From NCBI GenBank assembly GCA_030247885.1, contig JAPDRO010000012.1, positions 124,001 to 188,000 of the forward strand: a stretch of DNA of 64,000 nucleotides, in the 5' to 3' direction. The position numbers and the translations under genes were made by a program. Shown here one piece after another: positions 1-64,000 of this stretch (its first letter is position 1; each line of letters begins with the position of its first letter). Source of the stretch: Taxawa tesnikishii (nom. ined.). Its lineage: Eukaryota > Ascomycota > Dothideomycetes > Dothideales. The notes below the pieces were generated by a model, which saw only the letters and a list, made by a program, of their open reading frames with translations, made no database searches and had not been told where the DNA came from.

Positions 1-1612
1 TGATGAGCTCAGTAGGGGACGAGCTCCGTAAAAGTCCTTCAATTTCCGGGCCCTTACGCTCGCTGACGCTTGTGGGCTCGTTGACCTTTGTTTAGCTAAA
101 GGCGCGAAGTAGGAGTTGTTCCGTTCTCTCTCCGCAAGGGACGCTGGCGACATCGGATAGCTGACTGCAGCCAATGGTTCGCCTGTGAGTCTTTCGATCT
201 TACTCTTAGGCTTGTTGACGGGCTGAACCTCTATGGCGGGCGGTGAAGGTGCCTGCTGCTCTGCAATCTTCGCGGCTATGCGTAGTTGCTCCCCTCGGGT
301 TCACCAGCATGGATCTTTCGCAGCATGAGGCGTCCTCTTTCGTTGCGTACGCGGTCGGCGCAGAGGCGAACAAGCTCTGCATCTCCCAATCGGCGACAAA
401 ACGCGGGGTCCGGATCCGTGCCGTCTAGGATCCAAAAGCAATAACTCTTGAAGTGAGCTTCGTTCAAAGCGCCCTTCTTAAGGGACTTGAGGATCAACTC
501 CTCGGATGTCTTGCAGCCCTCAACGCTCACAACGGAGGAGCGGCCACTGTCGTAGATGACCCGTATCAATGCCTTGTCAACTGGTAATGGGCTGCTGTAC
601 GTGGCGAGGTGGTCCATACTCGGACTTGACTTGATGTGACCAGCAAAGCGTGCGGTCTGTGGAGTCTCGGCGCTTGTTGCGGCGAATCGCGAAGGTGGAG
701 CGAACCTGCTCGTCTGCGGAGCGTCTGCCGTGCCCTTGCCATTCGACAGGGTTTGTCCAAAATAAGATGTGCCCTGCTCCCGTCCGATGTTCTCTCTTGA
801 ACTCATGCCATCGTAGCGCTGCGTACGTGCAATTCTGTTTTCCTGGTCCACTAATGGCGAGCTTGGTCTTGACGAAGGTTTTGATTGCGAATACGAGAAA
901 TCCGAGCCGTCCAGGCGTCGAGACATGCGCTTGTCGGCTCGAGATGTGACAGTAGGACGCGCTGAATGTGCTGCTCGAGGTGAGCCTGAGGACGGCGGGG
1001 TATGCGAGTTTCCGTCGAGCATAGCCAAGGAGTGCTGTAACAGTGTCAGCGCAGGGCACCAGAAGTTACTTGACCCGAGCGTCTCACTCACCCTGTTGGT
1101 GCTGCGTTTCGATGACCGCTTGTAAACAGTATTTCTCATGCTCTTTGCCTGGGATCCAATCCTTACTCGGTCGCCGATCTTCTTGACGCCCATCTCTTTC
1201 AATGTCGGCTGGTCGATCTCAATAAGCACCTCACCTGTGATGTTGTTCTCTATTTGCAGTGTAAGTATGTTGTAGTCGTATCTATAGGCTGCGCAAGGCT
1301 CACTTCTGAAGAGGTCAACATATTGAGCACAGTTGATACTACACAGCCAGTCTGCGACTCTGGCTTCGTCCCAACTTCTGCACGAACGAGCATTAGCATA
1401 GGAAGTCTGGTTAGTTGTTTAACCTCAACGTACCTCACAGAGTCAGAGATTTCGTAGCTCTCGGAGAACTCAGACTCTGTAGGGCTCGGGTGATAGGCCT
1501 GGTTTGCTGAGGCAGCCGGCAGTCTGTAGGAAGAGCCCTGCTGATATTGAGCGACATGACTCCCTCCACCTAACGGGGCAGGGTAGGGAGACTTGGACGC
1601 CAGCATAGCCAT
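1..1612 (-). CDS. STE11: STE11-type MAP kinase kinase kinase, N-terminal half (partial)
   Basis: This is the regulatory half of the MAPKKK that feeds the pheromone/invasive-growth and osmostress MAPK cascades; the kinase domain lies beyond the left edge. Reading from an ATG at 1612, two introns (1378-1433, 56 bp, and 1250-1303, 54 bp) join a SAM domain: WDEARVADWL, then CAQYVDLFRKN, then TLKEMGVKKIGDRVRIGSQA, the hallmark of Ste11 SAM domains. A Ser/Pro-rich linker follows, then a Ras-association-like domain (about 420-600 on the window: IRVIYDSGRSSVVSVEGC, then RKIHAGEPE). Reading is then interrupted twice, at the C4 run 291-294 and the G4 run 15-18; one extra base in each restores EQLRIAAKIAEQQ and FYGARPPTEL, both expected in Ste11 proteins. 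I read these as sequence errors. The start is uncertain: an in-frame stop lies about 10 codons upstream of 1612, but a further 5' exon is possible. Confidence 0.85.
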
Positions 1613-4094
1613 TTGAGTGTAAGGTCCCGGTATGGTCGTTCAACAAGACTGTCCGCTGTTCGAGCTCGGGATCCAAAACGTGCAACGACCTCAAGAGGAA
1701 CTCAGCACCGTAAGTGTCCGTCACCGCAACATAACGCGCGGGGTCGCAATCACGAAATGTGTGCTGTGCGTGTGTTGTCGGCGCGGGGCTTGACTCGGTG
1801 TTGATGTCAAGCTTCGCAGTCGAGCGCTCCACTTCGTGGGGCTTTGGGTTATCACGGCCTGCGAGAGGAAGGGGCGTGTAGAGTTCGGGGTGTAGAGGTG
1901 TTGTTATGGGGGGCGGCGGTGGTGGTGGTGGAAACAGACGGGGGTTCGCTTGTGAGACAAAGGCCGTCAGATCCGTCAAAGAGCAGGGCCTCCTTGGATG
2001 GGAGCGCGTGATTCGGCGAATGAAACAAGCGAAGTGAAACGATCTGACTGTGGAGACGCAGGATGTAGTAGCGATCAGCTTCGGAGCTTTTTAACAACAC
2101 GGCTGAATATATTGTTCCTGTTGCGTGCTTGGATGATGACTGCGTAAGAGCGGCACACGCGCAGTGGGCGCCTTGCGAAGACGGCCTTAGCAACAGCTGT
2201 GCGTGGTCAAAGAATCGGGCTAGAGGAGTCACTGCAAGCTGTCACAAGGACTCGACTCGCTGTTAGAGAACCGGAGTTGTCGACCTACGATACGGCGTGG
2301 CATCGATTGGCATGGGCAGGGCATAACGTTCGCGTGCGCATTGACCGCAAATCGGGCTAATCTGAGACCAGCATCCCAGCATCCGCTCTTGGCGTCAGAG
2401 TAGCTGCGTTTCATCGACCTCCAAGCCGTTTCACCACCGGCGCACTGTCGAATCCAATCGGCTGCACACGAATGCTAACTTTGGCAACTTCCTCCTTGAA
2501 CATCTATATAACAACCGGCCTGACCGCCCAAAACCACAAGTGCTTCCATGTGTGCTACAGGATTCAAGTTTGGCTGAATCCAGACGGTTGTTTCGTGACA
2601 GATGCATATGGCACAGCTCAGCTCAGCTCAGCTCAATATCAGCGATCAATCTAACGTTCAGCATCATCGCCGTTTTGCGACCTGTTGCATGGAGCGACGG
2701 ACACCAACGGTATTCCTATTGTAGGCAGTTCCTGGATACGTACTCTGTTTCCAAAATGCTTGCTGCTCCGGGGGAAGGGTTCTGGCAGTCAATTATCCAT
2801 GTATTGTTTGATCATCTCTAACCGCCTCAACCCCGGACATCCGTCCCGTCCTTGTGACTGTTCAGCAGCTCGATCGTCAGAGTAAGTCGTTTGCCAGTCT
2901 CACTTTGAGGCAGCGGTGCCCTGAACGTACAAGGAATGCGTGTCGTCAGCATAGTTCTGATTACGACATGCCTTTCTTTGATCCTGTATGCCCTCAACAG
3001 TGCCGTGTTCGACTCGGGTCCGAAGTGACTGCCTTGCTGGTGGTAGGAACCGCTGCTTCTTGATTGTGCCAGCTTTGTTGCGATCGTTGTCTGGACATGT
3101 CTTCTGTTTTTATTTCCTTTGTTCTCTGCTTGGCTATCCAGGTGGGCCTTTCTCCCGTCGTAATTCGCGCTCTTGCAGCATCACCCGGCACTCGCCTTCC
3201 GGTGGCTGATCGTCATACACCGGACAACCAATCTACCCGGGGATTAGTCGTGTCAAAAGAAGGCCGGCAGTATTGTGGCCTTGGGTCGGTCCGTAACAAG
3301 GCTGCAATCGCTGTGCTGCTCCACACGCACTACCCATGTTGTCGGTCGACTCGGGCACAGTTACATGGTCAGCATGCATGTCAGAAATATCTAACTGGCG
3401 ATTCGTGTGGCTCCATTCTTCGGATCTGGGCGCCCGTGGTTTGTCAGTTTTCTGCAGCCCTGTCATGCATGCAGCTTCGCCCCGTTTTCGTTGCCGAGTG
3501 GAGCAGCCAAGGTTCACGACCATGTTTCGCGACCTGCTCCCGCTGCAGCTGCATCGATGCATGCAAGCGCGTCGTGTAATGAATCTCTTTGGTAGGCAAT
3601 GTTGCAGGACGCAAAAATCTGGAGTTGTACGTTCGACTACTTCGATGATATCCCCTGTTGCTTATTAGTATTCGACCAAGCGACATGCAATTCAAGTTTG
3701 TCGATTAACCACGCCTCGGTAGTGGCAGTGAAATCACCGGCGTATGACGTTGGTGGATGCCGTAGAGTAACTCGATACAATAAGAATAACGAGCACTCTA
3801 CACGCCGCATAGCACGGCCTTCCTCAGACATGCAACAACACCACTGCTACCCACTTGGCCCACTTCAACAATTGTGTCTTCGTCTTGACACGACGTGTAT
3901 CCCTTGACGCGTAAACATATACGAAGAACGGCCGCTCGACTCTACTCTTCATGTGCTTTCCCCATCCTTCCAAGATCCCAGCCTAGCTCCTCGCGGTATC
4001 ATGCCACCCACGTAGACCGGTCTGAACAATCGCCCGTATATCACAGCCTTCCTTCCGGACGAGCGTACGGTCAGCCATTGCCACTCTTGCGACT
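1613..4094. other. Intergenic region, 5' side of STE11 and DUF7514 genes
   Basis: This 2.5 kb stretch separates two divergently oriented genes. On the minus strand 1613-2232 has open, Pro/Ser/Thr-rich frames, including a run of eight prolines near 1910-1935. They may be an extended STE11 leader or a missed first exon, but I see no conserved domain. A short tandem array of AGCTC lies at 2615-2634. I recognise no other gene. Confidence 0.5.
2615..2634. repeat. Short tandem repeat (AGCTC)x4
   Basis: Four exact copies of the pentamer AGCTC lie in non-coding sequence. The array is too short to be more than a microsatellite. Confidence 0.7.
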
Positions 4095-6014
4095 GTGACA
4101 CCAGCACAAGCAAGCGACATGGCTGCAGACAGCAACCGCCGACCGCTTTCACCGGAAAAGACGTCGTTTCCTCTTTGGGATGCGACAGAATCGCACAACA
4201 TACGGCAGGCGCATGCCGGCAGCACCAGAGTGTCGAACGGCACAGAAGACAACCTACCGCGCAGGACGCGAGCTACTTCGAATGCCCGAGCGCAGCCGAT
4301 TGTCCAGGAAGCCGTTAACACTGCGTTCGAAAAGTCAGATGCAGCGAGCCAGGTTGACCCAGTACTTGTCGCACAGATTACGGAATCAGTCATCAACAAA
4401 GTCATCGATAGCTTGACAGCATCAGGCATTACAACAGGTGGAGGTCCCGTGCAACCTCAACAACAACAACAACCCATACCTGCCCCCGCACCAAGTTCCA
4501 TACCGCGATCGCGCACCAGCTCGGCCTCAGCCTCTATACCACCCCGCTATACCCCGCCCTCGCCGACGAGATACGAGAATTCCAGCTTCGGTTCCGTCTC
4601 TCCAGAGCCTCAATTCGCCGACCCAGCAATCTCTTCCACGAAAGACAAGCTAAGACCAGGACGTAGGGAAAGCAACCCCTCACCACCGCCTACCATGCCT
4701 GAAGACTCGGCCTCGCGCACGCGTCCAAGGCCCGTCAGAGTACCGACTGCGGTGGACGAAACGGAGACTACACTCGAAAAGATATGGCAGCCGCTGTTTG
4801 ACGCTCAGGATAAGCCTACACTGCGATTGAGCCAGTTTTTGAGGGGACTTGCTGTCCATATCATTGAAGACTGCGAGCCTAAAGGCAGCATTGTTATCAC
4901 GCCATACAAAATGCTGAGGTTTCTGGAATCATCAAAGGTGGCTGACGAGGTATATCCTTGGTCTGCGATTTTCGGCGGCAAGATGACTTGCGCTTCCATC
5001 TCGCGCCTTTATCGGGACCTTAAATGTCAACACCACTTTGTGCAGCACATCAACCACGAAACACCATATATACCGGCCTTGACACCCTGCGGATTCAAGG
5101 ATTTCATGACAATCCTGATACTTGCTCATCCGGATCTGGAATACGAGAGATTAGCAAAAGCCGTCCTCGACATGCCGATCAGCAATGCGGACAATCCCAA
5201 GGAACGCTTTCCTAAAGAACTCTCTCGCCGTCTCCTGCCAAAGACAAGCGATCTTCAGTCCCGACAACGCCTCACAGCCGCAATGTCCGCCGATCCTGTG
5301 ATTAAGCTCCGCAGCAGCGACCCATTGCCACCACCACCACCCGTTCAGCCACCGCAGATGCCCATCTCGGGCTCTTTCACCGAACGCGAGCGAATGCCCT
5401 ACTCTAACTCCTTCTCCTCTTCAGCAGTCGACGACGAAGACCTGCAATTGCCCTCCGTGCCCATCGAGCGGGAGCGCAAGCCCTACACAGCCAAAGAAGG
5501 GAGCGGCAAAATCTACGAAGACAGCAACAGAGTCAATCCCAGCCTAAGCAATAGTTACCGATCAGACACCTCGGCACCGCGGAGAGCGAGCACCGCAATA
5601 CCCTTCACGCAATCCGGTGCCAGCAAACCAACCGAGAGTATCCCTTTCCCGACCTCCAGCCGCAGCCACCGGACATCCTCCTCAGCCAACGGGGTTCCGC
5701 GTCCGAACATGAACATGTACAGCGCTTCTCCGTCAACATCATCGAATCCCTACACACGTTCCGAAGGCAGTCAATTGAACGATATCCCCGCCGCATACTA
5801 TGCATCCAACATTCACGACGACGTCCCGGACCCGAGACGCTACTCGCGAAGGGACGACGTTGCGCGCGGGTACGGGTTCACTTCCTCGTCCGTGCCGAAT
5901 GCTGGGTATGATTACGGAACCGGTCTTTACGACGAAAGAAGGAGGGGTCCCGGCGGTAGTGATGGGTATGGCAGTTTTCCCGGATATCCTCCTCCGCCAG
6001 GCGCAAGATATTGA
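4095..6014 (+). CDS. DUF7514 domain-containing protein
   Basis: A single uninterrupted 639-residue frame. Residues 1-220 are disordered and rich in Ser/Pro/Arg. Residues about 225-395 form the conserved globular part (WQPLFDAQDKPTLRLSQFLR, IIEDCEPKGSIVITPYKMLR, LYRDLKCQHHFVQ, GFKDFMTILILAHPDLEYER), which matches the fungal DUF7514 family as I know it. The rest is low-complexity Pro/Ser/Tyr-rich, ending in GYPPPPGARY. No signal peptide or membrane segment is visible. The function of the family is unknown. The first ATG gives MTPAQASDMAADS; a second in-frame ATG 24 bp downstream is an equally good start. No frame breaks, unlike many neighbours. Confidence 0.85.
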   Translation: MTPAQASDMAADSNRRPLSPEKTSFPLWDATESHNIRQAHAGSTRVSNGTEDNLPRRTRATSNARAQPIVQEAVNTAFEKSDAASQVDPVLVAQITESVINKVIDSLTASGITTGGGPVQPQQQQQPIPAPAPSSIPRSRTSSASASIPPRYTPPSPTRYENSSFGSVSPEPQFADPAISSTKDKLRPGRRESNPSPPPTMPEDSASRTRPRPVRVPTAVDETETTLEKIWQPLFDAQDKPTLRLSQFLRGLAVHIIEDCEPKGSIVITPYKMLRFLESSKVADEVYPWSAIFGGKMTCASISRLYRDLKCQHHFVQHINHETPYIPALTPCGFKDFMTILILAHPDLEYERLAKAVLDMPISNADNPKERFPKELSRRLLPKTSDLQSRQRLTAAMSADPVIKLRSSDPLPPPPPVQPPQMPISGSFTERERMPYSNSFSSSAVDDEDLQLPSVPIERERKPYTAKEGSGKIYEDSNRVNPSLSNSYRSDTSAPRRASTAIPFTQSGASKPTESIPFPTSSRSHRTSSSANGVPRPNMNMYSASPSTSSNPYTRSEGSQLNDIPAAYYASNIHDDVPDPRRYSRRDDVARGYGFTSSSVPNAGYDYGTGLYDERRRGPGGSDGYGSFPGYPPPPGARY

Positions 6015-6454
6015 AGTAGGCTTGGTGCCGGATGTCATGAGGCTACGGGATGATGTACAAAACGCGAAACTTACGACAGCCGAGGGTACGGGAAACAGGA
6101 CTATGAAGGAGTACAGGAGATCCCTCCCCTTTGTTTTTTCGTCCTATATGCTTTCTTTCCTTTGTTGGGATACCCGTTTCCATTACCCTAGTTGATTATC
6201 TTCTGAGAGAGCAAGCACTATACCCCCCAGATTAGTTGATACTTTTCACACAGCTTCTTAGGTCGCTTTTGTACAATTACACGACATTCATGTGTTTCTT
6301 CCGTGCACGCATAGCTTACTCGTGAAAAAAACCCCCTCCAGGAGCCTCTTCTTCCACCAGCAAACCAAGTCCCGGAGATGTCGTGGCGTTTGCATTCGCG
6401 TACGCCAACCAGAACATTCACCCGGCAGACACCGCGCCCTCGCTCCGCACTTCA
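6015..6454. other. Convergent 3' flanks, no gene seen
   Basis: The stretch lies between the stop of the DUF7514 gene and the stop of the small acidic gene on the other strand. It holds T-rich stretches likely to be 3' UTR. Confidence 0.5.
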
Positions 6455-7138
6455 CTACGCTCCAATCGTCCGATCCATATCGTTGTCGTACCCCTCCTTC
6501 CCACCATACCCGCTCTCGACCCGTGCGTCCTGCGCGCCCTCGCCCGTGCCCAAGTCGGACTTCCCCGTCTGGTCGTCCGCCCCGCCCAGGAAGCCCTCAT
6601 CCATCGCTTCGCTGCCCAGCCCGACGTCCTGGTTGGCGGTGCCCGAGGACGTCGTCGTCTGTCCGCCCATCCCTTGCTCGGAGAGCGATTGTCCGTAGCG
6701 GATGTTCTCTGCGGTTTTGGCGCCGCGCGAGGCCTGCTCGGACGCGGCGGTGGAGGGGTCGACGTCGGTTGCTGTCGAGGCTTCTGTTTAGAGGGGAAAA
6801 AGGGAGGGTTAGTGTGGTTGCGGTGCTAGAGGTGACCATTGAAGAAGGAGGGAGCGAGGGTGAAGTGAATTCTACTGAGAGGGGATCGAGGGTGTGATGA
6901 CGGCTTCTTTTTCTGTTTTCTGTGCTCGTGCTCTTGTGGGGGTGTTTGAGCTTTTGCGAGGGGAAGGGGAATGTACCACCGAACTGTCCGCCGGACTTTT
7001 GTGCGGCTCGATGTATGTGTCTGCGGCCTCGTACTGGTTCCTCTCCTCTCCGCCTGGCTCGGTGTCCATGAGACCTGAAGACATGGTTCCTGTGTAGTAG
7101 AATCTTTCTGGTGCTTGTGAGTGGTGGTGGTCTGTCAA
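6455..7138 (-). CDS. Small acidic, disordered conserved fungal protein
   Basis: A two-exon gene on the minus strand. Exon 1 (from an ATG at 7138, or more likely the better-placed ATG at 7084, MSSGLMDTEPGG) encodes NQYEAADTYIEPHK and reaches SGGQFGG before a GTACAT donor at 6976. The acceptor TAAACAG ends at 6784 (intron 193 bp, branch CACTAACC). Exon 2 encodes TAENIRYGQSLSEQGMGGQT and ends NDMDRTIGA. The pieces resemble a family of short Gly/Asp/Gln-rich fungal proteins of unknown role. Exon 1 changes frame at the T4 run 6997-7000; one more base joins IEPHK to KSGGQFGG, in phase with exon 2. About 170 residues; no signal peptide. Confidence 0.6.
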
Positions 7139-7534
7139 TTGACGTATAAGGGATTATCAGTCTAGACAGGGCAAGCAAGCTATAAGTATGGGAGATCTTT
7201 AAGGTTATTGTCCACGAGAGCAGAGACGGGAGAAATGATGCTGAAGCGCGTACTCCAACAGTGACGTAGCGCGGGGTGATTTTACAGCGATTTGGATTCT
7301 GGGGAAGCTGGATTACCGCTTTTGGACATTGTGTCTACAATATGCTTGTTCCTTAAATATTCTTCTCAAGTGAATTGTTCATTGTCTTGCCTTTTGGGTT
7401 CGCGATACACTTTCCGTCTCTTCCTGCCGTTTTTCTGCTACGTATGCAGGCCCAGCGTGCCTGGCTTAGAAGCAGCAATACCGGAACGCCTCGCTATTTG
7501 TCAAACCAGACTTTCCCAACGTACACCATGCCGA
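7139..7534. other. Intergenic, no gene seen
   Basis: Upstream flank of the small acidic gene and 3' flank of the RFC gene. No open frame of interest. Confidence 0.5.
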
Positions 7535-8896
7535 TCAGAAATCTTCGTCAAAGTCCATACCCATCAGATGGCTAAAGAAGAACGGTCAGCATTAGCTTTG
7601 AGTCATGAGTTGTGGGTTGCGCACCATTCAGAGAGACGCATGAATTTGGCTACAAAGGCCTCGAGATGGAAGATCACTTTCTGTAGGAGACCGTCAGCGA
7701 CATATTCTCATGTACCCAAGCGTGCAATCAGTCGTCACTTACGCTACCCATCCGTATCCTGTGCTCATAAAAGGCAGACCACTTGACGACTTCCATCTTG
7801 AGCGCATCGTCAATCTTGGGCATGAGCTTGAACGTTAATGTCTAGAAAAACCTGTCAATGTATACGTAGTAAATTCCGTGGTTCTGATCGCGTACCTTGA
7901 GGATAGTCGTAGCTGGTATACAGTGCGTCAAGAGATCATACAACTTCGCTCTGACCTGCAAGATCCTTGCGGGTGTATGCTCAGCGATGATCTCATCCGC
8001 AATCTGCGCGATCAATGCCTCCCAATCAGGCGGCGGAATCGGTGTATTCTCATTCACCTGCTCGTTCTGTGCATGCACAGCTTCAAACATGAGCAGCGCG
8101 CGCCGCAGGTTGCGCCCGCTCTCCTTCGCAATCCGTCGCTCTAGCCCTTCGCTGCTCTTGTACTTCTCCATCTTCCCGACCTTCGCCAGGACCTCGCAAA
8201 TCTCGTCCTCGGTAGGTGCGGCAACCCGTACCAGCAGGGTGCGGCTGCGAATTGGTGCGATGATGTTGCTTGTGCTGTTTGCGAGCAGGATCAGCCGCAA
8301 GTTTGGGCTGTATTTCTCCATTGTCCGTCTGAGCGCTGCCTGAGCATCACGCGTGAGGTGGTCGGCTTCGTTGATCACAACGACTTTGAAGCGTTGTTTG
8401 GCAGCCAGATCGACTTGCTGTGTCTGAGCGACTTCTTTGAGGAGGTCTTGCACGACGACTCGGTCGTAGTTGCCTACATCGCTGGGTGTGATCTCGAGGT
8501 GATAATTGGAGGAGACGATATTGAACTCAAGCTTGCGATTGCTGTGTCTTGTTTAGCCCTGCTCTGTGTGGTGATACAGCGTTGGATCCCTTGCTGGAGA
8601 GGGATATACCTTGTAGTCTGGAAGACACGGCTGTCAATTTTGATCTTTTCCACTCCAGGTCCGTAAAGTGCGCGCAGGGTGGCGGTGATGCGCGTTTTCT
8701 TTCCTGCTCCAGAGGGTCCGTAAATCAATAGGTGTGGGAAGTCACCGCTTTGAGCCTACATGAACAGTTAGCTTCTGATCTCTGCGGACTGGCAATACGG
8801 AATTCTGACCAGGGAGCGGAGACGGTCCGACAAGTCGTGGTGATAGCTGAGAGCTTCCAGGCTGCGAGGTCGATGCTTGTCTACCAGGAGGGCCAT
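7535..8896 (-). CDS. RFC5: Replication factor C subunit (S. cerevisiae Rfc5 / human RFC3 type)
   Basis: An AAA+ subunit of the RFC clamp loader, which opens and loads PCNA at primer ends in the nucleus. Six exons: 8896-8810, 8755-8610, 8541-7896, 7841-7743, 7680-7625 and 7571-7535, each with GT/AG ends. Exon 1 encodes MALLVDKHRPRSLEALSYHH. Exon 2 holds the P-loop YGPSGAGKKT. Exon 3 holds VVINEADHLTRDAQAALRRT, the Walker-B/RFC box IV typical of this subunit, and the SRC-like PIRSRTLLVRV. The C terminus ends GMDFDEDF, as in fungal orthologues. Length is about 355 residues, normal for the family. No frame breaks. The start matches the conserved N terminus, and the first donor is GTCAGA. Confidence 0.93.
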
Positions 8897-9698
8897 TGCG
8901 AGTGTCCGAAATAGACGTGTTCTGGTTTTGTTGGTAATACCAGATAGAAGCGAATTGCCATGGACGCGGCATGCGAACGCGTCCGTTTCGCGTAGAGTGG
9001 TCCGTCCACGCGACGTTGATGCCAAGCCAGGCCTTCCACAGGCAGCGAAAGGTCAGTCGACTTCTTTTCTTGCACTCCAGCGGATGAGACGTTGTCTGTA
9101 CATGAAAACCAGTTTGCAATCTAGCATCGAAAGGTCTTGAGTGGGAGACGTCGCAGTGATGGCTGTGGTCCATCTTTCTACACTACGCTTACACCACACT
9201 CCATGACCTCCTCCAATGCTATATCTCTAGGTTTGCATGTCTCATTCAAAAACACTTGAGTCTGACTCCATCACAAACCGGACCCTTTGACTCAAGTGGT
9301 TGTCCAGTATGCCCGGCTCCGGAGCTATATCCAGGATCCGTATCACTGGACTAGTCAGTTCCACAATCAGCCGTAACACTGCGGCTCTGGTCCACGTGGC
9401 ATGCTGGTGTTGGGCATTCGGACACTGCCGTGCATCCGTAAGTTCCCTAGCTGCTGTTTCTGGGAGCTTGCGGCTTCTTGTTTGTCCTCTTCGGACCATT
9501 GGGAATGCTACCTGGCCCTCCCTCACGGATACAGCCGTCAACGTTGCTCCTCGATAAAGACCATCAGATCTCCATCCTGGCTTGCGAAGGCCACATTCGA
9601 CCAGCCTTGCTACTTAAAGCCGTAGTTATACGTGTCCATCGCCCTGCTATTCCTCGACAGTTTGCTTTGGAAAAGGAACTTGATAGCAATCAAGCGAT
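8897..9698. other. Shared 5' region of RFC5 and BLOC-1 genes
   Basis: About 800 bp between divergent starts. No domain-bearing frame on either strand. Confidence 0.5.
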
Positions 9699-10056
9699 AT
9701 GACTTCTATTCAGGACACAACGCGCCGTCAAGAAGAAGCTCGTGCAGCAGTCATAGCCTCCCTGAACTCGGTCGGATCGTCGTACGACACGAAGTTACAA
9801 AGTCGAGCTGCAAATCTTCACTCCAACGAAGCCGCCATCGCGAGACAAGAGAGAGCTCGCCAAGCAGACGAAAGCGCTCGCCGATCAGAGTGATCAATGG
9901 CACAAGCTAGCACAGTCAAGCACTAAGAAGCTCAACGAAGTGGGTGATCTCCAGAATTGGGCCGAGATGATCGAGAGAGATTTCTTAGTCCTCGAGGAAA
10001 CGCTGCGGCTTGTCGAAGGCAGGGAGCCAAGCGACAACATCAGCGGCACCGGCTGA
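9699..10056 (+). CDS. BLOC-1 complex subunit 1-like protein (GCN5L1 family)
   Basis: Encodes about 118 residues starting MTSIQDTTRRQEEARAAVIA. The C-terminal half, QTKALADQSDQWHKLAQ then LNEVGDLQNWAEMIERDF, is the signature region of the BLOC1S1/GCN5L1 family, a coiled-coil subunit of the endolysosomal BLOC-1 complex. The two halves lie in different frames. The switch falls in a GA dinucleotide repeat at 9849-9855; one more GA unit joins them as IARQERELAKQ. No intron could do this. The stop is at 10054-10056. Family assignment is good, the exact role in this fungus is inferred. Confidence 0.72.
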
Positions 10057-10601
10057 TAGATGCATTCGTTTGGCGCCGAGGTACTGGGTCTGGATTACAG
10101 CAAGACGAGTACCGGTACTGAGTACTGCGTGCTTGTAGACGAGCAGCAGTACGGTCGACGGCAACATCGAAACTCTCTACAGAGCTTGTTTTGAATTTTT
10201 GGCGCAGGCAATGCAGTGCTCTTCATGACGAATTTCTAACTCTCACTCCCTCTGCTCCAACTTCTTTGCTCAACATTGCTGGGTATCCTCCAAACAAATC
10301 TACATTCTGTCCGTTCAATCTTGGAGATACTACAGCAAGCTGCCCGAACAGATGATCTGTCCTTCAGGTCCATACTCTGATTTATACTCGATTCCAGGGA
10401 GCGAGTTTTCAGGGGCATGGAGCTCGTCATTCGAAACATCGGGAGCTTGTGACCCAACTTGAGCCTCCATGTACGATGACGTCGATCTGTCTATTCTCCG
10501 CATATGTAGGCCTTCTGCTCTCCGATTCCTTTTTGTTACTTTTCTATCAGATTCCTGTTCCACTTGCTTTGTTGCCTCGTTTTTGGTTCGTTTTGATAAA
10601 C
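10057..10601. other. Intergenic, upstream of SDR gene
   Basis: Pyrimidine-rich sequence runs up to the SDR start. No gene recognised. Confidence 0.5.
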
Positions 10602-11649
10602 ATGACGGGCCGGCTTTCCGGAAAAGCCGCTATTGTGACCGGTAAGCAAGCTCCATCCCCAAAGGCAATACCTCTCTGAGTTAACCAGCTAGGCTCTTCA
10701 TCCGGGCTGGGGCAAGCCATCGCCCTTGCGTATGCTAAGGAGGGTGCAAAGATTTGCTGCGTAGATCTCTATTCAGCACCACGCAATCCCATCAATGCAA
10801 AAACCGGCAAGGCAGATGATTTCAACAATCGCTCCTCTGGAGTAATGACACATGAAGTCCTGCAGCAGCAGTTTGGCAATGAGCGATCCACCTACTGCAA
10901 GGCAGATATCACCAAGCCTGCCGATGTCGAAAACGCTGTCAGATTTTGCGTTGAGAAGTTCGGTAGATTGGACATCATGGTAAGCGGGAATCACATTCGC
11001 TGGCTGAATCCGGCCCCTGCGCCAGCTCACTCGTTGTGGGAACGCAGGTCAACAACGCTGGTATCAGTGTCGAAAGCACACACCCGCGAGCACTGGGCGT
11101 GCACGAAACGAGTGAGGAGGATTGGGATAAGACGATGGCCATTAACGCCAAAGGCGTATTCCTTGGCTGTAAATACGCAATTGCTCAGATGCTGGCGCAG
11201 GATCCATTACCCGGTGAGAAAGACCGAGGGTGGATCGTCAACACAGCGAGCGTGCAAGGATTGGTTGCCTATTACGGGACCCGTGAGTTCGCTCTGGCCC
11301 AATCCATACGACAGAGTGCAACAAGCGGCTGATGTAAAACCATGCGCGAACAGCATCCTACTGCGCCGCCAAGGGAGCAGTTGTCCAGCTCACCAAACAG
11401 GTAGCGCTCGATTACGCTCCGATGCGCATCCACTGCAACGCCATCTGTCCAGGATTCCTGCGCACCACGATGACGCAGAACTTGCAGAGTGACCCGGAAC
11501 TGTTAGCTCAGACCAACAAGGCGCATCCGTTTGGTGGCATGGGCGACGTAGATGATGTAGCTAAGGCGGCGGTGTTCTTTGCCAGCGATGATGCGAGCTG
11601 GGTCACTGGCGTGCCGTTGCCTGTTGATGGAGGGTATCTTACGCTGTGA
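10602..11649 (+). CDS. Short-chain dehydrogenase/reductase (classical SDR)
   Basis: A 285-residue NAD(P)-dependent oxidoreductase of the classical SDR family. Four exons: 10602-10641, 10693-10979, 11048-11282 and 11354-11649 (introns of 51, 68 and 71 bp). The cofactor motif TGSSSGLGQAIA is built across intron 1. Next come the structural NNAG (VNNAGISVES), the catalytic Ser region NTASVQG and the active-site YxxxK (PSYCAAKGAVVQL), then the usual CPGF and the C-terminal VTGVPLPVDGGY. Sequence alone does not fix the substrate: relatives include 3-oxoacyl-ACP reductases and sugar or alcohol dehydrogenases. No targeting signal. All exon phases agree. Confidence 0.88.
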
Positions 11650-12183
11650 CCTCTTGATATCTGTGCGCAAATACCGGCGAACGCTTCAACCTTTCACCTG
11701 GGCTTCATTTATGCTTCGTTCATTGAGACCTTGTTTGGGCTTCATTCGAGCTTCGCTCCAAAATTTACTCTAGCCCTACCGCAACGTGACTTGAGCTTCA
11801 CTTGGAGTCCATCCATTGTTCGCTTTCAATTTCTGATGGGTAAAGGTAGAATGAGCGGTGCGCGTTCCGAACAATTTTGGCGTATAGCACGTCACGGCAG
11901 TAACCTCCTATCATCACGCTAGCGCTCACCGCCCCCACTGGAGCGGTTCGAGGGAATGTTCGTACCTTCCTCCGCATCCATTCTGAACCATCGTATAGCC
12001 GCTTCAGGCCAGTCATCACCTCTCGTCGTGATCTTCAAAGGAAAGAACAATGTACTGTTCCGCTGAATGCACTAGCTGCTGCGCTAGTCTCCATGAGAGC
12101 AGCCATTCCCTCCATCCTCAACGGCAACAGCAACCGTGGAAACCCCATGGCGACTCTCCTTGCTCTTCTCGAGCTCGAAATCA
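11650..12183. other. Convergent 3' flanks, no gene seen
   Basis: Between the SDR stop and the stop of the methyltransferase-like gene. It holds several loosely repeated GCTTCATT/GCTTCGTT motifs (11690-11800) with no recognised function. Confidence 0.45.
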
Positions 12184-13522
12184 TCACGCCCTAGGGGTTA
12201 CAGGAACGCCCACTACAGCATTCAAATACCCAAACGGCCAAGTATGCATCTTCCTGACCCAAACCAACCTCCAGTCCCTACACCTTACAACCATCTCCTC
12301 ATCCCTACCATTCATCAGAACCCTCCACACCCCTCTCTCCGACCGATCCCATCGCTCCACCTTCACATCCTCACCCAGCACGTCCTCCACTAATCTAACC
12401 ATTTCCTCCCACGATCTCGTGCGCAGGCAACTCACGAGCCCATCCCAGCACATCACGAACGGGAGCACGGGTACTGCGTACGTGAGCGCCAGCTGCTCCG
12501 GATCCGTCGGGAACCAGACCAGCGTGAGCAGGTACAGTAACAACCACTCAAAGCACATCATGAGCAGCGTTCCTACGCTTCGATCCTGCAATTCCAGCAC
12601 CGCGAAGCCATCGCTCGTGCTCAACACTCCACGCATGACCTTCTCCGCCGCCTTGTCGTCGAAGTGATGGAAGGCGAGACAGAACAAGTGCAGTGTCTTT
12701 GTCCCGGACGTGGCCGTCGGGGCGTACGGGTCGTAGGGGATGCAGAGGCCGTTTTGCTGATGACGGAAGGGGAGGTGCGGTCGCGTCGACGGCCTGGGGG
12801 ATGAAGCTGAGGTTTTCGGAGCGCGAGGCGTGCTCGATCCAGGCGTCGATGTGCGGATGGATGTCGGAGAGGCGGAAGGGGATGGGTTTTGTGCCTGTTG
12901 CGGCGCGTTTGCGGTTCACCGATTTTTCGATGAAGGGGTGGGACCTAGAAGCGCAGTGCCGATTAGAAACGTTATGCGTGGCGGACGGTCTCTGTCGCGC
13001 AGGTGGATTGCGAGCGCGGGTGTGCCATGCTGCCCTTTGCGGGTACTACGTTCCCGTGTGCACGCGCTCAGAAGGGACGCTGCATCCTCCTTGAAACAGT
13101 ATACGGCCAGGGAAACCGGTCATCAAGCGCATGGCCTTGGGCATATATAAGACCAGGAAAGCAACGAGACCACTCACCTCCCGCCCCGGAACAGAAATCA
13201 ATGATCGTATACTCTTCATCCTCGATGTCCTCGATGCCACCGAGTGCTCGCTGGATTACATCCGCCGCCATTTCCGCAGGACTCACAGCCTGGATTACCG
13301 GAAGACGATGCGTCCATTGCGCCGTAAGCATGGCCTGACAGCAATGCTTAACCACGGACGGTACTCTGGAAAACAGTCAAAGAGCGTTCCGCATGGCCTG
13401 CAGGAGTCTGACGGGGTGCTTGGAGTGCTTTACAGTGGAAGATCGCACCATTCGAAGAGTTGCCATCGTTCGTTAGTGACATGGACACTAAACGCATCCT
13501 GGAGCCAGAGTATGAGACTCAT
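12184..13522 (-). CDS. Methyltransferase-like membrane protein of unknown function
   Basis: A conserved fungal protein with a SAM-binding-type motif and two hydrophobic stretches. Exon 1 (to 13434) encodes RWQLFEWCDLP. Exon 2 (13365-13178) encodes MLTAQWTHRLPVIQ and IIDFCSGAGG, a glycine-rich motif-I-like loop completed after the intron as GGPTPFIE. Exon 3 (12944-12184) encodes FRLSDIHPHIDAWIEHA, then FCLAFHHFDDKAAEKVMRGV and VLELQDR, then two hydrophobic segments (about 12573-12510 and 12480-12430), ending HTWPFGYLNAVVGVP. Exon 3 changes frame at G4 12935-12938, G4 12769-12772 and T4 12752-12755; one more base in each gives a continuous conserved product. The start is uncertain (13522 is the nearest in-frame ATG). 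The catalytic role is inferred only from the fold motif. Confidence 0.7.
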
Positions 13523-14240
13523 GGCTTTTTCAGTGCGTGACGCAAAGGTTGAAAAGCCCGTTCGACGACCGTGTCCTGGTAGATGATGGTCAGTCACAAG
13601 ATCCCGTAAATTGGGTTGAGAAATTGCCAGGCATGAACATGGTACATCCTGCATCTTGTGCTAACGATAGCAAGGAGAAAAACAGAATTCAAGTTCCGAT
13701 TGAACGCTCCTGGAAGGAAATAATCCTGTTAGTCCTCCATCAAGGCAAGGCTCCCTTGTATTCGTTTGGTGAGTTCGTGCTAGAGGTATACAGATGGAGC
13801 CGAGGGAAGACTTGTACATCGCTAGAACAAAGGAGCGGCAGCTCAACTGACCTTTCCGCTACAGAGTACTTGTCCCCTCTCTCCGTGGCCTCACCGGGTT
13901 TTCGCAATGCACGTTGACTGAATGAGACAAAGTCTGTCATCAACTTGGAATGTTGGAGATCGGCACCAACACATGACATCACCGGGACGCGGGATAACTA
14001 TCACATGTAAATCGTATGTTTGAAAGTAAGACGGCTCGTTTGTTTACGAGGAAAAGTCTACGACCCAGGGTATCATGCAACGTGCAAGAGATTATCCGAC
14101 AAACGCCTCATCTAATGCCATCCGTCCATACAGATGCATCATCCATACCACGTCGTACCATCATCATAACATCAAGCCATTATATGTCTACACATCGGGA
14201 TTTCTCCACTCTTGCACAGACAGACGGACAGAAGCAGATA
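13523..14240. other. Intergenic, no gene seen
   Basis: Upstream of the methyltransferase-like gene and downstream of the next minus-strand gene. No supported coding frame. Confidence 0.45.
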
Positions 14241-15248
14241 CTATGTTTGCTTGGCCGCTTCTGCAACAACAGCTGGCTGGACTGGCTGATCGTCCGACGA
14301 AGCGGCGTCCTTGCCTCCTACTGGACCCAACGTCCACACCCACTCCCGCCTCCTCTTCCTCCGCCCTGCGACGGGTGTTGCAGGACAAACATCGCTATCC
14401 TCGTCCGACGAGTCCCTCTTGTCGCCAGTATGTGGCTCCTTGCCTTTTTAGACAAGGCTTCGCCTTCCTTGTGTTGTGTTATCCTTACTCCGCCCGGGTT
14501 AGAACTCGACCGGTCTGTGTCGTGCTCGGGAGGAGGAAGGTTGAGCGTAGAGATGGACGAGCTCGATGATGCAAGGTCAGAGTGGGCGAGAGTGTACTTC
14601 TCCGTCTTGATGTCTTCGGTCAGGGGAGCCTTGAAGGCAACCCGTTTCGGAGCGGGAAACATGGGACGGGTGGTGGTGAAAGAGGCGCGTCGTCTGGGAC
14701 GCGGTAGGGGTCCGTTGGCGAGGATTGAGCGGGTGTTGTAGGGGATGCGGTAGGGTACGGGAGGGGGCTCGAGTCCAAGGTGGACAAGGTCGAGCCGGAT
14801 GAGACCGAGATTGCTGATGTGGTTGAGGTTGAGGATAATTCTGGCGCCTGTTGCGAAGTTCGTAGTGGAGTAGATATTTGAGGCATGTGCGTTTGCGCGA
14901 CGGTGGAGTTGAGGGACAGCTTCGGCCTTTCTGAACCAGAGGAAGGCCGTTTCACACTAGGTGCGTTGCCATATGCGTTGCTGAACGTGTTCCTAGAGGT
15001 AGGGAGATAACGGAGAGGGTTTCGAGACGGAGGCTAGTCGAGCTCTTGCCAAAGGTTGTAGGCAAGGACGAAGTGTTGAGAGACAGCTTGGGTCTTTTTG
15101 AAGGTCCAGCTGCAGGCGGCAGTATGGTGGGCGCAGGTGCACCTGAACAATTGATTGGAGACGAGGGCAAGACGGCGAGAGACATGGTCAATGACGAGTT
15201 GGTGTGAACGTCTGCGCATGCTTGTTGAGGCATGAGAGCCAGCATCAT
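14241..15248 (-). CDS. Conserved fungal Ser/Thr-rich protein, unknown function
   Basis: A single-exon gene whose blocks fit a conserved ascomycete family of unknown function: KRPKLSLNTSSLPTTFGKSS near the N terminus, SRNTFSNAYG, a Ser/Thr-rich stretch, NTRSILANGPLPR, KRVAFKAPLTEDIKTEKYTL, and a C-terminal SSDEDSDVCPATPVAGRRKR followed by REWVWTLGP. The blocks lie in different frames. Switches fall at the runs G3 15002-15004, G5 14763-14767 and T5 14445-14449; one extra base in each links all blocks. The basic RRKRRE stretch could be a nuclear signal. Start uncertain (15248 or a later ATG). Confidence 0.6.
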
Positions 15249-15724
15249 GCGGGAAAGGGACCCAGCGGGTATATGCAGGATATAGATCAGATGGAACCGA
15301 CAGATGGCTAGTCAGATGGCGTTGGTAGGACGAATGAGGCTCAACCGCAGGACGCGCAGCGTAGCGGAGGGGCGGATCGAAGTTGGAAAGAGGCCGCGTG
15401 CAGGAGAGCTCGATTGGAATACGGCGCGGATGCCGAGAGGTGGAGGACGTGTGGGCGGCGCAATGGCTGACGGACTGGGGAATGGCGCAGGCTCGTTGGG
15501 TCAGCAGGTCTGGCGAAGGAGGCGGATGACACGAAGGATGACCGTGAATCAGGCTCTCGGCCAGCAAGGCGCAATGGGTGATGTACAGTTAGCAAGCGGC
15601 GCCGAAGGCCTGTTGCGTGGCAGAGGGGAACCGCTAGGACCGCAGGGTGTCGGAGAGGGTCAGGAAGGAACGGCGGGCGGTATTAAGTCGTGTTTGAGCG
15701 GCGACGAGAACCTAGTGACATGTT

Positions 15725-15755
<31 letters not shown>

Positions 15756-16963
15756 ATGGGCGAAGCACGGCAATAAAGACATTGGGGAGCTTCACAGGAA
15801 GGCACGCAATCGCGGTGCAATAATAGACGAGATGCTGGCCCGCTTGCTCTGGTTGTGCGGATGAATGCGAATGCGAATGCTGATCGTCGTGTGCAGGGAC
15901 GCAGATGGCACACGTAGTCTCACTGATTTAGCGCCCGGCTGACCCTTGCCATCGAATCAAACCCTCCCTTGGCGCTTCCAAGAATAAACACAAAACGTGC
16001 AAACCACTCTAACGACCGGCCTAGGCCGCGGCATCTTGCACGACCTCTCTTGCACTTGCCAGAACACCGCCAGAACCCTTTGCCCTCATGCATGCCAACC
16101 GCCGAACACCGAAGCCCGGTTGGCGCATCTCCCTGCCGACTCGCTCTTCCGAGCTTCTCACATATTGTCTTCCTGCACCTCATCTGTAAGCCTTGCCTGA
16201 CGTTCCCGGAACACGAAAACTGCCCAGCTCCACAAAGCCGCTATCGAAGCGTCGAATATCAGACCTTCAGGGACAGGCTGCGGTAGAGTTTACGACCATG
16301 TGGGAGCGGCACGGAAGCTAGCAGCAGCGACGTTAAACATCGATAGTTTTCGGAGAACGGACTTCGTATACATATCCAGCCTACTCCACTATTTCTCATC
16401 CATTGGCCAACTGATGCACCGTCCTTTCATTCGCTGCTCTTCGGACACCGTTGAAAACGTGCCCCTGATCACACCGCCCGACGGGCCGGACGCATCTGCT
16501 TGGAGACGTGATTGGTTTCGGGATCGTGGAGAGGCATACATGTGCCTGCCATTCAGCTGTGGATACTGCCCGTATCGTCTCTGTAGCCTTTCATCCATGC
16601 ATGCAAGTCGAGATACGAAACGTTTAGCTGTGGGGAGAGGCAGAAGGTCTCCACGTGCCTGAATACAGTAAATGCCATGCAAGTGAGAACTTTGTTTAAC
16701 CGCTTTTCAATCAACGATAAACCTAGATCGTTGAAGGTCGTACATGCCAGGCATTATACGAATGCCAAAGATGCCACAAAGCCTCCGACGACGCCAATAG
16801 TGTTCTCGACAGGGATTCGAATAACTGGCTGCTTGACGAACTGTCTCTCTACGGCAGTTTCGCGGACGTTAGGCAGACAACTGCCCGGCAAACAGACTGT
16901 CTCTATAGAAGGGCCGTCTATCCGCCTGCCGGATAGCCTGTCGAACAAACTGACTGCCGAACC
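15249..16963. other. Intergenic, no gene seen
   Basis: A 1.7 kb region upstream of the conserved Ser/Thr-rich gene and downstream of the cupin gene. It contains a run of GGC then GAC triplets at 15725-15756, probably in the 5' leader. The open frames at 15034-15864 show no domain and look like GC-rich shadows. Confidence 0.45.
15725..15756. repeat. GGC/GAC triplet run
   Basis: Seven or so GGC-type triplets pass directly into GAC triplets, outside any supported coding region. Confidence 0.6.
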
Positions 16964-17651
16964 TCATGCGTCGTTGCCGCTCAGCGGCAGACCTTCCGTG
17001 CCTCTACCGTGGTCCTCTCCCAACTGCTTGCCACCCACAATGAGCTTCTGGCAATCCTGCAGCACAAAGATCATACGACACCACTCAGTCTTGCTCGGGT
17101 TGCGCCATGCGTGCCTAACCCGGTTAGGCTCACGTTTCAAACTACGATCAATCACCTACATCGTTGCTCTCTGCACGGCTACGTCTCCACGCTTCATAAG
17201 CTGCGTCTCCCCGCTATCCAGTACTAGCTCAACGCTGCCTTCCAATACAATGCCGTAGTCCAGACTCTGCGTCCGATGCCTGTAGCTCATTAGATCCGAT
17301 CTTAGGTTGGTTCAACGTGCCCACCTACATCATGCAATCGTAGCCCGGAGCAAAGTCGACCATGCGGCAGACAGTTCCACCGGGGTTTACCAGACCAAGC
17401 TTCTTGCCGGACATGACAGAGTCGTGTTTGGAGATATCGGCATCATCGTTCAGCGAGGCGGGAAATTCGGAGGTTGTATAGACTACATTGAACGCCATAT
17501 CGCCCTTGTCGAACGAAGACCATGAACCAGGCCGGGTCGACTGTACGATGGCTTTTCCGGTAGACGCATCATGTCCAGTCAGGTATGCCGTGACTCCAGG
17601 CAAATTGGTAGAGAGTTGACCCTCATTTTGTGGACGGTCTGAAGAGGACAT
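16964..17651 (-). CDS. Cupin-domain protein
   Basis: A 197-residue protein with a C-terminal single cupin fold. Exons: 17651-17329, 17279-17160 and 17114-16964 (introns 49 and 45 bp). Exon 1 encodes MSSSDRPQNEGQLSTN, FNVVYTTSEFPASLNDDADI and LGLVNPGGTVCRMVDFAPG. Both junctions fall inside a conserved motif: YDCMM/HRTQSLDYGIVLEG carries the first metal-binding His of cupin motif 1, and QRATM/HAWRNPSKTEW carries the motif-2 His. Relatives are small fungal cupins found near secondary-metabolism or catabolic genes, but the substrate is unknown. No signal peptide; all phases agree. Confidence 0.85.
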
Positions 17652-19192
17652 TGTGAGGGCTTTTGAGCAGTTCAATGAGAGACAGGGACGGTGAAAAGAA
17701 GGAAATGGGAGTAGTTGTTCCTCTACCTGTCTGTATACGGTTCCCACGCATGGCCGGGGAACTGGGGAAGTCCGAGGCGGGGTATATGGGGTAGGTGTGC
17801 ACTTTGCAGATCAAGGCAGTCCGCTGCCGACGCATCTCTTGCAGATTCTCAAACAGCTTCTTTTAGCCGCTGGACGCTGTTGAGATGCATCTTTCTAATG
17901 GCGGGACAGGAAGCACTCTAGTAAGAACGGACAACGCATCCTCTCAGATGTGAGAACGGGCGCTGTGCGACAAGCGGCTGACCGTACCTCAGACACTTGG
18001 TGCCTTCGAGAACAGAACGTGCTGCGGATCCAGATACATCGCCTTCTACCTAAAGGTAGTTCTCAAGCATCATCGTTGAAAACTGTCCTCCTTGTGCTGG
18101 ACAGAACGTACTGGCGAAGGCAGACAACGCATCCTACACGTGGTAGACAAGACGGGAATATTCGTTGCACGTGAGACCTGGTTGATCATATCACAGGTCC
18201 TGGCGCTTTTGGGACCAGGACGTACCGCGCGTTGGGAAGTTCACCTTCCGTTCGTTAGCAGCGTCACGGTGATGCGCCGCTATTGTCCGCCGATGCAAGA
18301 CGCTTCAAAGACTTTCGAGTGGCAAGCGGCTGGTTTACTCACAGGTGTACAGGTATCCAGGTATCCAGATATCCCGGCTTTCCGAAGCAGAATATTCTAC
18401 GCGTCCGAACACCCGTCTCCTTAGTCTCTGTCGGCATCACTGTGATGCCGCTGTCGTCTGTCGATGCAACACCTCTCGGCGAACTGAACTGAACTTGTGA
18501 TGCCCAATTCCGACTGGGCACACTTCCGTGCCCGCTTGCCGATTGGTGCAGCGAAATCTCACACTTCGAAACTTGAGCCGCACAGCGCACGACTACACAC
18601 AGTGGACAGCTCCATCGAGTCAAGACTCGACAGGCGGTCTTCTATGCTTCGTCGACGATTAGGAAGGTATTTCTCCGGCAAACGATTCGCACAACAAGTG
18701 TCAGCGCGGCACCCTGACCGCATCGTGCACTGGTCAATCTATCCCCACAAAAACGATACTTAATATGGCAAGTCGAACTCCTTCGCGTGCAGGTTTAACA
18801 CAAGTCTAAGGCAGACCGTAGCTCGCGTGCTCTTATCTCGAGAAATGATATCACGATTGGCAGAGTTAGTGCAACTTCATCTTCTTAGCATCAACTTCAA
18901 CGTCTATCCAGCTTCTTCATGCAGTATAGCTGCTCCCGCCCCTGTGGTTTGTGTCGAACTTGTATTGCGCGATGCAACCCTTTTACGACATCGCAACTGC
19001 CCTGCCTTAGCACAGCAGCACTATGCAGCAATGAAGCTCTTCCAAGGCGATTGCAGGGGAGCTTGTTGAGCTTGTTGAGCTTTGTTGTGATTTCCTGCTG
19101 CAGCAGTATAAAGTAGCTCTTCGCCATCGCCCAGTTAGTGTTTCTTCTCCGTCTCGATATCTCCTTTCGCCTTGATATATATCTTCACAAGC
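17652..19192. other. Divergent 5' region between cupin and carboxypeptidase
   Basis: 1.5 kb with no supported gene. Short degenerate repetitions occur (ACAACGCATCCT at about 17930 and 18124; GGTATCC copies near 18350). A TATA-like element is close to the carboxypeptidase start. Confidence 0.45.
19107..19112 (+). promoter_or_regulatory. Candidate TATA box of the carboxypeptidase gene
   Basis: TATAAA lies 81-86 bp upstream of the carboxypeptidase ATG at 19193, a usual distance in filamentous fungi when the transcript start is 30-50 bp from the ATG. Confidence 0.45.
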
Positions 19193-21030
19193 ATGCTTGG
19201 CAAAAGTACATTAGGCAGCGCTGCGGCACTGCTGCTGTTCGCTTCTGAGGCTCAAGGTTTCTTGGGCGCGAGCTTGAAGAAGCAGTTCAAGCGCCAATAC
19301 TATCCCGCCAATGCTACGGATGTCAAGACCGTCACCGTAAGGAACGCGTTGCTGTGAGCTTTGGATTCCGCTAACAGGCCGAACAGAGCCCTACTGGTGC
19401 TACGATCCGCTACAAGGAGCCCGGTCAATATGGCGTCTGCGAGACAACTCCAGGCGTGAACTCCTACTCCGGCTATATTGATCTTGCACCGGACGTCCAC
19501 TCATTCTTTTGGTGAGCTTTGTGATATACAACATCTACAGCCCAGGTCTAACGAAATCAGGTTCTTCGAATCGAGAAACAACCCAGCAACAGACCCTATT
19601 ACCCTGTGGCTGAACGGTGGTCCAGGTAGTGACTCTCTCATCGGTCTCTTCCAAGAGCTCGGTCCTTGCAACGTAACTGCCAATCTGACCACAATGGTCA
19701 ACCCCTACTCGTGGAGCAATGTCTCGAACATGCTGTTCCTGTCGCAGCCAGTCGGAGTCGGTTTCAGTTACTCGGAAGAAGAGATTGGATCACACAACAA
19801 CCTTACCGGTTCGTTCCAGAACGCAACACAGGCGCCTCCAGATGGTCGCTACCCAGTCATCGACCCAACGAAGATCGAGACCACTGACGCGGCCGCTGTC
19901 GCGGCATGGCACGTCATCCAGGGCTTCCTCAGCAACCTACCGTCGCTTGACGCCAATGTTGGATCAGCCGTGGCCAAAGAGTTCAATCTGTGGACCGAGT
20001 CGTACGGCGGTCACTATGGACCGGCCTTCTTCAACTACTTCTACGACCAAAACAAGCTCATCAGCAACGGCACAATCAATGGCACTTATATGAACTTCAA
20101 CACTCTGGGTATCGGTAACGGTATCATTGACGAATACACTCAAGCACCCCACTATCCCGAATTTGCCGTCAACAACACCTACGGCATTAAGGCAGTCAAC
20201 GATACTGTGTATAACTACATGAAGTTCGCCTGCAACATGATTGGTGGCTGTCTGGATTTGGTCAGCCAATGCCGTGAGGTCGAGGATCACACCGACCTAG
20301 CCGCCCACACGCTCTGCTCCGAGGCTCAGGACATGTGCCGCGACAATGTCGAGGGCCCCTACTATTCCTACGGCGGCCGCGGCGTGTACGACATCCGTCA
20401 CCCCTACAGAGACCCTACCCCGCCTTCATACTTCGAGGACTATCTCAACCAAGCCTCCGTCCAGAACGCGCTTGGCGTGAACCTGAACTACACCGACGCC
20501 AACGACGACATCTACTTCGCCTTCCAGTCCACTGGTGACTTCGTATACGACAACTTCATCCGCGACCTCGAGATGCTTCTGGACCAGGGCGTGCGCGTGT
20601 CCCTATACTACGGTGACGCCGACTACATCTGCAACTGGTTCGGTGGCGAGGCCGTCTCCCTCGCCGTGAACTACACGCACAAGGCGCAATTCGCCGCCGC
20701 CGGGTACGCTCCTCTCGTTGTGGACGGCGTCGAGTACGGTGAGGTGCGCCAATACGGAAATTTCTCCTTTACGCGCGTCTACGAGGCTGGTCACGAGGTG
20801 CCGTTCTACCAGCCCGCGGCCTCTCTGGCGCTCTTCAACCGCACCCTCAACCACCTTGACATTGCTACCGGTGAGCTGCCCGTCATCGCCAACCTGACCA
20901 GCACTGGCCCCCAAACGCCACTCACACTGAGAGCTTCGTGCCGCTGCCCACGACTAGTAGCGTCACGAACACCGGCCAGAATACGACCGAGACTGGAAAG
21001 GCGGTGCTGCCGATTGAATGGAGATCCTGA
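19193..21030 (+). CDS. Secreted serine carboxypeptidase (peptidase family S10)
   Basis: An exopeptidase that removes C-terminal residues, secreted or vacuolar. Exon 1 (19193-19336) encodes a signal peptide ([20 protein letters not shown]). Exon 2 runs 19387-19511 and exon 3 from 19561. Landmarks: substrate-binding [11 protein letters not shown], catalytic Ser in [11 protein letters not shown], catalytic Asp in [14 protein letters not shown] and catalytic His in [12 protein letters not shown]. Many N-glycosylation sequons. After about residue 560 the frame runs into an unlikely Arg/Cys-rich tail; one more base in the C5 run 20908-20912 gives a natural Thr/Ser-rich tail ([14 protein letters not shown]) ending at 21030. 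The intron 1 acceptor could also be used 9 bp upstream. Confidence 0.92.
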
Positions 21031-21416
21031 AGAGATGGGTTGGTAAGGAATAGATGACAAGAGGAGGTAAGGAAGCCGGATGATGATTTGAATAGCGGAG
21101 AGAAATTGTATATAGGGGTTCATGACCTAATGAGAACGAGACGAATGAAAAGCACTCGCTTCTACAACCAAGTAAAGAGACTTGCGTTTACCCACATGGT
21201 GCATGTTAATACTTCAGCTGCTTCGCCGTGTAATTTGGGCTAAATTCATATCCTACTCATCATCCAAGCAGGTGAGAGAGCTATTCCTTTGCAGACCGGC
21301 TTTTATCGTCAAACATGTCCGAAAAATTTCCAGTTTTTTTGTCTCCCCTCCTCCAAGTTGTCGACATGGCAAAGTTGTGTGTGGACCAAGGCAGGCTCTG
21401 AATCTTCCCCGAAGGC
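21031..21416. other. Convergent 3' flanks, no gene seen
   Basis: Lies between the carboxypeptidase and ureG stops. Confidence 0.5.
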
Positions 21417-22333
21417 CTACTTGTTCGGGCTCCCCTCACTGGCACCGCTTCCTCTCCATGCACTCAGAATCAAATCGACAATGTGGTCGACATTCTTTCC
21501 GTTCTTGACCTGCGCAAAGATTGTAGGGCCATCCTCCCTAAATCACCATTAGCAATTCCCAAGAGTGGAACCCTCACCACTCTCCCATAATGCCGACAGC
21601 ACCTACCTCATCTTCCTAGCATCCCTCTCCATAACCCCCAAATCAGCGCCTACAATCTCCGCCAGATCCGTCTTGTTCACAATCAACAGATCACTCTGCG
21701 TGATGCCCGGTCCTCCCTTTCTCGGAATCTTATCCCCACCACTCACATCAATCACATAGATGATGAAATCCGCCAGCTCGCGTGAGTAGTTCGCAGCGAG
21801 GTTATCCCCCCCAGACTCAATGAGCAGCAGATCGGTACCGAACTCGCGATGCAAGTCGGTCAGCGCGGCGAGATTAGCAGAGATGTCCTCGCGGACGGCG
21901 GCGTGCGGACATCCGCCCGTCTCGATGGCACGGATGCGCTCCGCGGGCAGAGCCTTGTGCCGGGTTAGGAATTCGCAGTCTTCGCGGGTGAAGATGTCGT
22001 TGGTCACGGCGGCGATGTTGTATTTGTCGCGCAGGGCCAGGCAGAGGGCTAGCATCAACGCCGTCTTGCCGGAACCCACGGGCCTTTTCGAACCTTATCA
22101 GTAAACGGTTCGGGGTGTGGAGGTACGTGGGGGATCGGATCAGAAAGAAGGGCTGATCAGAAGGGGACATACCCACCAATGCCTACGGTGAATGCTCTCT
22201 CCTTCCAGTCTCGACCCTCGACTATAGGCATCTCTCGGCCCAGGAAGGATCCCGGTCCGTCGAGGATCTCATGCGTGTGGCCATGGTCTGCTCCGACGTG
22301 AGAGTGAGAGGCTCCGTCGTGTGAGTGCGACAT
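21417..22333 (-). CDS. ureG: Urease accessory GTPase UreG
   Basis: A SIMIBI-class GTPase that delivers nickel to apo-urease with UreD/UreF. Three exons: 22333-22173, 22083-21607 and 21537-21417; 252 residues, usual for fungal UreG. The N terminus is His-rich ([20 protein letters not shown]), expected for Ni binding. The P-loop GPVGSGKT spans intron 1. The family motifs [12 protein letters not shown], the Cys-Pro-His nickel site ([13 protein letters not shown]), [12 protein letters not shown] and the guanine-specificity NKTD ([11 protein letters not shown]) are all present. The last exon encodes [20 protein letters not shown]. No frame breaks. No urease or other accessory gene is nearby. Confidence 0.95.
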
Positions 22334-23013
22334 GATGCTGGTTGCTGGTTTTGCGAGTGAGGATGTCGGGTGTCTTCTCTATCTTACTCGAGAGCTCTTA
22401 TCGGATGTTTACCCCTCCCCCACTAAGCGGCCGGACCCTTGATACTGCAACGGATCTCGCCGTCGCTTGCCGCTGTCAGGCACGTGTCATCTGATTACTC
22501 AGCTTCCGAAGGATTGTCATTGAGGACACCTTTTCGTACATAGCTATCTACACACTAGCAACCAGTATTCAACACTAATCTCGAGCAAGAGCAAGTTGAC
22601 GGAAGAGGAGTTGCTGTAGTCAATCACCACCCGGAAGTTGACCATTGGTGACCATAACGGTCGACATCCAGTTGGGCTCTTTCTCTGGCTGAACTTCAAC
22701 ATCCACATACACGCCTAGACACTGTCATTCCCATCCTATCTGGCCACAACACCGCGTGGAAAGTGAGGGCAAATCTGACACGAAAGATGAACATCTCATC
22801 AATATCAAAAGACAAAATGACCGGCCAGCGCTCTTTTGCCGGAACAATCTTAATAACAGCATCCCACAACAACCGAATGCGCATCAGGCCGGTGTTAGAT
22901 GACGAGAACAGGCCCGATAGCTGCACCGAAAGGCCCTGCAAAATGCGATCACTATATATACGACATGATTCTTTGCAATTCGCCAGCACACCAAGCAACG
23001 TTTTACGTTGACA
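22334..23013. other. Intergenic upstream of ureG and tRNA-Asp
   Basis: 680 bp with no supported gene. A 100-residue frame on the minus strand (22696-22998) lacks recognisable features. Confidence 0.45.
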
Positions 23014-23105
23014 TCTTCCTTGGTCTAGTGGTCATGATTTCCGCTTGTCAACAGATGATCTGATAGCAAGCGCGGGAGACCGGGGTTCGATTCCCCGAGG
23101 GAGAG
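23014..23105 (+). tRNA. tRNA-Asp (GTC) with a 20-nt intron
   Basis: The cloverleaf can be folded by eye. Acceptor stem TCTTCCT pairs with AGGGAGA (one G-U pair); the D-arm has TAGTGG; the anticodon stem TCCGC pairs with GCGGG; the loop is TTGTCA plus C, giving anticodon GTC; the T-arm is CGGGG TTCGATT CCCCG; the discriminator is G, as for tRNA-Asp. The 20 bases at 23051-23070 interrupt the loop between positions 37 and 38, the standard site for nuclear tRNA introns. A-box and B-box (GGTTCGATTCC) are present. A short T4 follows about 8 bp downstream. Confidence 0.9.
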
Positions 23106-24819
23106 TCTCATCTTTTGCGCTTCTTGCCAAATGAAACCTTACTTGCGCTGTGTAGTGTCACACCGCTGTACAGCTTTGCCTCCATTTGTCTTTCGCAGCA
23201 CGTCGGTGAAGGCAGCCCTGAACTAGCGGCAGGATCGCGTGCATGCAGCTTCATCCCGGTACCACCGTACTGTGACTCGCATTGAGTGACATACCATCTG
23301 ATCCTGACTGATGAGTATGCAGTTGGAGGCCGGAGATGCGCAGTTGAATACACCTTGTCTGCATCTTCCTCTTCGGTCATTTTCATATTCCAATCATCCC
23401 CTATGCCGTCTCACAGCCCATCCGTGTGAGACAAGCCAGGTATGGGCATTACCGCCTCCAAGGGGCGCCGAACGATCACTGATATGGAAAATTGTTTGGA
23501 CTCGAATAGTCGTCGTTGCGGATGCGAAGGAGACTGAACACACGGGGATTTCATTCTTACATTTACAGTAACACCCTGTCCGTATGGTGCTCTTCTTCCC
23601 TTCTCCAACAATGGAGTCCTGCAAACACTCTACGTACTCATTAGCATCTGCACGGTACGGCAAAGATATACCTGCATCTACCCGAGGAGGTTCTGTACGC
23701 CTGGCGTAGCCTACCGCATTGAGAGACTGCAGTGGACCACGCAACATAGCCGTTGGATAGCTCCAGCCTGACTGTATCTGCAGGACCCGAGCACATCGAC
23801 TTCAGTGCAACAAGCTTTGGTACTCCAACATGATGCACGCACCGATGGCGGAGGCGTGCCGCGCTTATAACGCAGGCGCGTCCATCCCTTGCAGTTGCAC
23901 TCGTGCTCTGCCTGGGAACCTCAACGATCCGATCTGGAGTGAAGAGACAGTATCCAACGCGCCCATCGGCCGCGAGAGCGACAACTGCATATCACCTTCA
24001 TGTTCAGAAGAATGGCCGCTCCTTTGCGGACTAGCACAGCGGAACGTAGGGGTTTGCCTGACCCTTCGAAGCTGTTGTCTGGTCTGAAGCCGCTGTACTA
24101 TGATTCAAGTTGGATGAAATGGAAGATTGATGTCCTTTCTCCATCCGCGCTAGTCAAGGAGGCAAATGTGATAGAGGCAAATGGAGCGGGTGAGTAACTC
24201 ACTGATGTTGCGGATGAATCCAAGGCCACCTCCATCCCCGTTCGGTAGGTAGTTCACAGGCATACCGATCCAGATCGTGAGGTAGCCAGCATACTTCATC
24301 TTCCGGCAATACGATTCATTGTGGTTGATGCAAGGCTCTATACATATTGAGGTAGGAGAAGGATCGATAATAAGGCGGCTCGGTGTATGTTCCCAGCGAG
24401 TGGACACGCCCTGTATATGAGGGATGGCCACCATGCATGTTTTCCATAGTGTTCTCATTACCACTTGTGATTCACGGAGAAAAATGCGGGGACATCGCGG
24501 GGAACCTGCCAAGGAAACAGCATGCTATGAGCAAGAGGGGAGAGAGAGGCGGCCGTTGTTGCGTGGTTCTTAAAATGCACGAGGAAAGGATAACGGCCAG
24601 ACTGTTCGAAAAGGATGTGTTGACACGCCATACCTGATTTGGCCATAGACATCATACGCAACCAACCATCTCATCCACTTTCAAGGAATTCTGTCCGCTC
24701 AACACCATGTGATTTAATGTGCGTAGGCGTATATCACAGAATTGTATGTCTCTCCATTGACAGTCAATATGTAATTTTCTGCCGGACATGACTGGCCTTC
24801 CATCAGCTCGGACCCACGA
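23106..24819. other. Intergenic; one possible orphan exon
   Basis: 1.7 kb without a supported gene. On the minus strand 24190-24360 encodes a hydrophobic stretch (YAGYLTIWIGMPVNYL, then GGGLGFIRNI) followed by a good GTGAGT donor, and a possible next exon (24150-24060) is Ser/Thr-rich and polar. This could be the end of a membrane protein gene, but no 5' exons or family were found. Confidence 0.35.
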
Positions 24820-25374
24820 TTATTCCGCTGGTTGTGGGTGATGGTATTGTCTCCTACGACGATTAGGGATCCCCACAAAATCGTTCTTCAGAATATCTCT
24901 CATCGCATCATTCCCATCCTCTTGTCCAGTGACGACTACAAATCTCGCTCTCCCTTGACAGCGCATTTTCATCACTGTTGCCAGTGTACGCGCCAAAAGC
25001 AGCACTTGGTTCGACAGCACCGCCATGTGATTGCATTCAGAAGGAATTGTGCGGTCCCACCAGAGCGTCCTTGCGCCCGCTTCGGACGTAACGGTGGGCA
25101 GAGAGAGGTCGAATGTTATTACCATGTTACCAGATGCGGGCTGGAAGGTTTTCCAGCAGTCGCGCCATGCTTTGCTTAGAGGCGTGATGTCGATGTATTC
25201 GCCCGGCCAGATTTGTCTCGGTTTTGGATTCCGGCATTGAGACAACACATCTGGGTCTGCTAATGGTTCTAGCAGGTTGAGTTGGATATGTTGCGTTGAG
25301 TCAGGTTCTGAGGCTTCAGTGTTTGCTGTGGCAAGGGCTGCAAGAGCTGCTGGGCTAGAGATGATCTGTATCAT
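24820..25374 (-). CDS. Hypothetical protein (uncharacterised ORF)
   Basis: A 184-residue frame with balanced composition: IIDITP-type segment EYIDITPLSKAWRDCWKTF, GNMVITFDLSLPTVTSEAGA, and the helix-like VLLLARTLATVMKMRCQG followed by RFVVVTGQEDGNDAMRDIL. This looks like a real alpha/beta protein end, similar in style to the uncharacterised regulator-less fungal proteins that measure residues after a small N-terminal domain, but I cannot name a family. A further 5' exon may exist in 25375-25830, where open frames continue on this strand. No TM segment. Confidence 0.4.
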   Translation of the reverse strand: MIQIISSPAALAALATANTEASEPDSTQHIQLNLLEPLADPDVLSQCRNPKPRQIWPGEYIDITPLSKAWRDCWKTFQPASGNMVITFDLSLPTVTSEAGARTLWWDRTIPSECNHMAVLSNQVLLLARTLATVMKMRCQGRARFVVVTGQEDGNDAMRDILKNDFVGIPNRRRRQYHHPQPAE

Positions 25375-26317
25375 GTCTGGGAATCTTTGAACGTATCTTG
25401 AGAAGCTTGTGAAAGTGATGGTGTTGTAATTGTACCGTTACGTACGGCGGGATTGAGATTACATGGTTTGTTGTTGCGTGAACTTGCACGGCCTGGTACC
25501 TGGAAGGATTTGAGCTCGTGGAGATCCCCACAGGAGTCATGCTCTCGCTTCGGCTCGGATCGCATCCCATCAGATCTGCGATCGGACATGCCAGCTCCAG
25601 CTTGGCCATACTGGTACTTCAAACTCTCTCTTTAACATGTCATCATGACCATCAAATGGACTCGCATCTTGAACGACGTCTACAGTGTTTGGGTCTAACC
25701 GTCGCCTCTCTGGGGCTGAACCATCTACCGGGTCAGGCCTACCATCGCTTGTAAGTACCCAAGTCATTATGCACCTACATGGCAGCTCGAGTTCGCGCAT
25801 AGCGCAGACCGGTCTGCAAGAGCAGCGCAAGAGCAGCGCAAGCGCTCAACAGTGATCTCTTGGCCATCGAGAAGGGTTAAATTTCCCGATTGATCTGCGT
25901 TGCATGCATATGCAATACCAATTGCAGGCAAAGGTCACTCGCCGCTACGCCATGCCGCACCTAGGCCCTCCACTAGGTTGACACGCGGCGAACAAGCACA
26001 GCTAGTACCGCCCCGTCCTGCAGTCAATGGACAGCATACGTTTCTCCATTGGTCATTCTGCTTTGAGAAAGTATCACCGCTACCTTATAGACGCAGCAGC
26101 CGGGTGGAAAGGTATGGGTTTCTTGTGCTTCCTCTTCAGGTCTTCAGCCGCCCAAAACAGTGGTAGGGACAAGCTGCATGATGAACCCAGCTAGCCTGAC
26201 CCATGATAGAAGAGGGGTAGGAGCAGAGCCTTGTATATCAATGGGTGTCTCAGCTGCAGCGACGCCGTGTATCGTCCAACAGGAACCCCAAGTCTCCGGC
26301 AATTTCATCCAGCCATC
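25375..26317. other. Intergenic upstream of P450
   Basis: Possible 5' part of the hypothetical ORF on the minus strand, then the P450 5' region. No other feature seen. Confidence 0.4.
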
Positions 26318-28069
26318 ATGGTAAACACTACGATTTCTATCATCGTTTTAAAGAGCCTGTCGGCCATTTTAGGACTCTTCGTTGCGTACTACGTGGTGGA
26401 GTACCTGCGCTCCCCACTCAAGCAGTTCAATGGCCCATTCTGGGCAAAGTTCACCGATTGGTGGCGGGTCGTTGATACATCCAGGTTCAAAGCGCACGAA
26501 ACTCAGCTGCGTCTGCACAAGAAGTACGGACCAGTGGTGAGGCTGGGACCAAACTGCCTCAGCATCAGCGATCCGAAGCTCGCGAAAACCATCTATGCTA
26601 TCAGAGGGAGCTATTACAAGGTTGGTATTGTAGTTCCTCTGCAGTGATATCATGTCTTTACACTGACCCTGCGTCTAGACCGAGATGTATTCCGTGAATG
26701 ACATCGTCCAGGACGGTCATGTCATAGAAAACATATTCAGTACTCGCGACCAAGACTTTCACGCCAAATCCATGCGTCCTATTCAGAAAATGTACACAAT
26801 GAACGGCATTCTGACTGTGGAGTACTTGGCGGACAAGGCCATTGCCACGCTTTGCCGGCGGCTGGAGGAAGAATGTATGGATGGTAACAATGCTGATCGG
26901 ATCTGTGACATTGGGGCTTGGTTGTTGTGGTGTAAGCAGTGTTGTTTGCTCACGCCGTATGCTTCTGGTTACCACATACGCTGATCCACCCTAGGCGCAT
27001 GGGATTGTGTTGGCGAAGTGACTTTTAGCGAGCCCATTGGATTCCTGGAGGAGGGCGATGACATTAACAACATGCTCGAAACTGCTGAGAAGGCTTTGGA
27101 GTACTTTGCAGTGGTAAGTTGGCTTACTGCATTGTAATCTATTGATCATACTAACCCTACAAGGTGTCACAAATGCCACAGCTCGACAAACTACTGGCGA
27201 AGAACCCATACTATCGCATCGGGCCTCCATCCTTTGAAGCGGCTGGACGGTTTTGCGCCGTACGCTTATTCGGGCGTCTACAAGCCGAAAAGCAAACCGA
27301 GTCTGTTGATTTCCTAAATCGGTTTATCGACCTCAAGGACGAATACCCTGGTACTGTGACCGACAACGAAGTCATTGGCTATATGCTCATCAATGTAAGA
27401 AATTGCCGACACGGAGAGGTGCATATATCTGCAAAATACTGATCGTTGTCTTAGATTCTTGCCGGTGCGGACACCACTGCAGTCACTCTGCGTGCTATCA
27501 TTTATTACCTCCTCAAGAATCCACATTGCCTAGCTCTCCTTGACAACGAGCTCAAGGCAGCGAATTTGCCAATGCCCATTCCTTACCGCGATGCAGTGAA
27601 GCTGCCCTACCTCAACGCCGTGGTCAGAGAAGCCATGCGCATACATCCCGGAGTCGGTCTGCTCTTAGAACGCTTTGTGCCAGCTGGCGGGCTCAAGCTC
27701 CCCGACGGTCGCTTTGTCCCGGCCGGCACGATCGTCGGTCTCAATCCTTGGGTCGTACACCGCGACACGGAGGTCTTCGGCGCAGACGCGCACGTATTCA
27801 ATCCAGGACGCTGGCTGAAGGGCGATGGCGAAGACGAGGACGAATACAACGCACGCTTGAAGAGGATGAAAGACGCCGATCTGACATTTGGTGCGGGATC
27901 AAGGGTCTGCCTGGGCAAGAATCTGGCGTTGCTGGAGGTGTACAAGCTCATCCCGACTCTGTTCATGAAGTATGACTTTGAGCTTGCGGATCCGGATGCC
28001 GAGTGGAAGGTCAAGAACGTTTGGTTCACGTTGCAGGAAGGTATCAATGTCAAGATCCGACGGCGTTAG
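26318..28069 (+). CDS. Cytochrome P450 monooxygenase (pisatin demethylase-like)
   Basis: A 506-residue ER-anchored heme monooxygenase. Five exons: 26318-26620, 26679-26931, 26995-27113, 27164-27394 and 27455-28069. The N-terminal anchor is MVNTTISIIVLKSLSAILGL, followed by FNGPFWAKFTDWWRV and HKKYGPVVRLGPNCLSI. The I-helix oxygen-binding motif is ILAGADTTAVTLRA, the K-helix ExxR is EAMR, the PERF-like segment is FNPGRWL, and the heme loop is FGAGSRVCLGKN with the axial Cys. The layout and the sequence around HKKYGPVVRLGPN resemble CYP families related to fungal pisatin demethylase; the substrate is not predictable. Intron 2 uses a GTAAGC donor splitting a Cys codon. No redox partner or biosynthetic gene lies next to it. 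Confidence 0.92.
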
Positions 28070-28717
28070 TGGCCCAGATACCCGCCATCTGCTATTTTAT
28101 GGCTTTGGAGATGTTGATGTGCTTGTCCTGGAAACACCGATCTCTTGTTCCAATGATTGTCGTAAGCGGACGGCTGCCTATCCTCGATCCGACTCTGCTT
28201 AAGTCTTATCTTAGCTTTATCTCAACTTTGCTTCGGCTGAACTCGAATCTCGTTCCAGCTCTCCTTAAGTTTGATGGTAGCTTTACTGGACCTATTTGCT
28301 CCTGATGATTGTTCCAAAAGGTTAGTAGGCATCTGCTCGATTTGTTAACCCGCCCCATAAAGACTCTGAACGTTCCAGATGCAACTAGAGGCCTAGAGAT
28401 AAACAGCGGTATGATCATCCAACGTGCACATGAAGATTGCACACACAACTTCTCAGATTAGATAGTGGACCATTAGTCTTCACCACCCTTGTAGTGTGGT
28501 TCCGCAGTGTATATACAATTTCCTCAACAACCATGACCCCTCGCTCTCTTTGACCAAACCCGGTGTGACTTATACCCAGAACGGACTTTGATACGAGCGG
28601 ACTTCTGGACACGGGCCCCGTTAAACGCATCCGCCCTGCGTTGGTCACTGAGAGGGAGCATTGATTCGTTTCCCTACATTCAAATCCGCCAAGTCTCCGT
28701 ACAAGACTAACGCTCGA
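28070..28717. other. Convergent 3' flanks, no gene seen
   Basis: Between the P450 and GH89 stops. No supported frame. Confidence 0.5.
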
Positions 28718-31232
28718 TCAAACCCCAAATACTCCCGGCCACCTCTGCACGACCTCGGCCAGCGTCTCCGCCAGACCCGAGCCCATCTCGCTCCCATAAC
28801 TCTGCCCTAGCGTCTCACCCCACGTCTGCGTCTGCCACTGCTCCTCGAACTGCAGCAGTGCGGCACTCAGTTGCGCGTTCGCGCCGTTTCTCGCCGTCGT
28901 CCCGGTGCCGTTCAACAGGCTATCAACGAACAGCTGCCAGCGCGGCACGTAGTACGAGGAGATGAGACCGCCCCACTGCTTAGAGGCGTAGTCGCTGATC
29001 TGGCCAGTGGGACCCCACAGTGTGATCTGGTTGCGTGCGTTGTATTCGTAAAACGCCGCCGTTGCTGCCGCGGAGCTGGCGTTTGCGGTGGTGGAGATAT
29101 TGTATGGTGCTGGGTTAGCCCAGGGGCGCGCGGATGCGATCCAGTGTGCCAGAGAGAAGTGAGGGACGTTGCTGGATGTGAGGACGGCGTCGAGGTCGGA
29201 GAGCAGGGAGATCATTTGCTGACCGGCGGTGGCGGCGCTAGAGGGGTCGTAGGTTGCGTTTGCGGAAGCGTTGGAAGTGACGACGAATGTGCTGTAGAGT
29301 GGGTAGAAAGCGTTGGCGAGGACTTGGCGTGTGATATCCGTCAGGTCGAAGGTGTAGGCTGGGTTGTCGAAGAGGGCGGGCTCCACGCTCGAGGCGTTGT
29401 AGAAGAGCTGCCATGCGTGTACGAGATCGGCAGGGTTGTATTGGATGACTGTTGCATGATGTCCTGTGCGATTGAGGAGACCAGTCGTGTTCGGCGACAG
29501 CTCGAAGATGGATTTGGTGACGGCGGTGGTAGCAGTCAAGTTGGTGTTGTTGTACGCAGTAGTGCGCAATATATCCCATGCCGCGTAGACGCCGGCAGGT
29601 ATTTTCTGGCTGCCAGAATAGCGAGATGTGGCCCAATCGCGGAAGTAGGAGTCAGTGTCAATGGGGGTGCTTGACCAGGCTTGGTCCAGTAGAAGGTCGT
29701 ATACTATCTCATTGCCTTCCTGGCCTTCCATTGTCAAACCGAAACCGACCAGAGAGCTGGAGTTTGCGATGGCCTCTATGGGGTTGATGGTGAGGTTCAT
29801 CACTTGTCCGTACAGGCCCTGATTCTCTCCATAATCGTGAAGTTGGCACCAGATCCAAGGTTTGCCGTAATACGAATTAGTACGCTGCCACTGCGGTTGA
29901 GATTCAGAGAAGAGGTCCAGAATGAGCATGTCACTGTTCTGCTCAACACCGGACAAATAAGCTTCCACCCGCTCGTTGGTCCAGAAGTCCGAATTGCTGT
30001 AGAACAACCAGCCCTGCATCAGCCAGACAGCGTCTTGGTCGGCGTTCTTCAAGCTGAGCCATGTGTTGTAAGTGACATTACGGAGATAATCAAGGTCTCC
30101 AGAGTAGGGATCATTCTCGTTATATTGATCAAGCGTGTAGATATTCGTGACGTCGCCGTATGCGCTTATTTGCTTGGAGATAAAGCTTTTCTGCAGTTCC
30201 GCAAAATGAGGATCCGACGGCTCCAAAAAGGTAACGTTCGTAAGATTGGACGGGAAATTATTCCACTTCGATCCATTGACATAAGCGGCTTCTGGGTACA
30301 CACGGCCGATTGCACGTGGAACAAAACCGGTGAAGCAGGGCAGCACAGGAGTCATTCCCAGCTCCACCATTCGTCCAATAATCTGCTTCTGTAGATCGAA
30401 CTGACTATCAATCCAGCTTTGTGGGAGCTCACCGCCCCACGAGCCCTGAATATTGCCGAACCTGTTCCATGCTTGGAAAGCGGGACCACTGAGGAAAGAA
30501 GAGACTTCCGCGTCTGTGAAACCAGCTTCAAGGAAGACATCTTGGACGATCTTTTCTTGCCCAACCCAGGCGAGAGGAAGGTTGACGCCTCTCAATGCGA
30601 GCCAGTCGAGTTCAAGCTCCCAATCTTCCCAGGTCCAGAACGCAGCAGTGTAGGAGAAGGTCACTATGCCTGGTCAGCACCTCGGAGAGAACTCACTAGG
30701 TGCAAAGACGGGACAGGAGTGATGAGCGGTCCGTTGCAACCCACTGAGGACATGAGGGAAGCCAATGTAGATGGGCCTACCTGTGTTGAAGTGATATCTC
30801 CATGGTACGATACTGGAGCCGCTGTACGTTCCATTCATCCGCGGGAGAGGCGTTGGGGTGAGGTGCAGACGACTTCCGATGAACCAGTATATATCGACGT
30901 GGACAACACTAGTCAAATACCAATGGAGTCTGACCCATTTGAGCTATGGCCACAAAATCTTGTATCAGCTCAACTCACCCACTGGCGAGTGCAATGGGAC
31001 TGTTGCCATTGACCTCGATGGCCCCATTGGGGCCACTGCTAACCGTATAGCGGTCGTTGTGCGGAGTCGAGGAATTGGAAGATGCAGTAATGTTGGTAAG
31101 GGTGAAAGCAAAATCATTGACGTGGTTGGGAAGTCTTCTCTTGACAAGATCTTCGATACCTTGGGTGGATGGTACAGAAGCAGCAAAGGCAGCTCCTAGC
31201 AGGCATGCAACAAGGAAGCGGAAGAGATGCAT
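28718..31232 (-). CDS. Alpha-N-acetylglucosaminidase, glycoside hydrolase family 89
   Basis: A secreted GH89 enzyme that removes terminal alpha-linked GlcNAc. 782 residues in three exons: 31232-30979, 30929-30781 and 30663-28718. The signal peptide is MHLFRFLVACLLGAAFAASV. The junction of exons 1 and 2 builds ALASGLHWYLT, then VDIYWFIGSRLHL. Typical NAGLU blocks follow: AAFWTWEDWELELDWLALRG, VNLPLAWVGQEKI, FGNIQGSWGGELPQSW, MTPVLPCFTGFVPRA, YTLDQYNENDP, VWLMQGWLF, DLFSESQPQWQRT, KPWIWCQLHDYGEN and GLTMEGQEGNEIVYDLL with the acidic catalytic region. More than ten N-glycosylation sequons. It lies beside an MFS sugar transporter and GH51, suggesting glycan scavenging. No frame breaks. Confidence 0.93.
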
Positions 31233-32014
31233 TGTGACTGGAGTTCGCAGCGTCCAACGACCGGGTGCTTCTTCGACGGCTTACAGATGGCTTTTATAGA
31301 TGCGATATCTCGTGTCTTATTTGTTTGCGAGCTGCTTGGTGACGTCAAGCGGACGGTCAATGTAGTATGTCGAGTCGTCTCCATGCAGATAGCGCGTGTA
31401 CTGTTGCGGCGAGAGTGGGATTCCTTGCCCGACATCGAGCCTCTCCTCTGCTGGCGTGCCTGGTTCGCGGAAGATCGGCGGAGAACGTGCAGCTTGGAAA
31501 GGCGGGATTGGATGTTTGCTGCATCTCGGGCACGGGAGGTAAATGCCGTTGCGCAGAATATCGAAACTACTTCTGGGAATGCCGGCAACATGAGCAATTG
31601 CGACTTGCCAAGAATGAAACCCGAATAATCATGTAAGGGAGTTGCTGCTGTAGCAGAAGGGCATGAATGAGAGCGAGACGGCAAATCCGCGGCTATCGTG
31701 GACTATCATCTGTGCTTGTTGTTCCAGCAAACTTAACGCAGGCTTGGACTATTACAGGTGCTCGGACATTGTGAGAACTAGCTATCCCTTCGCAGACCAG
31801 CTTATGCGAACACAGGATCGAAGGGACCAAAATGGACACAGCGACGCATAGACGATCACAGATGATTGGAAGAATCAATGAGTGGTGAGAGTCCATACAA
31901 CCGTGACTCCATGAAGGGTATATTGTTTTCATTACTGGGTCACTCCACTCTTTCGGAACTGAAAAAGTCTTCCGTCCACACGTCTTCCGTACCCCTCTTA
32001 TCAAACAGGGCCAT
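31233..32014. other. GH89 promoter and MFS 3' flank
   Basis: 780 bp without a gene. It contains the GH89 TATA-like element near 31293. Confidence 0.5.
31293..31298 (-). promoter_or_regulatory. Candidate TATA box of the GH89 gene
   Basis: Read on the minus strand, TATAAA lies about 61 bp upstream of the GH89 ATG at 31232. Confidence 0.45.
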
Positions 32015-33732
32015 CTAGAGCTTCTCCTCGTGGTTGATGCTCAGCTTCCTTTCCACTTCGTCGTGTCTATGCTCCAGGTCGTGGGTCTGGAAATCGGAGG
32101 ACTTCATAGTAGGAACGAACCAAGGAGCGTTGGAGAACAGGTAGTTCATCTCCTCAAGAGGGCGCTTCTTGGTCTCGGGCAGGATGGCCCAGAAGAAGAC
32201 GGCATTGGTGAAGTTGCAGACCTGTAAACTTTGTCAGATTTGTCACTAGGAGCGTTCTCTTTGAGATAACTTACGATGAAGAGTATGTAGTAGTGGTAGC
32301 CAACGCTGTTCATGGCAATGCCAGTGACCTGTCCGATCAGGGTGTTGAAGGCGAACGAGGTCATGGTCGCGATGGAGACACCCTTAGAACGTGTCCTGGT
32401 GTCGAAGATTTCGGCAGGAATGATCCAGGAAAGAGGACCGCAGGTGGCGGAGAAGGAGAAGTTGTAGATCCAGGTGACGACAATGAAGCCCCAAGAAGCA
32501 CCCTTGTTGCCGGACGCACCAGGGGGAAGACGGCAAGCATGATGGTGGCGATGATGAACATGAGGCAGTTTCCGAGGTTGCCGATGATCAGCGTCCAGCG
32601 ACGTCCGAACTTGTCAATAAGCAGGATACACAGAGCCTGCGCGCAAAGGGCGATGAGGGAGGAGAGACCCTGATACTTGAGGGTGTCATTGGTGGAGATG
32701 CCCATCTTGGAGAAAATCGTGACGGAGTAGTACTGGATAGCAGAAACGCCAGTCATCTGGACGGAGGCCTGAAGAGCACAGGCAATAAAGAGACGGCGGA
32801 AGCTAGACTTGTTCGTAAAGAGCTCCATGTAGGACTTGGCCTCGTTCTCGTGCTCATAAGTGATGGCGTCCTGGATCTGATCGAACTCGGCGCGAACCCA
32901 GGCGTCGTCCTGGTTGCCGTGGGCGTGGAGTTTGGCAAGGGTCTGCAAACCCTTCTCAGGGTGGCCATGATCAATCAACCACTAGATACCTGTCAGCCAT
33001 GAAGTGCGCGACAAAAACAGAGTTGGAACTCACTCTAGGAGACTCGGGGAACAGCATGATCAGACACGCGAGCACTAGGGCAGGGATCATCTGGATACCC
33101 AGAGGCACGCGCCATTGAGCGGAGGTATTCGCAGACATGTTGTTGTTCGTGCCGTACGTGCACCAGGCCGCTATGAAAGCACCGATACCCAACATGAACT
33201 GCTGCAGAGCTGTGACACGTCCACGGATGCTAGGGTGAGCGATCTCGGCCTGGTACAGAGGAACAATCATGACGAGGAAACCGACGCTGTGCCGTTGGTC
33301 AGTATGCGCTAAAGTGCCTTCTTCGTAGGGATACTCACCCAAGACCAGCGAAGACACGTCCAGCGTAGAAGTAGTCGAGGTTACCGCTTGGAGCACCAGT
33401 CTGGAGACCACCACCGAGAAGGAAGATCAGAGCACCGAGGAGGATAGTCCACTTTCTGCCAAGCCTGTCTCCGATAGGACCAGCCAGACCTGCACCGATG
33501 AAGGCACCGCCAGTGAAGACGGACACGACAGCGCCACTGCAATCTGGTCAGTACGTTCATCCTCGCAAACAGCCTTAAGCTGCACATACGTCTCATCGTC
33601 GGAAGCATCGAACTCCAGGAGGAAAGACGGCGCGCCGATGACGCCGGCAATGACACCCAAGTCATAACCGTAGAGGACAGAGCCAGTAGAGGCGAAGACA
33701 CCGACGAGGAACTGGTACAACTTAGGATTCAT
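32015..33732 (-). CDS. MFS sugar transporter
   Basis: A 12-helix hexose/pentose transporter of the sugar porter family, about 502 residues. Exons: 33732-33590, 33536-33339, 33286-33034, 32981-32275 and 32221-32015. Features: MNPKLYQFLVGVFASTGSVL leading to YGYDLGVIAGV (TM1), the DRLGRKWTI loop 2-3 signature, RVFAGLGVGFLVMIVPLYQA with the PLYQAEIAHPSIRGR motif, FPESPRWLIDHG, GVSAIQYYSVTIF, DKFGRRWT, and PETKKRPLEEMN after the last helix. Exon 4 leaves frame at the G5 run 32522-32526; one extra base restores PPGASGNKGASWGF, FIVVTWIYNFSFSATCGPLS and PAEIFDTRTRSKG. It is divergent from the GH51 gene. Confidence 0.93.
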
Positions 33733-34586
33733 GGTTGCGGTTTTTGTCTGTACCCGTAGGTAGGAGGTAGGGGAGGAGGTAGTGCAGAGAAGATCTACAG
33801 TACAGCGGCACGAGGGCCTTTATAAGAAACGCGCCTCAGTATACAGAGACCTTAATCTCACGCGTGCCGCTGACTCGGGCACATTGCTCCAGGTCACTTG
33901 CTCCGGAGCCACTCTTCTCGGTAACGATTGTCGGGCGTAGGTGGCGCTTGGAGAAACGACCCGGGAGTGGCGGGGAACCCTGCACCGTCCTTTCACACCG
34001 AGGGTTACTCCGGCGGGGATGTCAGTTGGCGGTACGTGTGGAGTGAGCGGTGCCAGAACCTAATCCGGAAATACGATGATGAACAGAGGGCACGGAAAAA
34101 TACGTCTTTGCCAATTGAAAAGTGTGGGCCACGCGGGCAACTGGAATAGTGGTGCGTAACGCAGCGCAAAATCTTCCGTTTAGCTTCGCGTCTTCCAGAG
34201 ATGCGATGGGTGCAGAATCGCATTTCGCCTGCAAAAAGCAGACCTGGAAAGTGGAAACGCGTTGCATTAAGGTCCGGGCTAGCGCAAACCGAAGCAACTC
34301 GAGACAGGCTCGACAACCACGCGACTTCTTGTCAGGGTTTGCCAAGAGCCGCGGTACAACAAGCAATCCACCTGCAAGACACCTGACACTGCAAAGGTCC
34401 GCAGGATGGAGCCACATATGCCGGGATGCTCCGGTGGTCAAGAGTTCGGGCGTCAAATCAAATCACCGGCGGACGAAATGCGATGGCAGAACACACTCAA
34501 ATTGCACCGGCAGCGCCCACGATCAGGGACTCAAAGGGAGCAGCAGACAGACATCGAGACCGAGCTTCATCAATTGAGATTACACC
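33733..34586. promoter_or_regulatory. Divergent promoter region, MFS sugar transporter and GH51
   Basis: About 850 bp between divergent starts of two sugar-related genes. A minus-strand TATAAA is at 33819-33824, 87 bp from the MFS ATG. Short open frames here on both strands have no domains. I could not confirm a regulator binding site by eye. Confidence 0.45.
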
Positions 34587-36381
<1,795 letters not shown>

Positions 36382-36474
36382 AATGGGAAACGAGAACAGT
36401 CGACATGATAGCTTCACAGGCGTGAGGATTGCATTGGGTTACCTGGTATAGACGCAACAGACGCATGTTACTTT

Positions 36475-37714
36475 TTATAGACTTAGACTTTTTCTCAAAT
36501 CCTGCCATCTGCCCTTCCGGAGCGGATCGAGCTTCTCCAACTGATCGAGCCATGTCCGCATCTCCAGCGTGCTGAACTTCTTGTTGCCGGCTTCGATGTC
36601 CATGTATTGCGTAGCGAGGCCGAGAAGTGACTGGTAGATCCACTTGCAGTCGTCCGTGTCCTCCCATATGTCCAGAATCGCTCTGACGCTGTCGATTTCT
36701 TGTTCCAGATACTGTAGGCGATCCTGGTTGGTCAGATCCAGCACGATCATGGATTTGGTGGGTACGCTTGGTGACAGCGTGGTCAGCAGATATTGATGGT
36801 AGAACCAGAGACTTGAATCCGCCGGATCGGTGGAGAGCGCTTCCGTGATGAGCTGAAATTCGTCATCCAGCATCTTACGTCGTGCGGCACTGTCTGCACT
36901 TCTCTCGTTCAAGACCCTTGGTATAAGCTGCAGACGGTTATGCCAAGCGGAGAAATTCGACAGATTCGTGTTGATCATCTTAGTCGTGTATGCAAACTCC
37001 TGCTCCGTCATGGACGTGGTTCCTGTAGCTGGGTGTGCGTCGTGCCCGTTCTCCTCAGGCCCTGTCTTCTTCTGCGCCTCCTCTTTCGCCGCGATATCCT
37101 CCAGCGCTTTCACGACCTCTCGCCTGTAGTGCCAGCCGTGGAAGTTCCTTGAATCATAGCTCAACATCTTTCCGACCAAGGCGAACTCTCCCTGCCATAG
37201 TTGTCGAGCGGACGCAGCGGGCAGATGTTCTGAGGCTTGTTGTAGTAACCAAGACCGGTGGTTCCATATCCAGTAGCATTTCGGAAACGTCTTGAGTAGT
37301 GGTATAAGGAAAGCCAGGTCTTCCTTTATGAGTAGGAGGATCTCCTGTTCCGCAGATGTGAGAGGACCGGCATCTTTCTGTGTCGATCCGGCCGACTCGT
37401 CTGATTTGCCCTCAGACATGTGCGCTAGCTCTTTGTGAAAGACATCTTGTAACAGCAAACGTCTGTAGTTCCATATGGTATAGTATTCCGGGTTTTGGGC
37501 AAGGAGCTTTGAGATCAATGCGAGCGTTTCTGCTGTGTACTCGTGTGCTTGCACCTGCGCTCGCTCAGCATGTAAAACCTTGGTCACCAGTCCCAACCCT
37601 ATCTACCTTCGTCTGTACCTGGTCCACCAACTCTTTGTACACATCGATCTTTTTTGCTCTTTCTTGCGCGACTGCTCTGATTGCTCAACAGGGCCCGCGA
37701 CGCGGGAACGCCAT
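36475..37714 (-). CDS. BET4: Rab geranylgeranyltransferase (type II) alpha subunit
   Basis: Alpha subunit of the enzyme that attaches two geranylgeranyl groups to Rab GTPases presented by REP, needed for membrane traffic. Exon 2 (37554-36475) is a clean frame with five prenyltransferase-alpha repeats: YYTIWNYRR, CYWIWNHRSWLL, NFHGWHYRREVV, NFSAWHNRLQL and SSLWFYHQYLL. Exon 1 (37714-37607) joins as VDQVQTK/VQAHEYTAETLA over a 52-bp intron. Exon 1 is out of frame at the T6 run 37650-37655 and perhaps at the G3 run 37704-37706; repaired reading gives HGVPRVAGPVEQSEQSRKKE, as in fungal Bet4. The exact initiator is therefore uncertain. About 390 residues. Confidence 0.88.
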
Positions 37715-38166
37715 GCTGCACGTCTTGAAGTCAGCGCGTCTTCCTCCTCTCTCTCGTACTCTACCTACACCCATAGACATGATCGTGGCCGTCCTGATGC
37801 ACGTTTGCGTGTATGTGTTACGTCGTCGGTAGCGACGATGCAGAAGGTATGTTGGTATGTAGAATGTGCAAAGAGCGAAGGTAAGAGTAGAATCAGATTG
37901 CCAGGCAGTCGCGAAACAGCGCTGATGACGCGTGACATGGCATTGCTTGCTACTGCTCTATATTCTTGCTTTACTCTTCCTTCGAGCACTCTGCCAATTT
38001 CATCGACGACGCCGCATCATTACTGTTGCTTCTTCACGGGGAAAAGAGTAGGTTGCGTTGCGGTACTGCTTGCCTGCTGCAGTGTGGTCATGACAAGCTA
38101 GAACACAGAACACATCCATTGATAATACAACGACACCGGAATCGGCTACTACGAGTATAAGAGAGA
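37715..38166. promoter_or_regulatory. Divergent promoter region BET4 / AMA1
   Basis: About 450 bp between two divergent genes. No coding frame supported. Confidence 0.4.
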
Positions 38167-41100
38167 ATGCCATATACACCGCCTGACACCCACCGAAAGC
38201 CAGAAGACGGTCTGCTGATACAGCAACAACCGGTGTGCGACTTGTCAGACCTGAGGATAGGTTTATTCACTCTACGCTCCGGTCTCCTCACTCCACCTCG
38301 TTCGCCAATCGCTTCGTCAAAACAGCGCGACTCAGATGGGACGTTCAAGAGTGAACTCGATTGGGATACCGAGCTCAGCGCCACCGGTCGTCTCCTGTCG
38401 AGAAGATCCAATAGTCGCGAAACGTTTCGTAATCAAGAGTTTCACCAAAACACCAAGAAACAGCATGAGCCGCCTGTCTCTCAGCATCTGTTTACGCCGC
38501 ATGCAAGCCCACAGAAGCCTTCGAAGGCTGGTACACCGAGAAAGAACGATCAGCCGGTCACCGCCAAAGCATGGATTGTTTCAAAATATAATGCAGGCCA
38601 TACAGCGCCCGTCCAAACAAGCGTGCGTTCTCATATTGCCCGCAGACCTAGCTCGTCTTCCCTTTACCAGTCGACAAGACGTTCCAGGCCTTGTGCACGT
38701 CATTTTCCGCCACTGGCTGCGCTTTGGGTAGATGGAACTCATGACCTGGCGGTTTTTGAAGGCAATGCAGCAGATCAGCAGCAGGATGTGCTTGGATCCG
38801 ACCTGGACAACGATGCTTCTGTCTTGAATGTAGACTGTCCTACTGAAGAAAGCCCAGCGGCCACATCGGAGTCAGCAGCAAGTCATGTCATCTCCAATGC
38901 ACAGGAACAAACGAACGAGGTTGATCTTACACTCCCAGAGCATCACGCTTTATCCTCGCCGCTCGAAAGTCCTTTCGATGATCCTACGCCTACTCCCCTC
39001 ACCAGGGCGAGTCCTGTGAAAGATGCCTTTCCATTCCCAAGAAAAGACGGCCTTGGCCTCACCCCTTGACCCTCCGCCGGTTTCCAAGCGTGATGCGGGC
39101 CCAGGACAGGGTACGTTCTAGTTCTGGCTCGCCCCGAGCTGCACGACACGGAATCCAGATACCCGACCGATTCGTTGCTTGTAGGAACTTGCGAGCATCA
39201 TCAAGGGGAGCATTCATTTTAGCAAAACCGGCAGACAGCCTGCCGGACCTGGAGAAAAGGGAGCGACGACAGGCGCTGCATATAAATCCGTTCAACCCTG
39301 ACGCCAGACAGCGAGCGAGGTTGATGCAAAGAGGAGGTTCTGCCCGTGAAACTCATACTTCCCGACCTCCGATGAGCCCAACACGCATCCAACCATTGCG
39401 CCACGATGCTGAAAGGAATCGTGCTGTCAGTCAGGGAGCTGTGTGGACAGCCGGTGGTACAGCAGCGGCGGTCCCTGATGGAGTTCGTAGCATCCCCGAC
39501 GGACGTGGTGGTAGAGTCGTTAGCGGCACTAATGCACCCATGTACACCACCGCATTCTTCGAACACAATGAGCCATCTCATGGCCAAGAGGCGTATGAGC
39601 GACGGTTGGCGCTTGCATTTGAGATTGACCAGGCGAGCAGGGTGCTGGCGTCATCGGCTCCGGACTCTCCTGCTTCGTCTACAACAAGTTCGAGTCCCGG
39701 CACTCCAGGCAAGATCACGAGAGTGGCTGGCCCCGTGTCTTAGAAAGACAATGAATGGACTAAGGAGAGTTCTGGATCGCGTTCGTGTCGACAAAATCCT
39801 TCATCATGAGTCCAATAAGCTAACGCAACGAAGCACAGAAAAAGCATCCACAACCGCGGAAGGTGGTTCCTGTCATACCCTTCAGATAAGTTTGTCCGGG
39901 CAGACTGGCACTCTAGCTTGCTGACAGTTCGTACAGTGCTAGATGCTCCTCTCATGCGTAACGATTACTATTGCTCGCTGCTCGCATACTCGCACACCGC
40001 AAAGTGCATGGCGGTAGGCCTTAGGAATCAAGTCTACCTCTGGTCCGAAACACGTGGAGTCGATACGCCCGGAAGTCTCGTTTCTCCGTACTCAGGCCAT
40101 GTCACTTCTCTCTCATTCTCCTCGACCGAAGGCGGGAGCGCCATCCTCGCTATTGGACGAGCAGACGGACGTGTTACGCTCTGGAGTCCCTTCGATCGTG
40201 ACCCGCGCTTCGACACCGAACAACCAGCATCAGTCTCCTGCGTCGTCTTTTCCCCCGAACTCGCAAGCGACCCTCCATCCGCGACGCCAACTTCACCGCC
40301 AACACGGAGGAGTTACTCATCGGTGACGAAGCCGGTCATGTATACTTCTACTCAATCGAATGGCCCGACCAGCTAACTTGCGATCTGTTCGACTGGCACG
40401 GCTCGATGACGCTTCTAGCACGCATCACAATCCACACACAGCAGGTCTGCGGGCTCGCCTGGTGCCCTAACGGCGACTTTTTCGCCTCCGGCGGCAACGA
40501 CAATGCCCTCTATCTCTTCGAGACGCGCAATATCCTCACGCCCACCTCCACCGCCACCAGCATCGGACCAACCGTGCGCGTACGAGCCGGCCGCTCTACC
40601 GCCCTCCACGGCCAAGGTACCGTCCTCTCCATCCACCCCGGCCGCGAGAAACACCGCTGGCAGCTTAACGCCGCCGTCAAAGCGATCGCCTTCTGCCCGT
40701 GGCAACCCTCCCTGCTAGCCGCCGGCGGCGGCTCCAACGACCGCTGTATACACTTCTACCACACACTCTCGGGCGCGACGCTCGCGACCATCGACTGCGC
40801 GGCGCAAGTCACCAGCTTGACCTGGAGCACGACACGCCGCGAGATCGCGGCCACGTTCGGCTTCGCGCAGCCGGATCATCCGTACCGCGTCGCTGTGTTC
40901 AGCTGGCCGAGGTGCGAGCAGCTGGTTGCGATCCCCTGGTGGGGCGAGGAGAGGGCGCTGTGGGCGGTTGCGTATCCCGGGGTCCGAATACGGGGATTGA
41001 CAGGGACAGAGAGGGGAAGCCGTGGTATGGACGCAGGACGAGGGAGGAGGGGTGCTTGGTCATCGCTACGAGTGACATGAGTATTAAATTTCATGAGGTG

Positions 41101-41225
41101 TGGAGTGAGACCGGTGGCGAAGGGAGGGGATGGTCGGGGTGGGCGTGATGGGGAGTTTGGGCGGGAGTGATGTTTTGGAGGCGTTGCATGGGGTGGAGAA
41201 GGAGGGGAGGGAGGTTATACGGTAG
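38167..41225 (+). CDS. AMA1-type (Cdc20/Fizzy family) APC/C activator, WD40 protein
   Basis: A third Cdc20-family activator of the anaphase-promoting complex, related to meiosis-specific Ama1. The N-terminal 300 residues are disordered. A C-box-like IPDRFVACR follows (about 39150-39175), then GAFILAKPADSLPDLEKRE, the KDNEWTKES segment and the WD40 propeller from VLDAPLMRNDYYCSLLAYS to the C terminus (VYLWSE, GDEAGHVYFYSIEWPDQ, CGLAWCPNGDFFASGGNDN, HRWQLNAAVKAIAFCPWQ, IATSDMSIKFHEVW). The blocks lie in several frames. Switches at C4 39062-39065, C5 40252-40256, G4 40979-40982 and G4 41126-41129 each fit one missing base; the last gives a natural end at 41225 (LGGSDVLEALHGVEKEG). Probable introns lie near 39760-39838 and 39893-39930; a TAG at 39741-39743 where Trp is expected is unexplained. 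Confidence 0.8.
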
Positions 41226-42053
41226 AGGAGGGGAAGAGGTTGGTCATGCGGATGGTGGACATTTGGCATGCCCTGTGGATGCGGATTGGTTACTTGGCTC
41301 CTGAGATGATTATTCTTACTCACTTTGTTCTTCCAATCGAAGAAACCTGGTACTCGAAGCGCAGAAAACCCAAACAACCCTAAAGTTTGCCCCCAAGTAT
41401 GCACTTAAGTAACATAATCGGTCCTCTTGAAGACTAGCTCGGCTGGTAGCGAACAACAAGACGGTAGGTTTATCGCGGCGTTCGAGATCGTACCTTGAAC
41501 GGATGAGGCTTGTTCTGGTCTCCCGGTTGCACAGCTCCTTCAACGTCCCGCGCCCACGTCTACTAGTTGAGCGTGGAGAGAAGAGTATATGTACATACTA
41601 GGAGCGTGCTAGTGGAGTCGGTCAGTCAATCTGCGTAAGTGGCAGGCTGTCGTAGCAAGAACCGTTGTTTTAGTGATCGGAAATGGAGGAAGGGTAGGGT
41701 AGGTGCTGACATGTCTTCGACAACGGAGCTAGAGAAGGCGGCGAGTATCAGCATGGCAGGGTGTCCGCGGGTGTATTTGATGCTACACAACAGAACAAGG
41801 AGCACTAGTGGAAAAAACAGCAGATAAGACCAAGAAGAATGCACATCACAAAGTCAAAGGTAGGATATCATGAATAGCGGAAAAATTCGACATGTCATTT
41901 AGAGGGCATTTAGCTTCCTGAACATGCCCCATGCAGACTCCGGTAGCCATTCGCTGAGGTAAACCGTCATGCCCATTGTAATGCACACCTGCTTCCCCAG
42001 AGTTGACCAACTTTTGCATCCCCAGACTCCGCCCTTCTTCATTGTGAAATTCT
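41226..42053. other. Convergent 3' flanks, no gene seen
   Basis: About 830 bp between the AMA1 and eS6 stops with no supported frame. Confidence 0.5.
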
Positions 42054-42929
42054 CTACTTCCTCATGGACGAAGCCCTCCTCTTCTTGAGCTCCTGCTGAG
42101 CGGACTTGGCCTCGGAGACACGCTTGTGAAGGATCTGGGCGTACTCGTTCTGTGGTTGTGTTAGTGGCTGGTTTGTTTTCGTCATGTGAATAGTACGTAC
42201 GGCAGCGTCCTTGGAGGCCTCTGCGTGACGGCGCTTGAGTGCGATGCGGTGGCGCTTGCGCTGGAGACGCTGGGGAGTAACCAGACGCTGGATGCGAGGA
42301 GCCTTGGTGTAAGGCTTCTTGCCCTCGGTCTTTGGCTGGACCTCACGGCGGATAACAAACTTGCGGACCTAATACGATGGTTAGACATTTCTAACCTGGA
42401 TTGCGGTAAAGGGCAAATGCCCCCTCAGACTCGATCCAAAAAGGACCGGCGAGGAATGAAGGAGAGCACTCACATCATCCTTCTTGTCGAGACCGAAGAA
42501 GCGGCGGATCTTGGTGGCACGCTTTGGTCCAAGGCGCTTGGGGTGGACGGTGTCGGTCAGGCCCGGAACGTCATCGTCGCCCTGCTTGACGATGGAGAGG
42601 GCAAGGACAGCCAAGTCCATGCCGACGATGCAACCACGGACGGACTTCCTCTTGCGCTCGCCAGTGCGGCGGGGGCGGTAGCAGGAGTGGCCCTCGCTGA
42701 GGAGCAGGCGGACACGAGTTGGGTGCATGACACCCTGCTTCATTGGGAAGCCCTGCTTGTCGTTGCCTCCGGTGATCTTGAAGACGTATCCCTTCCACTC
42801 GTCGCCGACGCTGTCGCCTGGAACCTCCTGGCCCATACGGCGGTCCATGAAGACGCGCAGACGGCGCTCGTCTTCAATCTCGATCAGCTTCTGCGACCCA
42901 TTGGCCGGGTAGGAGATGTTGAGCTTCAT
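42054..42929 (-). CDS. RPS6: 40S ribosomal protein eS6
   Basis: A structural 40S subunit protein and TOR-pathway phosphorylation target. 239 residues in three exons: 42929-42474, 42368-42201 and 42149-42054. Conserved segments: [122 protein letters not shown] and the basic tail ending [10 protein letters not shown] with the C-terminal Ser pair phosphorylated in fungi. All splice phases agree and no frame breaks occur. Head to head with uL3. Confidence 0.97.
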
Positions 42930-44573
<1,644 letters not shown>

Positions 44574-45969
44574 AGTGGTTCGGTTCTCTGGTGATGGTTG
44601 ATGTGGATGCGTTGCTCAGATGGTTGGCCTGGCGTTTCTTACGGATGTAGGCTGAGCGCATAGCTTCGCCAATGAAAAGAAAAATTTTCGAATGTTCACA
44701 CAAAACTTGCCTCTTCGTGCATCGTCAATTGCGTAAGACAAATCTCGTATCATACGTGCAATGGCTTCGATCGTTCGCCCTCTGTACTGATGCTCAGCCC
44801 CATGCTCGCTCAATGAGGCGTCTTGAACGGCGAAGGCCGTGATGTTCCACCACTCCGGGCCTGGATAGATTCCGTCATCAACTTCATTTCCCACTCATCC
44901 GAAGATTGACAGGTAGTATGTTGTTTGACTGATTCGACAAAAGGCACACTACGAAGCGGGTGTGGCGCACAAATCCAATGTATCACTTGTTTCACCTCTC
45001 AACACCCGTCGACAACCATCATCTCACCAGCACAATCAGGGCTCGATGAGTGGGGTTGGGTCGTCGAGAACTGGCGATCATGACGGTGCCTGTCACTTTA
45101 CCGTCCTTGCCGGGCCACAAACTTGAATGGTTGAAGAGGTGAGCCCATCTTCCTGCGTGCCGTATATGCAGCCCGCCGTGCGTCCACGATCTCAACGACT
45201 GGTTATCCGGGCCTCTAAGGCAACCAGAGATGTCTCTTTAGATGAGTAGCGTTGGTCATAACGATAAGCTACTATGGCGGGTCGAAGTCGTTCCTGCGCA
45301 AGGGTTGAACTACTTGTTCTCCTAGGTTGACAGCTTTTACGGACCGTCCCTCCTATAGAGCGTAGATGAATATAGGGGACATGCAGTAGCACCTTGTCGA
45401 CTTAGCGGACCATGAGAGCGCAAGTCACCATCATCTGGAACGGGCCCTTCGGTTGCTGCATAGCATCGCGCCGACCGCAAATGACCAGCAGCTTCGTGGC
45501 CTGCCTCCCGCTCCTCAAGACTCCGTACAGGGTCGCGACTCTACCGCTATATCGCTTCTGTGCCATGTTACACGACTAGCCTCGCGGATCACTGAGGCGT
45601 TTTTCGGAGACGGATCCGTGGCTGGCTTTGGGTTATATGATGATACCAGACCGAATCATGAGAGTCAGGCCTCGATTCGGTGCAACAACACGTGAACATC
45701 GCCGTCTCGAAACACCTTTGACATGTTGTGGAGCAGTTGGATGTTGAAGGCTCAAGAAGAAGGTTCTGCCCTGCATGTTCTGGACGGTCGGTTCGGGAAG
45801 GAGGGAAGGACGAAGGACCCCGCAAAATGACATGTGAAGGAAGCATCCATCCCGTCAAAGCAGGGTAGGCCGCGAGGAATACCTTCCTATTCTCATCCAT
45901 AGCCATGTCAACCTAGTTGATACCCTGTTACATTGATATCTTCTTACTTTTATATCCTATATCGCAAAC
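44574..45969. other. Intergenic upstream of sphingosine-phosphate lyase
   Basis: 1.4 kb. A 92-residue minus-strand frame (44616-44894) with no recognisable domain is the only candidate, and I do not support it. The remainder has no features. Confidence 0.45.
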
Positions 45970-47801
45970 ATGTCGCTGTCCAACCCAAGGATAACATCTC
46001 TCACGGCGAAGCTGCCAGTGGGCGTACGCAGCAGCCTCGACGTCCGCTCTCCAGCCGCCCGCCGACGACTCGCAAGGAACAGCGTAGACCTGCAAGTGCC
46101 GTTCTCTCCTTCCTCTTGTCCTTCAACTAACACCTCACAGCCTCCGGAATCTGCTTCTTATCTTGTTCCTCTTCCGCTATTCCCGCCTAGTCCTCTTTTA
46201 CCTTTACGGCTACGGACCCGCTGGAACCGCTTCTCTGGTCTGGAAAGCCTTGAAACGGAATGTCTACCGCCTATTCCTGCGACTTCCAGGCGTGCGCACG
46301 AAAGTCGCAGCCGAGATAGAGCATGCTGTCAACGGTATCGAGAAGAAGCTCGTCCCGACGGGACCGGGGACTACGCATTACACGGCACTGCCTACGAAGG
46401 GGATGACGGCCGAGCAGGTACGCGCGGAGTTGGAGAAGCTGGGCGAGATGAAGCACACAAGGTGGGAAGACGGACGGGTTTCCGGTGCGGTGTATCATGG
46501 TGGGAAGGAGCTTTGTGACCTGCAGACGGAGGCGTTCGGAAAGTTCGGCGTTGCCAATCCATTGCACCCGGACGTGTTCCCTGCGGTCAGGAAGATGGAG
46601 GCGGAGATCGTGGCCATGGTACTCGGCATGTTCAATGCGCCTGAAGGAGCGGCTGGCGTTACGACGAGTGGAGGGACGGAGAGTATCATCATGGCCGTGT
46701 TGAGTGCTAGGGAGAAAGCGAGGGCGGAACGAGGAGTTAGAGAGCCTGAGATGTACGCATCCCTGCCCTTCGGTGCATACATGTCACCATACTGACGTTC
46801 CCTTCAGGATTCTCCCCGAGACCGCACATACAGCTTTCCGTAAGGCAGCCTCCTACTTCAAGATCCGCGTCCACCTAGTCCCGTGCCCGGCGCCCAGCTA
46901 CAAAGTCTCGATCCCACACGTTACACGTCTGATCAACAGCAGCACAATCCTCCTGGTTGGCTCCGCCCCCAACTTCCCTCACGGCATGATCGACGACATC
47001 ACCTCGCTCTCCCGGCTCGCAATGCGCCACTCCGTCCCGCTGCACGTCGACTGCTGCCTCGGCAGCTTTCTAGTCCCCTTCCTTGAGCGTGCAGGCTATG
47101 AATCCGAGCCCTTCGACTTTCGTCTCAAGGGCGTGACGTCCATTTCCTGCGATACGCACAAGTACGGCTTCGCGCCCAAGGGAAACAGCACCGTGCTTTA
47201 TCGCACCAAGGAGCTGAGACGGCACCAGTACTTCATCGACGCCAACTGGAGCGGCGGCGTGTATGCCAGCCCGTCCATTGCTGGATCCAGGCCCGGCGCT
47301 CTGATCGCGGGATGCTGGGCCAGCATGATGAGCGTCGGCGAGGACGGGTACATCGATACCTGCCACAAGATCGTAGGGGCCGCAAAGCGATTAGCCGAGG
47401 GCATACGATCCCACGAGCCGCTTCGCAGAGATCTGAAGATCTTGGGTAAGCCATTGGTCAGTGTGGTGGCTTTCGCCAGCGATACCATGGACATCTACGA
47501 CATCGCAGACGGCATGAGTGCTAGAGGCTGGCATCTGAATGTTCTGCAGAATCCGCCTGCTATTCATGTCGCTGTTACGCTGCCGATTGTCGCGGCGGTG
47601 GATGAGTTGTTGAGGGATCTGGAGGCTGTGATCGAGGAGGAGAGGGAGAAAGAACGCAGGAGGGTGGTTGAGGGGAAGGGGAAGAAGGGCGCCAAGAAGG
47701 GTGATGCTGCGGCGTTGTACGGCGTCGCCGGCAGTCTGCCGGATAAGACTGTGGTCAACGAGCTCGCGGCTGGGTTCTTGGATTGCTTATACAAGGCCTG
47801 A
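45970..47801 (+). CDS. DPL1: Sphingosine-1-phosphate (long-chain base phosphate) lyase
   Basis: A PLP-dependent ER enzyme splitting sphingoid base phosphates into a fatty aldehyde and phosphoethanolamine, the exit step of sphingolipid catabolism. Exon 2 (46141-46752) has an N-terminal membrane segment (LLLILFLFRYSRLVLFYLYG), PGVRTKVAAEIEHAV, SGAVYHGGKELCDLQTEAFG and TTSGGTESIIMAVLSAREKA. Exon 3 (46808-47801) has ETAHTAFRKAASYFKIRVHL, HVDCCLGSFLVPFLERAGY, the PLP-Lys in SISCDTHKYGFAPKG and YFIDANWSGGVYASPSIAGS. The join reads REPEM/ILPETAHTAF. Exon 1 (from the ATG at 45970, ending at 46095) is out of phase with exon 2 by my count, so the first residues are uncertain. Confidence 0.9.
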
Positions 47802-48064
47802 GAGGACCGAAGGCACGTTTAAGAGGGTTATTGGAGCACAGATTGGCCAGGATTCTTTTCTTGATAGCGTTCCGAGCAGAGCGTTCCAATGCATAGCACA
47901 TCAACATGTTCTTTCACAAATCTTCCGGTTCGACAAAGGTGATTTCATTGTCTTGAAGAGTCGGGCATTCGGGTGCTGAAGACTTGAGGGTTGATTTTGC
48001 CTTCCTAATGATACATCCGAGATCCTCAATGTACATTCGCGGCTGCCTGCCTCAAAACCCTCGT

Positions 48065-48622
48065 CTACTGTTCCAGATTCACCGGGAAGGTGCCAGACTC
48101 TGCGACCTCGTTTAGCCCAGACATCTTCAGATTCGGTTCGATCGTACGTACCGCGCTGGTCATCCCATCTCTCGGCCCAGGAGCTAGGGCAAAGAGACCT
48201 ATAAGCCAGGAAGAACTAAAGTGTATCCCGTCAACATCCCAGTCTACACAACTGTTCGTGTGGCACAAGGGAGGGCGTACCTGACGGCATGGCTTGAAGT
48301 CCTCGCCCTTGGCAAGAATGCACTTGTGGTAGTCAACGTAGTTCTGCCAGCAGTGCTTGGTCTGGTTCTGGTTCGGAAAGCGGGCGTCGAAGCCTGTGCA
48401 GAGCGTTAGAAGCTGTATGCGCTAATTCCCTTCGTTCCGTGTATCTTTTGCGGCTTCATGCGCGACCCAAGGGAGACAAGGGGCGGAGGGAGTGCATACC
48501 AGCTGCGCGAAGAGTAGTGTTAGCGTCATGTATACAGTGGCTATGGGAGCGGACTTCTGGGTTCATTGCGCACCTGTCACGAACTTGAAGGGCATGGTAA
48601 CGCGCTCCTCGTCGTCTGCCAT
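48065..48622 (-). CDS. COX12: Cytochrome c oxidase subunit 6b (Cox12), with a 3-nt exon
   Basis: Intermembrane-space subunit of complex IV with a CHCH-type fold. 87 residues in five exons: 48622-48574 (MADDEERVTMPFKFVT), 48502-48500 (the three bases CTG), 48393-48281, 48215-48152 and 48099-48065. Conserved blocks: FDARFPNQNQTKHCWQNYVD, YHKCILAKGEDFKPCRQF, SLCPSSWAERWDDQRE and GTFPVNLEQ; the four CHCH cysteines are present. Exon 1 ends ACA-G and exon 3 starts GC-TTC; only the CTG microexon yields the conserved V-T-A-G-F-D-A-R. Both flanking introns (71 and 106 bp) have CTAAC branch sites and GT/AG ends. Divergent from the MLRQ-type gene. Confidence 0.92.
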
Positions 48623-48894
48623 TGTTGCGGTATTGTATGCGAAAGGATTTCGGTGTTTGTGGTTGTGTACTGGCGGGTGTCTGTCGAGCAGGAGCTTGGT
48701 TGAAGCAATGAATGAGGTCTTGAGCATCACCAGACATCGGTTCTGCGCTTAAGCTCGGATACTTTCCCGCCATCCGATTGGCCGGTCCTTGAACAAACGT
48801 CAGGTACACCACGATCAAGTTCACAGCTCCCCTTCGCAGCTCAAGGTACCTACAACCAGAACAACTCTCCATTCTTCAGATTGGTATAGCCACC
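48623..48894. promoter_or_regulatory. Bidirectional promoter COX12 / MLRQ-type gene
   Basis: 272 bp separate the divergent ATGs of two small respiratory-chain genes. A shared regulatory region is inferred from spacing only. Confidence 0.55.
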
Positions 48895-49477
48895 ATGCTG
48901 TCCTCCAAGATGTTCCAGCCCGCTGTGCGGTCGCTCCGCATGCGCCCGACTCAGCTGCTCCAGCAGTCCCGCGGTTTCAAGACCACTCCACGCACCATGA
49001 GGCCAATGCCGGTACGTAGAGGGACGCCATACTGCCATTGGCTGTGCTAACTCATGTTACAGAAGGAGGAGCACAGCGGTAAGCTCTTCGAAGCCAGCGA
49101 AGACCGGTAAAGGACCCAGGAGTACTCATTCTGTACAGCCCACACCATCTCCCAGCGCATTCGCACCCTCAAGAAGATCCCACCTGAGTTGATTCCTCTC
49201 GGTACGTTACAGAACACTCCTTCTGCCCATGGAAAGATGCATCTACTAACACATGAATTTAGGTGTCGTTCTTGGGTAAGAACAATACTACCCGCGCGCA
49301 GCCTAACAACCGGCCCAGTCACCCAAATCAAAGCTGACTCTTTATTACAGCGTTGCCATTGGCGCCGCAGTCTACTCTCTGATCAGGAAGTTCTACACAG
49401 ACGGCACCCTCCGCCTCTACAGATCGAGGGGCCACAACCAGGCCGCCTCGCCCGCCGACACCAAGCCAGGCCACTGA
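48895..49477 (+). CDS. MLRQ/NDUFA4-like (B12D family) mitochondrial protein
   Basis: A small inner-membrane protein of the MLRQ/B12D family, once assigned to complex I and, for mammalian NDUFA4, now to complex IV. 111 residues in five exons: 48895-49011, 49063-49078 (16 nt), 49139-49201, 49263-49275 (13 nt) and 49351-49477. Exon 1 is a mitochondrial targeting peptide rich in Arg (FQPAVRSLRMRPTQ, QQSRGFKTTPR). The mature part reads EEHSAHTISQRIRTLKKIPP, ELIPLGVVLGVAIGAAVYSL (the membrane segment) and TDGTLRLYRSRG. All introns have GT/AG ends, and branch sites of CTAAC type precede exons 2 and 4. All phases agree with the conserved protein. Confidence 0.85.
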
Positions 49478-50195
49478 GGTTGGGAAGAGTGCAGAGTGTG
49501 ACATGGCGGGACGGAGGAAAGGAGGAAAGCCGATTGTACATTCAGCAGCGGAGGGCGATGACAGCATCTGGTTGCGAGACGAGAGTTCACTGCAATATGC
49601 AAGGATGTAGCATCAGTATCCGTCATTTTCCTTGGGCTCGACATCAGCACTTCTGCGCCCGCCTCTCAGGATCTCTCGCTTTAGCGGCCTCGCAAACGTT
49701 GTGGCCATCCTCGCGACCTTTCTTCAGCTCGCGATTTGTCACTGAACCCGCCTCCCATGACATCTGTGATTTGGAATAGCCTCGTATGCTAGCAACCTGT
49801 GACTTCTTGGGAGCAGGCGTAAAGGCTCCAATAGAGGGCCGCGCTGCTTGTTGGCCTAAGAGAGTTGGCTCTCTTCTACCACAATTGTGTAGCCCGCGAA
49901 GATCGGCAGCTCTGTGTGACGGCCTTCCACGCGCTATCTCCCCATTCGGCTGCTATCCTGGCTGCAGAGGCCTCTTCGCTGCCGCATCGGCTCGGCTCTC
50001 ACCAGCCATTTCTCCCCGTAATTGCTTCTCCCAAACATCGACCTTCTGCAGTGGCTTGCGTGTCGTCTGCAACTGGCTGCAGCCTTCCGAGACGCTCTTG
50101 AGATAAGCAAGATTGCATGCCCTTCCGATGGTTTCCCACACCCAAACGCCACGCTAAATGGTGCACAAGTACATGTAACCAAACCTCGGGCCAGA
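49478..50195. other. Convergent 3' flanks, no gene seen
   Basis: Lies between the MLRQ-type and RRM gene stops. No domain-bearing frame. Confidence 0.5.
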
Positions 50196-50711
50196 TCACG
50201 CCAGTTTTGGTCCAGCAACGTCCAACTGCTCGAGGCCTTGCATAGGATCCATAGGCCCCTCGTCCTCCGGCGCGTCTCCCTCAGCACCACGTCTGTCCTC
50301 CTCACTGACCGCGTACTTGGCAAGATACCCCTCCTGTCAACGCTGTCAGCGTCATACGTCTATATGAAAAATGGAGAAAAGTCGCGCTCACCTGCTCCCA
50401 AATCGCAGTCTTACTCCCCAAGCCCTCGCCCTCAGCCTTGCGCTCCTTGGCAATGTTGACCTTGAGCACTCGGCCAAAAGCTCGCTCTGGTCCATGTTGT
50501 CAATGGCTTCCTTTGCGTCTGCTGCGTGCTCGAACTCGACGTATCCGAAGCCCCGGTGCGGCTCGGTGCTCGAGGGCAATTCCGGTGGTGGTATCGAGAC
50601 GTCGATTATTTCGCCGAACGGGATGAATGCATCGTGTAGGACATGGGTGGTGACTTGCGACGCAAGGCCGCCGACGTAGAGGGTCGCTTTGGCTCTTGAC
50701 GCGTCCGACAT
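50196..50711 (-). CDS. RRM protein similar to the RNA-binding domain of cyclophilin E (PPIE)
   Basis: A 152-residue nuclear RNA-binding protein with one RRM. Exons 50711-50392 and 50333-50196 (intron 58 bp). RNP2 is ATLYVGGLA and RNP1 is RGFGYVEFE; the sequence around HDAFIPFGEIIDVSIPPPE and ADAKEAIDNMDQSELFGR closely follows the PPIE/Cyp33 RRM, but the cyclophilin domain is absent. The frame breaks at the A4 run 50476-50479; one extra base gives ELFGRVLKVNIAKERKA, then GSKTAIWEQ, in phase with exon 2 (EGYLAKYAVSEED). Probably a spliceosome-associated factor, by family only. Divergent from SEC31. Confidence 0.85.
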
Positions 50712-51028
50712 GCCTTCAGCCCTGGTTGCGTGTCCGAGGGTGTTGTTGCTGTAGATGGCAGAGTGGTATCACGTGCGGAAAACCCTTTGAGTGAAGCTAG
50801 AAGCCAATGCCAAGACCTGGCTATTGTTTGACGTAGCTGGCCTTTAGCTGGAATTACGGGACAGTTGAGCAACAGTGAGAGCAGCAGCCCCTACTCGGAC
50901 AGAAAGTGCTTCCACCACGTGTGCTTTCCCTGATCCTTGCTTCAGACTTCTCCCTGTTCTGCACTCGAAGCAGATTTGATGTTCGGCTCTGACTGAGATT
51001 ATACCTTGATTTAGTCTCCTTCCCAACC
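50712..51028. promoter_or_regulatory. Divergent promoter RRM gene / SEC31
   Basis: 317 bp between the two ATGs. Open frames extending through here on the minus strand lack a domain. Confidence 0.45.
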
Positions 51029-54000
51029 ATGGTCCGTTTGCGGAAATCCCTCGAACGGCCACCTTCGCCTGGTCCCCTGGTGCAGCATCCCCATTGATTG
51101 CTACCGGAACTCGGGCCGGCGCCGTCGATGCCGACTTCTCCAGTGAAACTGTCCTGGAACTTTGGGATCTGGGCTTGGACAATGTAAGCCAAGGAACAGA
51201 GCTACAGCCTGCGGGCAGCATATCTACAGATTCGCGGTAGGTATAGGTCCATTGCGGTCCGGCACCGGATTGACACCTCTTCCACGGACAGTACCTCAGA
51301 CTGACCTCCGTTCTCCAGATTTTACGATATCGCATGGAGCCAGCCGAATGACGAGCACCCCCAGGGTATTATCGCCGGTGGTCTTGAGAACGGTTCCCTT
51401 GACCTCTGGGATGCAGAGACGCTGCGCAAGGATTCAGCAAACTCCCACATCTCCCGTGCTTCCAAGCACAGCGGCGCCATCAAGGCCCTTCAATTCAACC
51501 CATACAAGTACAACCTCCTGGCTACCGCAGGCGCGAAGGGAGAGCTCTTTGTTACCGACCTCAACACGCTGGACTCGTTCAGACTGGGCGCCAATGCTGC
51601 AAGAGCGGACGACTACGAGTGTCTGGACTGGAACAGGGGCAGAAAGTTTCCCACATCTTGGCTACTGGTTCAAGCGGAGGATTCGTGACCGTCTGGGACG
51701 TTCGAGCGAAGAAAGAGAACCTCACACTTAATAACTTTGGACGGAAGGCTGTTAGCGCTGTTGCGTGGGATCCCAATGTTGCAACGAGGCTCATCACGGC
51801 TGTGCCTAACGACCAGGATCCTCTGATCCTTATGTGGGACCTGCGTAACTCCAGCGCCCCGGAGCGCACACTCAGGGGTCACGAGCTCGGCGTACTGTCA
51901 TTATCCTGGTGTGGTCAGGACAGCGACATCCTGCTTTCTTGTGGAAAGGATAACAGGACCATTGCCTGGAACCCCCACACGGCGCAGTCGTACGGCGAGT
52001 TCCCCGTAGTGACGAACTGGACCTTCCAGACCAGGTTCAACCCACACAACCCTAACTTGTTCGCGACCGCCTCCTTTGACGGCAAGATTGCTGTACAGAC
52101 CCTGCAAAACACGAACAAGGGCGCAGAGGATAAGACGACCGCTGGCCAAGTGGCGGATGCCGAGGATTTCTTTGCGCAGACACAGACTCAGCCGCAGACT
52201 TTATCTTTCTCTCTTCCAAAGGCACCCAAGTGGATGGAAAGACCGGCAGGCGTGTCGTTTGGCTTCGGCGGCAAGCTTGTGAGACTTTCTACGGATCCCG
52301 TTAGCAGAAAATCCAAGATCAGCATCGAGACGTTCACCGTGGACAGCTCCGTGGCTTCTGCATCCGAGAAGTTCGAACAGGCACTCAAGGGTGGTGATCT
52401 TGCAAGCATCTGCGAATCGAAGATCTCCGAGGCCTCCACTGAAGAAGAGAAGGCAGACTGGCAGGTCATTGAGACACTAAATGCCGGAAAGTCACGCAAG
52501 AAGCTGCGCGAGTACCTTGGTTTCTCCGACGACGTTGACGAGCTTACGAAGAAGACCTCGGAGATGGGCATCGACGGTGGCGAGAAGACCGAGGTGAATG
52601 GCGAAAAGGACGATGACTTTTTCAACAAATCGGCAGACGATGACGATTTCCTGGTCAGTCTCGCAGCTACAAAGGGCACAAAGACAAACGCGCCTTTCAA
52701 CATTTTCACGGGCGAAGAATCAGAAGGTGACAAGGGCATCACGCGTGCACTTATGCTTGGGAAGTTTGAAGAGGCTTTGGATATCTGCTTGAAGGAAGGA
52801 CACATGTCCGACGCATTCATGATTGCTATTTGCGGAGGCCAGAAGTGCATCGACAAGGCGCAAACGGCTTATCTGAAGAAGAAGGCCCAGGGACCAAATT
52901 ACCTTCGACTCCTCGCATCTATCGTTGGCAAGAATCTCTGGGATGTTGTGCACAACGCGAATTTGAGCAACTGGAAGGACGTCATGGCCACTCTTTGCAC
53001 ATACGCTGACGAGAACGAGTTCTCGGATCTGTGCGAGGCGTTGGGCGACCGGCTGCAAGACTCTATGTCCGAGGGCGACGACAGTGGAACCCTCCGGCGG
53101 GACGCCTCCTTCTGCTACCTGGCTGGCTCGAAGCTCGAGAAGGTTGTTAATATCTGGGTCCAGGAACTGCAAGAGAAGGAGAACGCAGGTCTGAAGGATG
53201 CCGATGGTGAATCGAGCTTCTCGATCCATGCCAGGTCACTCCAAGACTTCATCGAGAAGGTTACCGTCTTCCGCCAGGTCGTGAGCTTCAACGACGCCGA
53301 TCTCCAGGCAACAGAGGACTGGAAGCTTGCACCACTGTACGCGAGATATACCGAATACGCAGATATCCTTGCTGCTCACGGTCAGCTGCAAGTGGCGGAG
53401 AAGTATCTCGACCTTCTGCCATCCAAGTTCCCAGCTGCCGAGGTCGCGCAACAGAGAGTCAAGCAGGCTACAAGAAGGGCTGCTCCACAAGCCGCCCAGA
53501 GACAGCCGGCTGCTGCAAGGGCCGCTCAAAGAGTGCAACCGCCGATGCCAGGCTTGTCGTCCACGCCAGCCCCCGGTCCCACTGTTACGCCTTCGCCATA
53601 TGCCCCAGCGTCCAACTATGCACCTTCGCCAGTTGGCGGTATGTTGCCTGGCGATGGTGGTGTCGGTGCTAATCCGCTATCGAAGCCCCCAGCTCCTTCC
53701 GCTGGCGCCAACCCATACGCTCCTCCTGCTCAGAATTTCAACCCGTACCAACCGCAGCAAGCCATGACTCCTTCTGCGTACAACCCGCCTTCGCAATTCA
53801 ACAGGGGCCCTCAACCGACACAAGCACCACTCGCACCACCCCTCGGGCCGGGACCGCCTCTCCGTCCGTGCCGCCACCTTCGCAAGATAAGAACATGTCG
53901 CAATGGAACGATCTCCCAGAAGGTTTCGTCAAGGCTTCTGCGTCGAGACGCGGTACCCCTGGTCCTGCCTTTGTGAGCTCGCCGTTTCCCAACCAACCTA

Positions 54001-55178
54001 ACATCATGTCCCCACCACCGCCGCCGGGAGGTCCAGGGTACGGCATGCAAAAGCCAACACCGCCTCTGCCACCACCACCAAAGGCCGGTCAGGCGCCTCC
54101 AAGGGTGTCGTCGCCTCTGGCCACGCCTGGAACCGAAAGGCCTTCGTCATCTGCAGCGAACGCCTACGCACCACCACAACCTTCTGTGCACACACCTTCG
54201 ACCCTCCCAACACCGCAAGCCCCACCAGTCCTGCGCGGACCTTCTCCGTACAACCCGCCACCTGCTGCAGCACCGCAGAGCAACCGCTACGCACCTGCAC
54301 CAAGCGCGCAGCCATCCATGCCTGCATCGATGCCTCCACCACGAAACGTTGCTCCACCTCCCAACCCTTATGCTGCCGCCCCATCACCTTATGCGCCTCA
54401 ACAACCGCCGCAGCAGACCCCATACGGTCAGCCACCGCAACATAATCCGTACGGCCAGCCACCGCCTGCAGCAGCGCAGCCACCTCCACAGCGCACGCCA
54501 GCGCCACCACAAGGCCCGCCCCAAGGTCCACCAAGAGGACTTTCACAGGCCCCACCGCGCGCCGGGCCGCCTCCAACGCAGGCACCGCCGCCACAAGCAG
54601 CACCGGAATCGCGCCCGAGCACTGTGCAGTCACAGCGGACTTCTACCCCGCGCCTGCCAAGTACCGTAAGTCCCAGTCATCCTCCTTTCCCCCATGCACC
54701 TCTCCCACTTTCGTACCTCCCACTAACACATCCCAGCACCCGGTGACCGCAGCCACATCCCCGCCACCGCTCAGCCCATCTACGAGATCCTGTCGGCCGA
54801 CATGGCGCGCGTCAAGTCTCGTGCTCCCGCGTCTTTTGCGCTCCAGGTCAACGATGCAGAGAAGAGGCTCAACATCCTCTTCGACCATCTCAACAATGAG
54901 AACCTGCTCAAGCCGGATACGGTGCAGGAGATGGTGGAGATCAGCCGCTGCGTGCAGGCCAGGGATATGGAGAGGGCCGGGGCCCTGTTGACGGAGCTCA
55001 TGAAGACCAAGTTGGAGAGTGAGGGCGGTAACTGGATGGTGAGTTGAAACCCCTTTCATCGCCTTGTTTTGCCCCCTTTTCAGGAAGTGGGGTGTCGTAT
55101 GGGTGGACGATTGCTAATGACTACGAATAGGTCGGCGTCAAGCGTCTGATTGCTATGAGTAGGGCTACTCCTGTGTGA
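51029..55178 (+). CDS. SEC31: COPII outer coat subunit Sec31
   Basis: The outer cage of COPII vesicles at ER exit sites, about 1,300 residues. Exons: 51029-51236, 51319-54665, 54737-55038 and 55131-55178. An N-terminal WD40 propeller ([87 protein letters not shown]) is followed by the alpha-solenoid ([19 protein letters not shown]), a long Pro/Gln-rich linker with [11 protein letters not shown] (the Sec23/Sar1-contact type Trp-Asn motif), and a C-terminal helical domain ([20 protein letters not shown]). Frame changes at A3 51044-51046, G4 51636-51639, C4 53839-53842 and C4 54646-54649 each fit one missing base. Confidence 0.94.
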
Positions 55179-56326
55179 GAGTAGAGATGGATCTGATAGG
55201 GTGGCGTTCCTTTCTAGATAGCGGAATGAAAAATGGGGAAGGTTGTGTTTACGCTCGTTATCAGGTCAACACTCCCGAGCTACTTTTTTGGCCACCCGAT
55301 TCGCGTCGTCCTCATCGTACGAAATTCGTAATTGTGTACGGAAACCATACATCGGGTTGCATCTTAGACTGATGCTTCCGGTCTGTTCTTTCGATGTGAG
55401 TAAGATTGAGAACGTCTCGGTTTACACAGCTACGCTGGCAAGGATTGCTAGCCGAGGACGCGGCCTTTCTCAACTTGCAGCCGAAAAGGAGAAGCCAAAA
55501 ACGTTCGGCAGCGAGGACTCCCGCACCGTCACACGAGTGTAGTGCTAGCTCGTCGGTCGACTGCTTGTTGCATGGCAGAGTCAGACGGGACGCCCAGGTC
55601 TCAGCCCGCCTGTGGGCCGAACGTGCCGTGTGCAATCAGTGCGTGTGCATATCAGTTCGCGGTGTTCACGCTTAGACGACCGGGGGAAGAACAGGCTTTG
55701 ATTCCGTGAAGGACGCTTGCCGCATCCCGGCCATGGTCAAGCGAGCGTTTTGCAGTTTGAGTCGAGAGGCAGGTTTGTATCTCTCAGATAGCTGAGCGTT
55801 TCGTTCGAGGGTGTTCGATCTGCTCCGGGGTGTGATGGCGTTGGTGCGGGATATTGCCAGCCCCCCCCCCCCCCCCCACTGTGCGGCCTCACGACGGAGA
55901 ATCAGAGGGGTTCTGTCTCGATAAAGATGGGTCGCAGGTTCTATCGAATCGATTCCCGTCATTGAGCCCGAAAAAGGAAATCTTTCCATGTCCGCGGCCT
56001 TGTCGTAGGGAACGCAGATACAGAGTGGATAGTACGCTCGAAATGATGCAGTGTTGTTAGTGGAGGTGGAGTTGGGTGTTTACGTGTTGTCCCGCGACGC
56101 GTCTGCTCACTTAACACGGGATCACGGGACAAGGGCAGGGATGCCCAAAAGCAGGACAAGTGGCCTTCTGTACACCAAGATAAACTGCTCCTCTAGTGTG
56201 GTTGCATGGCGTACAGAATCGATGCGGAACGCATCTATCCCAAACCGACAATCCAAGGAAAAGCTCGAAGGAGAGCCATCAAGAAGAGGTATCCCGCAAG
56301 CTGTAGTTGATTCGGCGAGACCGTCA
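55179..56326. other. Intergenic with a poly-C tract
   Basis: About 1.1 kb between the SEC31 stop and the minus-strand uncharacterised gene. Contains a 17-base run of C at 55861-55877. No gene recognised. Confidence 0.45.
55861..55877. repeat. Poly-C tract, 17 bases
   Basis: Seventeen consecutive C in non-coding sequence, far longer than any other G/C run in the window. The length may be unreliable given the homopolymer errors seen elsewhere. Confidence 0.85.
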
Positions 56327-57360
56327 TCAGTCTCGAGCTGCTTCCAACCCTCGCTGCGCGGGAAACCGGACAAAAGGGATCAAAGGACAAAGATGCAACC
56401 GCGATGTAGTGCGCGACGAGAGTAGCCCGGGAAGTGCCCAAGGGCCCAACTGGAGAACTCGGTGGTGATGCCGGATGAGTAGAATTTCATAGTGTATCTG
56501 ATAGCGCTTCAAAGAGATGCTGTCGCAAAATGGGAAGCTGCCGTTGTCCTCGAAGTCCGCCCATGCCTCACAAGTATCTGAGAACTTGTCGATGCTGTCC
56601 AGGTACGCCAGGCCTCTTGGGTGGTACGTGCGACCCCTCTGCCAGCGCGCCTTGTCAGGGAACTCAAGATGCAGATCCTCGCCAAAGGCCAAGTCCTGCA
56701 GGGTAAGATGGCCCAAGTTGAGACCACGCAGAAGTGCGCAAATCTTTGCCCAGTAATCTCCAGGGATCCAGGCACTGCAAAGCTCGAGATGGTGTAGGGG
56801 TTTCTGATGTCTTGTCGGCGAACCAGCGAGGCCGCCTCCCTGCCCGAGTCGACAACGGCGGCGAAGCTCTTTCCCCAATCGATGAGTTCTTCACGAAAGG
56901 TAAAGAATCCTGGCACCGTTTCGAGGAATCGTTGCCTGCGGTTCAGCTCACGCCTTCACTCGATCTCTGCCATTCTCATGGGACCTGGATACTGCACCAG
57001 AGCCCCGTCGTGATTCGATTTGACCGGTTTTTCCAATGCCTTTTCGACACTGTCAAAAATTGCACCGAGCGCAAGGAAGTCTGGTCGCTGACTGAGTCTG
57101 GCAATTTCTCCCCGCTTCCCACTCTGTCCTGCACCGTTAACGACATCGACTCGCTTGGAGTGTACGGCAGATGTCTCTGGTTGTCTGGATGTCTCATCGG
57201 CCTTCAGTGTGTTAGTCTTACCCCGGATGCGTATACTACGCCGCGGCGGCTGCAACACGAAGTTTTTCTGCTTCACGTTCGTATCTGCACCATTGTCAGG
57301 GTCAACGTCCTTGATGTCCTCGACGGATGCCTCTGGCTGTTCGGATGATGTAGAGTTCAT
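56327..57360 (-). CDS. Uncharacterised protein, possibly lineage-restricted
   Basis: I do not recognise this family. The N-terminal third (57360-56956) is polar and acidic (MNSTSSEQPEASVEDIKDVD) with SIRIRGKTN. Then, after an in-frame TGA (about 56952-56954) following AEIE, the same frame continues RRELNRRQRFLETVPGFFTF and REELIDWGKSFAAVVDSGRE. At the G4 run 56797-56800 one extra base moves to the frame of LHHLELCSAWIPGDYWAKIC, LTLQDLAFGEDLHLEF and RTYHPRGLAYLDSIDKFSDT, ending in SLKRYQIHYEILLI. It resembles uncharacterised Dothideomycete proteins with a Trp-rich core. The stop may be a real break, a base error, or the start may lie after it. About 345 residues if continuous. Confidence 0.5.
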
Positions 57361-58793
57361 GGCTGGAGTTTTTGCCGAAGACCGTAATTAGTCGATCATG
57401 CACGAAGTACAGACGATGTTGCGGTCTCTTTTGTATGTTGCGGTGAGCCTGCTGCTGCCTTAGAAGTGCAAGGGACAGCGACGATGAAATCGTCTGGGAA
57501 ACGCCGTGTAACCACAACACCCCCATCCTGGAGGCCACACCAACCAACCAACCATTTTGTAGAGACAGCATGCTGCACTTGTTCACAGGTAAACGTACGA
57601 AGTGGCTGGCTGCCTAGAAAGAAAGATAGAACCTTTTACACTGTGAGGCATCAACGCCGACTGTGGTGCATACTCTCTGAAGACTAGATTGGTGTTGCTC
57701 AAGGTCAGGCAGGACACGCCGGGTGAACGCCAATCCCTGCGGGCCTCGTGGGATTTTGCAGAAGTGCTTGCATGCAGGCTGCGCTGACCACTGCACATCA
57801 AGTCTCAAGCTTCAATCTCCTTTTGACCCTCAACGGGTTTGCGGACGAGATTCGGGGCAGCTGTGCATTGAGTCTATCGGCTCCTCTCTAAAGAGCAAGT
57901 CCGAACATGACGACGGGCTGCGGAGCAGTCTGCGGCTCTTCTGTCTCGCTAACTGTGTGAATCCAGAATTGCGGCGCGGGTTGACAAGCGACCGACAATC
58001 TTAGAGACGACATCTCGGCAGAGCTAAGGCACGTGAGCCTAAGCAACAATGCCCCGCAGCCGACTCGCCCTTGGGATTGGGAGCGAGCGAGACATGGCCG
58101 AGACAAGCTGACAAGGCGGGAGAAGGAGGAGAAAGCACATCAATTGCAGTCGCAGTGCTGGGATGGAGCATTCTCGTTGGACTTGGCGATCATGTCATGG
58201 GCTCGGCCACACCCCAATGCAGGGCAACGGCGACGGCAACGACCTCCAGCCCTCCGGCCAGGCGGTTTCGCCCTCGTGTGCATCCCGAGTCCCTTTCATC
58301 CGCGCCAAGCAGAGCTGCTTCCATCCCCGCATGTCCGAGCAGGTACTAACGCTTCCAGCCTAGCGGTAGTGGGGAGCATCATCCAGAGCAATAACGCGCA
58401 CCACCAACACAGCGTCGTCTGGCCCAAGGCACCACCACAATTCCCCCATAAAGCTCCAGCACCGCCCCCTCCGACACGAGCTCGCACGACCTGCTGCCAA
58501 CTCGCGCTCTCGGCCGATCTACGCATACCACAATCGTCCCATCCCACAACCAGCGAGCGCACAAACAGCCTGAGTGATCGCTCTCCCGCTGCCGTTTCGC
58601 ACGTGGGGCCAGACCAGCGCCAACAACCGCTTCCCATTATCCGGCGCGCGAGATCGCACTTGCGTTGGTCCTCGGGTCACGTAGCTGTTATTATTCTCGC
58701 ACCGCGCCGCTTTGTTCCTCGTCCGCTTCCTCATCACCCTCCCTCTTCATTCTCCCACCTTCACTCTCCTTAGCATACACATAGTCGCCCAAG
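57361..58793. promoter_or_regulatory. Long 5' region of acetyl-CoA synthetase gene
   Basis: 1.4 kb between divergent genes. 58033-58773 is open in two plus-strand frames but is GC-rich low-complexity sequence ending in pyrimidine tracts (58740-58775), so it is more likely the leader and promoter of the acetyl-CoA synthetase gene. Mention of specific factor sites would be a guess. Confidence 0.45.
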
Positions 58794-61103
58794 ATGTCTG
58801 AAGGCGGTGTTGCTCCCCAAAGCCCTCGGCACCCGTCGTGGCAGAGGCCCACGAGGTCGACACCTTCCACGTCCCACAGGTCTTCTTCGAGTGAGTAGCC
58901 ACCTCGTCCGGCTTCCCTGTGCCCGGGTGAACAATGGCTGACGGCAACGTCGCAGCAAGCACCCCAAGAAGCCCCATCTCGATGGCCTCGACCACTACAA
59001 GCAGATGTACAAGGAGTCAATTGAGGACCCTGACAAGTTCTGGGGCAAGCTGGCGCGTGAGCTGCTGACCTGGGAGCAAGACTTCCAGACCGTGCACTCT
59101 GGCAGCTTGGCCGGTGGGGACAACGCGTGGTTTTTGGAGGGCAGGCTCAATGCGTCGTACAACTGCGTCGACAGACACGCGATCAAGAACCCGGACAAGC
59201 CAGCCATCATCTACGAGGCTGACGAGGTCAACGAGGGCCGCACAATCACATACGGCGAGTTGCTGCGCGAGGTCAGCAAGCTGGCATACGTGCTCAAGCA
59301 GATGGGCGTCAAGAAGGGTGACACCGTCGCACTTTACCTTCCCATGATCCCAGAAGCCATCATTGCCTTCCTGGCCTGCACGAGAATTGGTGCAGTCCAC
59401 TCTGTCGTTTTCGCCGGTTTCTCGTCCGACTCGCTGCGCGACAGGATCATTGACGCCCAGAGCAAGGTCGTCATCACCACCGACGAGGGCAAGCGCGGTG
59501 GCAAGCTCATCGGTACCAAGAAGATTGTCGACGAAGCCCTCAAGCAGTGCCCAGACATCACCCACTGTCTGGTGTTCAAGCGCACCGGCGCTGATGTGCC
59601 AATGACCAAGGACAGAGATTGGTGGTGGCACGAGGAGACCGAGAAGTGGCCAAACTACATTGCACCAGAGAGTATGAACTCCGAGGACCCTCTCTTCCTT
59701 CTTTACACCTCCGGCTCCACGGGCAAGCCAAAAGGTGTCCTTCACACCACCGCTGGTTACCTCCTCGGCGCTGCGGCGACAGGAAAGTACGTCTTTGACA
59801 TTCATGACGACGATCGCTTCTTCTGCGGTGGTGACGTTGGCTGGATCACCGGACACACCTACGTCGTCTACGCTCCTCTGCTTCTCGGTGTCGCGACTGT
59901 CGTCTTCGAGGGTACGCCTGCATACCCCAATTTCAGCAGATACTGGGACGTGGTTGAGCGACACAACGTCACCCAGTTCTACGTTGCGCCAACCGCGTTG
60001 AGATTGCTGAAGCGCGCCGGTGACCACCACGTCAAGCACGAGATGAAGCACCTCAGAGTCCTTGGCAGTGTCGGCGAGCCGATCGCCGCTGAGGTCTGGA
60101 AGTGGTACTTTGAGAAGGTCGGAAAGGAGGAGGCACACATCGTTGATGTAAGCTTATCCCTCACCCCGGAAGTTTGTGAAGTTTGTGGAGAAGCGTTTTG
60201 CTGATTGGACGGAAAACAGACCTACTGGCAAACTGAGACCGGCTCGCACGTCATCACACCACTCGGAGGTGTCACGCCCACAAAGCCCGGTAGTGCCTCC
60301 CTTCCTTTCTTCGGCATCGAGCCTGCGATCATCGATCCTGTCTCTGGCGAGGAGATTCATGGGAACGATGTTGAGGGTGTCTTGTGCTTCAAGAAGGCTT
60401 GGCCTAGCATGGCCCGGACCGTGTGGGGTGCCCACAAGCGCTATATGGACACATACCTGAACGTCTACAAGGGCTACTACGTAAGCGTGCCTGTTCCACT
60501 TACAAGGACTCTCAAATTTGCGAGTCCTTGTGCTCCACAGAGCTTCAGATGCTGACGCTTCCAATCACAGTTCACTGGTGACGGAGCCGCCCGTGACCAC
60601 GACGGATATTACTGGATTCGCGGTCGTGTCGACGACGTGGTCAATGTCTCCGGCCACCGTCTCTCGACCGCCGAGATTGAAGCCGCCCTCATCGAGCACC
60701 ATGCCGTCGCCGAGGCCGCCGTTGTCGGTGTTACCGACGAGCTCACTGGCCAAGCTGTCAACGCCTTCGTTTCTCTCAAGGACGGCAACGAGGTCAACGA
60801 TGCCCTCAAGAAGGACCTCATCATGCAGGTCAGGAAGAGCATCGGACCATTCGCAGCGCCAAAGATGATCATTTGCGTCCCAGACCTTCCCAAGACCCGC
60901 AGTGGCAAGATTATGAGGAGAATCTTGAGGAAGATCTTGGCCGGTGAGGAGGACCAGCTTGGTGACACATCTACCGTAAGTCTTGCCAGGAGCGCCTCGA
61001 TGACGATGGTGATGGACAATGGCTGACGTTCTTCTTTGCCCAGCTCTCGGACCCAAGCGTTGTCGACAAGATCATTGACATTGTTCACTCGAGCAAGAAA
61101 TAG
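58794..61103 (+). CDS. facA: Acetyl-CoA synthetase (AMP-forming)
   Basis: Activates acetate with ATP and CoA to acetyl-CoA, needed for growth on acetate and ethanol. About 671 residues in five exons: 58794-58890, 58956-60147, 60220-60480, 60571-60975 and 61044-61103. Motifs: [20 protein letters not shown], the P-loop-like A3 [52 protein letters not shown], the A7 [37 protein letters not shown], and A10 [15 protein letters not shown] with the acetylatable Lys. Exon 1 leaves frame at the C4 run 58815-58818; one more base gives [20 protein letters not shown], then [12 protein letters not shown] and, across intron 1, [15 protein letters not shown]. The symbol follows Aspergillus usage. Confidence 0.96.
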
Positions 61104-62348
61104 ACGCACGAACATTACAATGTCGACGGGCAAATGTAGGGGAATACATAACAGGGGAAGGCGCAATACAGGTGCGAAACCGAGGAACGTACCGGGAGCG
61201 ATATTCGTATTATTTTTGCCGCAAGAGGAAAGAAGGCCTCTTTTTGGATACCATCACATGGCACGTGTGTTTTTGTCGTTGTGTTTGCAGGGCGATGTCG
61301 GGAAATGTCGATTAAGTTGCAAGTGGTCGTCGCAAATACCTTTTTTACTTCTACCGCGTCTTTTTGCTCAGTGTTTCGGCGATGCGGCGAGGAGGCCTCA
61401 GCCAGCACTTGAGTGCTTGGCCGACGACGAAGTAGGTCTCCAGTCGTGATGTCGTCCAAGCAATATGGGCGCGAGTGGTACGTGTACCTGCCACCCGCCT
61501 TTAAAGGCAAGATGGAAGGATGTGGATGATGAACGCTCCGGTTCCCCGTACCAAGCCCTTGGCTGAGGTTTCGCGGCTCGTATTGGCTCGGCTTGCGCTA
61601 AATATATGCATTAAAAGACAAGTGTAGGAGGAAGACAGAGAGGTTTATTGTGAGACAGAGGACAGCATAGAAAGCCGGAAGTGCAGTGCTTTCATTCGAG
61701 AAAAACTATGTAGGATTGTGTAGACGTTCACACCGGTTCGGATAGATGTTTGGGAGATGTAGCAGGGATGGCGGCGACAAAATACTACAAAGCTCGGTGG
61801 ACGACACGCGTTGCCAATAAAGCCATGGCCGGCCGATTCATCCTTTTCGGCCAAGACCTATGGGTTATGGGTGGTTACTGCGCCTCCTGCTGCAAACACT
61901 AACCGAACACATCCAATACACTCGCGCTCTCTTTCGATCGCCTGCCTACACTTGCCTCGTCACCTTCGCCTCCTCTTTCACAGCTATATTCGTCTGCAGC
62001 CGTACACTCTACTCTCCGACCGATCGCGCTCTAGTAGCATAGTAGCGCCCGTCAAGCAAGAGGCACGGTTGCTAGGGTCCTAGTATGCGCTTTGCGCCTC
62101 CGCGTTGACACCGAATCGCCGCTCACGCTCACGAGCACACAATCTCCGGCTACGAACAGCGTGTTAGAACACATACATACACCTGGCCACTATCGCTCTC
62201 TGCACAATACACCACCCGCTGAGCATACTACACAGCATCCGAGCGACCTTCTGCCGGCGCGCAACACCCTCTGCCAGCTAGAGAGGCCGGGGTCCGGCTC
62301 CAAGGGTTCGTCTTCGGCGGGGAACTTTCCGCTCTCTCCTCCGCGATC
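61104..62348. other. Intergenic upstream of ADAM protease
   Basis: 1.2 kb of acetyl-CoA synthetase 3' flank and ADAM 5' region. No supported gene. Confidence 0.5.
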
Positions 62349-64000
62349 ATGAGAGCGGTCCTCACTATCCTCTCGCTATGTCTATTCCATAGCCTCGCGC
62401 TCGCCAGCTCCGTCATCAGGAATCCCTTGCGCAGTCTGACGACGCTCCGAAACGCGACCATCCACACGCAGAACCACCGCGTCACTGCGCTCTCAGAGTT
62501 CACGCTTTCCTTCGTGCTGCCGCATGAGGAGGTCAAATTCGTGCTCGAGCCTAACCATGATATATTACCCCAGCATGGCGCCACGGTGCGATATCTAGGT
62601 CCCGATGGAGAGGTTGTTAGGACGGAGGCGATTGAAAGGTTAGAACATAAAGTGTTCAAGGGGAATGCGTGGATCAGGGGAAAGGAGGAGGATAAATGGA
62701 TGCAAGCCGGATGGACGCGCGTTACAGTGCGTAAGGACGGACTGAACCCGCTTTTCGAGGGTGCGTTTTCGGTGGGGAGGGACAACCATCACATCCAGAT
62801 GGGCGAGAACTTTGCGCGCACGAGGCACACCCAGGACCCGGAAATTGAGGCTGGCGACGATGAGATCATGGTGCTGTGGCGGGACTCGGATATTCTGACG
62901 GAGCAGGAACTGGAGTATCACGGCCACGGAGAGTTGAGGAGGGATCTCGAGTACGGGAACGGCCTTTCTTGCAGGGCGGATACCCTGGGTTTCAACATGC
63001 AGTCGGATCATCCCGTTTACACCGCCATGACGAAGAGGTCGGATATGTACTGGGGTAGCATGAGCCTGCCGTCGCTGTTTGGAAAGCGCCAAATCGATAG
63101 CAGCACGGGTGGCAACTCGGCCGGTGTGAACCTAGTATCAACAATCGGGCAGACGAACGGCTGTCCCGCAACACGCAAGGTCGCGTTAGTCGGTGTTGCC
63201 ACTGACTGCACATACACGGCTCAATTCAACAGCACCGAGTCTGCCCGACAGAACATCATCACGCAGATGAACACGGCTTCCAATCTTTACGAGCGGACCT
63301 TCAACATCTCGCTGGGCCTGCAGAACCTTACCATCTCGGATCCCAACTGTCCTGGTACCCCAGCTGCGGCCACGCCGTGGAATCAGGGATGTGGCAGTGC
63401 AGACATTCAGCAGCGGCTGAATTTGTTCAGCGCATGGAGAGGCACACAGCAGGATAGCAACAGCCACTGGACGCTGCTGAGCACATGCAACACAGGCAGC
63501 GCAGTCGGACTGGCCTGGCTGGGCCAAGCATGCGTCAACACGGCCATCACGACCAACAGCAGCACGACTGGCAATGGGCAAAGCACAGGCGACGGCTCAG
63601 AAACCGTCAGCGGTGCCAACGTGGTAGTGCGTACTCAGGGCGCCTCGGAATGGCAAATTATCGCACACGAAACCGGACACACGTTCGGCGCCGTGCACGA
63701 CTGCACCTCGCAAACCTGCGCCTCATCCACCACTGTCAGTTCATCGCAATGTTGTCCCCTGTCCTCTTCGACCTGCAACGCCGGCGAAAAGTACATCATG
63801 AACCCGTCCACCGCAAACGGCATCACCGACTTCAGCCCCTGCAGCATCGGCAACATCTGCAGCGCGCTGGGCCGTAACAGCGTCAAGAGCACGTGCCTGT
63901 CTGACAACAAAGGCGTTTCCACGATCACGGGCCAGCAGTGCGGCAACGGCATCGTAGAAGCGGGCGAGGACTGCGACTGCGGCGGCACGGAATCGTGCGG
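62349..64000 (+). CDS. ADAM-type metalloprotease (reprolysin, M12B), 3' part beyond window
   Basis: A fungal ADAM, a membrane or secreted zinc endopeptidase. The uninterrupted frame from the ATG at 62349 gives 550 residues before the edge. The signal peptide is MRAVLTILSLCLFHSLALAS. The prodomain includes LSEFTLSFVLPHEEVKFVLE and ends near the Kex2-type site FGKR/QIDSS. The catalytic domain carries VALVGVATDCTYTAQFNST and the zinc motif HETGHTFGAVHD. The disintegrin-like domain begins QCGNGIVEAGEDCDCGGTES. N-glycosylation sequons are frequent. Rest of the disintegrin region, any TM helix and tail are outside the window. No frame break seen. Confidence 0.93.
   Translation, partial: MRAVLTILSLCLFHSLALASSVIRNPLRSLTTLRNATIHTQNHRVTALSEFTLSFVLPHEEVKFVLEPNHDILPQHGATVRYLGPDGEVVRTEAIERLEHKVFKGNAWIRGKEEDKWMQAGWTRVTVRKDGLNPLFEGAFSVGRDNHHIQMGENFARTRHTQDPEIEAGDDEIMVLWRDSDILTEQELEYHGHGELRRDLEYGNGLSCRADTLGFNMQSDHPVYTAMTKRSDMYWGSMSLPSLFGKRQIDSSTGGNSAGVNLVSTIGQTNGCPATRKVALVGVATDCTYTAQFNSTESARQNIITQMNTASNLYERTFNISLGLQNLTISDPNCPGTPAAATPWNQGCGSADIQQRLNLFSAWRGTQQDSNSHWTLLSTCNTGSAVGLAWLGQACVNTAITTNSSTTGNGQSTGDGSETVSGANVVVRTQGASEWQIIAHETGHTFGAVHDCTSQTCASSTTVSSSQCCPLSSSTCNAGEKYIMNPSTANGITDFSPCSIGNICSALGRNSVKSTCLSDNKGVSTITGQQCGNGIVEAGEDCDCGGTESC

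Follow-up and report, generated by a model that had tools for sequence, protein, structure and literature searches.

The COX12 locus and its product

The window (the whole 64-kb stretch of DNA that was analysed) carries on its minus strand the gene COX12, in which three bases, CTG at 48502-48500, separate two complete introns. The locus reads as follows.

48574..48622, minus strand: COX12 exon 1, 49 nt, ATG ... GTG ACA G, ending ACAG at 48574
48503..48573, minus strand: COX12 intron 1, 71 nt, with donor GTGCGC (48573-48568), a CTAAC motif resembling a branch site (48523-48519) and acceptor GCGCAG
48500..48502, minus strand: putative COX12 microexon CTG, 3 nt, between acceptor GCGCAG and donor GTATGC
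48394..48499, minus strand: COX12 intron 2, 106 nt, GTATGC...CTAACGCTCTGCACAG, with donor 48499-48494, CTAAC 48409-48405 and acceptor CACAG
48281..48393, minus strand: COX12 exon 3, 113 nt, GC TTC GAC GCC ... CGT CAG
48216..48280, minus strand: COX12 intron 3, 65 nt
48152..48215, minus strand: COX12 exon 4, 64 nt
48100..48151, minus strand: COX12 intron 4, 52 nt
48065..48099, minus strand: last coding exon of COX12, 35 nt, TAG included

The coordinates that an earlier, sequence-only reading of this DNA had given for the exons, the introns and the CTG agree base for base with our re-reading, and the two introns that it placed around the triplet are indeed there. The 180 bases between exons 1 and 3 divide into an intron of 71 nt, the CTG and an intron of 106 nt, and each of the two introns has a GT donor, a CTAAC motif and a CAG acceptor. 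Since microexons are internal exons of no more than 30 nt, CTG falls within their size range; its flanks are a canonical spliceosomal acceptor and donor (GCGCAG-CTG-GTATGC), with CTAAC upstream. Both flanking introns are in phase 1, and the three bases supply the second and third positions of an alanine codon (G-CT) and the first position of a glycine codon (G-GC). One feature of the locus counts against reading CTG as an exon: the donor of intron 1 is GTGCGC, while those of the other three COX12 introns are of the GTA type.

Joined together (49+3+113+64+35 nt), the exons encode an uninterrupted protein of 87 amino acids that begins MADDEERVTMPFKFVTAGFDARFPNQNQT and belongs to the COX6B / Cox12 family (Pfam COX6B, PF02297, E 5.8e-25, residues 21-82). 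It had been claimed that the stretch VTAGFDAR is obtained only with the CTG, and this is what we find: inclusion gives VTAGFDAR, skipping gives VTGFDAR, and retention of either intron 1 or intron 2 brings in an in-frame stop codon. Absent from the earlier account is the point that the skipped form, one residue shorter, keeps the frame, so that the frame alone cannot exclude skipping. A search of the whole 29.4-Mb assembly with the COX12 protein, with E up to 10, gave three matches, all of them exons of this gene (3 of 3, only the best candidates being scored), and no second copy, paralogue or intronless copy among them.

How unusual is such an arrangement of splice signals? The window has one copy of the strict motif (CTAAC, 2-25 nt, YAG, 3 nt, GTATGY), whereas the 40 first-order Markov simulations that define the chance expectation there average 0.0. 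For a relaxed motif the simulated average is 1.2, or about 0.0017 on a single strand of 180 nt, and two copies are present; with the branch site dropped, the acceptor-donor combination is seen 13 times where 13.9 are expected. Of these patterns only the strict one stands out in the window. It is rare yet without enrichment in the genome: a near-variant of it (CAG for YAG) has two occurrences in 29.4 Mb, one of which is the COX12 site, while the reversed control has 10. Because of this last comparison the motif by itself is no evidence. It gains weight from its position, flanked by two exons of a conserved gene, and from supplying the residue that would otherwise be missing.

Cox12 proteins of other fungi

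Three protein homology searches were made, of which the best 120 of 545, the best 120 of 455 and the best 120 of 591 matches were examined. The first two gave 155 listed proteins, of which 154 were classified, P0040 (Rhizoctonia) being left out; the set includes P0006, which is labelled as a plant protein and is presumably a contaminant. Among these 154 best matches, 34 read VT[AV]G-x-DAR and 28 have the form VTG-x-DAR or an equivalent, shorter by one residue. Another 27 diverge straight after VTAG, 46 have some other insert or alteration after VT, 16 are without PFKFVT and three read VTGG.

The picture changes when the proteins are separated by origin. Fifteen have an unannotated source (nine jgi, four merc and two lgn proteins; we take merc to be a set derived from metatranscriptomes and the jgi proteins to have been read without splicing), and among these best matches VT[AV]G is present in 15 of 15 and the short VTG in none. 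The 139 annotated models among the best matches, with which P0134 (ncbi and lgn) was counted, comprise 19 with VT[AV]G, 28 short ones, 73 with an insert or altered stretch after PFKFVT (27+46), 16 without PFKFVT and three with VTGG. Included against short is therefore 15 to 0 in the unannotated sources and 19 to 28 in the annotated models, a difference for which Fisher's test gives p = 3.5e-5, a value that overstates the case because related species are not independent. The 15 unannotated-source proteins appear to be single open frames, so that they stem either from spliced transcripts or from genes lacking the introns in question. For eight of the 15, the longest listed contig measures 950-2,181 bases, as spliced transcripts would give; certain others, e.g. 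P0016 (longest contig 42 kb) and P0018 (5 kb), may derive from genomic DNA that lacks these introns.

Close relatives are found on both sides. VTAG is present in P0002 (93% identical), in P0003 from Cercospora (91%) and in P0004 from Cladosporium (90%), while P0005 from Hortaea (92%) and P0008 from Zalaria (90%, 34 members) are annotated in the short form, which counts against the exon. So does P0096, a short form and the largest cluster among the matches listed, with 117 member sequences. Verticillium longisporum, however, labels both this short model and P0116, a model with VTAG and an insert, and this points to a choice made in prediction, not to the loss of a triplet, behind the short model. 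The three VTGG models (P0057, P0137 and P0138, clusters of 61, 2 and 94) may reflect either true substitutions or faulty modelling. For P0057, from Trichoderma, we favour an error of the model, given its close match by eye to the jgi protein P0056, which reads VTAG, although this is unproven.

A separate observation concerns the jgi proteins P0016 and P0028, which contain VTAGFDAR and have a long in-frame insert straight after KPCRQ. This is the site of COX12 intron 3 in our sequence, and the insert looks as though that intron had been retained.

The models that diverge after VTAG allow a sharper prediction. A model that splices to the acceptor in front of CTG but runs on into intron 2 should read VTAG followed by a residue whose codon starts with the A of the donor (GT-A..). 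Among the best matches listed, the next residue in the 27 models of this kind is T in 13, K in eight, M in five and R in one. An A-initial codon can encode it in 27 of 27, against 168 of the 434 later residues of the same inserts (39%), the 27 being models from related species that share ancestry and not independent observations. The restriction to T, K, M and R is what the CTG-GTA junction requires, since it leaves only codons beginning with A. According to the class assignments that we assume for the genera, such models occur in Dothideomycetes (e.g. Aureobasidium, Zymoseptoria, Ascochyta and Pyrenophora), Leotiomycetes (Oidiodendron), Lecanoromycetes (Mycoblastus and Ikaeria), Eurotiomycetes (Arachnomyces and Aspergillus) and Sordariomycetes (Colletotrichum, Verticillium, Purpureocillium and Apiospora).

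The third search (best 120 of 591) added 72 new proteins, by their names mostly of Basidiomycota, with some of Mucoromycota and Taphrinomycotina, some nameless and one labelled as bacterial. The anchor is present in 67, the set being defined without the five anchorless proteins P0164, P0185, P0191, P0196 and P0207, and T-x-[GPSAE]-F-D is kept in 66 of the 67. The lone exception, P0211, is a Pezizomycotina model, labelled as isoform B of Parastagonospora nodorum, with an unrelated start before TGFDAR. Two solved structures have the residue as well: 6giq_j, presumably from yeast, reads HTVGFDARFP, and 8c8q_J, presumably from fission yeast, reads GTVGFDARFP. Its presence in outgroup proteins and in structures means that the extra residue is probably ancestral and a protein without it anomalous. 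Four of the basidiomycete models (P0207, P0196, P0185 and P0164) break straight after GFD, which suggests that an intron lies elsewhere in those genes.

Pattern searches of the genome-contig and viral-contig collections for the DNA of relatives gave 103 and 7 matches, none from a true relative, and for this reason the microexon of the relatives is read from protein models. At this level the earlier proposals fare well. The short and the altered models among the best matches (28 and 73 of 139) give good support to the idea that the exon may be common to related fungi and overlooked by gene finders, and the comparison with related species that had been suggested, carried out on protein models, favours the residue both in the unannotated-source proteins (15 of 15) and in those of the third search (66 of 67), again among the best matches listed.

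Alternative readings of the 180 bases

The in-frame skip is the only serious rival to a CTG exon. It supposes a single intron of 180 nt, 48573-48394, in which CTG occurs by chance, and a protein that reads VTGFDAR. Such a splice stays in frame, and the VTG form does exist in 28 of the 154 proteins classified among the best matches, including P0096 (117 members), P0045 (75) and the close relatives P0005 and P0008. We nevertheless regard it as highly improbable: the short form is seen in none of the 15 unannotated-source proteins, the residue is kept in 66 of the 67 anchored proteins that the third search added (best 120 of 591), the strict motif is rare, and lengths of 71 and 106 nt are nearer to those of the other COX12 introns (65 and 52 nt) and of the four in the neighbouring gene described below (51-75 nt). 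The same two counts of proteins bear on a milder alternative, in which mRNAs for VTAG and for VTG are both made and the choice of one residue tunes Cox12. CTG would still be an exon, and to that extent this alternative overlaps with our main reading. Both forms are in frame, skipping would take just one splice of 180 nt, and a 20-nt microexon of Trichoderma Xlr2 is described, in the part of the report available, as a glucose-dependent switch (PMC11121469). A short form seen in 0 of 15 and a residue kept in 66 of 67 suggest, on the contrary, a constitutive need, and in our opinion regulation is unlikely here.

Hardly any weight can be given to a spliceosomal twin intron (stwintron), in which one intron is nested in a splice site of the other with no exon between them. 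Two adjacent introns without an obvious exon, excised consecutively, would look alike, to go by the accessible portions of PMC9024468 and PMC12403724. Removal of 48573-48503 on the minus strand, however, gives ACAG-CTG-GTATGC, with the downstream donor intact and three coding bases left. A [D1,2] stwintron has its internal intron inserted between bases 1 and 2 of the external donor; here the donor GTATGC is contiguous (48499-48494), so the pair is not of this type. At a zero-length recursive splice site the acceptor abuts the donor (AG-GT) and no exon bases enter the mRNA. The COX12 site is not of this kind either, because the three coding bases CTG stand between AG and GT and remain.

Proposed splicing of the exon and its counterparts in the literature

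Having weighed these alternatives, we are confident, reading from sequence, that CTG at 48502-48500 is a constitutively included coding exon of 3 nt in nuclear COX12, and its inclusion very likely gives the normal product of the gene. The protein models indicate that this exon is probably common to five classes of Pezizomycotina and often mis-annotated. It would then go back to the ancestor shared by Dothideomycetes, Eurotiomycetes, Lecanoromycetes, Leotiomycetes and Sordariomycetes, and the VTG and insert versions of Cox12 in the databases would mostly be errors of gene finders.

How could such an exon be spliced? Sterically, three bases presumably leave no room for U2AF on the acceptor before them together with U1 on the donor after them. 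An exon too small for both machineries makes exon definition unlikely, and the two introns would be recognised separately, by intron definition, the way in which fission yeast reportedly pairs its splice sites. Introns 1 and 2 are short and complete, which matches the needs of intron definition. They may be excised one after another in free order: removal of intron 1 changes the sequence before the second donor from GCAG-CTG to ACAG-CTG and alters nothing else, and either order is workable because the remaining intron retains its own splice sites.

Tiny exons as such are already known, and the comparisons that follow rest on the available parts of the papers cited. Codon-sized microexons occur in another ascomycete, in the nank (NACHT-ankyrin) genes of Tuber melanosporum (Iotti et al. 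2012, as cited in PMC3689799 and PMC4986451). Those exons are described as alternatively spliced and as a means of diversifying an expanded family, whereas the COX12 exon stands alone and appears constitutive, and its gene was found only once in the genome. The 1-nt microexons of plant APC11 and VPS55, reported together with pervasive mis-annotation (PMC8831610), are similarly tiny, conserved over a large group and absent from the reference annotation, and they restore a conserved protein sequence; they differ in being confirmed by RNA-seq and RT-PCR and in measuring 1 nt, whereas the COX12 exon has 3 nt and is read from sequence. Given that report, 3 nt is not the absolute lower limit of exon size, at which the sequence-only reading had placed the exon. 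The Xlr2 microexon of Trichoderma virens also comes from a filamentous ascomycete and was also missed by the gene model, but its 20 nt are not a multiple of three and it is reported as the glucose-dependent switch mentioned above; according to that paper, functional microexons had not previously been described in filamentous fungi (PMC11121469). In Drosophila, the homothorax micro-exon has the same length, 3 bp, and is evolutionarily conserved, but it is spliced alternatively to another exon, in an animal transcription factor (PMC7392893). Ascomycete stwintrons (PMC9024468, PMC12403724, PMC6616335) share with COX12 the adjacent short introns and their probably sequential removal; in contrast, no splice site of either COX12 intron is split or incomplete, and coding bases are left between the two.

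Among the open-licence papers listed by our searches we found no microexon of COX12/COX6B; one may be in print. What seems new here is the breadth of occurrence, together with a housekeeping gene as host and a trail of faulty gene models. Going further, we lean, with some reserve, towards the idea that one exon of 3 nt, in a gene central to respiration, has been kept and constitutively included throughout the Pezizomycotina radiation, spliced by sequential intron definition only, that it is the most widely shared codon-sized exon of fungi, and that wrong COX12 proteins in most databases are its by-product. If this is true, most of the annotated Cox12 proteins that we examined have an error at one and the same position (28 of 139 short, 73 of 139 with an insert or alteration), and the locus is a compact natural test of the spliceosome on an exon too small for exon definition, accessible in easily grown laboratory fungi.

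COX12 lies head to head with a divergent gene of the B12D/MLRQ family at 48895-49477 on the plus strand (PF06522, E 3.8e-6). Our hand-made splice model of this neighbour has four introns of 51-75 nt and two very small exons, of 16 nt (49063-49078) and 13 nt (49263-49275). The two start codons are about 270 bases apart, and the stretch between them (48623-48894) suggests a promoter region common to two mitochondrial genes. Downstream of the B12D-family gene, 50260-50720 on the minus strand resembles, by eye, an RNA-recognition-motif protein.
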